In this document: in pieces, positions 1 to 64,000 of the stretch
How positions within the stretch are numbered: position 1 is the first letter of the stretch
Layout of the letters: each line of letters begins with the position of its first letter
Source of the DNA: Haliclystus octoradiatus
Taxonomy: Eukaryota; Cnidaria; Staurozoa; Stauromedusae; Haliclystidae
DNA: 64,000 nucleotides
Assembly: GCA_916610825.1 (NCBI GenBank)
Contig: OU744450.1
Coordinates: 2,046,001-2,110,000 of the forward strand
Reading direction: 5' to 3'
Notes under the pieces: model-generated
The model's input: the letters and a program-made list of their open reading frames with translations, nothing else
The model's database searches: none
Told to the model about the DNA's origin: nothing
Program-made: the position numbers and the translations under genes

Positions 1-284
1 TCATCATCATCATCTTTTATTCAGGAATTAGATAAGATCGTGAAAAAAAAAAGACAAACCAGTAGTTTCAAAAATCATTTTCCAAGAAAAATATTTCCAA
101 AATCTGACTATATGACAATTATGCCTGGTTTCAGTTTTTCTTGTAACAATGTGAAAGTTTTGGTTGGTATTCATTTTAAATAGACTAATGACTGACAAAA
201 TTTGATGGACATGTTGATTGACATTGATTGACGCACCACATTTTAATTGTTGTTTAAGAGGCGAATGTTTTTGTAAATATTAAG

Positions 285-840
285 CCCTGGCCAAATGACT
301 TTTTATTTCGCCAATATTCATGAATTCAACAAAATCCGATGAAAGTTGGCGAAATAAAAAGTCATTTGGCCACCCTCACCTTTTCGGATTTTGTTGGCTG
401 ATGTTGAATTTGGATTTTGAATACATTCAAAAATTTCGCCAACATTCATCGGATTTTGTTGAGTTGTATTGTTCTCTACCGATGTTGGCGAAGTGGCCAA
501 ATGACTTTTTATTTCGCCAACATTGTTGAATTTTGTTGAAAATATGAACCTTCCTCTAAGACTCTAATTGGTCAACAATGACGTAGGTTGTCTCAAGATT
601 GGTGGGCTCGATTGACTAGCTTCTAAGCCTCAAAATACCAACCGCTGTTGACGAAAATGAACTCAACAAAATCCGATGAATGTTGGCGAAAATAAAATGC
701 CATTTGGCCAACCTCAAGATGTTGGCGAAAAAAGGCAAAAATCCATCGGATTTTATCCAAAAATCCATCGGATTTTATCCGATGAATGTTGGTGAAATAA
801 AAAGGTCATTTGGCCGGGGCTTTAGTCGTTGTTGACGAAA
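285..840. repeat. Cluster of inverted GGCCAAATGACTTTTTATTTCGCC repeats
   Basis: The segment GCCAAATGACTTTTTATTTC, followed by GCCAACATTCATCGGATTTTGTTGA, recurs at least five times in alternating orientation (near 290, 340, 420, 490, 670, 790). The outer units GCCCTGGCCAAATGAC and GTCATTTGGCCGGGGC are inverted, so the cluster looks like a compound foldback element. No exon of PITPNM was found in 1-1993. Confidence 0.7.
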
Positions 841-1854
841 TAAAAATAAATAAGTCGAAATTATACACCGAGATAGCTATGAAAAACATTGATTAGTACA
901 TTAATTAGTTTCTACTAATTTCTCTTAGAGCATAAGTGGCAACATTTGATTGAAATTGATTGAAATCTCACATTTGAATCGTCATTATTCAAAAAACGCA
1001 TGTTTTTGTAATTAGCTCAATTTTTGTATTGCTATCTGAACAACATACTATAGTAGATTCGGCGAATCCATTTACGTTTCGATGGTAGACAATTCTGTTT
1101 CAAAAACATTTGCTATAAAAAGGAGCTTACCTTGACTAAGAGTTTTAAGAATTGTAGTTTATGCTTTTGAATATCTTTCGATAAGGATTCACAAAAGGAT
1201 AAAATACCAAATGGAAAATTATGTTGTGCCAGCCATGACATAACTTGACCTTTTTGAAATAATAAGCGACTTGTGACGTAGATAATGAGATAACCTTGTT
1301 CTTGCCAATGTCTAAAATCAATCAGATTTAAGGATTATAATCAATATTCCCCTCCATCAAATTATAATATAAATATAATTATCTGTATTGCATATATTGT
1401 TTTATGAAATCCCCTATTGATTTCTAATCATATCTCTTCCAACAGTTTTCATAGAAGACAGATCCCCGTTTCCAAGAAGCAGTGATACATGCACGGCCGT
1501 AAATCTTAAGGTGTATGAAACCCCCAATAAAAATAACGTTCGACTCATATTTGGCAAAATATGGCAAAATCGTGCAAATCCGAAGGAGTTACAGTACTAT
1601 GAAGCTCCCATCTATGCAAATGTCACGCCAGCGTCAAGGGCGAGATGACCTTCGGTGTATTTCAGTCTGTCTGGTTGTTTTGAGTTAATGACGCAGTTAG
1701 CTTTATACTCTTAATTTTATCAAATCTTACAAAGTATCAAGGCTACCGGGATTTTCCTTTCTAACCATCTCACATTTGTTTCATACCGGCTTACTATAAT
1801 ACATGTTCCTACTGGATGCTTGAGGAGTGTAGGTTGATATAGAACACCTAAAGG

Positions 1855-1857
<3 letters not shown>

Positions 1858-1886
<29 letters not shown>

Positions 1887-1905
1887 CTGATATATATATA
1901 TATCA
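1858..1905. repeat. (TA)n microsatellite
   Basis: TA runs about 90 bp before the minus-strand donor of the last visible PITPNM exon. Confidence 0.9.
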
Positions 1906-1993
1906 AGGCACTTATGTTGTCTTTGCTGTTTCAATAGTGCTCAATGCCATAAATGCAGAGCTGTTTATTAATTATATAACTGCGTTTATATAC

Positions 1994-2889
1994 CTGACAG
2001 CATCTACAGCTCCACCTCGAATCTTTGGATCAATTCCACGTATCGAATAACCAGATAGAAACGATCCATCGATACTAAAAACAACAGCTTCGATACCAGG
2101 TGGTAACATAGCCAATGTACAATCAATGCTACTATGATCTCCTCTAGAAATATAAACAACAAGAGAAAAAATAAAATAAAATGAAGCAAGTAGAATCATA
2201 TAATCACACTGTTATTCAACTGGACCTGCACTATTCGTTAGCAGGACTTTAAGTGCAATGCCTGGAGAGCTACGACACCACAAAGTCTCTAATCTAATGA
2301 GTCATTTGGAGTGGATGAAATCACGTGTCTCAAAAGAATCATACAAGATACAAGCTCTATAAAGTTTCAGTTCTATCCGTTAAATTTAACTGATTCTAAC
2401 CCAAACATTCCAAACGAAAATATATACAAGCATCAACATGTAATGAATCAATGTCTTACCTGACAACTAATTGTGCTGAATAAATTCCAGGTCCTTGTAG
2501 CACTTCATTTGGTAATTTTACTTTGAATCGACCACTTGAATCTGTCAGTTGAGTACATGTTAATTTCCAATCGTCTAATGGTTGTCGAGCAAGAAACAGA
2601 TCAACCTAGATTTAAAAATTGATATTGAAATGCAAGATCATCAGGCATATTATTCCACAATAACGGTGCTAGTTCCCTAGGGCTTCCGTTATAAACAGTT
2701 TCTATTGTATCGTGTAAAAGTTAGACAATGGTGAAGTAAAGTAATCATTGTCTACAGAGATTGTATACTCACAAGTTCTCCTGATAGCGAGGCAACATCA
2801 ACAGGTCCATATACAAACTTTGCAGATAAAGTAGGTAGATCTGATGATGAACAAACAATGTCATTGGCACGATGATTAGCATACAGATT
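1994..2889 (-). CDS. PITPNM: PITPNM exons 13-15: pre-LNS2 beta region and start of LNS2 domain
   Basis: Exon 2889-2773 encodes [12 protein letters not shown] and [15 protein letters not shown]. Exon 2605-2460 encodes a beta-rich stretch ending [12 protein letters not shown]. Exon 2143-1994 encodes [20 protein letters not shown] and GGAVDAVR, the HAD-like N-terminus of LNS2 (the first Asp of the DxD-type motif is in FSIDG). In Nir proteins LNS2 senses phosphatidic acid at the plasma membrane. The last exon ends in phase 2 at a GTATATA donor; the remaining LNS2 exons are off the left edge. Confidence 0.9.
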
Positions 2890-5800
2890 CTAGAAAAATA
2901 AACATGACTATACAATAATATGTAGACAGGGTACGATATAAGTTTTCACCGTTCGTAGAAGGATTCCTGGACAGTTCAAGAACAATTTATGAACGCCAAA
3001 ATCATGAACTATTCACAAACATTCTCAAATGGTTTATGAATCATGGACAATTCATGAACATTTGGGGCCATTTAACGTTCATGACCTGTTCATGAACTGC
3101 TGAACTGTTTTTCGTAGGAGTGTATTCTAGCTTCTCAGGTGTCTTGCAACATCCCAAGTGCAAGAGCTTGTAATGCAGCACAGCAAAACCCGTGCTATGA
3201 AAACCGTAGCTATTTCATATTATGTCCGAAATTGAAATTTGGCTGATTTCCATTTTAGTTGTTTTGAATTATTATTTGAATTCTCCAGAAACAAAGGTTC
3301 AATTCTGGTACGTGCCTCTATCTGTATTTCTTGCAAGCTCAATTGACAAATCAAGCTGCCAATAGTCATTCTATAGTTGTCTAACAAAAGGGATCGAGAT
3401 CTTGGCGTGGACCAATGAATGAACAATCAACCAATGAACTTGCTATAATTCAATTGCTTTGGGATCATTTCAAAGGGGGTAACTGCAACTAAGGAATCTG
3501 TTACAAGGATCCTTAGCACTGAAAATACCTTGATTTTTAGCGCAGTTCTTCGTTTCTGCCATTTCTCTTTCGGCATTGTCGGTAGCAGTCCTTTTGACCC
3601 ACTATGACTATATGATGCAGTATTTGAACGACGACCTTTATCAAGAATCTAAACAAAACATAAATATTCATGAAATTACAAGAAAGAAAATGAATGATGT
3701 GAGATGTAGCATTACAGATATTGAACTAAAATGGAATAAATACTCAATTAAAATTGGGTCGGGGACCAGCTGCTGTTTTTTTAATATCACAGATAAAGAA
3801 TAAGTAGGTTCGAAAACTAGAAATGCAATCTGCGATAAACCGCTCCGGAATTCATAATCAGTTTATGAACACTGTTTGTGAACGTTACATTGCCCAATTT
3901 TCATGATCTCTCATGAACCTTCACGAACAGTTCATGAAACTGTCCATGAAAATTGGGTAATTTAACGTACATGAACTGTTCATGAACTCAACAAATGTTT
4001 TTGCAGAAGACAGTGCAAAAAGTCAAATCACAATTTCGTTGGTGGAGAAAGCAATTAAGGAAAAGATCTATACATTCGACACAAAATTCTTGCTTGAATA
4101 ATATGTTAAATTTTGATTATTCTTTAAGATACTTCACAAACTGTTTGTGAAAATTCAATTTCATACAATTTACAATGTATTTATATTGAACATTATTTTT
4201 GATTTTGATAAAAACTATCAAAAACAATTTTCATCCATGAAAAATATTCAATTTGTATATGCGTAAAAATATTCAAAAACAATATGTATGGGTAAAGAAT
4301 ATTCAAAAATTGTTCTTTTTGCGTGAAAATATCCAAACATAAGTTGTATGCGTAAAAAGTTTTCAAAAACAATTTCTATGTGAACACGTTGAGTTAGATT
4401 ATAAATTGTTTTCTTGAAAAGTTCATGAAAAGTGTATCATTCAATGTTCAAGAGCTCTAAATCAATCGTTAAATTAAATGTTCACAATGTTTTCGCTGTA
4501 ACCCCTTTGCAAAAAACAGTTCATTAACATTTCGTGAACGTTAAATAGCCCCAAATTTCGAACTCATGAACATATTCTCACAGGAGATATTTTGAGAGTG
4601 TGTATTCGAGTGAGTGAGTTGATTTTACTTGTACGCCAATTACTGCCACAATAAATTATTCTGATTTTAAGTAACACATGATGACAACATATTATTTACC
4701 TGCCACAAGATAAAGGCCATGAGATCACGTGACTCCCAATAGCTATTATAACATAACTGTGTGAGAACATGTTTTGGAAAATTTTGTAAGCCATCAGGAC
4801 ATGATAAAGCATAGTCGACACGTTTATTGCCCCATGGAATTGGACCTATTGAAGATGAAAATAAACAATTTAACAAAAACTAGCCCATTGTTAGCAACAC
4901 ATATTGTAGCCTGCTTCCAGACTAAACGTTTCTGAAGGAAAGTGAAAGTCTGCGTAGCCGATCGAACAAAGCTGTTTTGCTAACACTGTACTAGATTGGT
5001 GCCGCCTTAAAAAACTTTAATTTCCGGTCTCAGTTGTGTGAGTGAAAATCACGTTTACACGTTAAACATTAAAAAACACTCAAGCTTGGGAATTAATCGA
5101 TGAAACTATTGTCTTACCGAAGGAGGAATTGATCATTTCTGTCCCGATGTTATAAGATACCAATATAATTCCTATATTTGTAAATTTTGTGTTGACTTTC
5201 AAATGTGACATTCCTACTCGCTCATCAAATGTTCAAAGTGCTCCGTACGTTCGAAAAGGATTGCTACAAATTCACGTGAAAATAAAACATTAGCTGTCAA
5301 TAGTTTCTTTGAATTTTTCTTCACTGAACTATAACTGTTCCTGGATTTTAAATTAAATTTAACTCACCCACAAATACATCGTATAATTTCATCAAATAAG
5401 ATTGTCTTCCAAATCTGAAAGTCTTCCTAAATGTGGCCCCACGTTTGTTTATCACATGACCGATACCCACAATCTGATTGGCTGATATCGAATTAAAACC
5501 ATGTGAGCAAAGCTAACAAATAGGATTGAGTCACTGCTTTTGCAAGTCTAGTGCAGTGTCAGCAAAACAGCTTTGTTTGGTCGGCTACATGGACTTTATA
5601 CTTTCCTTTAGAAACGTTTTAGTCTGGACGCAGGCTACACATATCGATTTTATGATATAACAACATGAAATTTGAAGTGTAATGTGACTAGGGTTCAGGC
5701 AATTACGCATCCATGAACCAGTTCATAAACCAGTTAATGAAGTCTCTGTGACTGTTCACAAGCTGTTCATGAACTGTTCATGAATCCACAAAAAATGTTC

Positions 5801-8800
5801 ATGAACTGTTCATGAACTCATGGATTTGTTTTCACAGGGGTAACAATAATGTTTAAAAAAAAATAAATAAGAAATCAAACCAGAGGCAATATGATTAAGG
5901 GAGCCACAATCAATTCAAATGTTGAAATTCTTTATTCATTAAAATTATAAAGTCAAACCTCTTATAACAGTCACCTCTATCAAGCGGCCACCTGCCTATA
6001 GTCGTCATTCTTGCAATGTCTAAAATAGTACTTTCTATTGAATCAAACCTATATTAAGAGGCCACCTGTCTATAGTGGTCAATTTATCTACCTCTCATAG
6101 CTGGCTGTTATATACAGGTTTCACTGTACTCACTGTGTACATCTATGCTGGCATTTGATGTCTTTCTTGAGTTAGATTCATAGTCTGTTGACGAAATTCT
6201 CTCGCTGGGTGATTGAGGAGTAGCTGATATATCACTAATTGAGCTATCGAATGACGTCATAAAAAATCCAGCTGAACCAATGTCATAAAGAATTTTTTGT
6301 GAGAAAGGAAATGTTTGATATTTTGGTATCTTAACAGGCGAAACTGATCTAAATCCACCATCGATAATTGGTTCAAGACGTGTTGCTGCAGGATCAAAAG
6401 GATGGAATATGTTGTAGACTTGAGAACATAATGGACGGACAACCTCAGCTGAAAATAAAAAGTATAAAGATAAAAAAGTTTTTGTGATCGACCAACATCT
6501 CAAGATGGAGATCGATTGAAATCCAGCAATGAGATTGAGCGAATACGGTCGCACGGCCGTCAATTCTAACCTGTATTGACTGTTTTGTATTTTTAACTGT
6601 TATGGTGGAAAGGCACAGAGGGACAATTGCTTTCTTGATACAATAAAATAAATCAAACATTTTTGGTTATGATTATGTTTTTGACTCATGGTTACGTAAG
6701 TGATCTTGAGTCTATTCTGTCATGGTAGAAACATCGATTTTTTAAAAACCTAACATAAATCAATTCATGAAAGGTTCATGAAAAGTTCATGAACGCCACA
6801 TTTCATGACGAGTTTCCTGTTTATGAAAAGATGAGCAGAACAACTTTATTTGGGCATTGCAGCCTCTGCGAAAAACATTGTACAAGTTATTTTCAATGAA
6901 CTGTTCATGAAAAAATCCTGAAAAATAGGAAGTACCAATCGTACCAACTGTGTTTGTTTTAGGGATAATGATCATAATTAGTTTAAGCAAAAGGACAGTT
7001 AAACAGCGATAAGATCTCAACAATATTACGAAGTATCTGCTCACCGTTATGATTTTTAACAAGCATTTTTGAAATCGTAAGACCAATCGGTGATCCAACG
7101 TTAAACAGATCAGAAACATGGAAATTGAATGCCGATAGACCACGCGATGAACATTTACGATGATAAGATGTTGAAGCCGATGAACGATTACCACCAATAG
7201 ATGAAAGACCCTCCAGTGAAATACTTTTTCTAGTAGATTGAACAGGTTTAGGAACACTCGATAAAGATAAACCATTATCTGGAGCTATGCCGAGTGCAGA
7301 AAATGCATGTTCACTGAAACTAACAGGCGACAATAAATTGTCAAGTCGATCTTCATCACATGTTAAAGCATGGTGGACAAGAAGAGAGCCAATGGAATCT
7401 GCTATGACGCAAACCTACAAAAAATATTGCAAGTTCTCTGAATGGGTCTATAAAATACTTTGTTTACTATTAAGCAGAATAATTTAGCAGTAAATAGCTT
7501 GCGTTCATTCATTTTCTTTGTAAATAAATTCAACGGTAGTCAGTATCTAATGAATTTCAGAAATACAAATGAAGACACACCAATGTTGACTAAATCCTAT
7601 GTTCTCAAATTATTAAATGGCTCATAGAAATTCAATTAGTCGATTGAGTGAGCAATGAATATAGATGAAGGGGTATGTCAAAGTTGCACCATCGTTCTGA
7701 TCAACCCAAATAAAAAAAATCTAAAAATGATGGACAAACAAAATTGCAAATTTCGAACACAATTGCATTTTTGCATGACTTTTTTTTTTTTTTTTTTCGG
7801 ATTTATCATTTGTGCACAGCTTGCACAGCTTTTTCACCAGGCTGTTTGGTTAGTTATCAAAGTATTTTCGAAGGGTGTGTGGTTTAATAGCCGGATGATG
7901 CCCTTTCTAACGCCAACCGGTAGTACTCCTGCCAGGGATTGAACCCAAGAACCTGCGGACTGAGGTTCAATGCCCTAACCACTACATGTAAAAAAAACAC
8001 ACATCCTTTACTGACATCATTCAATGGCAAACAAAGGAGAAATTTGTTCAGATAGTCGACAATGATTGATGAAAGGGAATGTTGACTTTTATTAATAGTT
8101 TCGTAAGTTTCATTGATTGCTGAATGTTGAGTGTCATAAACAACTTATCTGGTCCATGAATAAGTTCATGAACTTCGTTTTTCATGTAGATATAGACAGG
8201 TAATAAATATTTCAATTTTATTATTATTATTATTATTATCAATTCATTATTATTATTATTTTATCATTATTTTGTATATAAAACTTCATGAACTCAGTAA
8301 ACGTTTTGCAGGGGTCTGCTATAAATACATTTTGGACAAATCACATTCGCTAATACAAATCAGATCTTCGTGAACATAATTTGTTACGTTTCTGAACATT
8401 TCAATGAATAATGAACTCCATTTCAAAATTAGTTTGATACAAATTTGAATACTTATGTCATGGAAATATACGAACAGCAAAATAAATATACACATTAAAC
8501 AATCGATATATGCATCTTTTTTATCGGAGAACTTTCAAACTTTTTCGTAGCTGGCTGTTATATACAGGTTTCACTGTACGTCTTTTTTATTGGATCACCT
8601 TCAATTTTTTACCAATCAAATTTTTTCAGTCAATATACATCAGAATCTATCATTTATTTGAAAAGTATTTTTCAAGTAGAAAACCTTATTGTATTCTAAA
8701 TTCTTTAGCAAACTTACAGATAAGCGGGGATTCATTACAGTAGATCAGAAGTCCAGAAATGATGTTTTTGCTGGAAATTTACTAAGAATGCAAAAAACAG

Positions 8801-11800
8801 TTCAGGAATTTATGGACATTTCATGACCGTCAAGGAGCCCCGGATTTTCCTGAACTGATCATGAGCTGTCCCGTGAATGTCCATGAAGATTGGGGGAAAT
8901 TAAAGTTCATGAACTGTCTTTTGCAGGGGATTTACCTCAATATTATTAGTAGAATGACAATCTTCTTTGACAAACTTGTCATAAACCTCGTTAGCAGATA
9001 ATATCATTTGACGTACAGCACCTTGAAACCTTGATGATGATGTGACAAATAACGGAACAGATGATACAGGAAATTCAGCAGGTAACCAAGATGTATCGTT
9101 TGAAGAATAATCTTTAAAGAAAATTAAACCTGTATCTAAGCAGCCAATTTCAGTAATATAAAAACAACATCATTCTAATGAATCAAACCTGTAAATAACA
9201 TTTATCTGGCAATCGCAGCCATTATATCTGGAGGATACCACCCTTGTGAAAACATTGTTGAGTTCATGAACAGTTTATGGACTTTACTTTACAAACTTTT
9301 ATTAAAGGTTCATGAATGCCTTATAAACACTTCATGAACATTTTCATGAACAGATGAGTTCATGAAAGGTTCAGGAGCTTTACAAATTTTTATTCATTCA
9401 TAAACAGTTCATGAACGTTAAATAGAAAAACTTAAATAGGACTTTTCGTGAACGGTTGAACTCAGCAATCATGAACTTTACGAACTTTCACAAACTGTTC
9501 ATGAACATCATTAAACAGTCCATGAGCAGTTTATGAACTTTACAAACTTTATTAAAGGGTTCATGAAAACCTTATGAACAGCTCATAAACCTTGAGTAGC
9601 CCGATTTCTGTGGACTTTTCCATGAAATGTTCATGAAAATTGAGCCAAACTTTTAAATAACAACATACGCACAACATACCTACGTATAGACAATTGCTGT
9701 GATTTGAAATTAATAATACTGTTATGAAACGCAATTATGACGAATTTGGAAACCGTCGAAACAAAAACTTTGCTTAGAATTTGCGCATTTAAAGTTTCGA
9801 GCCTTAGTCGTATGAATATAATGTTTGCGATAACTTAACGACCATATCAACAAGAACATGATAGTAGTGATAATTTACGACCATATGATATTATCCGTTA
9901 TCTAACACATACACATGGAAGGATTTGTTAAAAATATATCTAATATTTCTATTTCATAAACCAAATATCAAACACAGACATGAGAATTGAAATTTCAAAA
10001 ATAGTTTGAAATCTACAACAACTTAATAAATCGCAATGGAATTGAATGGGAAAAAGCAATAACTAGAGTTTCACACGGCTCAAAATAGTCTGAAATCCGC
10101 TAAAAGTCTAAAAATTCTCGTGTCTACAAACACTTATGTATCGTGCAAACAGGGGTGATAATTATAGAAAATGTTTTGTATTTGCAAAACATTGGCTACT
10201 TACTCCTGTCACCATTATTAATGCATATTAATTTGAGCATATCGATAATATCAGGACAAACAGGTGGACAATCAATTAGTCTCAAATGAACATCTTTCTC
10301 GTTTGGGTATAGTAATGTACACACTTGCTTGAAAACCGTTTCAAAAGTTTTGAAATCTTTTGGTCTAAAACTACCATCTCTATCCATATCTAACACACTT
10401 CCACCGTACGTTACTAGGACAAGAATTGTATCTGGTGTATCCTCAGGGCAACTGATGCTAAGATTCTGCAATTAGAAATAATGCATTATGAAAACTTTGA
10501 ATTTTATGAAGATTAATAAATACCCAATATTTTACAATTTATTCTTTCAATAGGGGTGAATTACCACTGTGAAAACAGTTCAGGAGTCCATGAACAGTTC
10601 ATGAACAGTTCATGAACGTTAAATGGCCCCAAATTTTCATGAACTGTCTGTAAGGTTCATGGACAGTTCATGAACAGTTCAGAAAAATTGGAGCCATTTA
10701 ACATTCATGAACTGTTCATGAACTCCTGAACTGTTTTTCGCATGGGTAGGGTGAATAGAATAAAATCGAATAGAATAGAATAAAATAGAGGGTTTTGTGG
10801 GTGTTTATGTATGGGGGGATAACCAGTGTTGACCACATAGATGATTATCAGTTTGGGCGCTGCATCAATAAATCAAGTTGAAATAAATAGTGTAAATCCC
10901 TGGGCAAGCAACAGCAACTTTCATATTTCACAAATTCGTTTTTGTCCAACGCGTGTTTGAGTATTTGTGTATTGAAGCAGTGTTTTCAAGAGTGGCTGAA
11001 CTGGCCCGATTTTCTCGAGACGTTTCAAGAACAACTTCGAGGGTCTTGAATGAGCTAAAAGAAAGCTATGAAAAAGCACCAACATTGAAAGGATTCGATA
11101 AAATGCAAAATATAAGAAATTATGACACCCACATTCCATTTTAAAAATTCGTCAGAAACTATTTGATTGCCATTAGAAACACAAAATGACAAATAAAATG
11201 CACAATCAACAATGGTAGACAAAATCATAGGAACGGCTAAACAACATTGATTTCCAAAGGATTTGAATGTGGGGGAGACTTTGCCGTTATTTGGACAGGG
11301 CTTAAGCATAACTAAAACTATAAAGCTTAACTGATGGGTTACAAAAGTAAGTTAAAAATTTAATGGTTAGATTAGGATGCTTAGAAATAATACCTCTACT
11401 TATTTGAGGATTGTTCATTACAACTATAACATTTTCAAAAAACTATGCTTGGATGCTTTCTGGAATACAGTTTCTTGAGATTGATTTGGTAATGGCTAGT
11501 TTTGAGTTGGGGTCTTTGTGTAGTTGTTAGGGAGTTGGACCTCAGGTTGCAGAGTCTTGGATTTACTCCTTACCCTGCAAAAAAAAGTTCATGAGTTCAT
11601 GAACGTGAAATTGCCCAAACGTTCATGAACTTCCAGGCAATTTCAAGTTCATGAACCAGTGCATGAAATGGTTCATGAAGTGTTCATGAACTCTTTGTGA
11701 CTGAAACTGTTCATAAACCAACAAAAAAATGTTCATGAACTGTTCATGAAGTTCATGAACTGTTCATGAACTCATGGATTTTTTTTGCAGGGGTTGTCAG

Positions 11801-14800
11801 AAGCATTATTGCGTGACATCCTATCCAGTCATCAAATCACATATTCCACAAATTCTGACAAATAATTATTAATAATAATTCCAGAAAAGGTAAAACAAGG
11901 AAGACTGAGCTATAAATCAACATCTTAAATTCTTAAAATTCACTTTTCATTACCTGATTTGTGGGAAAATCTGTTTGATGATTAAAGAAGCCAATAGTAT
12001 GCATCTCGTTAGCTGTTTCATGGTCTTCTTCATCCAATGATTCTAAAATTTAAAGAAAAAGTAAAAACATGTAATAAAAATGTGAAACCTGCATATAAAC
12101 GATAAACCTGTTCATAAAATAAGTAATGAGACGGCATATTCATATAAATCACATAGCCAATATTAGTGATACATATAACTCACCTAGCGCATCAACAAAC
12201 TCATCTTCATCAGCCGAACTATCAGATTCAGTTTCACGCTGTTCAATCGCGTTCATACGTATACCAAGTAAAACCTCTTGAGATGAACGCATTGGAGATA
12301 CATTATTTGAAGAACGTGGATCATTTGGTGAAAGATTATATCCATTACTATCTGCTGTGTTGGCGAATCCATTCAAAGGTGGTGATGAGCCAAGCATTTT
12401 AGCTAGTTCATGTTGTGCTTCCATTTCTAGTCTTCTGATATCAGAAATTGTAAGACCGTACCACTCATCTTGCCAGGACCATGCCTGACGATGACCAACT
12501 AGGATTGGATTGCGCAGAGAATCATGGATGAAATGTTCAATTTTACTCTGTAACATAAAAACACAGTATCTTTAAATTATCACAAAGGTTTTCTGCAATC
12601 TGATTGGTTGAAAGATTGTGCATTAAAACCTAGGGTAAAACGTGGCTTCAAAAATTTGGAAACCGCTAGCTTCAAAGATAACAGTAACATGACAGTCTAC
12701 AATTGTTGAAAATTGTTGTTTCTACAAGAGCTGATTGGCCTGTTTAAACCTGTTATAGCGGTCACCTCTATATAGTGGCCACCTTTTAGATTGTTCACTC
12801 TTGTTACGTCTAAAATAGTATATTCTATTGAATCAACCCTGTATATAAAGGTGGACACGGAAGGCTAGACCAAATTCAGAAGAAAATTGGTATTTTTAAT
12901 GATTTATTGGTCAAACATCAACAAAAAAAATCAGAAGAAAATGTTGAAATGCCTCTAGGGTTCCAGAAAGCTGAACTTTCTGTTGAACCATGACAGCGGT
13001 CAATTTATCCATTTCTTGTAGATGGCTGCTATATATACAGGTTATGCTTAAGAGTAGAGTTCAGTCAAGAGGGAGGAAAACTCGTTAAAACAATAGCTAG
13101 ATCACACAAAAAAGGACGAAATCCGCTGATTGGAGAAACTCTCTCATGCCTGACAGCCCATGCGAAAACAGTTCAGGGGTTCATGAACAGTTCATGAACA
13201 GTTCATGAACCGTTCATGAACGTCAAATGGCCCCAAAATTTCATGAACTGTTCATGAACTGTCTGTGAGGGTTCATGAATTGTTCATGAACAGTTCATGA
13301 ACAGTTCATGAACAGTTCAGGAAAATTGGAACCATTTAACGTTCATGAACTGTTCATGAACTCCTGAACTGTTTTTCTCGGGGAAAATCAAAACAAACTG
13401 TTCAACAATTCTTATGATTCATTGAAAAATATTCTGTTTTCCAATCTTAAAATATAAAAGAGAGTTCCTCCAAATTTATGTATGATAATAACTCTTCAAA
13501 TTCTCTATTAAAATGTATGAAAGTAGCTTTATTAGAATCACTGTGTTTTCATCTATGATTTTATTTGGCTTTCTGATTCATTTTCGTTTTGCACTTAAAT
13601 ATGCATCTTTTCATTTTGTGGCCTTCACTGCTTTTCATCAATTCACTTGCTACTGTTTGCGAGGAATTTACTTGTGGATCTCCCCAATCCAACTCAGCCA
13701 ACACTAAACCCAGCAATGCGCGTATCTCATTGCAAGTAATCAATAAATTGGTCTTTTGAAGACTTTAAATTTGCTCTGTCATCATAGAAAATCCTCTCTA
13801 CTACACAATCCATGAAAATAAGTAAGGTTTCTATAGGAGTTATCAAGCTAGATGGTGCAATGCAGGTTACTTGAACTACATACCTGCATTCCCCAATATT
13901 TGAATTCAACTTTGATTAATTTATAAGCGCACATGATTGGTGATTTGGATTTTGTTGCCTTGTGAAGTTTTAACCAATTTTCATTAACTGGACCACGCCC
14001 TGTTTTCTTTGATATGAATATTTGTGGATCCTCTTCTTTTTTGTAACTTGAACTTGGGACCGTATCTTTGATGGGGTCAATGATATCTATATAAGTCAAA
14101 GAGAAATATGAATTATAAATCGTTGAATGTTGTTCTAGCAATCTGATTGGCTAATGGTCATGTTTGGAACTCACAATGAAGACAATGCTAACAATGGCGG
14201 GATATTTGGATCTTTTGGTTTAGAATTAAATTCAGATAGTAATAATAATAATGATAATAACGGAACACAAAGGTTACATACTTGTACAAGTAATGACTTG
14301 TATATCCTTCTGAATGAAACACAGGCGAAAAGTACGAAGTACAAAACAAAGTATGCAGTAAACATTTTCAACGGACACGGTATGTTATTGTGACATTGAA
14401 ATACCATTTATTTGAGGAAATTAATTACTTTCCCGTATTGTTGTGCTGCTGTCGTTGTTGACGTTTTTACTAAGTGATTGATGTGTCATGGAAATGATCA
14501 AATTTGCTTAATTTATAGCAGTCTTATAGATAAATAATGTAAAGTCAACAACTGTGTAGGTATATGTGTTTGTAAGATTGTATTATAGAGTTTTAAGGAC
14601 GAAATAAGACAAACGACCAAACATCAAGATAACTTGTGTAACTCTGTTTTATTAATCATATACGTGTTAGTTTTACAACGCTGTGCAATACACTCCGGTG
14701 TGCCTAATTTACAACTAAGTGTGATTAGTTTAATGACGTTGTAAATATTAGTATTATTAATTATTATATACTACATGCCTCCCCTCGGAGACATAAGTTC

Positions 14801-17800
14801 AATACCTTTTTTCGTCTTTATGGCTGATACCAATTCGGAGTACGACGGATACGGGTTGAACTTTGTTGTTGACCTTTGTCTTTATCTTTGTCTTGGTCTT
14901 TGCCTTGGTCTATGCCTTGGGCGGGGTCTTGCTGGTAGGGGCGGAGAAATCGTCGGTTTCGCCACTTGAGGCGGTTTGTTTCTGTCTTTACTAGATAGCT
15001 GTGTCGACCTTCATATGCTTCAATTATGCTGGCAACGGTGTCCCACTGTTGTGTTTTCGGATTTTGTACCAATACTACTGTACCAGGTAATAAATCTTCT
15101 AAGGGTTTGGAATGTTGGTCCTTGTAGGCCTTTGCCTTCTGCCGGAGAGTGATAGCTTTCTTATCAGCAGCGTTGATTTCTTCTCTTATATCTTTACAAA
15201 ATATTGCGGGTCCAACTGGCAGGCGTGTTCGAGTTGGGCGTCCAAAGAGACGTTGTGCTGGCGATATTCCATCCTTTTTGGGGGTGTTTCTATACTCTAA
15301 TAGACCTTCCAAAAATTCCTTTGTATTAATATTTCCTTTAGGCGTGGTTTTCTTTACTAAAGTCTTCATAGATTTAATTCCTGCTTCAGCAAATCCATTA
15401 CTTTGGTGGTTGTATGGGGACGAGGGATCATGCTTTATACCCCACACTTGACAAAATTTTTTGAAGTCTTGTGACTTGAACTGTGGGCCACCATCAGATT
15501 CTAGGTTGACTGCAATGCCAAGTTTAGCGCTCCATTGAGTTATGCGTTCTACGACATCGTCAGTATTGCTTCCTCCTCTACCAAGGTCATATACTTCTGG
15601 CCATCCAGAAAGACGATCAACAATCACCAGATATTCTTTACCAGCATAACTGAAGAGGTCCATGGCTATAGCTTGACCAGGCCACGTAGGTGCTTCTGCT
15701 TGGCAGATTGGCTCTAGAGGCTGACTGGGTTGATTTAGTTGACATGGTTGGCAATGTTTCACACTTTGAGTGATATCGTTTACCATCTGAGGCCAATACA
15801 CCGTTTGTCTAGCTCTGCCTAGTGTTCTCTCTATGCCTTGATGAGCCGCATGCAGAAGTTTTAACATCTCTGGTCTCAACGACATTGGAATGACAATTCT
15901 TTGACCATACATGATGAGATCTTCATGCAAAGACAAACTTTCTCGCACATTCCAGAACGAATGTAGATCTAAATCTAGGCTGTGCTTGTCAGCCGGAAAT
16001 CCTTCTTTAATGATTTCTTTCAGCTTAATGTATGCACTGTCTTTTGAGGCAGCTGCAGTGACTTTACATAAATTGACGTCTTTCAATGCTGCATCAGCTG
16101 CCACTAGCATGTTTAGAGCGACTTGATTGACTAAAGTATGAATACATGCACTTTCATCTTTGTCTTCGTCATTAGGTTCACTTGTTGGATACCTTGAAAA
16201 TACATCAGCAACAGTGTGTGCTGTTCCAGGACGCCATACAGCAATCGGACAACATCTGTTGAGCTTTTCCTTCAGGCGGATGATGCGTGGAGTTGTCACT
16301 TGATCATAACTCTTGTTGTTGATTATTGATATCAGTGGCTTGTGGTCAGTGACCAACTGAAAATGGGCACCATGTACAAATAGTTTACATTTTTCAACAG
16401 CCCAAACAACAGCTAACAGTTCTATTTCCGTTGCAGAATACCTTGTTTCGGCAGGGATCAGCGAACGACTTCCACATTGAAGCAAATACCATTCGTCGGT
16501 GTCATGTTCTTGCTGCCAGAGGGCGAATCCAAGGCCACGAGATTGTGCAGCATCCGTCTCCAATCGTAGCTTTGATCCTGCTCTGTAATGTGTTAATACG
16601 CGTGGGGATGTGAGTAGCGAGATTAACTCTTTAAATGCTTCTTGCTGTTCCACTCCCCAAATAAACACAGTTTTTGGTGACAGGAGTGCATGGAGTGGTT
16701 CAGCCAATTCACCTACACGAGAGCTAAAAACATCAAATTGGCGGATCAAACCACAAAACGACCTTAAATCTGTTCGATTTGAAGGAGTTGGGAATGATGT
16801 AAGGGCTTCTACTAGCTCTTGTGAAATGGTATAGCCTTCTTTACATAGTTGATAACCACACCATTGTATACTTGGTTGGGCATAAATAAACTTTTTACTG
16901 TTTAGTGTTATACCTGCTGTTCGGCATCTCTCTATTACTGCTCTGACACGTGCATCATGCTGAGGACCCGGTTCTTTGTCAAAAATTATAACATCTTCAA
17001 CAATTTTTTTCACGTTTTCTATGCCTTTGAGGGCTTCATCGCCCCGGCGATTATGTTCATCCCCTGCTGATATGAGACCCATGGCATTTCTCAAAAACCT
17101 TTTTGGTCCCCAAGGGGTGATAAATGTTGTTAGCGTTTTACTATTTTCGTCTAAGGGTACCTGCCAGTATCCATGACGTGCATCTAGGGTGGTAAACACG
17201 CCCATCCCGGGTGGGATTTGTAAAACTTCTTCTTTAGGGGTTTTCATCATGTACCCAGGGCGTTTGACAAACCGATTTAGCTTGGTGAAGTCAACAGTTA
17301 TTCTAGGTTCATCACACCCTTTCTTTGGAACAATGACCATAGGATGGGACCAATCTGGCTTTTCTCCTAGAGGGACATCTTCAATTATTCCTTTTAGCAT
17401 CATTTGATCTAATTGCTTTTTGACTGGCTCTTGCCAATGGAGAGGAATTTGATATGCTTTATAACATTTTGAAGGAATAGCATCTTCTGTTAGTTCAATG
17501 CTCATTGGGGGTCCAGACATGGGTGGGAGAGGGCCATCAGAAGTAAATACATCTGAAAAGTCTGCTAATATTTTTTGCTTCAGTTGGTCCTGACTTGAAT
17601 CTTTCGAAGTGGGCACTATGTGGGTTGCTTTGGGAGAGCTTGGGGGTCCCAGGGATAATGCTTGTAACGGGACCTTGGGCCATTCTTTAGGAATCAATTT
17701 GAGAGCAATACAACCTGCTCTGCTCAATAAAGGATGGGTTACTTCATTCAAAATGTGTACTTTGGCCTTGTACCTATGAGTTTCACGAAATATTTCCAAA

Positions 17801-20800
17801 ATAACATACCCATGGGACTCTAGAGGGGAACCATTTGGTCCAACTAAATGTTCATTTTCAGGCTTAAAGTCAACATCATTAGCCCCCATTAATTGGTAAA
17901 GATCTTGGAGTCCCATTGCGTCACATCCTGCCCCAGTATCAGCTAGCCAATTTATTTGCTTGCTGTGATTTCTATGGGTGGTTTGCAGTGCAATCAAATT
18001 TTCCTGGTGGCTACTTATGTGAGCCATTTCAATACAGTTTTGCGATACTTGTGATTTTGTAAAGCAAAACTTCTGCAAATGACCCTTTTTCTTGCATTTG
18101 TGACACTCTAAATTGATGGCAGGGCAATCTCCTTTTTCATGTTTGGTTCCACATCGGCCACATGCGTCATTTGCCGTGTTTTTCGCGCCAGTATTTTTCG
18201 CGGCTTGAAACTGTTTCGGTTGTTTTTGAAACTTCTGTTTTTTGTAGGCGGACATCGCTCTGTTGGCGTTCACGCTTTTTTCTGTTAATTGATCATCAAC
18301 ATTACGACTTGCCTCGTAATTTTGGCAAATGTCTAAAGTAGCTTTTAAACTTAATTTTTCAAGCGGTGTTTCGAGTACCCTTTGTCTCATTCCTGAGTCC
18401 ATTAGGCCTGATATAACCCGGTCCCTTAATCGTTCTTCACGATGAATTGCATGGTTTGGACAATCCTCGGTGGAATATCCACAGTCTTCATCAATTTCCC
18501 TCAGTGCGGCGTAATAATTGTTAACGCTTTCCCCCTGTTGTTGATCACGTTGAATAAAAACGCGTCGGTCTACAAGTGGGTGGCGATGAATTCGCAGATA
18601 ATCTTTTAATCCCTTAATAATTTCAGCAATGTCATCAGTATCTTCTATTTTGATAATTCCTTGGGTCCACATTTTTGTCCACTCTTCGTTGAGTGTTGAT
18701 CTTAATAAACCTCGACGTGCGTTTAAATCACATTCTTGATGTAGTCTCGTAGCAGCAGCGTAATCATTAAATCTGATTTCCCAGTCACGAAAATCTATCA
18801 ATTTCATGCCTTCAGGACTTTTAAGTTTCGGCATTGATATACGTTTGGCTGTTTGAAGATTTGCTGGTGAATTAGAAGAGCCTTGATGGACATTCGAAGT
18901 TGAAGTGCCCATATTCATAGTCTTGAAAGCATTAGTAAGTGACTCACCCTGTGACTTCATTGCTTCCGCCAACGCCTTTTGCATTTCTTGCTGTTGAGCC
19001 ATCATTACTTCTTGCATTTTTGTTTGCTGGTCAGTAACCGATTGTAAGATTAACAGCATTGGATCTTTCGAGGAATTAGCTAGTTCTTGTCTGAGTTGAA
19101 CTACTTCTGCTTCCAAGTCCGCTTTCGTTGGGTTCTTATTAGCCATAATAAACCACGAAATAAATACTAAGTTTTCGCTGGATTATAACCATGTAAGTCC
19201 GTTGAACATTAATAACAATGATTCAATAAATAACTTTATCTATTGAAATTTATAACTGCGCCATGTAAGATTGTATTATAGAGTTTTAAGGACGAAATAA
19301 GACAAACGACCAAACATCAAGATAACTTGTGTAACTCTGTTTTATTAATCATATACGTGTTAGTTTTACAACGCTGTGCAATACACTCCGGTGTGCCTAA
19401 TTTACAACTAAGTGTGATTAGTTTAATGACGTTGTAAATATTAGTATTATTAATTATTATATACTACAGTGTTCAATGATAAATATCAGAGCTTTAATAG
19501 ATTAATTGATAAAATGAGTCAAAAAGAGACTACTTCTCGCTACTCCGAGTTTCACATCATATGGTGATCATCAGGCAAGTATATCAGGCAAGTATGATAC
19601 TTGCCTGATGATCGCCATAGCAGTCTTATAAATTTGTGCAGTCCTTATCTCCGACTGATATACTTTGTATAGGATAATTCAATCAAACCAATCAATAATA
19701 GGCCGTACTAATAAATTAATTTATGTTGTTTGCGCACATGGCATTATGCGATCGATTCCTGTCTACGCGACAAGAAGATGATGATGAAAAAGAAAATCAA
19801 CGTTTTTCCAGCATCATAGGATAGACTCAAAATATCTGATCAAATTATGAATCATTTACTGTCATTGACATTCTCATTTGATAAAATAATCGAGAACGGA
19901 TTAAATCCACCTGGGAATTTAGATTGAGCTTGTCTCCTATGAAGTCTGAAATATGTTTCAGTCTTGTCTGTTATCAGCCTTATCAAGTCTCTTATGAAAA
20001 GCAATGCATATAAAAGGCAGTCCCATTTGGATTCACAATGATATAGGCCTAGTAATTGAAAATTGACTTGCTACTTCATCAATATGCTTGTTAATTGAAT
20101 TGCAGAAGATTGTGAACCGTCTGTTTTTATTGTCTCACGTAGGTAATTTTAGGTAACATACATAACCTCAGTCTCAAAGCAAGTCATATTTAAATTGATA
20201 TGATAAAATATTGGCGGCTTATACTATAAGACTTAAAAAAGTAATGTAGACGGTATCGCCCTATCGAAGGCACCTGTACCACTCCTCTATTTCTAGAAAA
20301 GTGGCTTTTTTCGCTAAGAGCATTAAACGCTCTTTACTGATTTTCAAGATTTTACGACTTAGTAGTATTATAATGAGAGTGGTTTTCTGAACCATTTTAA
20401 GTGCCTCCTAGCAGCCCGAGTATTCATATAACCAATATTGCGCAAGAACGTGTTTAATATTTGATTTATAAAATAGAAATACCCTATACGTTATCAATAA
20501 ATCCTTCCTTGTGATGCGTGATCAAACATATCGATCAATAGTGGTCAGAAATTATCACTTGTATCGTTCAATATAAGGAAAGCTTGAATCATCTAACCAT
20601 GATTCAAAGCAAAATTCTTGATTACCCAGGTTACGGTTCGTCATAGCCGAATCATAACATTCAAATTCATTTCGAATTACAAATGGAAGTGTGTTTGTGA
20701 GGCGTTTCATTGAAAGCATTTCGATATTAGGTTTTAATGGAAGTTCCACTCGTTCTATTTTCTAATGACTAATATCACTGGGCTACTTTGAGATACAGTG

Positions 20801-23800
20801 AAACCTGTATATAACAGCCAGCTACGAGAGGTAGATAAATTGACCACTATAGACAGGTTTGATTCAATAGAAAATACTATTTCAAACATTGCAAGAGTGA
20901 CCACTATAGACAGGTGACCGCTGTATAGAGGTGACCGTTATAACAGGTTTGACTGTACTTTGTTAGTTCAAGCTTTCTTTTACTTAGGTGACTGGTTAAT
21001 TGATTATCATTTTAAATTGTACATGACCAATTAATCAGAAAAACATCATGTTTATTTTCAGAATTGCTCTACACTTTCTTGATCTAGAATTCCAGGATTC
21101 CCAATTTGGTCGAACCCTGTTTACGATTAATTGAACATAATTCAAATGTGTTCTTCTTACCGACAGGAATGTTCGCTCTTTCTGAGGATGTAAATCCGAA
21201 TATATTATCCTAGTAAGACAGACAAAACAAAAACAAATTTATTTTATTTAGTTTCATATTAGTTTCTCATCCAAAAGAAGAGATAATATCAAATCCCTGT
21301 GAAAAATCCACGAGTTCATGAGCAGTTCATGAACTTAAGGAGGTTTGGAACGGTAGAGCAAAAATTTTCCTTCTGTTCAATTTTTTTTTAATTTCAGAAT
21401 AGAATTTGGAAGCTCAGAACTTCATTTTCAATAATAAAAAGGGGGTGTACAAATTAATTTTTGGGTTATGGGGAATTGCAGTCACCCCATTTGTTACATC
21501 AATAATAATACATGTTATAAAACAATAAATTTTCAGAGAAAAGACACAAAAACAGATAAATGGTCAACACTAACAGTTGACAAAAAAGTTCAGTATCATT
21601 ATTCTACGTTGAGAAATGAACCAAAAATGGCAAATTTCTGGGGATGGGTGCAAAACCCCCCTTATATGTTACTAGCAATGAGTGACCTGCGCTGCTGGGT
21701 TGATCAATTCATTTTCAAGACTGCACATCTCTGTTACTTAGATTTAGAATTTGATTGACAGATTTCATCAATAGAACAATAGAACAATTGTGTGAACAAT
21801 AGGGAATGGTCAATGATGCGTGTGAAACTGAGAAGGACAAATTGCTTTGTTGTTGTCACGCAAAGTTGGATTACAAAATAAAGATATGTTTTCTTTCGAT
21901 GCAGGAAATAGGGAATGGAATATAAAAAACTAAAAGCGTCATTAAACTCGCGGGATAACATTAATTCTAATGATATGTTTTTCGAAATTTTTACGTAACA
22001 GCTGACAGAGAAAAACGAAAAACAAATCCAGCACGCATACACACACACACACACACAGAATTTGACGTTTATATATATATAGATAACTGATCAACATTTT
22101 TCAAACGCCTCCTTCTGTTGAATTTTTTTTATATTAACAACATTGATGTGAATGTAAACTTCAAAGATGATGATGAGAAAAGAATAGGGGTACCCAGATT
22201 ATCTTTTGAGTTATTGCAAAAATCATTATCTGGCACATTGTTTTGAAAAATATAGAGTGCTGCGCTATTTCGTTTCAAATAAATAACTTCTATTCTGCTC
22301 TATTCTAAAATGGTCTCTACTGTACGTATAAATTACTGTATAATTGTCCCCTCCAATTAATATAAAAGCACTTGTGTTTGAAGGCAAAAAATGAACCTGA
22401 TGACACACATTACTTGTGGCTTGATAAATGGCATTCACTTTTCAAATTGGAGTCCATAAGGCCAGATGATCAATTTTATGCCTTTAAGTGGGTGCCTACA
22501 ATCATATAATCATATCTAATAACTATTTGATTGACCTCTTCCTCCAATGGCAACATAAATTTTGCTAATTTGATAAATGTACCTAAAATGTTAATTTTAT
22601 GTTACCGTAGTTAGAATCAAGCCAGTCGCAAGATGACGCGCCTTTCCAGGTGGTTGCTATTGCAATTAAAGTGAAGCAAGTGCAAACTATCATCCGTAAT
22701 TCTCAACACGAAAATATTGAACGGTTAATATGCCACGCAAGTCGAGAAACACACAAGATGCAAGGATGAAGGAATCAGGAAATTTAAATCCCACCCACCC
22801 TCCTCTTGATAACACTATATGAGGTATTATCTACTTCCATTGTTAATCAGTGTGACTGGTATTTGGTTGGGGCATGATAGGGTTCTCAAGGTGAGTGCGC
22901 ACACCACCAAGCAAATGACTCCCACCAACCAAGCACCTAGGCCAAGCAAGTAAAATTCATCTACTGGTGATGAGTTTAAGTAATGATACCTGTATGCCTA
23001 CATGCTTATACAACTAGACTATATTATGACTTACCTGTGAGCCATCATCAGAACAATAATAAGTTTCCACATCAACAAAAAACTTTTCAATGAAGGGACA
23101 CGTTGTTTTTGTTTTTGTATATGGGTAGGCATTCCATGCCTCTTCTTCGACACAGAGTGCAGATTTAGGTAGTAACGATTTCAGCCATCCTGGTAAGTGA
23201 CTACCGATGTGATAAATCTTTTTGGTGTATTGACCGTTGCCACCCGGTCCATTTATATAGGGTTCATTGATTATAATTTCAACACCACTGCCACGATCTT
23301 TACTCTCCACTCGACTTTTCTTCTGTTGTTACAAAAACAAAATCTATTCTTAACAAACAGCTAGCAATTAAAGCATTTAGTATTTACTTTTTTTTTATCC
23401 ACAAACAGGTTGACCTAGTAGCTATTTTCCATCGGTTGGTTGGTTACTTAGTTAGTATGTTTTATGATGCAAACCACTGGCACGATTCCAAAGTGATATA
23501 GTTTCCAAAAATACAATAAAGTCAGTACAGGTTAACAAAAAAAGCATCATCATTCTTCGTTGTGATATAATCAAATATATTTTATTCAATTCATTTCTCT
23601 TATCGGCCATATTGAAGATTTCTTTGCCTGCATTTTAACTTCATTGGGAAGCGTGCCGTTAGTACTTCTGCAAGGGATTGAACGCAAGTATGAGCGGGCC
23701 ATCAGGTCCAACGCCTTAGCCACTACGCTATGACCATTGACCAAGTACGTATGTGGCACTTGATAGTATCATAGTATCACAGCACTATCAGTGATGTGTG

Positions 23801-26800
23801 CTTGGTACCAGATAAATCAAATAATGATCAATGCTGTGAAATATTTAAAATTCAAATTGATTCCATTAGAATTTGTGAAATAAAGTTATCTGTGCACTCA
23901 TGTGAAATTGTGTACAAAATCTAAGAAAATTAGAAATTTTAGTGTGAAAAATATACACAAGACGTAATGCAAAATGCAATAAACTTCCATGTGATCTGCT
24001 TTCAAGACATTTTCCTGCTTTTTAAAAGATGAAGACCATGTTAATTTATTTATGATGAAAATTTGCAAGAGACGTGTAGATTCAGACAAAAACTTTGAAA
24101 AAATAAAAGAATTGCGGAACATACAAAGTTGTATTGGAACCTGTAATATATTTCGATATCAAATTTCACCGGTTGTCAAATTCCAAGAACACATAATTTG
24201 TTATATAAATAACTCATCTGTGTGAATCGATGTCTCATTGATAATTGTTTTTTTCAGTGTGAACCATAATCAAGTTTTAGGTTTTCTCTTGATTAAATCG
24301 TGTTGTAAATATTTGGAACCAATTACCATAGTTTGTTGTATTTTTGTCTTCTCTTACTGTATTTAAACATAACCTGGGCTCAATTAGCTTGGTTAAATTT
24401 TGTAAATGTTTTTAATTTCAAGTTTTAACGGTTTTCGTAACAGCTAACCTGTATAGCCTAATCTTACCTACTCTATATTATGTATAAGAAAATTATAAGA
24501 AAAAAAGGTATGTTTTAGGTTCTCTCTTGAATATATTATTTCCCAATAATTATTTCTTACTCATTTTCGTAGCATTATAACTACCAGCTCATATAAATGC
24601 TAGCTCATTAAAACAGTTTAATTTGTTTTTAAACTGAATAGTACACCACCCTAGACCCATTTTAAAATGTGAGATTTTCAATCATAACAGTTAAATATTA
24701 CAACCATGTTTGTTTTTCTCAACAATAATAATCTTTAAGTAATATGCAACTCAAGTACAGCATATAATCACTAAACCACAAGACGTGGAAAATGTTAAGC
24801 TGATTACAATAACAAGAGATGAAATAAAGGCCTATGCCTTGCATTCAAATATATTGACAAACAAAACAGCTGAAACAGGATCAATGTTTGAGTTAATATA
24901 AAAAATCAATATGTCTTGCTCCAGCTTGCGTAGGCTACAGGGTTCTTGATTCTAATTTTTGCTTTTAATATTTTTTGGGTTGATTAGTCATTATGCAAAC
25001 GGTTTCACACTTTTATTTAGAGGTTAAATTACGCATTTATTATCATACAATTACGATAAAAACTGCACCTAACCGTTCATCTTCCACAAAAAAGAAACAA
25101 ATTTTGTTCTTCTAATTGTAAAAACTTGATTACATTGAACTTCCTCTTCTTTCTTCTGAATTTGTGCTAGCCTTCCAGGAACCTCAGTCCCAGAATCCCC
25201 CATTTTATCAAACATTTGTTTATGACACCATAGGGCCTGTAAACCAATGTATGATTTTCAGCCCAGCGAATAGATTAAAATCGGCATATTGTTTACAGCT
25301 CGATTCTCACACTGTCACAAAACTTCAACTGTCATAAAATCACAATTCACATGTCTAAGAGCAGCTGCCGCCACAATAAATCAAATTATAATGCAGAGTA
25401 ATGCATATGTCTACACTATGTTCATAACTCAATGGAAGTTCAAATGTGTTGGTTCACAGGTATTTAGATGGTTTTTCTTGTGGTTCTGAAGAATATATTT
25501 CTGCCTATAGGTTATGATTACGTAGTATTGATTGTGACTAATTTTCACATAATCACCATCAAAACTTTCTTGCAAAGGGAATGTAGGGATGAGACACCCC
25601 TTGGTAAAGGTTTTGAAAACAAATTCGGCCAATTTTGAGACGTAAAATTGCAGTATTGTGCAATTTCAAACAAATTGAAGTTCTAAAGATTTCAGTTGCA
25701 CATATGCCACGCCCATTTTGTCGGGCAAAACTTGAAATATCTCCAACACAGGAGTAGGTCACATAATTACGACTGTGCTTTTATTCTAGCATGATGGTTG
25801 CAAAGATGAGCTTTCATGAAACCTGGAAGGAAAACTTGCAGATATTTCTCCAAGGAAATTTTTCAAATTCATGGATAACATTATAGCTGCTTGGGCCTAA
25901 GTGAACTGAAAGTCTGATTCTGGAGAAATGTTATCAGAAACTCCAAGATATGATCTACTTTGAAGCTTGGTTACATGAATTTTGAATACAATTAAATTTG
26001 ATATTCTAAAGTGATAACTTCAGGAGCGGCGAAACTGATCTGGTTTTTTGGAGAAGCTACAGCATGGAGGTGCCCCCGAGACCTTGTCGAAAAGTACCTA
26101 CTCGACAAACTGGATCATACGCGATACGACAAGTCAATACATTATCCAACAACGTCAGGCAAATTCAACAAGTGGCTAAATGATTTTCAAAGGATATAAA
26201 AGTTGGGTGTAAATTACCGTTGTTTGCCTCTGAGCTATAAAAATGGAAATTTACAAAAATTTTCAGGAAAAATATAACGTTTTAAATTATTGTAAATTTG
26301 TAATTATTGCATATGGCTAATCTGCAATGTTTTGATATTAATGAGTTTAACGAAAGAAGTCTACATTCTCAGACACAGCAGTAAATCCTGAATCACCCTC
26401 TCCCCCAATCAAAAAAAATTTTCGCCAATTTTAAGATGAACAAAAGGTATTGCAGTACTAAAGCTCCCAAATATGCAAATGTCACACATTTTGTGGGCAA
26501 AATGCCCATTTCGTTAGGCAAATTAGACAAAAGCCCATCCAGGTTAGAAGCATGGAGTCACGGTCGCGTTTTCAGGATCGCATTTTATATTAAAGCCAAT
26601 AATTATTATCAAAATTAATTGGCAAGTAGATTTTTCAGCATTTCTTGATGTTTCAGTAATTTCAGTAAGATTTGTCAGTAACATTTTCGATCCTGACAGC
26701 CCTGTTGTGTATATGCTATATCTAGGCATATTGAAAAGTAAAAATTGAACCTTTTAATAAATATTTACCAATTAAAAATGACAAGCAATTATATATCTAA

Positions 26801-27204
26801 TTCAAAAGATGACACTTGAAATTGAGTTTCTATGTGAGGTTTAATTCTAAATTTAAACCAAATCAAGCTGGTATGTCCATATTGATTTAAGATAGGGCTA
26901 CAAATAATGTCAAGCGTGGGTTGTAGACGTAGTTATAGATCGACTGATTGTAAACCAACTATCAATGTCCTAGGTAGCGCATATCTCGATGATCAAAGCA
27001 TATCATTTAGTAGAGACCAGACTAAGTAACTACTAATTGTAACTGATTATGTTTTAAAGTCGTCCATATTTTGTAAATATAATATCTAGCTACTTACTTG
27101 AATCATATAAAGTTGTGCTATCCTGTACTCCTCCAATGATAATGGTAGTGGAATACGGTATTCTTTAATCAACATCTTTAGATAATAATGTAGTACATCA
27201 ACTT
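1994..27204 (-). CDS. PITPNM: Membrane-associated phosphatidylinositol transfer protein (RdgB/Nir2 family), 3' end beyond window
   Basis: Coding exons, 5' to 3' on the minus strand: 27175-27098, 23322-23035, 21209-21161, 14086-13884, 12547-12184, 12042-11954, 10465-10204, 9135-8936, 7414-7045, 6448-6134, 4845-4700, 3648-3529, 2889-2773, 2605-2460, 2143-1994. Every junction has GT-AG sites and phase is kept throughout, giving 965 codons without a stop. Domain order: PITP domain (residues about 1-260), FFAT-like motif (about 322-330), DDHD region (about 600-800), LNS2 start (about 900 on). Family members exchange phosphatidylinositol and phosphatidic acid at ER-plasma membrane contacts and supply PI for phospholipase C signalling, as in fly photoreceptors. 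Vertebrate proteins are about 1,240 residues, so roughly the last quarter (rest of LNS2) lies left of position 1; I found no exon in 1-1993. The start [11 protein letters not shown] matches the family N-terminus. Whether it is orthologous to PITPNM1, 2 or 3 cannot be decided here. Confidence 0.95.
2945..3125. repeat. GTTCATGAAC-type foldback repeat
   Basis: GTTCATGAAC/TTCATGAA units around ATTTGGGGCCATTTAACG, with inverted outer parts (CGTTCGTAGAAGGATTC versus CTGAACTGTTTTTCGTAGGA). It lies about 55 bp upstream of the acceptor of PITPNM exon 2889-2773. Confidence 0.7.
3860..4010. repeat. GTTCATGAAC-type foldback repeat
   Basis: TTCATGAAC units in both orientations around AAATTGGGTAATTTAACG, ending AATGTTTTTGCAG. 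Confidence 0.6.
4240..4385. repeat. Short imperfect tandem repeat
   Basis: About four units of roughly 36 bp based on GTATGCGTAAAAATATTCAA(A)AACAAT; intronic. Confidence 0.5.
4905..5639. mobile_element. Non-autonomous DNA transposon with about 95-bp terminal inverted repeats
   Basis: The ends TGTAGCCTGC and GCAGGCTACA open long inverted repeats (left arm about 4905-5000, right arm about 5545-5639), both containing the ...GTAGCCGA-C-AACAAAGCTGTTTTGCT... segment. CATAT flanks both sides (4900-4904 and 5640-5644), a likely 5-bp target duplication. There is no coding capacity. It lies in PITPNM intron 11. A fragment of the same end recurs at about 41,858-41,890. Confidence 0.8.
5695..5840. repeat. 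GTTCATGAAC-type foldback repeat
   Basis: Dense GTTCATGAACTGTTCATGAA units ending with GTTTTCACAGGGG, the family terminus. Confidence 0.65.
5952..6127. mobile_element. Pogo-like MITE adjoining a PITPNM splice donor
   Basis: The right end ACAGGTTTCACTG and left end AAAGTCAAACC are inverted repeats, with TA next to the right end. The interior carries the GGCCACCTGTCTATAGTGGTCA pattern of the family (other copies at 12746, 20796, 40664, 41390). The minus-strand donor of PITPNM exon 6448-6134 begins six bases from its end. Confidence 0.8.
6134..7414 (-). CDS. PITPNM: PITPNM exons 9-10: DDHD domain
   Basis: Exon 7414-7045 begins [17 protein letters not shown], matching the conserved lipase-like strand of Nir proteins (CLIGDCVGGLLAFDA in Nir2). 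After a Ser-rich linker it gives [18 protein letters not shown]. Exon 6448-6134 continues with [20 protein letters not shown], the signature of the DDHD domain. The intron between them is phase 1. The fourth conserved stretch ([22 protein letters not shown]) is in exon 4845-4700. A putative metal-binding site formed by the D, D, H, D residues is described for the family. Confidence 0.9.
7786..7990 (-). repeat. tRNA-derived SINE
   Basis: On the minus strand a tRNA-like head carries an A box (TAGTGGTTAGGGC) and a B box (GGGTTCAATCCC), followed by a body containing GGGCATCATCCGGCTATTAA and ending near a T-run on the plus strand. The body recurs at 59,496 and 63,440. Confidence 0.75.
8790..8935. 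repeat. GTTCATGAAC-type foldback repeat touching a splice donor
   Basis: Ends GAACTGTCTTTTGCAGGGGA, and the minus-strand donor of PITPNM exon 9135-8936 (GTAAAT) directly adjoins the CCCC end of the repeat. Confidence 0.65.
9235..9660. repeat. GTTCATGAAC-type repeat, long diverged copy
   Basis: Over 400 bp of TTCATGAAC and diverged units, some with TTTACAAACTTTTATTAAAGG spacers, in the intron before exon 9135-8936. Confidence 0.6.
10555..10748. repeat. GTTCATGAAC-type foldback repeat, well preserved
   Basis: GTGAAAACAGTTCAGGAGTC at the left mirrors ACTCCTGAACTGTTTTTCGC at the right. Inside, the AATGGCCCCAAATTTTCATG and AAATTGGAGCCATTTAACA blocks are also inverted, so the whole 190 bp can fold on itself. 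Confidence 0.8.
11576..11797. repeat. GTTCATGAAC-type foldback repeat
   Basis: Bounded by ACCCTGCAAAAAAAAGTTCATG and TTTTTTTTGCAGGGGT, inverted; the interior is a dense run of GTTCATGAAC units. Confidence 0.75.
11954..12547 (-). CDS. PITPNM: PITPNM exons 5-6: end of PITP domain and FFAT-like motif
   Basis: Exon 12547-12184 completes the PITP domain ([24 protein letters not shown]) and then becomes Ser/Asn-rich. Its 3' end encodes an acidic run and EFVDALG, whose last Gly codon leads across a phase-1 intron into exon 12042-11954 (ESLDEEDHE). This fits the FFAT consensus E-F-F-D-A-x-E with V at position 3 and G at 7, in an acidic context. In Nir2 this motif binds VAP proteins on the ER; binding here is inferred. 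Confidence 0.9.
12746..13047. mobile_element. Pogo-like MITE with a second element nested in it
   Basis: Family halves at 12746-12855 and about 12986-13047 are separated by about 130 bp that match (inverted) 37,795-37,920, so a second short repeat has inserted into the first. It lies in a PITPNM intron. Confidence 0.7.
13150..13385. repeat. GTTCATGAAC-type foldback repeat, longest clean copy
   Basis: GCGAAAACAGTTCAGGGGTT at the left, AACTCCTGAACTGTTTTTC at the right. It holds over ten GTTCATGAAC units around two inverted GGCCCCAAAATTTCATG / AATTGGAACCATTT blocks. Confidence 0.8.
14571..14775 (-). repeat. 3' LTR of the Ty3/gypsy element
   Basis: 205 bp, TGT...ACA ends, same sequence as 19264-19468. 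In sense orientation it carries a TATA-like TATATAATAA near its start and an AATAAA further in. Confidence 0.95.
14818..19146 (-). CDS. gag-pol: Gag-Pol polyprotein of the Ty3/gypsy element
   Basis: A single 1,442-codon frame with no gag/pol frameshift. Approximate order: coiled-coil/Gln-rich gag start and capsid-like region (1-300); two Cys-rich knuckles ([13 protein letters not shown] near 327, [14 protein letters not shown] near 348); aspartic protease [12 protein letters not shown] (about 400); reverse transcriptase with [12 protein letters not shown] (about 652); RNase H with [11 protein letters not shown] (about 860) and TDHKP (about 930); integrase HHCC zinc finger (about 1095-1135); and integrase DDE residues in AMDLFSYAG (about 1162), ESDGGPQF (about 1217) and NGFAEAGIK (about 1253). 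The tail is rich in Asp/Lys repeats. An oddity is that the usual YxDD of reverse transcriptase reads IVED (about 715-718). Domain order PR-RT-RH-IN defines Ty3/gypsy; the clade is uncertain (mag-like is possible). Confidence 0.95.
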   Translation of the reverse strand: MANKNPTKADLEAEVVQLRQELANSSKDPMLLILQSVTDQQTKMQEVMMAQQQEMQKALAEAMKSQGESLTNAFKTMNMGTSTSNVHQGSSNSPANLQTAKRISMPKLKSPEGMKLIDFRDWEIRFNDYAAATRLHQECDLNARRGLLRSTLNEEWTKMWTQGIIKIEDTDDIAEIIKGLKDYLRIHRHPLVDRRVFIQRDQQQGESVNNYYAALREIDEDCGYSTEDCPNHAIHREERLRDRVISGLMDSGMRQRVLETPLEKLSLKATLDICQNYEASRNVDDQLTEKSVNANRAMSAYKKQKFQKQPKQFQAAKNTGAKNTANDACGRCGTKHEKGDCPAINLECHKCKKKGHLQKFCFTKSQVSQNCIEMAHISSHQENLIALQTTHRNHSKQINWLADTGAGCDAMGLQDLYQLMGANDVDFKPENEHLVGPNGSPLESHGYVILEIFRETHRYKAKVHILNEVTHPLLSRAGCIALKLIPKEWPKVPLQALSLGPPSSPKATHIVPTSKDSSQDQLKQKILADFSDVFTSDGPLPPMSGPPMSIELTEDAIPSKCYKAYQIPLHWQEPVKKQLDQMMLKGIIEDVPLGEKPDWSHPMVIVPKKGCDEPRITVDFTKLNRFVKRPGYMMKTPKEEVLQIPPGMGVFTTLDARHGYWQVPLDENSKTLTTFITPWGPKRFLRNAMGLISAGDEHNRRGDEALKGIENVKKIVEDVIIFDKEPGPQHDARVRAVIERCRTAGITLNSKKFIYAQPSIQWCGYQLCKEGYTISQELVEALTSFPTPSNRTDLRSFCGLIRQFDVFSSRVGELAEPLHALLSPKTVFIWGVEQQEAFKELISLLTSPRVLTHYRAGSKLRLETDAAQSRGLGFALWQQEHDTDEWYLLQCGSRSLIPAETRYSATEIELLAVVWAVEKCKLFVHGAHFQLVTDHKPLISIINNKSYDQVTTPRIIRLKEKLNRCCPIAVWRPGTAHTVADVFSRYPTSEPNDEDKDESACIHTLVNQVALNMLVAADAALKDVNLCKVTAAASKDSAYIKLKEIIKEGFPADKHSLDLDLHSFWNVRESLSLHEDLIMYGQRIVIPMSLRPEMLKLLHAAHQGIERTLGRARQTVYWPQMVNDITQSVKHCQPCQLNQPSQPLEPICQAEAPTWPGQAIAMDLFSYAGKEYLVIVDRLSGWPEVYDLGRGGSNTDDVVERITQWSAKLGIAVNLESDGGPQFKSQDFKKFCQVWGIKHDPSSPYNHQSNGFAEAGIKSMKTLVKKTTPKGNINTKEFLEGLLEYRNTPKKDGISPAQRLFGRPTRTRLPVGPAIFCKDIREEINAADKKAITLRQKAKAYKDQHSKPLEDLLPGTVVLVQNPKTQQWDTVASIIEAYEGRHSYLVKTETNRLKWRNRRFLRPYQQDPAQGIDQGKDQDKDKDKGQQQSSTRIRRTPNWYQP
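19264..19468 (-). repeat. 5' LTR of the Ty3/gypsy element
   Basis: 205 bp copy of the LTR, followed in sense direction by the TGG-initial primer-binding site and, about 115 bp on, by the gag ATG at 19146. It provides promoter and TATA-like box for the element. Confidence 0.95.
20796..20956. mobile_element. Pogo-like MITE, intact
   Basis: Starts CAGTGAAACCTGTATATAAC and ends TTATAACAGGTTTGACTG, with TA on each side. About 160 bp, no coding capacity. The TIR and TA target fit the Tc1/mariner-pogo superfamily. Confidence 0.85.
23035..23322 (-). CDS. PITPNM: PITPNM exon 2: core of the PITP lipid-binding domain
   Basis: A 288-bp, phase 0-0 exon encoding the most conserved part of the PITP fold. 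It contains the [11 protein letters not shown] segment, which carries the Thr and Lys equivalent to T59 and K61 of PITP-alpha that contact the inositol phosphate, then LLPKSAL and [13 protein letters not shown]. It continues in the 49-bp exon 21209-21161 ([16 protein letters not shown]) and exon 14086-13884, which encodes [26 protein letters not shown] and FKYWGMQ. Together these identify a class II (RdgB-type) PITP. Confidence 0.95.
23640..23745 (-). repeat. tRNA-derived SINE head
   Basis: Minus strand: A box TAGTGGCTAAGGC and B box CGTTCAATCCC, then a short body. It is not a functional tRNA: the anticodon arm is not well formed. Confidence 0.65.
27098..27204 (-). CDS. PITPNM: PITPNM first coding exon, with 29 nt of 5' UTR
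   Basis: ATG at 27175 begins 26 codons ([20 protein letters not shown] and on to QLYMIQ), the invariant N-terminus of class II PITPs, followed by the donor GTAAGTA. A TTTTGCAG acceptor at 27205-27212 indicates that the 5' UTR is itself spliced and the promoter lies further right. A 6-codon upstream ORF (27198-27178) ends two bases before the main ATG. Confidence 0.9.
27178..27198 (-). promoter_or_regulatory. Short upstream ORF before the PITPNM start codon
   Basis: Six codons plus stop (MYYIII) lie wholly within the 29-nt leader part of this exon and stop two bases before the main ATG. Such a placement could lower initiation or force reinitiation. The effect is inferred. Confidence 0.35.
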
Positions 27205-30200
27205 CTGCAAAATAACAAGGCTAAAAATCTCTAGTTACATCTACACATTTTATTGTGTAAGAAAAATTCGATTCTGAATTTCATTTCAATTCATGAAGAA
27301 TTTCTCTATATAATTGAGTCCACGATTAATAACATATGCAACTCAATAATGAATATACACTGGAGAAGCTGGAAGTCGAAAATCAACAAAGAGCAGCTGA
27401 AATATTCAACTAGCAGCTTTTAAAATCGCTTGACAGTCATTCTTGTTTTGCCAGAAATCCAAACATGGACTAGGTAATAATTTAGAGCTTGCAAATTATA
27501 AATCGAGTTCCACATGACATAATCCCATATAATGTAACAGTTGATGAATCAATACATTTTACGATGATAGACTGCTCATGATGTGTAGATAGCTAATAAA
27601 GAAGAAAGAATAACGCTTGTTCACTTCATGTAAACACACAATGGAAAATTGCGTTGGTATTTTTCAGTTTTTGTTGTGAAAATTGAAAATTGTGGAAGTT
27701 GTTCTATAAACCTCGATGCCAAAACAAACCTCGTTTGTTCGGCAATTTCTCATTTCATTACATTTACTGTGTAATTAAAGGGGCAAAATTGACCGGCGAC
27801 CGCTGCGAGCACAAGTTGAATTTATGCTTAGCGTAATTCAACCGTCTCGCTTTGAAACAATTGTTATACGCAGGCCTAACTTGTAATAAAATTCATGTCA
27901 ACAATAAACAAGGTGTTATAACAATAAGCGTGCACGTGATCCTAAGTGCGTAGCGCCTGCCGGTCATTTTTGCTCCTTTAAGTAGGTACACAATTAGCAT
28001 AGACAATTGTACGAAATGTGACAGAAGTAGATGCATATATCTCAATATTAGGGAAAATTTCGACATGCTTTTATATATATATCATCATCATTCAATATAA
28101 TTTAGGGAAAATCTCAAAAGCTTAAAACGAAATTGACTTAAAGTAAATAACAATTTGCAGCTCGAAAATATCACTAGAGATATTGTCTGCAACTCATTAC
28201 TATTTTTTCGCGGTGTTTATAATCGATATGAAATATAACGTACATTTTTCAGAAATTTGCAGCTACGATATTCACAAGATATCATGCTGTTTTTCAATTA
28301 AAATGTTTTGAAATTTAAAACATCAGGTTTTTCAAATGGATAAAAAATTTGACATTTTTAGCTCATTAAAATTTCAAGTAGAATTAATACGCCCACAAGT
28401 AATATATAGAAGTAAAACGAATATTTATAATCTCTAAATAATATATTTAGCACCACACTGAATCTTTAACAATTCTATTCAAAAATCTCTATGATGAAGA
28501 AATATATATATATCAGTAAGATTTTACTGCTGAATATATGTCTTGTAATTGATTTTTATTAAAATTGCTTCCATCTTCCCCTGTTAATCAAATGATAATT
28601 GTTCATGGTACGCCACTCCCTATATTCAGTGGTTTTATACAAAAAATTCAAGCGTCAAGGCAGCAAGAGAATAGGCAAATTATCAGTATACCGTCTCACA
28701 TCATCTTTGCACAACTACGTATAGTATAAATTACCCACATATCAAAAATACAACACAGATAAACTTGATTAATCTTGCTGAAAAGGTGCTATTCGAATAA
28801 GATTTCAAACAGGAACTTAAGAGATTGGAAATATAAAACTTATTTAATCTGTAAATTTTCACCTCAATTTGTATATGTAATCTAGTTTTATTTTTATGTA
28901 TCTACGTAATTTTATTTCAACCTATAAATCTAATACTTTACATTTTATCTTGAATCTATACTTATTTATACTATATTTATTAACTTTTACACAGATATCT
29001 CGTTATTCTGTAAAACATGCCCTAGCTGGGCAACAATAATATCTCTGATAGAGTAGAATGGGAGAATTTATAAAGTTTACCATTATCGTATCTACTCGTT
29101 GTCACGGCTCAGCGCGGTTCAAATGAAGTCGCTATACAGATACACAGAATTATACCTACAAATGTATTTATTATCATATACGAGGTCATCTGCAAGAAAT
29201 ATTTAGAATTGATCCACGTATTTAGACTGTATAAGATAAGATAAACAACAGGTATAAAAGAGGAAATAACTTTCATTATCATGACATGCCAAATTTGGTA
29301 TATGCCCCAAATCAAACGTAACTTTGAAATTAGCTATAATATATAGCTAAATTATAAGGATAGGCGAGATAATTATATTTGAGCCATGTTTTTAACCAAT
29401 CAAACTCTACACTTTTGAATCTAGATAAATACCTGTAATTGTACTTACTACAACGATAATTCCCATCGGAAAAATACATGATTGACATGATTGACCGGTA
29501 TGAAAGCAGATATATACTTAGATTTTACATTAACTTTTAAAAAGCTTACCATAAATTTGTAGCCATTTTCTTTCTTCTACTATATTTACCTTTTAACATC
29601 AAACATACATGATATTTTTGTTATTAGTTGGCAACAATGTTTGTTACGTATACATGATAATTTGCGTGATCATAGCAGATTTCATGAACCGAAATAATAA
29701 TAAAGCTTTCTTATAGGTTCATAAATGTTATATAGTACGTAAATTGTTAACTTGATAATAGATTACAAAGTAGTTTGATTATCTACAACTGATTTTAATA
29801 AAGTTTTGTAGTCTTCACTTGTAAATTATGCATGATAAGTCTGTGATAAGACGTAAAATAGCAACAAAGGGATTTTTTCTACGCGGTGATAAATAAACGA
29901 TGTCGGCCACTCTATTTATACCTGTAAATATCTCAACAGCTATAGTACATAATTATATATAAGCAAGAATTATAAAATATGGATAAAATACTCTCGTGTT
30001 ACATTGCATTTAAAACGTTTAATTAAAGTGTTAGAGCCAATTATAGTATTAAGTAAAAGTTTGAGTACATAGGAGGTCTCATATCATCGCTATTGTCGTC
30101 CTCAGTGTCGACAAAACTAGAAAATAGAATATTTCAAATCCAGCAACTATATATATGGTACATAATTTAAAAAAAATTAATTTCTAAAAATACTGATCAA

Positions 30201-31030
30201 TTCCTGTATGCTATAATTCCTTTCCTTCGCGGTGTAACATGAACTGTGCTTTGAGCCAAAAATCCAACTTATCTAAATGGGATTCTTACAGCCCTACAGT
30301 ATATACAAGGATAAGAGTTAGAGCCAATTACCCCTAAAATTAGTTTAAAGTCTTATCAAGAATTATTCCAAATCACCCGCAAAAGGGTTTAACGCATATA
30401 AAGCTGGTAGCAGCTTGACTAGTATAAACATTGCATCCAACATATTACAATATACTGTAGTGTCTAAATTGGACAAGGTTTTAAGAAAGAAATTTGGAAT
30501 TAACCTTGTTGAGGCCGTAGCCTCATTTTGAGGTTCACCTTCAATGATACTTGGACCACTTGAAAGTCGCATAGCCTTGGGTCGTGGCTAGATCGTGGCT
30601 AGATAAAGACATTTTATGACAGACTTTTATATCGCTGCTTTGTTGTATTAAATTCTGTTTAAACCGATTTTCAAAATTATTTTTGCATTTAGATCAAATC
30701 TACTGCGAGCTTGATAAAATGAAAAATATATTGCAACAAAGGTTAGTTAAACAAAAACGTTTCCACACGGAGTCCCGGGCACAGAGTGCAGTTTAAAAGT
30801 TGAATAACTTTTTTATTTTTCAATTTATGTGGAAAGATTTGTAGTATGTATGTGTGTATTTTTGTAGCACAATGGCTAACAGGGAAATGAACAAATATAT
30901 ATATCAAGGTTAAGAAAGCTATGTTATCAGAGATAGTTAACAGGCAAATGAATAGCTACAGAACTGTGATAAATTAACGTGATTAAGTTTAAATTTGAAT
31001 GTTTGTAAAGAACTAAACGATACAACTTCT
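27205..31030. other. AT-rich region upstream of PITPNM with no gene found
   Basis: Apart from the TTAA MITE at 27,779-27,977, I see only short open frames. One on the minus strand (30,572-30,363; begins RLSSGPSIIEGEPQNEA) is protein-like but unrecognised. Untranslated 5' exons and the promoter of PITPNM are expected here but cannot be placed by eye. Confidence 0.5.
27779..27977. mobile_element. TTAA-flanked MITE, copy 1
   Basis: 199 bp with ends AGGGGCAAAATTGACCGGCG and CGGTCATTTTTGCTCCT (inverted repeats), flanked by TTAA on both sides (27775-27778 and 27978-27981). The TTAA target suggests mobilisation by a piggyBac-type transposase. The inverted copy is at 45,408. Confidence 0.85.
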
Positions 31031-31039
31031 TCAGGAAGG

Positions 31040-31990
31040 GAGTTCCATATGGCTTGATTATTCTATTTGCAAAGTCCTGTGAAAAAAGTTATTGTAAAAC
31101 TTATCAGGTTCTGAATAAATGATGATGATGATGATGATGCAACAGTCATAGTTAAATGATTTAGTTGGGTAAAGCGTCAGTGAATGTCCACGCAAGGAAT
31201 ATTTAGAATGTTTAATAGTGAAAAACTCATCTGGAGCCAAGTCAATCAAGTTTTCAAAATTCTGAAGACCATGTGAACATCCAACTTAAGGCGGCGTAAT
31301 TCTAGTGACTCAAGGTTGAGGTAGGCAAGACGATCTACATAGGGCTTGTAAGCATTATTTTCAAACAAACGTATCTTGTGAAAGAGCGTTGAACATTTTC
31401 TAAAATATTTATGTCCTGGATGAGATAAGGATTCCAGACTGGCGTAGATGACTCAAGCATTGGTCTGACGTACGTTGTGAACGCTTTCACTATAACAGCT
31501 CCTGGTTCTTTGAGGAAAAGCATTTCTTGATTAGGAAAGAACGGTTGTTTGCTTTAGCGGCTAGCATGGAACAGTGTTCTGTGAATTTTAGGTCTGCAGT
31601 TATTAGGATTCCAAGATCTTTTACAGAAGATGAACGTGATAATGCCTTTCCATCTAACTGATACGCATCATCCGAAATAGATGATTTTCCAAATGAAAGT
31701 ACAGAGCATTTCTCCTGTGCAATTTTGATCCGGGATTTTGAGTTGCCACAGCATTCTGCCCAAGAGGAGAGGTTTTCAAGTGTAGAATGTATAGAGGAGG
31801 ACTGCTATGGTGGTAAATCTTTTAAATAAAATCTTAGCATCATCAGAAAAGAGTTTTATACCACAGTTAAGTTCCAAGTAAATGTACAAAGGTAACTAAC
31901 AGATGCAACAAGAATTTTGATAATCGATTGAACCGAAATCAATGAAGTGCAATTAGAAGCTGAAACTACAGGATTGACGTTTTGAGAAAA
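31040..31990 (-). pseudogene. Non-LTR retrotransposon (Jockey/CR1-like) reverse transcriptase remnant
   Basis: Minus-strand fragments in order: KSSISDDAYQLDGKAL and SSVKDLGIL near 31,690-31,600; AAKANNRSFLIKK near 31,565-31,530; KAFTTYVRPMLESSTPVWNP with INILENVQRSFTR near 31,490-31,380; and ELRRLKLDVHMVFRI with IDLAPDEFFTIKHSKYSLRG near 31,310-31,170. These are hallmark C-terminal RT segments of Jockey/CR1-type elements (SPVW-P, VQR-FT-R, LR-GH). Frameshifts are present; it is a dead 5'-truncated copy. Confidence 0.85.
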
Positions 31991-31999
31991 GGGCAAACA

Positions 32000-33360
32000 C
32001 TTTATCAGTGAAGTTGTAAAAACTTATCATAAAAAAACAGTTGAAAAACGTTCAAGGGCCTTCCTGTGGCAGAGACTATCCGTGGCAATCCAGAGGGGAA
32101 ATGATGTATCACGTACCCTTCAGGAAATAAAACATACCTAATTTTTAACATATAATTTTATCACGTCATATACTTTAGTTTTCAAGTATTTTAGTCTTGA
32201 TGAACTGAAAAATGAAATAAGTAAAATATGTATATAAGTAAAGATGAATTACAAATTGAAAAAAAAGGAAATGATATAAAAGCAGCGATACAAAATTCAT
32301 AAAATGTGCAACAATGCGCCGCAGCTACTCACAATGCAATTCCCTCTGGAGAGTTCCATCCACTATCCTCAGATGGTACTCATATAGATGTTTCAGATAA
32401 ATTCAAGACTGAGTTGACGTTCAGGCGATTTTAACCACAGTCGATCAGATATGATCCGATCTGAAGTTCGGTTGCTCTGCCATCAGCTAATCCTCCCTAA
32501 TAATCCTCTTCTGTTTAGTCGTGTTTATCCCAGGCAATCAAGATATATCTAGCTAAACTAGACCATTTCCCAAATGGTTAAATGCTTGGCCGCGTACATT
32601 CCAAAACTCTACAACTAGGCCTAACTATACTATAAAAACTATTACTGGACTGTAGTATCACTATTAACATAGATTAACTAAAAAAATATTTCATTCCTAA
32701 TAGTGGCTACCACAGTGAATCGCACACCTTTTATTACAAGCGATTATCGGGCAATTTAATTTATTTACGTTTCAGCAAATTTTCTTGTGCAATTCTCAAG
32801 TTAATATTTTATTAATTAGAAAATTACAAATTTATAGTAAAAAAATGTTTGCCCTATTGAGGGAGAATGTACATACAATAGTAAATAAAATACTGAATAT
32901 TGAGGGAAATCAAAGCAAATGTATTACTGTGACATACAAAGTGAGTGATATAGCGACAAAAAATTAAAAGTAGGGGTGATTGTTGAAAAATTTTCGGTAT
33001 ATAGTTATTAAATTCATATACAATAAAATAAAATAAAATACGAATTTACAAATTACAATTATATATTTTACTAGAAAAAAATGTTGCTTACCAACCAACA
33101 AAGGTAAGCCGGAGGCAGCCTTTTTTTCTAGTAAAATATATATTTGTAATTTGTAAATTCTTATTTCATTTCTTTTGAACTTACGATGGTATATGAATTT
33201 AATAACTATAATATACCGAAAATTTCTCAACAATCACTAATTTACCAAAAACAAAAAACTTGCCAACATATCGAAATCGTTATAACAATAAGTGAGACTT
33301 GGAGCAAGTCAACCATGATTGTTGAGTAACTACATTACAAATTTATTCAAGTCACTCAAG
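32000..33360. other. Gene-free stretch before CASTOR
   Basis: Contains the foldback element at 32,976-33,237 and no supportable coding sequence. Confidence 0.5.
32976..33237. repeat. Long inverted repeat (foldback element)
   Basis: Arms of about 110 bp: GTGATTGTTGAAAAATTTTC at the left, GAAAATTTCTCAACAATCAC at the right. A further matched block (TTTACTAGAAAAAAA / TTTTTTTCTAGTAAA) lies close to the centre. Confidence 0.85.
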
Positions 33361-33523
33361 GGGGCACCTATAACACGTAACCCGGGAAACACCCTTATTC
33401 GATTGCATTCGATTGCATTAAAAAACAGGAATTTTTCTCAAAAAATATTCCCTTGAAACTCGGTGAAACGAAAACAAGGAACTTCGAGTACGAGGCTGAT
33501 CTAATAGATCCAGGGATTTCCCC

Positions 33524-33529
33524 CACGTG
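33524..33529. promoter_or_regulatory. CACGTG E-box upstream of CASTOR
   Basis: A palindromic CACGTG sits about 225 bp before the CASTOR start, in a locally GC-richer stretch (33,360-33,620) that is likely 5' UTR or promoter. This hexamer is bound by MiT/TFE, USF and Myc-type bHLH factors. A single hexamer is weak evidence. Confidence 0.25.
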
Positions 33530-33752
33530 GTCTTCCCCTTTGTCATGCAATCGGCGGCTTCCCATCGAGCGAGACATAATATTCACACTCGACATTGTTG
33601 TTCCAACTGAGCGCTGAACAAACGTGCAGAATAACATAACCTTTGCCTACAAAAGACAGTTGGAGCTCAGTATATACGAACGTATATATATGTATGTATA
33701 CATAACATGGTTATAATTATTGTCTAACTTTTCCAAACGCGTATTTTTCAAA

Positions 33753-36700
33753 ATGAATGGTTTGCAACATGCAAATGGTGATGCGTCTGTCAATGATAAC
33801 CTTTTGTACAGTCAATATGGGACCTCTCCTTCTGATCAAATGATGGAACTCTATATTATCAAAGATAGATTACGAGTATGTTCCATCAAGAAGAAATCAA
33901 TTGCAGCTTATATGCATACAATCACTAAGGCAGCTCTGCTACACGATTCACGGTAAATTGATATTATTTTGCTTTGCACATTGACTGTTTTTAATCCCAT
34001 AGCCTACTGACAGGTCGAAGGTTAGAATTCATGCAGTGAGCTCAAGTGACGTCTACCGGCAAACGTTATATTGTTTATTCCTGTTAAACCTTTGAAAATA
34101 CCTTTGTTTTTTTAGCTTTGAACCATTATTTATAAAAAATTACTCATTGTTGTTGTTCGGAGGAAACTGTTTTTTATAGAATGGGCTTGCATCAGTCTTT
34201 GCTACCTTGCGAAAACAAATGAACAATATTTTATTTTGAACGACCGGCAAGATATATGAATTTCAGAAGCATTTCAAAGCATTACGAATAAAATCATTAC
34301 GATTTCAAAGCAGCATGATGTAACAATCAGCACGTTAGAGCTTATACGTATTTCAATTAACATTTGAATGAAAATTCTATAAGTTAGGGACTAGATCTGC
34401 AGCTATATAATTGGCTTTAATGTATTTGTCTTGTTTTCTTGAATGTTGTTTACTATACAAAACATGGATATAATTTTTGACATCAACAAAGTTGACATTT
34501 ATCTGCATTAAAGCTTTCATTTAAGGCAACTGCCTGTCAATCATCTTAAATAAAAAGCCTTCTTTGATAAATTTTAAATTTCTTCCATGGACTGAAAGTC
34601 AATCAATCAGATTCTCACCCTTAAGCGTAGGAGATGGAGCTGATGTGGCTTTTGTTAAATTGTTAATTAGAAAGTTAAATATGAAGCAGAAACCCAATGT
34701 GGGAGAAAGGAGCCTCGCCTGGTATCCAATATTTCCTCTACTAATTGTTCTAGTCAGACTTTTGAACTTTTATTTAAAAAAGTAACAATGACTGGCGGTC
34801 GCTACGAGCTCAACTTGAATTAAGCTTAGCGTAAATTCAACAATCAATGACAGTCATGGCTTCGACATGGCTTCAAATTTCAAATTTCAGCATGGTTTCA
34901 GACACAGAAACAGTACAAACGAAAAACACACATGTGACAAGTGTTTAGATACTATCGGTCATTTTTGCTCCTGCAATTTGTGCTTTAGGAGGATTTTTGC
35001 AAATTTGCTTTGTTCAAACATTCAAATGCACCATACAACACACGTACAAATCTATATACACTTGCTCGTGTTTATACTGACCGCGGTAAAATAACGTTTT
35101 CCTTCCGTGGGGCTTCACTCCTCAATAAATATAGTCAAATAGAAAATTGTCGCAAAGAAAAATACAAATTAGAAGTTAAAAATAGACTAAAATTATAAAT
35201 AGAACATATCATTTTGCATTATGAAAATCAGTCAGACATCAAGAATCAACAACCTTATAATGAATCATACTTATAAACTGTAAAAAATTAATTAGCCTAG
35301 AAATCCCTGTATCAAGTTGTTTATATGTCTTTAAATATACTAATATCTATCTATCTATTGTAAAAAGTCTCCTATATATAATGTCAGTCAAACTGATTAA
35401 CAGTGTTATTTGTGGTTCATAATAAGGCAGGAATACTGCATTTGTGCACAGAAATCATTAGCGCTTCAGTAGCTCAGCCAAATGCCTAGCTTGTGTGGCC
35501 AAATTTAAAAGATAGCTATTTCCACTGCATGTTTTCTCCAGTGCTACTTCATCTTGCAAGCTAATTCTGTTGCTATTTTGATATACTAGGTTTCGAGTTG
35601 CATCCAGATGCATGCTTATTTTCATGCTTATATTGAGATATGAATCGCCTGGCTTAACTGTTCAAAATAAATTCATGAAGAAATCTATGTAGCTTAGATA
35701 ATCTGATCGAAGCCTTAATTTAATTGTGAGACTATGGTCGATGTGAGGGAGACATAAACGACACAGTAATAGTTTCAAGTAAATAACATATCACTGGTCC
35801 CTCGATAAACTCTAAACGCGAGTTGCTTGAGTCAGACTTCAAACTCTGTTTTTATATTAATGACAAACACCGCTGACCTTTGATCCTGCATTCAGCTGGC
35901 AGACTTTACTAGTTTCCATTCCATCATAAATTACATCACGGCTATGATCACAGGAAGGGACAACAAGCAACATGCAATATATCTAAACATAAATCTATGT
36001 AGCCAAGATAATCTGATCGAAGCCTTATCTTAATTAAGAACATATTCTACTTCATGTTTTGCTGTTGAAAGAAGCAGAAAGTTTGAAGCGAGAAGTAGAA
36101 CGTTTGCACATGGTTTTATTTACTAAATTAGGTACTATTTACTTGATCCCAAAGCACGTGGAAGCTGTAGCCATACCCCCTGAAAATATCCAAGAAACAT
36201 CACTGACCCGAATGTCATAAAGTTGTAAAGTACAACATTTTATATCACTGGAAATATTTTATAACATTGTAATTTAATTTCCATAACGCGGGTTTGTTTA
36301 CAAATTTGATAACGTTTTACTCCAAATCTTGACTTGCCCAAGTCTCACTTTACTTTTACGATTTTGATATGTTGGTAAGTGGTACGCTTACCGCTCGTCA
36401 AAGTGCGGTATATCAAAGCGGGACTTATAGATCAGTCAACTCCAAATCTTTTTCCGATATTAATTTCTGGTTATATAATTTCCAAATCAAGATCAGATGA
36501 TAGCACATCTTATTTTCTTCACTTTCATATAAACACATGTGTTTTTGTTTGTTTACGTTTGACTTTCCATTTTGAGAATTACTACGGGGAAAATACATAG
36601 ATCGTACTGTTTTGTATTTGCGAGACAATAGAGGTTTATTGAAATGCGAAACTGTTTAATTAGCGCTTCAGTCTGAGAAATGATTGTTGTTGAAAAGCGA

Positions 36701-39700
36701 AACAGTTTTTATTGGTTTTTCGCAACTTATATGTATTTATTTAAAAAATGAAACCGGCCATGTAACCCCTCTGGTTAATGACGAATCCATTGATGAATAA
36801 TATGTTTCTCAAGTATATTGCATCTAAAACGGCATCGTGAATCCCCGCCTTACCTACTACAGACATACAAATGGAAATAACGTAAATTTAAAAGTAGATG
36901 GGTTAATTATTATTGATCAGCCCTCTTATGGTTTGAATTATCTTTTTTTTTCAGGCCCTCATTATTCAGTTTCACAGAAACCTTACACGATTACACAGTT
37001 ATTTTATCTGAGGAACAATTCCACGGTAAGAATATATTCAATTTCTGAAATATTATGAAAGGGTCGGCATGGACGAGACAGGAAACATGCAGTTATTAGA
37101 AACTTTAATCTTTATAATATTATGGCTGTAAAAAATGTAGTTATTATGTTGTTGTTATTTGTTTACTTTTCTTTGCAGAGCTCCAGCAACATGGTGATTT
37201 TGAGTACTCTCCGTATCCATGGCGTATATTTACTGTCTCTGCAGGGGCGTTTGGTACTTCGAAACTTGTTGGTGTTAGCAAAATTGCTAAATCTGTTATT
37301 GGACCATTGGCTGATCATGCAATTTCTGTCCTTTGTCTTTCAACGTATCAATCAGATTATATTTTGGTAGGTTGATTTTAGTTTGCTGTATAGCAGTGCC
37401 AGCTTATAGAATGCGTGTTGTATTTCAAAGAGATAAAAGAGAGTGGTTTACTATAATAAATAAATGAATAATAATTAATTAAAGTTTGTAGCTTCGTAGC
37501 TAACTATCTCTTGTAACAACAACAAGAAAACGTTTTTTTTTAGTTTACGGTATTGTGCAATACTGATCGTAAAGTATGACCAGTTAACACATTGACCCTT
37601 ATCAACTTAATTCGTTTGATAGGTACAAGAACCGTTCCTTGATGAAGCAATCAAATGTCTTGGTAGCTATTTCAAAATATATAATGATGATCACGAAAAA
37701 GTGGAAGACATGAAAAGACCACCTCAAAATCCACCAGCATCACGTAAGAAGCATGTACCTACTTTATATCCAGGATCAGACAATTTAGGTTCATCTGTCT
37801 GGGATCCTAGAGGCATTTTAACATTTCTTCTGATTTTTTGTTGAGGTTTGACCAATAAATCATTAAAATATCAGTTTCCGTCTGGATTTGCTCTAACCTT
37901 CTGGTTCAGGATAAGCGGGGCTAATTAAAGTTGAATGCTCTTAACCAAATATGTATTCAAGGGGGCATCAATACTATGATATGTGGATGTTTGAATATTG
38001 TTATTGGACATGGATGTTATTTGATGTAGGACATATATTTTATTCATATCTTGATAGTAAAAGGTAAAAAGAATGAGCATGATACAAGTTGGCAATAGGG
38101 AATTCTACTGATAATAGATTAAATTAATAAATTAGTAAACAGAAATACAAAATTTCCTAAGTTTTTATAAACTTTTCTTGACATTCGTTGATGAACTGTT
38201 CATGAACTCATGAACGGACTGTTCATGAACTCATGAACGGGCTGTTCATGAACTCATGAACGGACTGTTCATGAACTCATGAACATTTCTGCAGGCGTAA
38301 TATGTACGTCTATTTAACATCAAAGACATATAGCAAGATCAAGATGAGTTAATCAATGTGGTGATAAATATTCACCACATGAATCTATACCTACAAATGT
38401 TTGATCTATTTTATAGCTAAAGATCGTGCTATTACTCATCCACTTATTTGTCCATCAAACAAATTTTACATAACTGGTTTACATTGGTCACGATTGCCTA
38501 ATGTCTTACAAATTCTGTTGGAGATTATGTTTTATCCAAGGTAGGTTTGAATGTTATATAAGTTTTCTCGTATAACCCGTTCTGATCAGAGTCAGACCAA
38601 AAGGATAATCCTTCAATCCTAGATTCAAGAAAATTGATATTATTAATACCAAATACCATTGTACATATACCAAGGGTGATCACTATAGACATGTGACTGC
38701 TGTATAGAGATGATCGTAATATCAGGTTTTACTGTACCAATTTTATGGAATGACGATGCAACCATTTTTGTTTCTAATAGATAATGAATTACGTTATCTT
38801 GAGTTAAAAAACCCTTCCTTATGGATTTATTGGATAGGCTATATGCATCCGAATTGTTGCGGATACGCAATATTAGAGGTGTACAGGAGCCGGAGTCAAA
38901 CTCCAGTCTGGCAGGAGTATCCATATTTCAACAGGAACCAAACTGGAGAATATTTAACCAGTCAGGATCAGAAGTCGCAGCCGGAGTCTAGAATTAAATC
39001 CTGTTTATTTCTTAATTAGTATTGTAAAGTTAAATATTGTCTGGATATTCTACATAGAGGTTGGATTGTTAATGTATTTCAAATTATGTTAATTTATTTT
39101 TTACTTTTTAATGTTTGGTTAAAATTGAGGTGATAAATTAATTAATTCTCAGGACATTTATAGGAGTTTGTCTGAAATAGTTTGGAGCCGATGTCAGAGT
39201 TTGAATCTATTTTTCATATATTTTTGGGGGCGGACTCAGAGTTCAACACTTCTATATGGACTTTTTTCGGATTCAGGGTCTGAAAATTCTGACTCTGTAC
39301 ACCACCGGTAACCAAGTTTTAGGTCAGTTTGTTTAATACAGTTTTTGTGTTTTCTTTTCAGTCCTATTGATCCAAAAAGTAACAAAGAACCATTTTTCCA
39401 TTTTTCTGCCATTCAAGGTGATATCTCATTGATACTAGATGGAGACGCTCTTGCAAAGTAAGTCTTTTACATAACAGAAACAAAAATACTTCTCTCCAGT
39501 TCCGCATCCTGGGAAACTGCGAACATAATCAGAAGGTTTCACTTATGTAGGAGATTTAATAACGACACAATTCATATAATTTTGATACTCTTTATTATGA
39601 TATGGCAGGCCGTGTCTGCTGACATTACAGGGAGAGATGCTAAGGGCTACTATGGCCGTTAGTCAGAGCTCTTTGATACAACAGGCACGACCGTACAGTA

Positions 39701-42700
39701 AAATAGTAAGAGGCGAAAGAGAGCGTTTACGTGGTACAGTTTACACACATATAGATTTACAGGAGATGATTAACAATAGACAAATATACGAGGACGTGAA
39801 TACAATATAAAACCACTACACTTCTAAGTTTTGTTTTCATTTTCAAATTAGCCTATTTCGATTTCAAAATTGCTTTTATTTTGAATTCATGTTATGGACT
39901 TTATCAAGCTCCAAACAAGCAAGTCAAGTTTAATCTACTGTATTTTGTAGGCAACAATCCTTCAAAATGTTCAACTTAATTTTTAATCCAAATTGTGCTT
40001 TGTCCGCGGAAGGCTAATATGATGTTAAATATTTTTGAGGGGACCTCAGAACTTTTCCTTCTGTGAAATGGAAAAATCAACCTGCCCTTTCCCCCCTTTT
40101 AGATAACCTGTGTATATGCCTATATGGGTTACCTTATATGTATGTAAGGTAACCTGCTTCAAATGGTCACAATGGAGGATCAACTCAAATGAAAGAGCAA
40201 CCCGATTTAGGATATACAGTGTAACCCGCTTAAGTCAAAATTGCCAACGGTTTTCATTGCATTTATCCAAATTTGCGGTTATCCGAAATTGTTCACCAAG
40301 GACTTGACCAGAAAATTGTTTAACGGATTTCAAAGCCAGGTTGCAGATACACGGGAATTTCACTTATCCGAATTGCACATAAGCGGGTTACACTGTATGA
40401 TCATATCAGATCAGGATCTACTATATCGTCTGTGTTTCAAAACCCCTAAAGCTTAACTCAGCCTTGATTTATATAAAACATCAAATGAGTATCAGTATCA
40501 TCTGATGCAAGATGGAATGGTCCAGAGGGAATCGCATTGTGAAGAGCTGCGCCGTACTGCTGCGCCTTGAATGATTGATACATATCTGCCATTAGATCTG
40601 TTGAAATTGATCTGCAGTTGTCCCGGCTGATATCAATAAAGAGCATTTACAATCATTGCTCTTCAGTCAAACCTGTTATAACGGTCACCTCTATATAGCG
40701 GCCACCTGTCTATAGTGGTCACTCTTTCAATCTCTAAAGTAGTATTTTCTATTGCATCAAACCTGTATACAAAGGCCACCTGTCTATAGTGGTCAATTTA
40801 TCTACCTCTCTTAGCTGGCCGTTATATGCAGGTTTCACTGTAGCACAAAGAGCCACTCCTCCAGAAATAGAAGAGTGGTACGGGCGCCTTTGGTAGGGTG
40901 GTGATAGTCTCTCAGTTACTACTTTTACTTACAACACTAATGTATTTGTACTGTCTTATTGTCAAGATTCCCTCCTGATTCTCTGTACACTTCAACGAAC
41001 GACGAGAGTTGGCGAATGATAAAAATCGGTGACAATCCTCTTGGTTTCGGTATGTTCACTTAGACTCAATTTATGATTTTGTTATCCCTTCATAGAGACC
41101 TGAGTAATCTAGTCTGGTTTTGGTCCTGTGTTTTTGTGAATGTGTTCTGTTCAGGGTCGGACAAAAGTAGGAATCCTGGAATCCTAGATAAACCGACACT
41201 ACCCGACTGCTGACTGGGCTGCAATTCCTATAGCCATACATGAACTAAACTACATGTATGATTTACCTGATTCAAGAGACCAAGCTGTCTTTCAGAAGGC
41301 ATTCATATTTGACCACATATTTGTAATGATTCATGGACTGATACTCAGGGTTAATTAATGTGATTGGTCATTTTCGGGATTGCCCATTACAGTCAAACCT
41401 GTTACACCAGTCACCTCTATATATCAGCCATCTGTCTATAATGGCCAGTCCTGTATTGTCTAAATGACTATTTTTTATTGAATCTGTCCTGCATATAAGG
41501 TAACCTGCATCTAGTGGTCAATTTATCTCTCTTGTAGCTGGCATTTATGTGCTAGGCTCACCCCACTTCACTCGCTACGTCTAGTTGATCAGTTGTTTGT
41601 AGGCAACGTAATAGTGAGATGGTCTACTTCGAATATTCTCAATTATCTTAATGTGTTTTTACAAGAGTATACCAATGGTGCATTTATTAGGATTGTCTCA
41701 TCAACATCTATTATCCGAATACGTCCTTGATGCCAACTAATGCGTTGTGTTTGGTATTCAGTATGTTTTCTTAACAAACATATCATTTCATGGCCTTCAA
41801 TGATCTATCCATTAGTAATAGTTTTATGAAGTTTAATCTTATGTAATGAGGTACGATAGCCTGCGTGCAAACTAAAACGTTTCTAAAGGATACAAACGAA
41901 GTTGATAATATGTATTAATTTAAGAAGAAATGAGAATCAGTAATTAGTAATTTTACAAATTAAACTGTGCAAGAAAGGCATGGAATATTGGGGTATTGAC
42001 ATTGTATATGAATTATCATAAATGAATGACCCCGTTGTATATTGTATAATTGCAGCTTATTTATCATGATAACATTTATCCGGTTTTGTAAAAATTTTGT
42101 TTTCAGGATTTGTATTTATGTTCTCAAATTAAGTTATAATTTAATTGAATACTGATGCTGACAATTGAATAGGGATTTCAGCTCAATTCAGATGGCAGAG
42201 CAACAAGTCACCAATTCTGATGGTCTATGGTTCCAGTCCGCCTTCATTTTAATTGGACTGTGGACATCACAATACACTGACTTGTGATGTCGCATGGAAA
42301 TGATTCAGTTTCATATTCGATGTTCTTTTTAAAACTCATTCAATTAATTCAATGGCCAATTAATTATCTTATAGATGTCCATGGCGTCGTTGCTCAGGTG
42401 TCTGAACCAATAGCAACCACTGGCATATCGACTTACTATATCAGTACATATAAATATGGACATACGCTGGTTTGTATTTTGTTTTCATCTTAATAATTAA
42501 TCACTATATATTACGTAAAGAAGATGACGATAAAATTGACCTTATCTTATCAATTAAACGTGCTGGTGGTATCAGATTCATTATCTTCATTTATCGAGGT
42601 ATTCTCGACAGAAATAAAAACGTAAAAACAGCAAAAAATGTGGTGGAAAAACGGATTGGGAAAATGTGTTTTTTGATATTATTTTTCTCGAAATGAGATG

Positions 42701-45700
42701 TGTTCATTTTCATCTCGAACATTTAATTTCACATATTTATGCATTTTGTAAAAATTTAAAAGTGTGATGATAATTATTACAATAATTTAACTAAAATAAT
42801 TATGATAATATAAAATCAAAAATATAAAAATGACTCATCACGATAATTCAAACATTTGAGACTAATATCACGGTAATTCAAAAGTATGTCGCTAATTATC
42901 ACGGTAAATAAAATATTTGGTGATAATTTTTGTCGCAATCAATATTATCATCTATAATCGTGAAATGATTTATAAATTCATCATTGATGAGTTCCACAAT
43001 AAAATTTGACTAAAACAAGAAACAGGAAAGTATTTATGGTATTTTTATGAACATTTATGTTAATTTCAAGTTGCCCGGAGAAACCTGCCGTTACAGTTTT
43101 GAATCAACAAAACAAATTAAAAATATTACGCAAAATCGTCAGCTATATACGTCGAATTTAAGAAGCTTTTGTGATATTTTCTCAATATTATTCATCTCAC
43201 TAATTACTGAATCAGCTTGATATCAAGATCTCTTATCAATTAAATATCAATATCTCTATTAATAATTAACTCAAAAAAGGTTTGTCGACATTGCCAGCGG
43301 TTGCTTTCTACGATTAATTGAAACGCATCTGTTTGACGCCTTGGACATAATCACTAGTCAAGCCTAATCAACGTAATCGTTATCACATATCGAGAATTAT
43401 ATTTGAAAATGATTTTCAATCTTCACAGAGGAATGTGGTATAGTCGCGCAGGTGGCTGACCCACTGTCTAACGCTGGTATATCAACATACTACGTCAGTA
43501 CTTATCTCAATGATCAGTCACTGGTAGGTCACGTGATCAAGTTATTGTTCTTTTTGTCTCCAGCTATGTGTGATAGTGAATGACACCCGTTTACTTTCGA
43601 TAATTATTATATATCACGATAACATGTGTGATAGAACGACACCATTTGTTTCCTATACATGACGACGACAGCATCAGATTTTTGTTAGAACTGTAAATAT
43701 GTGTGATAGAACGACCCCATTTGTTTCCTATACATGACGACGACAGCATCAGATTTTTGTTAGAACTGTAAATATGTGTGATAGAACGACACCATTTGTT
43801 TCCTATACATGACGACGTCGGCATCAGATTTTTGTTAGAACTTTTAAATATGTTGTGATAGAACGACACCCGTTTACTTTCTATACATCGCAATAAATTC
43901 AAATTCATGTTATTGTACAAGAATGTAAGCGAGGTTGAATTCCAACTCAAATGTTTTGATTGAAATTTTTGCATTGAAATATTTTTGATCTGTTTTCTTC
44001 TTGTCTTTTTGATTTGAATTTGAAATGTCCACGCTACCGTTTGTGTTTCGTTTTTGAATGCTTCTTCAGACTGATAAACAATGCTCTGATAGAATATGAA
44101 GTAATCCCAGATAAAATGATAAATTTCTATAGAAACACCGTTAGATGTTACTTCATTTCTTTCATTTCAAAAACATTTTGAGTTTTCCCGCCAATTCCAG
44201 GATTTGAAAACCAGGTCTTTGTTTTCTCTTCAATTCGTCACGTGATCATTTCATCTGAAGTTAATCCTTAACTTTTGGTTAGATAATAATCAAAACAATC
44301 CTAACCATAATTTACCGAAATTAGGAGAAATTATCAATGATGTTTTGTGTTTTAACTTTTGGTTGAATGGATTGAAGTATTTTGAGCTTTTAAATTGTTT
44401 ATCGTGCATAATATCATATGATAATATCTCGGTCTATTTATTTTAAAGTATAATGGATTTTGACTTTCTAACGGAAATCAACACTCTTACAAGGAAATGA
44501 CTTACATGACTGCCCTATAGTTCAAATTTATTAAAGTTTGAAATCATTCGCTTTTTATTTTTCTAGCTCGATAATTCTGATATTTGCGTAACACCAAAAT
44601 CCAATGTAGGCCGAACGCCACAGAGCTAAAACTGCAGGTTTCTCCGTACAGCTTGAAAATCACATAAAAGAGTTCATAAAAATATGCTAAACAATTCCCT
44701 ATTCCTTGTTTTAACTAAATTTTATTGTAAACCCTTCAAAAATCCAATTTATATTCATGATTCCCGGTCAAAGCCTTTTTTACAATTTTGAGAAAATGCT
44801 CCATGTGAGCTTCATGATCTTTGATTCTTTTGTTTCCCTTGATTTTGCGAATCCATAGAAGCATGACGAAACACAAAATGTATGAATTAAGAGGGCTTTG
44901 ACCGTGAAATGATTTATAAATTCATCGTTAATGAGCTCCACAATAAACTTTGCTAATGCTTTTGCACCTCTATTTCCGATGAAATCCGCTCATCAAGTGT
45001 CTGGAGGATCCTGATGGTGGCTGAACTTCTCCATCCTTGAGGAAAATTAAAACTTTCTGTGAAATTTCATCGAATTGTTGGATTAAATAAATGCTAGGAT
45101 GTGACAAGATTTGGTAGCAAAATCCTTAAATGGTTATGAAAAATTACGATTCCAGAAGATTAAAACGTTTTCCTGAATTTTTCAAATATTGACCAGAAGC
45201 TCGTTTGAAATTTTTTATATTTGAGGCAAGTGTTATTTTGAACTAAAACTGGGTTGAACTTGCGAAAAAATGTATGTGCACCCAACGAGGAATCAAACTG
45301 CGGCCTCCCTCGTTTGCTGCAGGCATTCTATACCACTGAAACTGACATAATTAATTGTTGGAATGTGACATACATAATTGTAAAAATAGGAAGGAAATGT
45401 TACTTAAAGGAGCAAAAATGACCGGCAGGCGCCACGCACTTAGGATCACGTGCACGCTTATTGTTATAACACAATGTTCATTGTTGACATGAATTTTATT
45501 ACAAGTTAGGCCTGCGTATAACAATTGTTTCAAAGCGAGACGGTTGAATTACGCTAAGCATAAATTCAACTTGTACTCGCAGCGGTCGCCGGTCAATTTT
45601 GCCCCTTTAAGATTTCGAAAGAAGAAACCTTATGATCAGAGAATCTGCTCTTATTCGAGGGATATGAACAAATATAAATATGAATTATTTACATCTTTTT

Positions 45701-45783
45701 TTTTTTAGGTGTTAGATACTGATATTGAGCAAGTTTTGGAATTATTGAAAAGTCGAAGAATTGTAGAGGAAGACGCTATATAG
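33753..45783 (+). CDS. CASTOR: CASTOR-family cytosolic arginine sensor (GATS-like), with two alternative penultimate exons
   Basis: Exons: 33753-33952, 36955-37025, 37179-37366, 37623-37743, 38417-38540, 39362-39457, 40967-41049, then either 42375-42469 or 43429-43523, then 45709-45783 (stop TAG). Phases match at every junction; either choice gives 350 residues (human CASTOR1 is 329). The four-ACT-domain protein binds GATOR2 and inhibits mTORC1 until arginine binds between ACT2 and ACT4. Seen here: MELYIIKDRLRVCS (ACT1 start), FSFTETLHDYTVILSEEQF, VSKIAKSVIGPLADHAISVL with the Ser equivalent to S111, LSTYQSDYIL with the Y-Q-x-D equivalent to Y118/Q119/D121 needed for GATOR2 binding, WRMIKIGDNPLGF, and the last helix VLDTDIEQVLELLKS. 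The ATG at 33753 adds 38 residues before MELYIIKDR; a start at one of the later Met codons just before ELYII is also possible. CASTOR1 versus CASTOR2 cannot be told apart. Confidence 0.95.
34789..34972. mobile_element. TTAA-type MITE, diverged copy
   Basis: Shares the ACTGGCGGTCGCTACGAGC end, the AAGCTTAGCGTAAATTCAAC block and the CGGTCATTTTTGCTCCT end with the two intact copies. TTAA flanks are lost. Confidence 0.65.
38188..38285. repeat. GTTCATGAAC tandem minisatellite in a CASTOR intron
   Basis: Four direct copies of a 23-bp unit, CTGTTCATGAACTCATGAAC plus GGA or GGG, about 130 bp before exon 38417-38540. It is preceded and followed by the usual family ends (CATTTCTGCAGG). Confidence 0.8.
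38668..38736. mobile_element. Pogo-like MITE fragment
   Basis: One half of the family (GATCACTATAGACATGTGAC ... AGGTTTTACTGTA), in a CASTOR intron. Confidence 0.6.
38876..39308. repeat. Dispersed repeat with GGTGTACA...TGTACACC ends
   Basis: Begins GGTGTACAGGAGCCGGAGTC and ends GACTCTGTACACCACC; the interior is rich in GGAGTC/GACTCC. An inverted relative lies at about 49,430-49,690. It occupies a CASTOR intron. Confidence 0.55.
39546..39820. mobile_element. Possible solo LTR in a CASTOR intron
   Basis: 275 bp with TGTAG...CTACA ends. Read on the minus strand it has a TATA-like start, an AATAAA about 60 bp from its end and a CCTACA terminus, the layout of an LTR. No clean target duplication is seen for these ends; shifting both boundaries slightly gives a CACTT repeat (39540-39544 and 39819-39823). 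It is not similar to the gypsy LTR at 14,571 beyond the ends. Confidence 0.4.
40217..40397. mobile_element. MITE of a second pogo-like family
   Basis: The ends CAGTGTAACCCGCTTA and TAAGCGGGTTACACTG are perfect inverted repeats next to TA. About 180 bp. A lone end of similar type (GAGGAACCCGCTTAAATTG) is at about 47,470. Confidence 0.8.
40664..40840. mobile_element. Pogo-like MITE, intact
   Basis: CAGTCAAACCTGTTATAACG at the left end and GCAGGTTTCACTG at the right, with TA after the right end. It lies in the CASTOR intron just before exon 40967-41049. Confidence 0.8.
41390..41563. mobile_element. Pogo-like MITE, diverged
   Basis: Starts CAGTCAAACCTGTTACACC and keeps the internal GGTCAATTTATCT block; the right end is decayed. 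Confidence 0.65.
42375..42469 (+). CDS. CASTOR: CASTOR alternative exon 8a (diverged arginine-pocket copy)
   Basis: 95 bp between an ATCTTATAG acceptor and a GTTTGT donor, entered in phase 1 and left in phase 0, exactly like exon 8b. The translation begins DVHGVVAQVSEPIATTG and ends STYYISTYKYGHTL. It is 16/32 identical to 8b. Aligned to human CASTOR1, the residues at 277, 278 and 304 are V, H and G instead of E, C and D. The frame is open, and the structural core (G, VAQV, P, GIST-YY, STY, L) is kept, so it looks functional rather than decayed. The donor is weaker than that of 8b. Confidence 0.85.
42517..42606 (+). pseudogene. Possible relic or alternative form of the CASTOR terminal exon
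   Basis: About 50 bp after exon 8a, an open frame reads KEDDDKIDLILSIKRAGGI. This resembles the real last exon (LDTDIEQVLELLKSRRI) and the vertebrate C-terminal helix (PEDGIGSVIEVLQRR). The nearest AG acceptor (ending 42517) would put it in the wrong frame after exon 8a, so as it stands it cannot extend the protein in this frame. It may be a decayed duplicate of the last exon; the resemblance is modest and could be chance. Confidence 0.3.
43429..43523 (+). CDS. CASTOR: CASTOR alternative exon 8b (canonical arginine-pocket copy)
   Basis: 95 bp, acceptor CTTCACAG, donor GTAGGT. The translation begins EECGIVAQVADPLSNAG and ends STYYVSTYLNDQSL. It keeps E, C, G, I (human E277, C278, G279, I280), T300 and D304, which line the arginine pocket of ACT4. 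This is the copy expected in an arginine-responsive protein. Confidence 0.95.
43565..43890. repeat. 75-bp minisatellite in the intron after CASTOR exon 8b
   Basis: Three near-perfect 75-bp units start at 43624, 43699 and 43774, with partial units on both sides (GTGTGATAG-GA-CGACACC). Because 75 is a multiple of 3, the minus strand shows a spurious repetitive open frame; I do not call it a gene. Confidence 0.9.
45275..45345 (-). repeat. tRNA-derived sequence (SINE head)
   Basis: Minus strand: CAGTGGTATAGAATGCC (A-box-like) and GTTTGATTCCTCG (B box) about 30 bp apart. It lies in the last CASTOR intron. Confidence 0.55.
45408..45606. mobile_element. TTAA-flanked MITE, copy 2 (inverted)
   Basis: Same 199-bp element as 27,779-27,977 in the opposite orientation, again between TTAA tetranucleotides (45404-45407 and 45607-45610). 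It lies in the last CASTOR intron, about 100 bp before the final exon. Confidence 0.85.
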
Positions 45784-45785
45784 TG

Positions 45786-45879
45786 AATAAAGGGTATCAT
45801 GCACAAACTGTTATTGAATAATTTGTTGTTTCATTTGTTGTTTGAAGTTCATATAAAAATGATATATTTTAAAAATAAA
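45786..45879 (+). terminator. CASTOR polyadenylation signals
   Basis: AATAAA occurs at 45786-45791, directly after the stop codon, and again at 45874-45879. The second is the more plausible 3' end signal; the choice is inferred. Confidence 0.5.
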
Positions 45880-46010
45880 TCCTTAAGTAAAACGATATTC
45901 AGTATTATACCCGGTATTATGTTTAGTTATTAAATTGTTTTTGACGGGTTTTGGTTTTTGTGATTGAAAAATCTCATATATTATAGTTATAGTAATAATA
46001 TATGGTGATT

Positions 46011-46177
46011 GAGTCAAAGAATACACACTCTGTACTGTTACTCAAGTTTCAAGCATTTCACTGCGATCTTCAGACAGATTTTTTACTCAATCACAGTTCT
46101 GAATAAAAATCTGTCTGAAGATCGCAGTGAAATGCTTGAAATTTGAGTAACAGTACAGAGTGTGTATTCTTTGACTC
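46011..46177. repeat. Near-perfect palindrome, GCGATC-TCAGACAG family
   Basis: GAGTCAAAGAATACACACTC at the left equals the complement of the right end (GAGTGTGTATTCTTTGACTC). The arms are about 75 bp and nearly identical, with a short loop. Confidence 0.9.
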
Positions 46178-46677
46178 TTTCATCATGAAGACATAGATCA
46201 CTATATATTTCGATAAACATGACTTTTATTATTATATTATAGTTATATATTAAAAGTTTTTAAAAACGTTTTCTATATACTGTATTGTAAATGACATTAA
46301 ATGGTATATGCACAAACATTTTCATATAAAAAGGTGGAATATTTTTAAATTATATTAATTTGGTAAAGCTATATATTAATTAGAGCTTATTTAAAATTAT
46401 TTTTGATAATTACAATATGTTATATATAGATGTTAACTATTGGAATAAAGCGATTTATATCGATTTCAAGTTTGTTTTATATATGCATGATTTTATATCC
46501 TTTCTTAACTCATGTTGTTAGTATTATTTTTTCTAATTTTCTAATGTTTATTTTCAAATTCTAATTAATATAAAACTTTTATTAACAAATCTGACGCTTT
46601 AAATTAAATTTTATAGATCTAATGTTGCAGATAATCAATCAATCATTATAATATATAATATAATAATAATAATAATG

Positions 46678-46752
46678 GTGATAGATCAAAGAAAACACAT
46701 TCTTTACTGTAACTCCAAGTTTCACGCTACTGCGATCATCAGACAGTTTTTT
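46678..46752. repeat. Half copy of the GCGATC-TCAGACAG foldback family
   Basis: One arm only: GATCAAAGAAAACACATTCT ... TGCGATCATCAGACAG. Confidence 0.6.
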
Positions 46753-47154
46753 ATTCTAGAATAACATTGACATTGTTGACATTGAGCACTATTTTGTCTG
46801 CTATTAGATAAACCTATACTTATTATAATATATAATATAATATGTAATATTATATATAGTATATAAAGTAACTTAAATCTAGCATATCAGTGCTTAAAAC
46901 TGGTCGTTAATGACTGATTTCAAGACGAAATCTTATTCACGAACTTGCTTATTTTAGAATGGATATGCTAACCATGGGATTCTTATCGAGAAATATATGC
47001 TTACCCCATGGACAAGATTTTTATACTTATTATAAGTATTATTTTGCTTAATATAAGCAATATTTTGCTTGAAATATGTTTTTCATTTTTGCTGTGAATA
47101 GAAGCAACTTAAAAGTCATTACTCAGTACATCTAGAAATAATCAAATCTAAAAG

Positions 47155-47364
47155 TAATAATAATGGAGTCAAAGGCTACTCATTCATTTTCTGTGACTTG
47201 AGGCTTCACGCTTTATTGCGATCATCATACAGATACTAATATACTATACATAATTTACATAATTAACATAATTTACTAATATACCAAAAGACTGATGACT
47301 GCAATAAAGCGTTAAACTTCAAGTTACAGAAGATGAATGGGTAGTCTTTGACTCCATTATTATT
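47155..47364. repeat. Foldback element, GCGATC-TCAGACAG family
   Basis: AATAATGGAGTCAAAGGCTAC at the left versus GTAGTCTTTGACTCCATTATT at the right; arms of about 80 bp around a central AT-rich loop. Confidence 0.8.
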
Positions 47365-47899
47365 ATATTTACGCTCTGTCAAATGGCATCGAGCACTATA
47401 TGTCAACTGCTATAAGATACCATATTATTACTATTATAATTATATTATATTGAATCTAAAAGTAGTTACAGAGGAACCCGCTTAAATTGCACATGACACC
47501 AAAAATGTTTTTCCGGAATCGAGTAGCCCATGCAAAATAAATAGGAATGGCGGCAATAGTTTTTAGATTTGGACTCTTATAAGCTGAGTTATTTAATGTT
47601 GAAAGTACCATATTTCAGAAATAGTGCTCCTTCGAAAGTCGGAACTCATGTTGAAATGACAAGAGATGTTATATATCTATGATGTAGATAGTTTTATACC
47701 TGTTAGATATACCTGTTACTTGACTACCTTTCTACATATATAGGCAGCAAAGTGAAAATTGTTTCTCATGGACAGAAAGTTCCAACGAGGCATGAGACAT
47801 TTCCTTGGAAAAGCTGATTTTCTCATTTTTATCACTTTTAAAAGAAACGAAACGAGCACCGGTTTTGCTATTATTAATTATTTTTTATTTTTAGGAGTT

Positions 47900-49440
47900 T
47901 TTTTCCCCCTCTTTTGACTGAGTTTGACTCTCATGCGTTCTTCCAATGGATAGTTAATCATAGACCATCATAGTTCATATTGAACCAGAAATCATTGGGT
48001 ATGATTGAAACGGTTAGAATCATTTGCCTAAAAGATCAATTAAGATGTTTCACCTCGACAGCTGTTTGGCGTACTTGGACAGCGCGCATTGCAGTTGACT
48101 ACTACTACTCAACCCTGTCGACCAGCAGAGCAAGAAGATCTGGAAGGAGAAATTGATATTGAAATGTTTGCCACGTTAGGATTTGGATCTGTTTATATGC
48201 ATAGTCCATCGACACTCCTACCTGTACAAAATATCTTCATTTAGAAATACTAAGACACGCTGACCTCCAAGATCCCTCATAACAAGCAACTACTTCAAGC
48301 TATAGTGTCCAATGAAACAACTGGGTGGATAGCACCATTCAAAACAACCAAGGACTCAGCATCAATCGCGGCCATTGCCATCATTTATGGCATCGATTAG
48401 TCATTTCAGCGTAAAGTTTTGACTGACCTTGATGCTGCCTGCCAAGGACGATAGCGTACTTTGAGACTGGCTAGGGAATGTGTTGTATGGCCTCTGGCAT
48501 GATGAATGACATTTCAACCACGGTTTAATCGTGTAACGTCTATGCTGTTCAAAGCTAAGTAAACAAGCGGAATTAATGGCGTGTGACACATCAGAAACTC
48601 GCCCTGAAAACTCGGAGATAATTGCCACTTGTCTATTTAGCTTTGCCGGACGGATGTACATATGTAAAGTCATCTGATAATTACTCTAGCTGGAAAGAGG
48701 TTCACGATTGTGGCGGAGATGCTGCAAACTCACATCATGTTGCCTGCTGCCTCATAAATTGTGCCTGTATGATTGGTTTACCGCAAAAGATCACATCAGA
48801 CGGAGGTTCCCTATTCCAAAGCAAAGCATTTCCAATGTATTGGTTTGAAAAGAACACCGTTCACGACTCATCAGCTGCTCCCTAGGCAAACGAACATGTG
48901 GAAGCAGCAGTGAAAACGAGCAAAGCGACTATGGTCAAATTCAGCCTAAACGGTTCAATTGATACCTCAGCCTTGGGTGAGATACTCATTGAATACCACA
49001 ACACTCCAGCTGCCGATGGTATCAGTCCTGCCAGATACGTTTGTTTGGTTGTCCTTGTGATGAAAGTGGACAGCTCACTCCTGTAAAGATTTTGATTTCA
49101 CCGACCAATAATGGACACTTGTCAAGAAGACGCAAAGATGGAAGCTCTTGGAAGTAAAGCAAAACTTCAACATGATAAGACAGCTCGGAGTTTTCCTCAA
49201 TTAAAAAAAAGAAGGCAATGTAAGAGTTCAGAACGCAGCTAACAAAAAGTGGTAAATAATTGATGAAATTGTAAGAAGACTCACTCGCAAGAGGAGTTAG
49301 TTTTTAAAGTTAGAGACTAAGCATCTCTACTGGAGAAATCGAAAGTTTCTAAACATTTTCACGCAAGAACGAAAGCATCAGAACCAGAATCAGATATGGA
49401 AGAAAACACCGACTCCGACTCCGACACGGATTAGTTTGTC
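47900..49440 (+). pseudogene. Degenerate Ty3/gypsy pol (RNase H to integrase)
   Basis: Many stops and frameshifts, but recognisable pol fragments remain in order: FDSHAFFQW-IVNHRPS near 47,920-47,960 (RNase H T-DH-P region); remains of the integrase zinc region near 48,400-48,500; SDGGSLFQSKAF near 48,795-48,830; ANEHVEAAVKTSKATM near 48,885; and EYHNTPAADGISPARY near 48,990-49,040. The last matches [16 protein letters not shown] of the intact element at 14,818-19,146, so the two are related. It ends in an Asp/Ser-rich run. No LTRs were found. Confidence 0.85.
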
Positions 49441-49690
49441 AATCGAAAATTAAAATTAAATTAGAATAATCTGAAATACGTAGCCAATCCAACGTCTATA
49501 TTGGAATATCCAGACAGTTTTTAACTCGATCTGCAATGCTTCATATGAAATTACCAGAATAGCAATATGGACTGCGACTCCAACTCCTACTTCTGATTTC
49601 GCAAACAATTCATTCCACTTCTGCTCCTGTTGAAATATGGATACTCCTGCCAGAGTCGGAGTATGGCTCCTGTAACTTGCATGGGCAAAT
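49430..49690. repeat. Second copy of the GGAGTC-rich dispersed repeat
   Basis: Contains ATATGGATACTCCTGCCAGA and CTCCGACTCCGACTCC blocks that match 38,876-38,960 in inverse orientation; it adjoins the degenerate gypsy pol. Confidence 0.55.
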
Positions 49691-49699
49691 TTCGAGTTC

Positions 49700-50870
49700 A
49701 TGAACTTCTGATCTTCATTAAATATTCATAAAATAAATCTCTGCTAGATTTAAGATCTTTCAAATATTAACAGTTTTAAAATTGAGCTTAAAACACTCAT
49801 TAATTCAACTATTTAATTATAGTTATGGTTAGTTATAGTGAGTAACATTTTTTACGTTTTACATTCTTATAGTTAAAACCTACATTTGAATATAAATATT
49901 GCCCTAATTGAGCTCCATGTATAAATAAGCAATATTTTATGTGTTTTTTCGATCCTCAATAAAGTTTGATGATGATAATGATGCTCGTACAAAATGCTTG
50001 GTTTTTGACATGATTTGCATCTTCAAGCATAAAGAATATGGTATTGTAAAACTCGAGAGATTTTCGAACTGCTGTTATAGTAATTTGATTGGCTAACTCC
50101 CGTGTTTGGATCACGCAAGCCAAAACAACTTGGACATCATGATAGATAAAATCAAAACACCCAAAATTTCAATATCGTTAGCATCGTCAATGATATATAA
50201 ATATTTCAAAATATCATAATTAAAAGCATTCTTCCTTTCGCGTCATTTTGTTTGATCATATGGCTATTCCGAGACAAAAAGGCCCTATAAAACCGGCACA
50301 AGTTTGAAAAACAGCCGCTCTACAGGCTCTTGTTTTTCTGATGCTTTCTCGTGTCTCCCAACATCCTGCGTGTTGGTATCAGAGAACCCAAACACGGCTG
50401 CCGTGCAGTAACCCTTTAGTGAAGTATTTAACGTTCTTCGATGAAACAAGACATTTCTTTTATGCATGAGATGTAAGCAATTTATATTTATATATATATC
50501 ACTATAATATAATTTGTGTCTGTTTGTTAAAAAATTATTATCATATTTTTTATACTTTTATATTTGTTTTCTGTTCGCAATGTCTCACTGGCAAAAAACA
50601 AAAGTTTTTTTTTGAAAGTGGAATAAAATAAAATAATCAGTCCTTTGATAAAAAAAATTGTGTAAACTTAAATCTCCTTTATTAATAAGATGATAATGAT
50701 GAAATGATAGAGTACAGTAATCCGTTGTCGGCAAATTATGCAAACATTTGAACATTTTAAAAATCATAAATTTCCGACGTAGTTAAAAAAATAATGAAAC
50801 TCCGTTGATATATTATTTGATATTATTTTTCTTTAGTTAGTATTATAGACAGTCACATTATAGGAATGTG
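49700..50870. other. Gene-free intergenic stretch
   Basis: Very AT-rich; no exon, RNA gene or recognisable repeat found. Confidence 0.5.
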
Positions 50871-50878
50871 CCGTCCCT

Positions 50879-51330
50879 CTAACGCCTTACATATTTGCTA
50901 CACAAAGAACGCCACAAATCACGGTTAGACATAGCTGACAAAGAAACTTTTAAATAACACAATTCACGATACAAAACATTATGAAAAGATACTACTCTCC
51001 CATAGCCCCGTCGAAACATCTCCTGCGGTTGCCAGTGAAGGATGTCATGCAGCGGTTGAGGGACATACGTCTTTGATCTTTCGATTTGACCTAAAAAAGA
51101 CATATGCCGTTGGTGAGCAATAACAGAGGCAGAAGGGGAAAGTTTTCTGAGTTTAGCAGTAGACAGTAAGTTGGGTCAATGTATTCATAAAGCATACCGA
51201 AGCATGGCGTCATAAGCTGGGTCAAGTCGGGTCAATAGTAAGATTGATAGAACCCACGTTTCAGATGAATATAATAGAACAAGCTCTATCGTGTGTCTGA
51301 ACAGTTTTGCATTAACAATGTAGAGATTTT
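50879..51330 (-). pseudogene. 3' remnant of a non-LTR retrotransposon reverse transcriptase
   Basis: Minus-strand reading gives AKLFRHTIELVLLYSSETWV around 51,310-51,250, then, after stops, a frame at 51103-50879 with HDILHWQPQEMFRRGYGR and SAMSNRDLWRSLCSK. This order (KLF-ATVE-VLLYG-ETW ... GR-G ... DRD-W) is typical of the C-terminal part of LINE reverse transcriptases. It is broken by stops and not functional. Confidence 0.75.
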
Positions 51331-51770
51331 TGTTTTTAAAAATGTTATACATTTCTGTTTATTTATCATCTAGGTGCCTGTATATATGTAACGGGTCACC
51401 AGAAAAATTTAACTTTGCGGGCACCTTTCATCCTTAATGTAGACGAATTTTTTTTTTTCATTTTACTTTTTTCCAATTATGAGGATGAAAACAAATAGTC
51501 TAGTAAATGTTCCACAATTTACATATGTTATTATCTCCTTGCTATACCAATTAAGTGTATTTTAGTACAAAAACAAGATTTGTGGACATAATTTATTAGT
51601 ATATTGATATATAATATAGGTAAAATAGAAAGAACTTATTTTTGTGATATTTTATTTCTCGCAAAAGCTGCTGTTTAAAGATGTATAATTCCAAATACAA
51701 CACATCTGTTGAAATGATATCATACATTGTGATAAAAGTCTTTGACGTGGCCAAAGTTTCAACCAATATA

Positions 51771-52009
51771 GACATAATAGATTTTCTACTATCTTTTAAT
51801 TATCTAAAACTACACAATTCTTATTCGACTAACTCATTTTTATAGTTACTATTTAAGATATATCATATATATATATAGAGAGAGATTTTGTAAAGAAAAC
51901 ATGTGTTATTCTATCACTGTAAGACATAATAGATTTTCTACTATCTTTTAATTATCTAAAACTACACAATTCTTATTCGACTAACTCATTTTTATAGTTA
52001 CTATTCAAG

Positions 52010-52051
<42 letters not shown>

Positions 52052-52245
52052 TTTTGTAAAGAAAACATGTGTTATTCTATCACTGTAAGACATAATAGAT
52101 TTTCTACTATCTTTTAATTATCTAAAACTACATAATTCTTATTCGACTAACTCATTTTTATAGTTACGATTTAAGATATATTAAATATATATATATATAT
52201 ATAGATTTTGTAAAAAAAAAACATGTGTTATTCTATCACTTTATG
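51771..52245. repeat. Three tandem copies of a 150-165 bp unit with (TA)n
   Basis: The unit starting GACATAATAGATTTTCTACT begins at 51771, 51923 and 52089. The copies are nearly identical and differ mainly in the length of an internal TA run. Confidence 0.9.
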
Positions 52246-52611
52246 ATACTATTTATAGCAAATTTGATTTTTATTTAGCGGGGGTGTACGAAACTTTCAA
52301 ATGACTTTATGAATGCTTGTTGCTCTTTAACAGAATTCGTTGCGTCATTTCGTTATTAATTATTCATAACAAGTGGACATTTTTACTTGAAATATACATC
52401 AACTATAATCAATACATACTCTTGTTTACAAGCCAGGTCATTTTTCAACTTGAAGATAGCGCGCCTACACAAACGTTGTTATTCAAAGGCTTCAAAGGGC
52501 ATTATATTTCACCACTAAGGATGTGTCTGATAGAGGTGAAGAACGAAAGTTTGTGCTGTTTGTTTAAATAAAAGATATTATAAAAATTGGAGATAGGTTT
52601 TGGAAATAAAA

Positions 52612-52827
52612 ATGAATCCAATAAATGCTAGTTTAGCGGCTTCATCGTATAAACCACAAGTACGAAGTCCCCGACCATCACCAAGAGCAAGTCATCGTAA
52701 CAAATATAATTCAACATCTTCTCGTGATAGCAAACAAAATCAAGCTTCAAGCAATGATGAAACAACAGTAAAAAAGACAAAAAAAGTGAAATCGGATAGA
52801 AAAAAACGAAAATGTACGATAAGTTAA
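52612..52827 (+). CDS. Small polybasic protein ending in a CAAX-like box
   Basis: The ATG at 52612 opens 71 codons: a Ser/Pro/Arg-rich N-terminus (RSPRPSPRASHR), a polar middle, then KKTKKVKSDRKKRKCTIS and stop. The last four residues C-T-I-S fit a farnesylation box (C-a-a-X), and the preceding Lys/Arg run resembles the membrane-targeting hypervariable tail of Ras-like GTPases. Poly(A) signals AATAAA follow at 52928 and 52942. An in-frame stop lies a few codons upstream, just before a possible AG acceptor, so it could also be the last exon of a longer gene. I do not recognise a homologue. It may be chance: Lys/Asn-rich frames are common in AT-rich DNA. Confidence 0.45.
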   Translation: MNPINASLAASSYKPQVRSPRPSPRASHRNKYNSTSSRDSKQNQASSNDETTVKKTKKVKSDRKKRKCTIS

Positions 52828-53029
52828 TAATATTATACCAAGAGCGTTCTCATAATCAACTGTCAATTATCAGATACATATATAATTTGATGGGGATAGT
52901 ATATATATATATAATATACATATATGTAATAAAAATTTAATAATAAAACACATGCATAATATATATAGTAAACAAATTAAACAGTGACTTTTTCTCCAGA
53001 TTTATAAATAGACGTACTGTTATGAGACT

Positions 53030-53031
<2 letters not shown>

Positions 53032-53063
<32 letters not shown>
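53032..53063. repeat. (TA)n microsatellite
   Basis: About fifteen TA units downstream of the small CAAX-type ORF. Confidence 0.9.
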
Positions 53064-53066
<3 letters not shown>

Positions 53067-53408
53067 GTTTATATAAGACATATGATGAAGACTTAAGTAG
53101 AATGTAAACATTGTTATCTTTCAAGTATAACTTTATTGTTGTAATGCTGTATTTTATTTCAATAATTATATATTGAGCATGTATTTTTCTTATCTAAGCA
53201 TTGTAGAAATTATACCTTTATCATGTAAAAAGGGTTAGGAAAGAGCTTATCTATTGAATATAGCGATGATCGGTGCGACGTATAATTAATGTAGAATTGG
53301 TTTGCAAAGATATATATTATATATGAAACGTATCTAACTTCATTGGTTGCAAAACATCAATAGAGTGCTCGATGCGGATATGCAGAGCAGTATAGAAATA
53401 AAGTCATA

Positions 53409-53499
53409 GACTATAAACGTTGTCTCCAAATATGAATAAAACCGTCTGATGAGCGCTATCGCGCGAAACTCTGAGTAACGGAGACAACGTCTATAGTCT
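53409..53499. repeat. Small foldback element
   Basis: AGACTATAAACGTTGTCTCC and GGAGACAACGTCTATAGTCT are inverted 20-bp ends; the interior contains GATGAGCGCTATCGCG. Confidence 0.75.
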
Positions 53500-54449
53500 T
53501 TGATTTTAATTCTATGAAATGTATATATGCTCGATTCATGTATGAAGCTTGATGATTTACAGAAAATGACAGTGGCTGTCCCTACATAGTGAGATGTGTT
53601 CATCCCGGCGATAAACAGGAATCTCAATCCTTATGACATATATACAGTTATCTCCTTAGAGAAATAAGCGCATATGATATATTTTGCCTTACGCGGGTAC
53701 AGGTGCGTAGAGGACTGTTTGAGTAAAAGTGCGCTATTTTTATCTTAATGTTCTGCCTATAAATTACGTTATCCATCTCATTTAAGCTTTATATATTTTC
53801 GTTCAAATCCTATTTTTACTGCCACCTGCTGTAAGCTATAATATAAGCTTTTAAGGAAAATAAAACAAAAGTTACCATGGGAACATTATTAGATTTGATT
53901 AATTTGCGCTGTGAAACGGAGTTAGACGAGAAACGAAAAATTGTATTGTGTATCTCAAATTGAATAAATTAGATTAAAGCCATAAATATACGCTGTCTGC
54001 TGGAATGAATCAATGGCCCATAAATGTTACGACGCTTTTGTTACTTTCAAAATCATATTTATAAATAGGTTTAGGTATAAACCATTTTTGACTCACGTTC
54101 CCAGATGATCTACTGTAGTCGGTATACCGTATAATGTAGAGAAAAATGCAAATAACTAGCAAATGTACAAGCTAAAAATAAATGTACCTGATGAAGACAG
54201 GTATAAATTGAGTAGATAATAGACCAATATAGTAAACTTAGCTCTCATGCATCTAAGTGAAGAATATTGTTACGGATTATGATGTTTGTTGGTTCTATCA
54301 AATATAGGCCCTGCGATATACACACTGTATAACACATCCGAGACAGAGAGGTAGCCTACGGAATACGCGACACAAAGTCCAAAAACGAATGGAAATAATT
54401 GTGTACTCCTGGACAGGGCTCAATATATATATATATGCATTGGAAATCA

Positions 54450-54595
54450 TACGGTTTCGAGTTCAATTCGGAATTTTTGTGCACCAGTGGGCTTTTCAAA
54501 AAGTTTCAAAATTGCACAATCCGTAATTATACAATTTGAAACTTTTTGAAAAATGCACAAGTGCAAATTATTTCAGAATTGAACAGAAACCATAA
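54450..54595. repeat. Foldback element
   Basis: GGTTTCGAGTTCAATTC and GAATTGAACAGAAACC are inverted ends; the inner CAAAAAGTTTCAAA / TTTGAAACTTTTTG blocks also pair. Confidence 0.7.
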
Positions 54596-55308
54596 CGGAT
54601 TACCTGCTAATCATATATATATATATACCTGCAAAAATGTTCATAAACTCACAAAGAAAAGAATAGAATATAATATTTGCGAGAAAGAAACACGTCATCA
54701 ATGAAATATTACATCGAACGACAATATGTTCCAATTCTTCGTTACCATGGTCCGTATTATTCGAACTCTGTTTTCATTGGCTAATATTTTGGTCGATTAT
54801 TCTCAGATCAACCAATAAGTTTTTGATTTTGCCTTCTGCTCCTTTTGCACTGATTGCAATTTTAAAAAAATGCGCTTACCTTCCTTGAAATTTCATTTCT
54901 CTTCGAGACAATCAGAATCGAGATATTTTTGCCGGCATATGGGATTTACGAGTGAATTGATGTAAAATAATTTGTTTCGATGTAAAATTTAACTGGATAT
55001 AAAATTCCGGTTTGACTAATTCGGCAATCGGGATTGTTTCCCCTCTTCTCGGAGACTCGGATGATATTGTAGTATAAACGAAAAAGCAACGTGTCAGTAT
55101 CGTTTCAGCGTAAATAAATAATTTTCTATTCGCAAAAATCAGTGTAAGAAATTATAAATTTAAAAGTTTTTCGTCATGTTTCAACCCCATTTATTTTTCT
55201 TAATGAGCACTGTGCCCTAAGGGGGTAGCTTCATTGCCCTTCGATGTGGTTATTCAAATAGAACTTTAGGAGGATCACCATCAACATGTTTCAGATCACG
55301 ATAAAGAT

Positions 55309-55375
55309 ATAAATTTATTTTCTTAATTTTTTAGCATTTGGTGTAAATGCTAACAAATTAAGAAAATAAATTTAT
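55309..55375. repeat. 67-nt near-perfect hairpin
   Basis: ATAAATTTATTTTCTTAATT pairs with AATTAAGAAAATAAATTTAT, continuing through AGCATTT / AAATGCT to a loop of a few bases. It could be a small inverted repeat or a miRNA-like precursor; no other support. Confidence 0.6.
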
Positions 55376-56682
55376 ACGAAGAAAATGAATTGTGCTTAAA
55401 AAGAATTTGACCATCGTGCCTTTCGAGCTCAAACCTCAGAAATTGAGCTGAGTCATCATCATGCAACACATTCGATGGCCGAGCGCAAAAGCAGACGGTC
55501 AGTTTTATGCCTTTAAAATAAGAATAGTGTTTCCATTCAATGTGGATAAGTGTGTATATTTTTGAATCAAAGAAAAAAATTCATGAAAGATGTGTAAAAG
55601 AAGAATAAAATTTTGTTGTAAACAAAAACACTCTTAAGAAATGTCTTGAAAGAACAAATCTTTCTTGCTGTAAGGAAAATATTCTTAAAAAGTATACCAC
55701 TAGAATTAAAGCTTTGTTTATGTATACGGAAAATATTCATAAAAAATGTCTCACAAGAATCAAAGCTTTCTGATCAGCTAAGTAATTTTGGGAGATATCT
55801 GGTAAGAATAGTTTTTTCGTCACATTAAAACTGTCAAAAACTTTCTCAATGTTATTTTAAATATTCCTGGAGGATGTTTTGCATTTTGAGAACTAAGGAG
55901 ATATGTTATAGTAATTAAGCTGTTTTATGATGTATAAATATACTCACCAAAAGGGTTATCAATATTTGATACGACCCCAGAAACTATAAAGAACATTAAA
56001 TTAATCTCAGCGGGTAAATTATCTTGTATTCAATACAAATCTTTCTTAATTAAATGAAACCAAACTTGATCTCTCTATAATTGTCATAGACTGTATTATA
56101 AACAAAACAGTACAACGGCATTCATAGTATAATATCAAGTTTATTAGTTTGATAATAAAACTAGTTTCAAAACTAAGTAAAACTGAAAGACGACCAAAAG
56201 AACGGGGCTGTCCGCCAGAGCACGTGCAACTGCCAATGAGAGGCTAAAACAAGATTATAACAATAATCATATAACTAAAACGTGGGAAAAATTACCTGTT
56301 ATTGAAATTGGATATTGTAACCAATTCATAACTACACATTATAACAATATTTCTTGGTTTCTATTCAAGTCAAGAACTATTTTTGATAGTTATCGCTGTG
56401 TTAAAGCAATTGAATCTATTCAAAACATTATATTTTCAGCCGCCTTTTGGATTCTTCCAAACATTGAATTTGGTAACACGCTTCATATTAGACGACGTGA
56501 AATGCCAACATTCGCCATGCAACAATAAACACGCGAATCAACATGACCTTTTTACGTTTCAATCATTTGAAATTTACAAAAATCTGTAGAAGTTCTTTCG
56601 ATACCGATCTATATGATATGCATGCCTATTAATTTCAATGACTGATAACTCATCTAAATTCTAGATTTATCAAGTTCGTAAT

Positions 56683-59600
56683 ATGTGGTTACTTCTAGTT
56701 ATCATTCTTCCTGGCGTGTTTTCAAGTTTGGAGAAAGGTAATGGAAGCAAATCATTTATCTCTGAAAATTAATTAATGTCTATCGATGAATAACTATAAT
56801 CTTTATCGTATGATTTTATCAATAAAATAGTGTTTAGTATTCAAGCCTTCATTATTAATTCAAGATATGTACTGTACTGTATTTCACAACTAGATAATAC
56901 TAAGATTGAAGGATGTGCCAGTAAGTTGCCATTGTCGCCGCGGAGATCAGAGACAATCGGATAGCGCCACCAGTAACTTAGAAGGTTAATGTTATGTTTT
57001 CATTGGCATGTACTTGTGAAAAATTGAAGGTTTTCCCATAAAAGAAGATAAATAGATCGCAAATCGTGCTTCATATTACAGCATGCTTCTATAAGTACTT
57101 GCAGGCCAATATAGGTTAAGTGAGCAGTAAAATAGTCAAATAATTATGTTGCTGTGTTAAATTTAAGAATTCTGCCTATTATACACCCACACACACACAC
57201 GCCTTTGGCCGCTGTATCGTTTGTCCTCTAAAATTATAGCCTGGGGCTACTTTAATACTTTTCGCATATGATGTGCCATCTAGAAAGTCCTTCGAAAAAT
57301 TCCCTGAGAAGGATATACTCTTACAGGAAGTATACGATATCCACAGGATAGAGAAACCAGTAATTTTCCAACGGGAAGCCGACATTGAACATTTCATACG
57401 CCAAAGTTCCCAACATGTTGTAAAACTGAAAATAAATAGGCGGCGCATACCATACAACGCTTATATGGACAGTGCCCAACTAGGAAATTTTTTCTGATGA
57501 ATAGCCATTTACAAAATTGATAAAATTGCTCAGTTGTTGGTATGGTTTTAATTGTAATATTGATAATTAGGTGATCAGTACATTGTTCTTGGCGATCAGA
57601 ATGATATTGAAAATGGCTATCATGTTCATTGTTATCCAGAAAAACAATGTACTTTCACGACAGATCCAGATGGTGCACACATTTTTATTTTGCGTCAGAC
57701 GCCATTGGTCGTTGAAGATAATCCACAAGCGGTTTCAATAGAATCTTTAAAGTTTCCTGGATATTATATAATTGCTATTAAGAACATTGTCAAGTTGAGA
57801 AAGCCGAGTTCAGAGACAGAGAGTAAGTCACGATCAACAGCATACTACTCTTCTTCCCCCGGGGGGTAACTCCAGCTCTTCAGGGATGAGGGGGGGTGCC
57901 ACTTTGGAAAAGGTAAAGTACCCAAAAAGTTCCAAAAATTTTGTTGATGCCACCCAAGAAGTTCTAGCAGGTTGAATGATTTTAAGTAAATACACAAAAA
58001 TGATGCAAAATGTTTTCAAAATTCTTGGAAAAGTCAAAAATAGGATACCCAACATCTCCAAAATTTGAAATCTCATACCCAAAAAGTTTTTCCTCAACTG
58101 GAATATGGACCCAAAAAACGTGGCACGTCCCTGTATAGCCGTCACAGTGGAGTTACCCCCGAGCTATCAGCAAGGCATGCTTAGTATATCTATTTATAAC
58201 ATGAATGGATTCTCATTGACTTCCTTGCATAAAAGTAGCCAATGTTGAGATGGCGTTGCAATGAAATGAGCCCCAGACCCTCAAATATTTCACCACGGTG
58301 TTATATATCATCTAAGGGTTGTATTTCATAATGCACTTTACTTCCGCTGCTGATACAGTGTATTTCCCAGACATCTTCCGACAATAATTTTATCAACAAT
58401 AGCACATTCATTCTTGCGAGGCATCTCTTTATAAGAACATGTTTCTTATATCAAGAAAGCTTTGATTGTTGCAAGACAACTTTCAAGAATCTTCCTTTCT
58501 AGGTAGATACTCTTGAGATTCTTGTGAAATAGCTGGCAAGAAATTTTAAGCAGATGAATTAATGGACAAAAAATAGTTGGTTAACATATGATTACAGGCT
58601 CAAAATCGAATTACATTTATCCTCCTTACAATTATAAAGCTAACACTGTCTGATTAGTCATAAACTTTCAACTAAATGAATTATTTTAATTTGCCATTAA
58701 TCTGACTTATTCGATTGTAGGAAAACGTGGAACATTCATAAAACATCACAAAGTTCGAACTAAATCGATAATATTCCAACTGTCAGGCAGTTTTCCTTAT
58801 TCATTCATTTGCAATACAATTACGGCTAATTGGCCTATGTTTATTAAAATCGATGATGATAGCAAATATTTTGCAGACAGATGTTCATATGACTTAGCTC
58901 CTCTTCCAAAAAAGAGAGCAACTGAGCTTGTTGGTGAGATCAATGAAATACCAGAAACATCAATCAAATCACCTGGTAAAGGAATTACTGATGGATCAAT
59001 GCTTGGACCAGGTAAAATTCTATATTGTAAAATTTAGTATACATTAACTATACCATAATTCTTTAAAACAAAAGTCAATATTAACAATAAGGTTTCTTTT
59101 TTATTTGGGCAACGTTTCGATGAATTCAAATCCACCTTAGTTTTCAAGTCAGATTTTTTTTTTTTTTTGTATTCCAATATATATATATAATTTTAAATTT
59201 TTCTGACTTGAAAATGGTGGATTTGAATTCATCGAAACGTTGTACAAATAAAAAAGAAACATTATTGTTGACATTGACTTTTGTTATCAATAGTAAATCA
59301 CTGAATATGCTTCTCCATATATACTATAATTAACAGCTAAATTCAATTAAAAAAATGTGTATAACAAAGAGAAAAATTCGACTCAAAACAACAATTTATA
59401 TTCTTACACAGTCCAAGGATTCTTACCTCACGGAACAGCCAACTATTGTTGTTTCAAGGAAATATATTCTTGATACTTATGAAAAAATTCTTAATTGGAT
59501 TTATCATTTTTCCACAAACCGGGTAAGCTTGCAGCTTTTCTTCACCGGGGTGGTTGCTTGATTTGTTAGTATTTTGAAGCTGGTGTGCGTTTAATAGCCG

Positions 59601-61700
59601 GATGCCCTTCCTGACGCCAACCTATAGTGCTCCGGACAGGTTTTCTTAATAGTGATATTATCCTGATAAAGCTTTCTCCAATTCAGTTTATTTCCCTATA
59701 AGACGGTTCAACATTCTATACACATGTCACAAGCGAAGCGCATAAACTGTAAAATATATCCTTGTATAGCATCTTGAAGAATTTCAAAATATAAATAATC
59801 TTCTTGTAAATATCACAAAATAGAAAAGCCAATGATGTCCAACCTTTGTAGTGTGTTTGGACTTGCAGACTTATTCTCTGACCCGGTAGTTAAATGGCAG
59901 AATGCCCACAGTCCCTGCGGGAGACCGGGATTCGATTCCTCGTTGGTTAAGGAATTTGTATTTTATCTGTCTGTAACTTTGATGTAATAAAAGCTCATTG
60001 TAATTTCAATTAGATGTATGTAAATGTGACTGTTTTCCAGTCCTTCGTTCCCACGCAGGCGAGCTTATGTAACGTTTGGAAGTTATGGAAGTATGCTCAC
60101 GATAATCAATAATATTTTTAATTCATTCATCACATCATATTTATTCCTTTGTTATTTTTCATAGGAGCATCAATCAAGCTATACATTCCTGGTGTATCTG
60201 GCATGAGACCAGTGATGGGTATCAAAGCTGAAATCCATGAATTAGTTCGCGTTGGATTAATACCTGATCAGTTCAAAGTTCACATGCCAGGATTAAATGG
60301 TGATGCTGGAACAATGTCTCTTGAATCTGCTATCCATCGAAATTATTATCTCCAAAGGAAAGGAAGAGATATTTATCTGGAACCAAAGGCCGATGATGTA
60401 GAGTACGGTAAGAGCGTGTTGGGCATTATGAAGAAGTTATATAACAGCTATATAAGAGGTCTCTATTTCAACAACCAATTGTTGTCAGAAACATTCCGAA
60501 CCCAAGATCAATTAACTATAGGCTCTTAATGGCAGCTTTACCGTTGTACTGATTGTTCATAACAGTAAAATAATATTTTTTTCAGCAATCATACCACATA
60601 CAGTATTACTCTCGTAAAAGGATGTCAGCAATTTATTTTCTTCTTCCTCGCAGGAAACTCGGTGACATTCAAAATGAAGAGATTTGTTGATAAAAGGAAC
60701 ACTTACTATCTTCATCCATCGACTGAATCAGAATGGCTTTTAGGCTATCTCCACGAGCCACCACATTACGTTAGACTCATGCACAACAACAACAGTGCAG
60801 CATTTGATCACGATACGTCATGGGTCTTAAAGTTAATTAAAAGAAAAGAGAAAGTTAAAGCAATTGACAAGCCTTTACTATCTTCATTGGTAATGGCGAC
60901 CCATGAACAAGGACATGATCATGTGTTGACTGACACTATGCATGACTCGACATTAATCCCTACTCATAAAACTGGTCAACTCGGGCAGCTTTCAATGGAT
61001 TATCATGGAAATGGTCCAGCATTATTACCTACCCAAGAAGGTGATACTTTTGGGCACATCAAGGAGCAAAGCAGTCATTTAATTGGTTCTGAATTGAGTA
61101 TGTCACATGATCCTCTTGATGATGTTGTTGTTGATAAACCGATTTTTGTGGAAAAAACCGTTGGACAGCCAATCACTTATGGAGACAATCCAACAACTGA
61201 TGAAAAAGTTAATCAAATCCACAATCGACCATCTTCAGTTGACTCCAATCATCCTCATTCATCTACGACAGCTTATGAGTATTCCACAACATTAGGTTCA
61301 CCACTTATTGGTCAAGGTAAAACGCAATCAATAATTTTTGTTATGTTTATGTATACATTTTTTTATTTAAACTACTTTTATAATAGTTGTCTGTTATAAT
61401 ATATAAACATTGATTTCTAAAAAAATATAAAATATATAAATCAAAGGCTACATTAAAGGTCTGTATACATTTGTTTTGAATCCTTCAATTTAATTATTTT
61501 ATTATTTTTATTTCCAAGGATTAAAGACAGATGTCTCTATTGGTAAAGATGATAAAGTAACAGAGGAAGAATCACATGTTGTAAAATGTCCACCAACATG
61601 TCGATTGGATTGTAATCCTCGTATTTGCCAACTGCAATGTTGCTCAGTTCTAACTAAAAAGCATATGATACCAAGAAGAAGATTTCATCGTATCCCATAA
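56683..61700 (+). CDS. Secreted protein with AbfB-like beta-trefoil domains and Cys-rich tail
   Basis: Exons 56683-56737, 57571-57822, 58721-59011, 60165-60407, 60654-61316 and 61519-61700 (stop TAA) give 561 residues; all five introns are phase 1. A signal peptide (MWLLLVIILPGVFSS) is followed by two stretches resembling the arabinose-binding AbfB domain (Pfam AbfB, a beta-trefoil): residues about 20-150 contain VSIESLKFPGYYI and GTFIKHHKV; about 235-370 contain PGLNGDAGTMSLESAIHRNY, YLQRKGRDIYLEPK and NTYYLHPSTE. Then comes a Ser/Thr/His/Asp-rich linker (about 371-520) and a tail with CPPTCRLDCNPRICQLQCC and a basic end (RRRFHRIP). It has no glycosidase domain, so a secreted or extracellular carbohydrate-binding role is the natural guess. 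The family call rests on the S-ES-PGYY pattern; the function is unknown. Confidence 0.85.
57240..57497 (+). other. Unassigned open frame in intron 1 of the AbfB-like gene
   Basis: An 80-odd-codon open stretch reads PSRKSFEKFPEKDILLQEVY and DIHRIEKPVIFQREADIEHF, then RQSSQHVVKLKINRRRIPYN, with a stop at about 57,497. Composition looks protein-like and denser than the surrounding AT-rich intron, but there is no clear start, splice site or homologue I recognise. It may be a relic of a mobile element. Confidence 0.25.
57857..58163. mobile_element. MITE with GGGGGTAACTCC terminal repeats
   Basis: The left end CCCCGGGGGGTAACTCCAG and right end CAGTGGAGTTACCCCCGAG are inverted repeats bounding about 307 bp. 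It lies in an intron of the AbfB-like gene, directly after exon 57571-57822. No coding capacity. Confidence 0.75.
59067..59285. repeat. Foldback element with CAACGTTTCGATGAATTC arms
   Basis: Arms of about 95 bp in an intron of the AbfB-like gene. Left CAACGTTTCGATGAATTCAA, right TTGAATTCATCGAAACGTTG; the centre is T- and TA-rich. Confidence 0.85.
59496..59640. repeat. SINE body, headless copy 1
   Basis: About 145 bp almost identical to 63,440-63,586, both containing AATAGCCGGATGCCCTTCCT. It lacks the tRNA-like head seen in the related copy at 7,786. Confidence 0.75.
59874..59950 (+). repeat. tRNA-derived sequence (SINE head)
   Basis: Plus strand: TAGTTAAATGGCAGA (A-box-like) and GGGATTCGATTCCTC (B box). 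It lies in the intron before exon 60165 of the AbfB-like gene. Confidence 0.55.
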
Positions 61701-62228
61701 TCAGATGTTTACGGATAGACGCTGATTCAATCAACGTGCATAACTAACGCAACAATGTTAATTAATTCAAATCTTAAAGTATATTCGGTGTTGCGCAATG
61801 CAACTACTTATAGATACGTTATGCAGACAGTATTTAGACAGTCCAGGAGAACTTCCATATACACAAAGGAGCGTGCCAATTTTCAAGGATTTTTTTCCAG
61901 AATCTTTCAGAAACAAGTTGGACATTTTTGTTCTGGCGGTAAAAATATGAAGTTATTATATACATTCTTCTATAATGTTTGAATTTTTACCGTCCTCCTC
62001 AAATTTCTGAAAATGGCACACCCCAACAATATGGTCGAAGTCTCCACTCGAATTTTGAGTTAAAATGAAAACAATGGTTGTTTTTATTGACATTCGGGAT
62101 TTTCCAGTCATGTGGAAAAGTAATATAAAAATAAGTAGCTGTCATGGTGTCACTTGCCATTTACAGTAATATTCCATTCCTTTAATTACAATCCGTACAA
62201 GAAGTCGTTTACATATTATTTTCAATGA

Positions 62229-62598
62229 AAAGGTCAATATCAACAATTTTGAAATTTTATTTTTATTTTGGACAACGTTTCGGCAGGTTCAATTTTATAT
62301 ATATCTATAAAATGAGAGTCAAAAATGAAACATTCTAGATTTCCGCAACTTCGAGTTTCACAGTTATATATATATATCTACTCAATGCTAACCATAAATT
62401 AAATTTTTTAAATTACTTAAAACACTAGGGACCTAGTGGGATCTTGCTGTGTATTCAGAGAGGGTTTGATTTCTCTTATGTTTAGCACATCATACATTAA
62501 ACAATCCCTTTTAGATTGAAAATGGCAGAATTTGAATCTCGCCAAAAAGTTGTTCAGAATAAAAATAGAATTTCAAAATTGTTGATATTGACATTTCC
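62229..62598. repeat. Foldback element related to the one at 59,067
   Basis: GGTCAATATCAACAATTTTG at the left mirrors CAAAATTGTTGATATTGAC at the right; the inner CAACGTTTCGGCAGGTTCAA is shared in type with the 59,067 element. It lies downstream of the AbfB-like gene. Confidence 0.8.
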
Positions 62599-63439
62599 AT
62601 TGAATAAAATCCCTTAAAAAGTAATTTAGATTTAGTCAAACGATCACCATCTTATCGAATGCTTTGATGTGATTATACGACAGTATACTATTCGTTTATT
62701 CAACAGTCTATATCACACTCAGTGATATCACACTATATGATGTCACTGATTAAAATTATCACTATACACGACAGCTATAATTACTTCATATGTAACTCAT
62801 ATTCATAATAAAGCACTGTAGCAGAACTTTAATAGTTTCAAAATTACCATGTATCGTTTTATAAACTATACTTAAAATACTGTACCAAAACATCTTAATG
62901 ACACTTGCAAAATGACACATCAATATATCTATATAACTCTGTACTAATGATAACAATAGTTCAAGTATTTCTGAAGGCTATAAATAAAAGTCTTGTATAG
63001 CTGAGGCACATATTTGCAATTGTTGGAGATTATTTGATAGAGATCATATCTAATTATCAATATAAGTAAAAATAGAATAAAAGTTTAAATGATATCGTAT
63101 CGGTATATATCTTATAGCTGAATTTTCAGTTAAAAACTATATTTTCGATTTCCAATGTCCGATGAATGTAGTTACAAAAGAGAGACTCAAGTACAAAAAT
63201 GTTATTGTTATTGATGCTGCGAGAATAATACTAATTAAGTAAAAGAACTTAGTGGATTGACAGTATTGTCGTTCTGATAAATCAGGCCTGCATAGTAGTT
63301 GACTTTACGCTGTTTGCGTGAACACTTCGGGATTAGTATCAACTTCAGCTGACGCTCAATGAGATGTTCCGAAAAGATGCCTTTCTAGAACTAACTGAAC
63401 ACTGTCACCTCGTCAGATGTTGTATTACGGATTTTTTTT

Positions 63440-63586
63440 TGGATTTATCATTTTTCCACAAACCGGGTAAGCTTGCAGCTTTTCTTCACCGGGGTGGTTG
63501 CTTAATTTGTTAGTATTTTGAAGCTGGTGTACGTTTAATAGCCGGATGCCCTTCCTGACTCCAACCTATAGTGCTCCGGACAGGTT
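63440..63586. repeat. SINE body, headless copy 2
   Basis: Near-identical to 59,496-59,640 with only a few base differences, so the two spread recently or derive from one source. Confidence 0.75.
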
Positions 63587-64000
63587 TGTTGTATATGATA
63601 TATTCTGTTGTTCAAATGCGATCCCAGGTAAGTGCAAGTAATAAAATAGCACTATCAATTCCTAAATATCTGGAAAACTTGCACATCTAAGCAATTCAAA
63701 TCAAAATTCAGGAAGAATTAAATCTGATTTGCAGTTGTCCTCATGTCATCATCGCCCATCATATTTTCTATGAAGGAGAATGATTAGATCTCCTTTAAAA
63801 CTTAGGTATTACATAAAAAGAAACCTTATGGCTGCTGCATATGGATATATTTTATTCACTTGCAGAGCCCCGCTCGTTCGTTTCGTGATACGTCACAACT
63901 CGTGGCTAAAATCCGTAAGGACGCAATATACTTACGAAGAAATCTGTATGCATGCATGCATGTCGATAATGTAATGTAAATAGCTGTTGATAAAAAATAC

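Follow-up and report, generated by a model that had tools for sequence, protein, structure and literature searches.

A CASTOR gene with two alternative exons for its arginine pocket: a putative splice switch in a cnidarian nutrient sensor

RESULTS

Structure of the CASTOR locus

Few proteins upstream of mTORC1 are direct receptors for amino acids; CASTOR is among them. The window (the whole 64,000-nucleotide stretch of Haliclystus octoradiatus DNA analyzed here) carries a single complete CASTOR gene, and either of its spliced products is an open frame of 350 amino acids. The gene comprises the following coding exons (residues in human numbering):

33753..33952, + strand: coding exon 1, start codon at 33753; spliced open frame, GT-AG sites
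36955..37025, + strand: exon 2; spliced open frame, GT-AG sites
37179..37366, + strand: exon 3 (ACT2), bearing S111, Y118, Q119, and D121; spliced frame and alignment
37623..37743, + strand: exon 4; spliced open frame, GT-AG sites
38417..38540, + strand: exon 5; spliced open frame, GT-AG sites
39362..39457, + strand: exon 6; spliced open frame, GT-AG sites
40967..41049, + strand: exon 7, with lid residues L273-G274-F275; spliced frame and alignment
42375..42469, + strand: alternative exon 8a, encoding the Gly304 version of the ACT4 pocket segment; open frame, same phase as 8b, profile
43429..43523, + strand: alternative exon 8b, encoding the Asp304 version of the ACT4 pocket segment; open frame, profile
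45709..45783, + strand: last exon, with the stop codon; spliced open frame, GT-AG sites

Along their full length, both isoforms show homology to solved structures of CASTOR1/2 (PDB match E values of 2e-67 for the 8b isoform and 2.9e-67 for the 8a isoform), and the Pfam domains Castor1_N, CASTOR1_ACT-like, and ACT_7 all exceed their curated cutoffs in both. Isoform residues 27 to 343 belong to the same family as human CASTOR1 (PDB 5I2C, 5GT7, and 5GS9). A second CASTOR gene was sought in the genome with P0022 and P0010 as queries; the 8 and 9 matches all lie within this locus, in a search that a very divergent copy could escape. A search of this genome for the MIOS family (PF21719) gave no match, so no GATOR2 gene was confirmed, but the control matched 0 of 14 genomes too and this negative therefore carries no weight.

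The reading frame predicts mutually exclusive use of exons 8a and 8b

The initial annotation had described two 95-nt exons separated by 959 nt, with the same phases, AG/GT flanks, and open frames; splicing each into a 350-residue product confirmed this description. Exon 7 brings the coding sequence to 883 nt at position 41049 and ends in phase 1. The two exons encode segments identical at 16 of 32 residues, as previously counted, and share 63 of 96 nt when the common first base is included. The claim that including both exons, or neither, breaks the frame was borne out by the computed splice products: when 8a and 8b are joined, the frame ends at a stop that lies 15 nt inside 8b and 80 nt upstream of the last junction, and skipping both shifts the frame to a stop within the last exon. 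Transcripts with both exons would thus carry a premature stop and be expected to decay, which would enforce the choice of one exon.

As in a mutually exclusive pair, 8a and 8b are adjacent, homologous, and equal in length and phase, with one expected per mRNA. In this they resemble mutually exclusive tandem-duplicated exons in general, such as those of myosin heavy chain genes; the distinctive point is that the swapped segment forms the pocket in which a nutrient sensor holds its ligand. An exon profile built from the rows of 51 relatives only, with 8a and 8b left out, was run against the 3,566 open stretches in the six frames of the window. It ranked 8a (E = 1.8e-18) and 8b (E = 1.1e-17) far ahead of the ACT2 exon of the same gene (0.0014), with everything else at 0.87 or worse; since a relatives-only profile finds both exons, their likeness is more than chance. 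No third copy turned up in the window in this search. Changes between 8a and 8b number 10, 5, and 18 at the first, second, and third codon positions, with rough estimates of 0.34 for dN and 0.99 for dS.

The swapped segment carries half of the arginine pocket

Residues were mapped by alignment onto published data for human CASTOR. The swapped segment corresponds to human residues 276 to 307 and makes up the half of the arginine pocket that ACT4 contributes. Alignment upheld the residues initially assigned to positions 277, 278, 279, 280, and 304 (V, H, G, V, and G in 8a; E, C, G, I, and D in 8b), as well as the placement of the GATOR2/MIOS contact residues Y118, Q119, and D121 in a shared exon. 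Exon 8b also retains V281 and T300 of human CASTOR1, and the shared exons retain S111, V112, L113, and the L273-G274-F275 lid. All of S111, L273, I280, and D304 are therefore present in the 8b isoform; the 8a isoform keeps S111 and L273 and has V280 and G304 in place of the other two, and because of these substitutions we do not file it as an arginine sensor. The gene departs from human CASTOR1 in placing the ACT4 pocket segment on two alternative exons, in an Asp at Y236, and in an Asn at F303 of 8b. No comparable pair of exons is known to us for human CASTOR1.

Y236 is a peripheral MIOS contact, and Y236A disrupts binding in human cells. Asp occupies this position not only in the CASTOR of the window but also in Saccoglossus, lancelet, sponge, and most cnidarian-like rows, so Y236 does not define the CASTOR family outside vertebrates.

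In human CASTOR1, Asp304 contacts arginine. Published work reports that D304A makes arginine binding undetectable and increases the GATOR2 pull-down (PMC5187391), that D304L, L273A, and I280A likewise leave arginine binding undetectable (PMC5020642), that CASTOR2 is constitutively on GATOR2 (PMC5187391), and that S111A/D304A was used as an apo-locked form of CASTOR1 (PMC12477443). The earlier prediction that 8a loses arginine binding gains support from its Gly at 304 read alongside human D304A and D304L (PMC5187391 and PMC5020642). The best reading of these residues is that 8a would be a natural arginine-blind isoform and 8b the sensor.

A candidate splice switch for arginine sensing

We consider it probable that this is a splice-switched CASTOR with two isoforms, one an arginine-regulated and the other a constitutive GATOR2 inhibitor, whose ratio tunes the mTORC1 brake. 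One gene would yield two proteins through the choice between exons 8a and 8b. The 8b protein, its pocket intact including Asp304, would inhibit GATOR2 under the control of arginine. In the 8a protein, Gly would replace the salt-bridge partner and the shared exons would retain the Y118/Q119/D121 contact; lacking the former and keeping the latter, it should act like human D304A or CASTOR2 and stay on GATOR2 at any arginine level. We infer that both isoforms are expressed in this animal, that 8a is arginine blind and binds constitutively, and that the two mix in dimers; the 8a:8b ratio, probably via mixed dimers, would then set the extent to which arginine lifts the mTORC1 brake. The Asp at Y236, the Asn at F303 of 8b, and the relatively weak splice donor of 8a weigh against this reading.

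Known proteins offer two partial parallels. Human CASTOR2, arginine insensitive and constitutively associated with GATOR2, shows the behavior predicted for the 8a isoform, and it is the best PDB match of that isoform (9kpb) by a small margin. Unlike 8a, it is a separate gene and, according to PMC5020642 and the PDB match (DHAL), keeps Asp304 and most pocket residues; here it is splice choice that removes Asp304. The apo-locked CASTOR1 S111A/D304A, which was used for the GATOR2 complex structure, likewise lacks the Asp304 carboxylate and has the GATOR2 patch intact, and it strengthens the case that an 8a-type protein may serve this animal as a constitutive GATOR2-bound brake. That form, however, is a laboratory double mutant of one gene, whereas 8a is natural, keeps S111, and has more pocket changes.

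If the switch operates as proposed, splicing may decide whether the CASTOR sensor feels arginine: cnidarians would encode on and off states of arginine sensing through splicing and would have a natural equivalent of the mutant that human cryo-EM work used to lock CASTOR1 in the apo form. The role of an arginine-blind CASTOR would become directly testable, as would the possibility that the 8a:8b ratio is controlled by feeding, by life stage, or by symbiosis in the case of corals.

The same swap in corals and the wider family

Judging from database models, the exon swap extends beyond this genome to stony corals. The duplicated exon was sought in related species and is present: database isoforms X3 and X4 of Porites lutea differ at 18 residues, every one within this exon, are identical otherwise, and show the same Gly/Asp swap at position 304. 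Together with the frame logic, this swap supports the expectation that each mRNA uses one of the two exons.

Position 304 across 67 aligned proteins is Asp in 35, Gly in 22, Glu in 7, and Ala in 1, with 2 uncovered. Among rows with an organism name, Gly304 is found in 10 of 12 cnidarian rows (Asp304 in the other 2) and Asp304 in all 19 rows from non-cnidarian animals. The Y118/Q119/D121 patch is intact in 21 of the 22 Gly304 rows, and P0007 and P0010 both carry the 8a string STYKYGHTL unchanged. When the exon region served as the query in two further protein searches, these returned 6 and 3 matches and a single new protein, P0067, which forms a coral Gly/Asp pair with P0013. Asp304 alone is insufficient proof of arginine sensing, because S111 is replaced in some proteins that have it: by Pro or Thr in 5 of 10 rows of the Asp-type paralogue group, and by Pro in Lingula and lancelet.

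History of the exon pair

The exon tree was built from 53 of 69 rows (the 67 proteins and the two isoforms), leaving out 16, which are fragmentary or broken models, extra vertebrates, and two distant outliers; the backbone tree, of 51 rows, omits the same 16 plus win8b and P0033. We favor one ancient exon duplication as suggested by these sequences. That the Gly/Asp pairs of this animal and of corals are instead separate duplications, which would be compatible with the splice switch, seems rather unlikely. With 32 columns, the AU test does not reject such origins (P = 0.091 for joining 8a with 8b and 0.064 for joining coral Gly with coral Asp), and 8b falls outside the coral Asp exons, with which it can be grouped only at a cost of 4.5 log units (P = 0.166). 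Against this, 8a joins the jellyfish-like and then the coral Gly exons (93/77, on a branch that is not starred), and orthologous pairing with Porites gives 37 identities versus 30 within species and 29 crossed. This pairing is the best in 84 to 92% of column bootstraps and in 65 to 85% without column 304.

The backbone tree joins the CASTOR of the window to jellyfish-like proteins (80/76), with a long-branch warning. We tentatively suggest, without giving it even chances, a broader history in which the splice switch predates the coral/medusozoan split, with CASTOR reading arginine in one form and a second ligand or nothing in the other. Jellyfish would later have parceled the exon types into two genes, as in the sensing and nonsensing CASTOR genes of vertebrates, and isoforms and paralogues would be interchangeable for the same mTORC1 input.

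Other readings of exon 8a

The 8a isoform might sense another small molecule, its pocket retuned by Gly304 and the changes at 277, 278, 280, and 302-303, so that one gene would serve two ligands. Gly is the sole nonacidic residue at 304 in cnidarian-like rows (22 rows), the other non-Asp304 rows having Glu (7) or, in one fungal row, Ala; this regularity exceeds what plain loss requires, and G279, T300, and the LGF lid are retained in most Gly304 rows. We nevertheless regard a second ligand as improbable: there is no candidate ligand, Asp rows share the remainder of the HTLV stretch, which is thus ancestral, and all 5 jellyfish-like Gly-only proteins have lost L273 and G274, which resembles pocket decay.

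The splice-switched brake also has to be weighed against 8a being a duplicate of 8b that has decayed or is seldom used and has no function in this animal. The 8a donor (GTTTGT) is the sole one without A at +3 among nine donors and pairs with U1 less strongly than that of 8b (-6.4 versus -8.8 kcal/mol), and the 8a acceptor has 10 pyrimidines in 17 positions; four other donors of the gene are weaker than that of 8a. Such a lack of function is very doubtful given that 8a has an open frame in the phase of 8b and the top profile score of the window, that second-position changes between the two are few, that the exons closest to it are Gly exons of the jellyfish-like type (72% identity to P0010), and that the coral database isoforms have the same Gly/Asp alternative.

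Inverted repeats flank 8b. Their predicted duplex (-91.8 kcal/mol) is well below those of 262 random pairs from the same introns (mean, -29.9; standard deviation, 6.4; lowest, -51.5). The arm that lies upstream belongs to a repeat for which this genome has at least 42 more matches among the top candidates scored; we therefore treat the inverted repeats as mobile-element debris and not as a splicing structure, and they may still affect the use of 8b.

Structure and identity of the CASTOR gene

The window holds a single complete CASTOR gene on the plus strand, in which seven shared exons, exon 8a or 8b, and a shared last exon give two proteins of 350 residues each. Every intron of the model starts with GT and ends with AG.

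33753-41049, plus strand: seven shared exons, spliced open frame, GT-AG introns
42375-42469, plus strand: exon 8a, 95 nt, open frame, entered in phase 1 and left in phase 0
43429-43523, plus strand: exon 8b, 95 nt, open frame, entered in phase 1 and left in phase 0
45709-45783, plus strand: shared last exon, spliced open frame

The initial annotation described two 95-nt exons with equal phases and GT-AG sites, 959 nt apart, and held that including both or neither breaks the frame; the spliced model bears this out. Skipping both shifts the frame and loses the ACT4 core, and including both creates a stop within 8b, 15 nt from its start and 80 nt upstream of the last junction. By the usual rule, a stop so placed in the double-inclusion transcript should cause decay.

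Both isoforms carry all three CASTOR Pfam domains, and most of each protein aligns with the solved CASTOR1 and CASTOR2 (best E values, 2e-67 and 2.9e-67). In a tree built without exon 8, the gene falls into a 23-row set (support, 100/99) with jellyfish-like proteins, so called after one row named Rhopilema esculentum, and with proteins that we take to be hydrozoan-like. Genome searches with two relatives as queries found no second CASTOR locus; only the window locus matched.

A profile of the exon-8 segments of 51 relatives' rows, from which the window's own exons were left out, was searched against all six frames of the window (3,566 open stretches). It matched 8a (E = 1.8e-18) and 8b (E = 1.1e-17), followed in third place by the ACT2 exon of the same gene (E = 0.0014); the remaining matches had E values of 0.87 or worse, and the profile thus detected no further exon-8 copy in the window. 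These matches place the exon pair beyond chance. Changes between 8a and 8b number 10, 5, and 18 at codon positions 1, 2, and 3, with dN of 0.34 and dS of 0.99 (rough figures from 32 codons). This pattern is as expected for two coding exons diverging under constraint.

Arginine pocket and GATOR2 contacts

In human CASTOR1, Asp304 forms a salt bridge with the guanidinium of arginine (PMC5187391, PMC5020642). These papers report no detectable arginine binding for D304A, which pulls down more GATOR2 (PMC5187391), or for D304L, I280A, and L273A (PMC5020642); CASTOR2 is described there as not recognizing arginine and associating constitutively with GATOR2 (PMC5187391). Mapped on human numbering, 8b encodes E277, C278, G279, I280, V281, T300, and D304, whereas 8a encodes V277, H278, G279, V280, V281, T300, and G304, in agreement with the V/H/G/V/G versus E/C/G/I/D contrast first proposed for positions 277 to 280 and 304. 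The GATOR2 contacts Y118, Q119, and D121 were likewise correctly placed outside the swapped exon; they are present in shared exons, which also encode S111, V112, L113, and the lid L273-G274-F275. In the CASTOR1-GATOR2 cryo-EM structure, the apo-locked form is S111A/D304A, and the MIOS-binding interface is described as lying away from the pocket (PMC12477443; preprint PMC12136191). Unlike human CASTOR1, in which Y236 matters in the interface, the window protein has Asp there, as do the lancelet, acorn worm, and sponge rows.

We propose that the exon used, 8a or 8b, most likely determines the ability of each CASTOR protomer to bind arginine. The main alternative is that the 8a isoform binds a different ligand. 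In the proposed mechanism, with 8a arginine blind and 8b the sensor, rising arginine would release 8b protomers from GATOR2 while 8a protomers remain, and the 8a:8b ratio would set a ceiling on the effect of arginine on mTORC1. Dimer contacts have been assigned to ACT1 and ACT3 (PMC5020642), outside the swapped exon, so mixed 8a-8b dimers should form, like CASTOR1-CASTOR2 heterodimers; a preprint gives ACT1 and ACT4 instead (PMC12136191), which makes mixed dimers less certain. The 8a donor pairs more weakly with U1 than the 8b donor (-6.4 versus -8.8 kcal/mol), suggesting that 8b may be the default exon.

Distribution and history of the exon types

Among 67 relatives (66 from one search and 1 from another; numbered P0001 onward), 35 have Asp at position 304, 22 have Gly, and 7 have Glu; a single fungal protein has Ala, and 2 do not cover the position. 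Asp is present in all 19 rows from named non-cnidarian animals. Of the 12 named cnidarian rows, 10 carry Gly, and Asp occurs in P0042 (Porites lutea isoform X4) and P0018 (Pocillopora verrucosa isoform X2). Among the 22 Gly rows, 21 preserve the Y118/Q119/D121 patch, and the remaining one, P0053, comes from a model without that stretch. Glu occurs in hydrozoan-like P0001, P0002, P0003, P0005, P0006, P0009, and P0064, and the six longer Glu-type proteins (461 to 498 aa) have a C-terminal extension.

Coral database models show the same exchange. The P. lutea database models X3 (P0037) and X4 (P0042) differ at 18 residues, all within residues 248 to 278, the exon-8 segment. P0018 (Asp) and Pocillopora damicornis P0033 (Gly) have closely similar flanks; of their 57 differing columns, 18 lie in exon 8, although the P0033 model also contains another rearranged stretch. 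A further Gly/Asp pair, P0013 and P0067, comes from JGI contigs; 17 of its 31 differences fall in exon 8, a spread suggesting that the two proteins may come from two species. P0037 and P0042 both lack a 31-residue stretch before exon 8 that is present in P0014, and corals may thus have a second splicing choice.

In a 32-column exon tree, the closest neighbors of 8a are jellyfish-like Gly exons, and coral Gly exons come next (93/77, not starred); 8b is placed among Asp exons. Identities with Porites number 37 when orthologues are paired, 30 for within-species pairing, and 29 for crossed pairing; the orthologous pairing is best in 84 to 92% of column bootstraps and in 65 to 85% without column 304. 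In AU tests, separate origins could not be rejected: P was 0.091 with 8a joined to 8b and 0.064 with coral Gly joined to coral Asp. A clade of 8b and the coral Asp exons is absent from the tree and, when forced, gives a P of 0.166. One ancient exon duplication is our preferred reading of these sequences, not a proof. Dendronephthya-grouped rows have Gly only (n = 6); of the seven hydrozoan-like members of the exon tree, six have Glu and one, P0008, has Gly.

All five jellyfish-like Gly proteins (P0007, P0010, P0011, P0019, and P0046) have lost lid residues, with L273 replaced by Phe and G274 by Glu or Asp, and two have an altered S111. Of the 10 proteins in a related Asp-only group (P0016, P0022 to P0025, P0027 to P0029, P0032, and P0034), five have Pro or Thr in place of S111. 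P0007 and P0022 share a gene-name style, so that, judging by names only, they may belong to one genome. If they do, this would suggest that jellyfish split the exon types between two genes and that the lid of the Gly gene decayed once it no longer had arginine to hold. The window CASTOR has an intact lid, common to both isoforms.

In the literature searched, with most subscription papers outside its scope, we found no description of a CASTOR splice switch of the arginine pocket and no paper on CASTOR1 in cnidaria. The match for CASTOR1 with a mutually exclusive exon concerns, in its accessible part, intron retention in rat instead, and a coral paper retrieved for an arginine sensor merely cites a CASTOR article. 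A 2024 study of mTORC1-sensor evolution reports that fungi and many animals have lost homologues of CASTOR1 and others; its accessible text makes no mention of cnidaria or Nematostella (PMC10957897).

Flanking repeats and other window features

Exon 8b lies between two inverted copies of a dispersed repeat, and base pairing between them in the pre-mRNA would be possible (duplex, -91.8 kcal/mol). Among candidates scored genome-wide, 42 others also match the repeat. The minus-strand frame at 43594-44166 is probably not a gene.

42985-43110 and 44610-44735: dispersed-repeat copies in opposite orientation
43621-43845: 75-nt unit repeated three times in tandem, shortly downstream of exon 8b
43594-44166, minus strand: 191-aa open frame, kept open by the 75-nt tandem copies
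14821-19182, minus strand: 1454-aa open frame
12152-12571, minus strand: open frame whose residues 4 to 53 match the end of the phosphatidylinositol transfer protein family (IP_trans; E = 1.9e-15)
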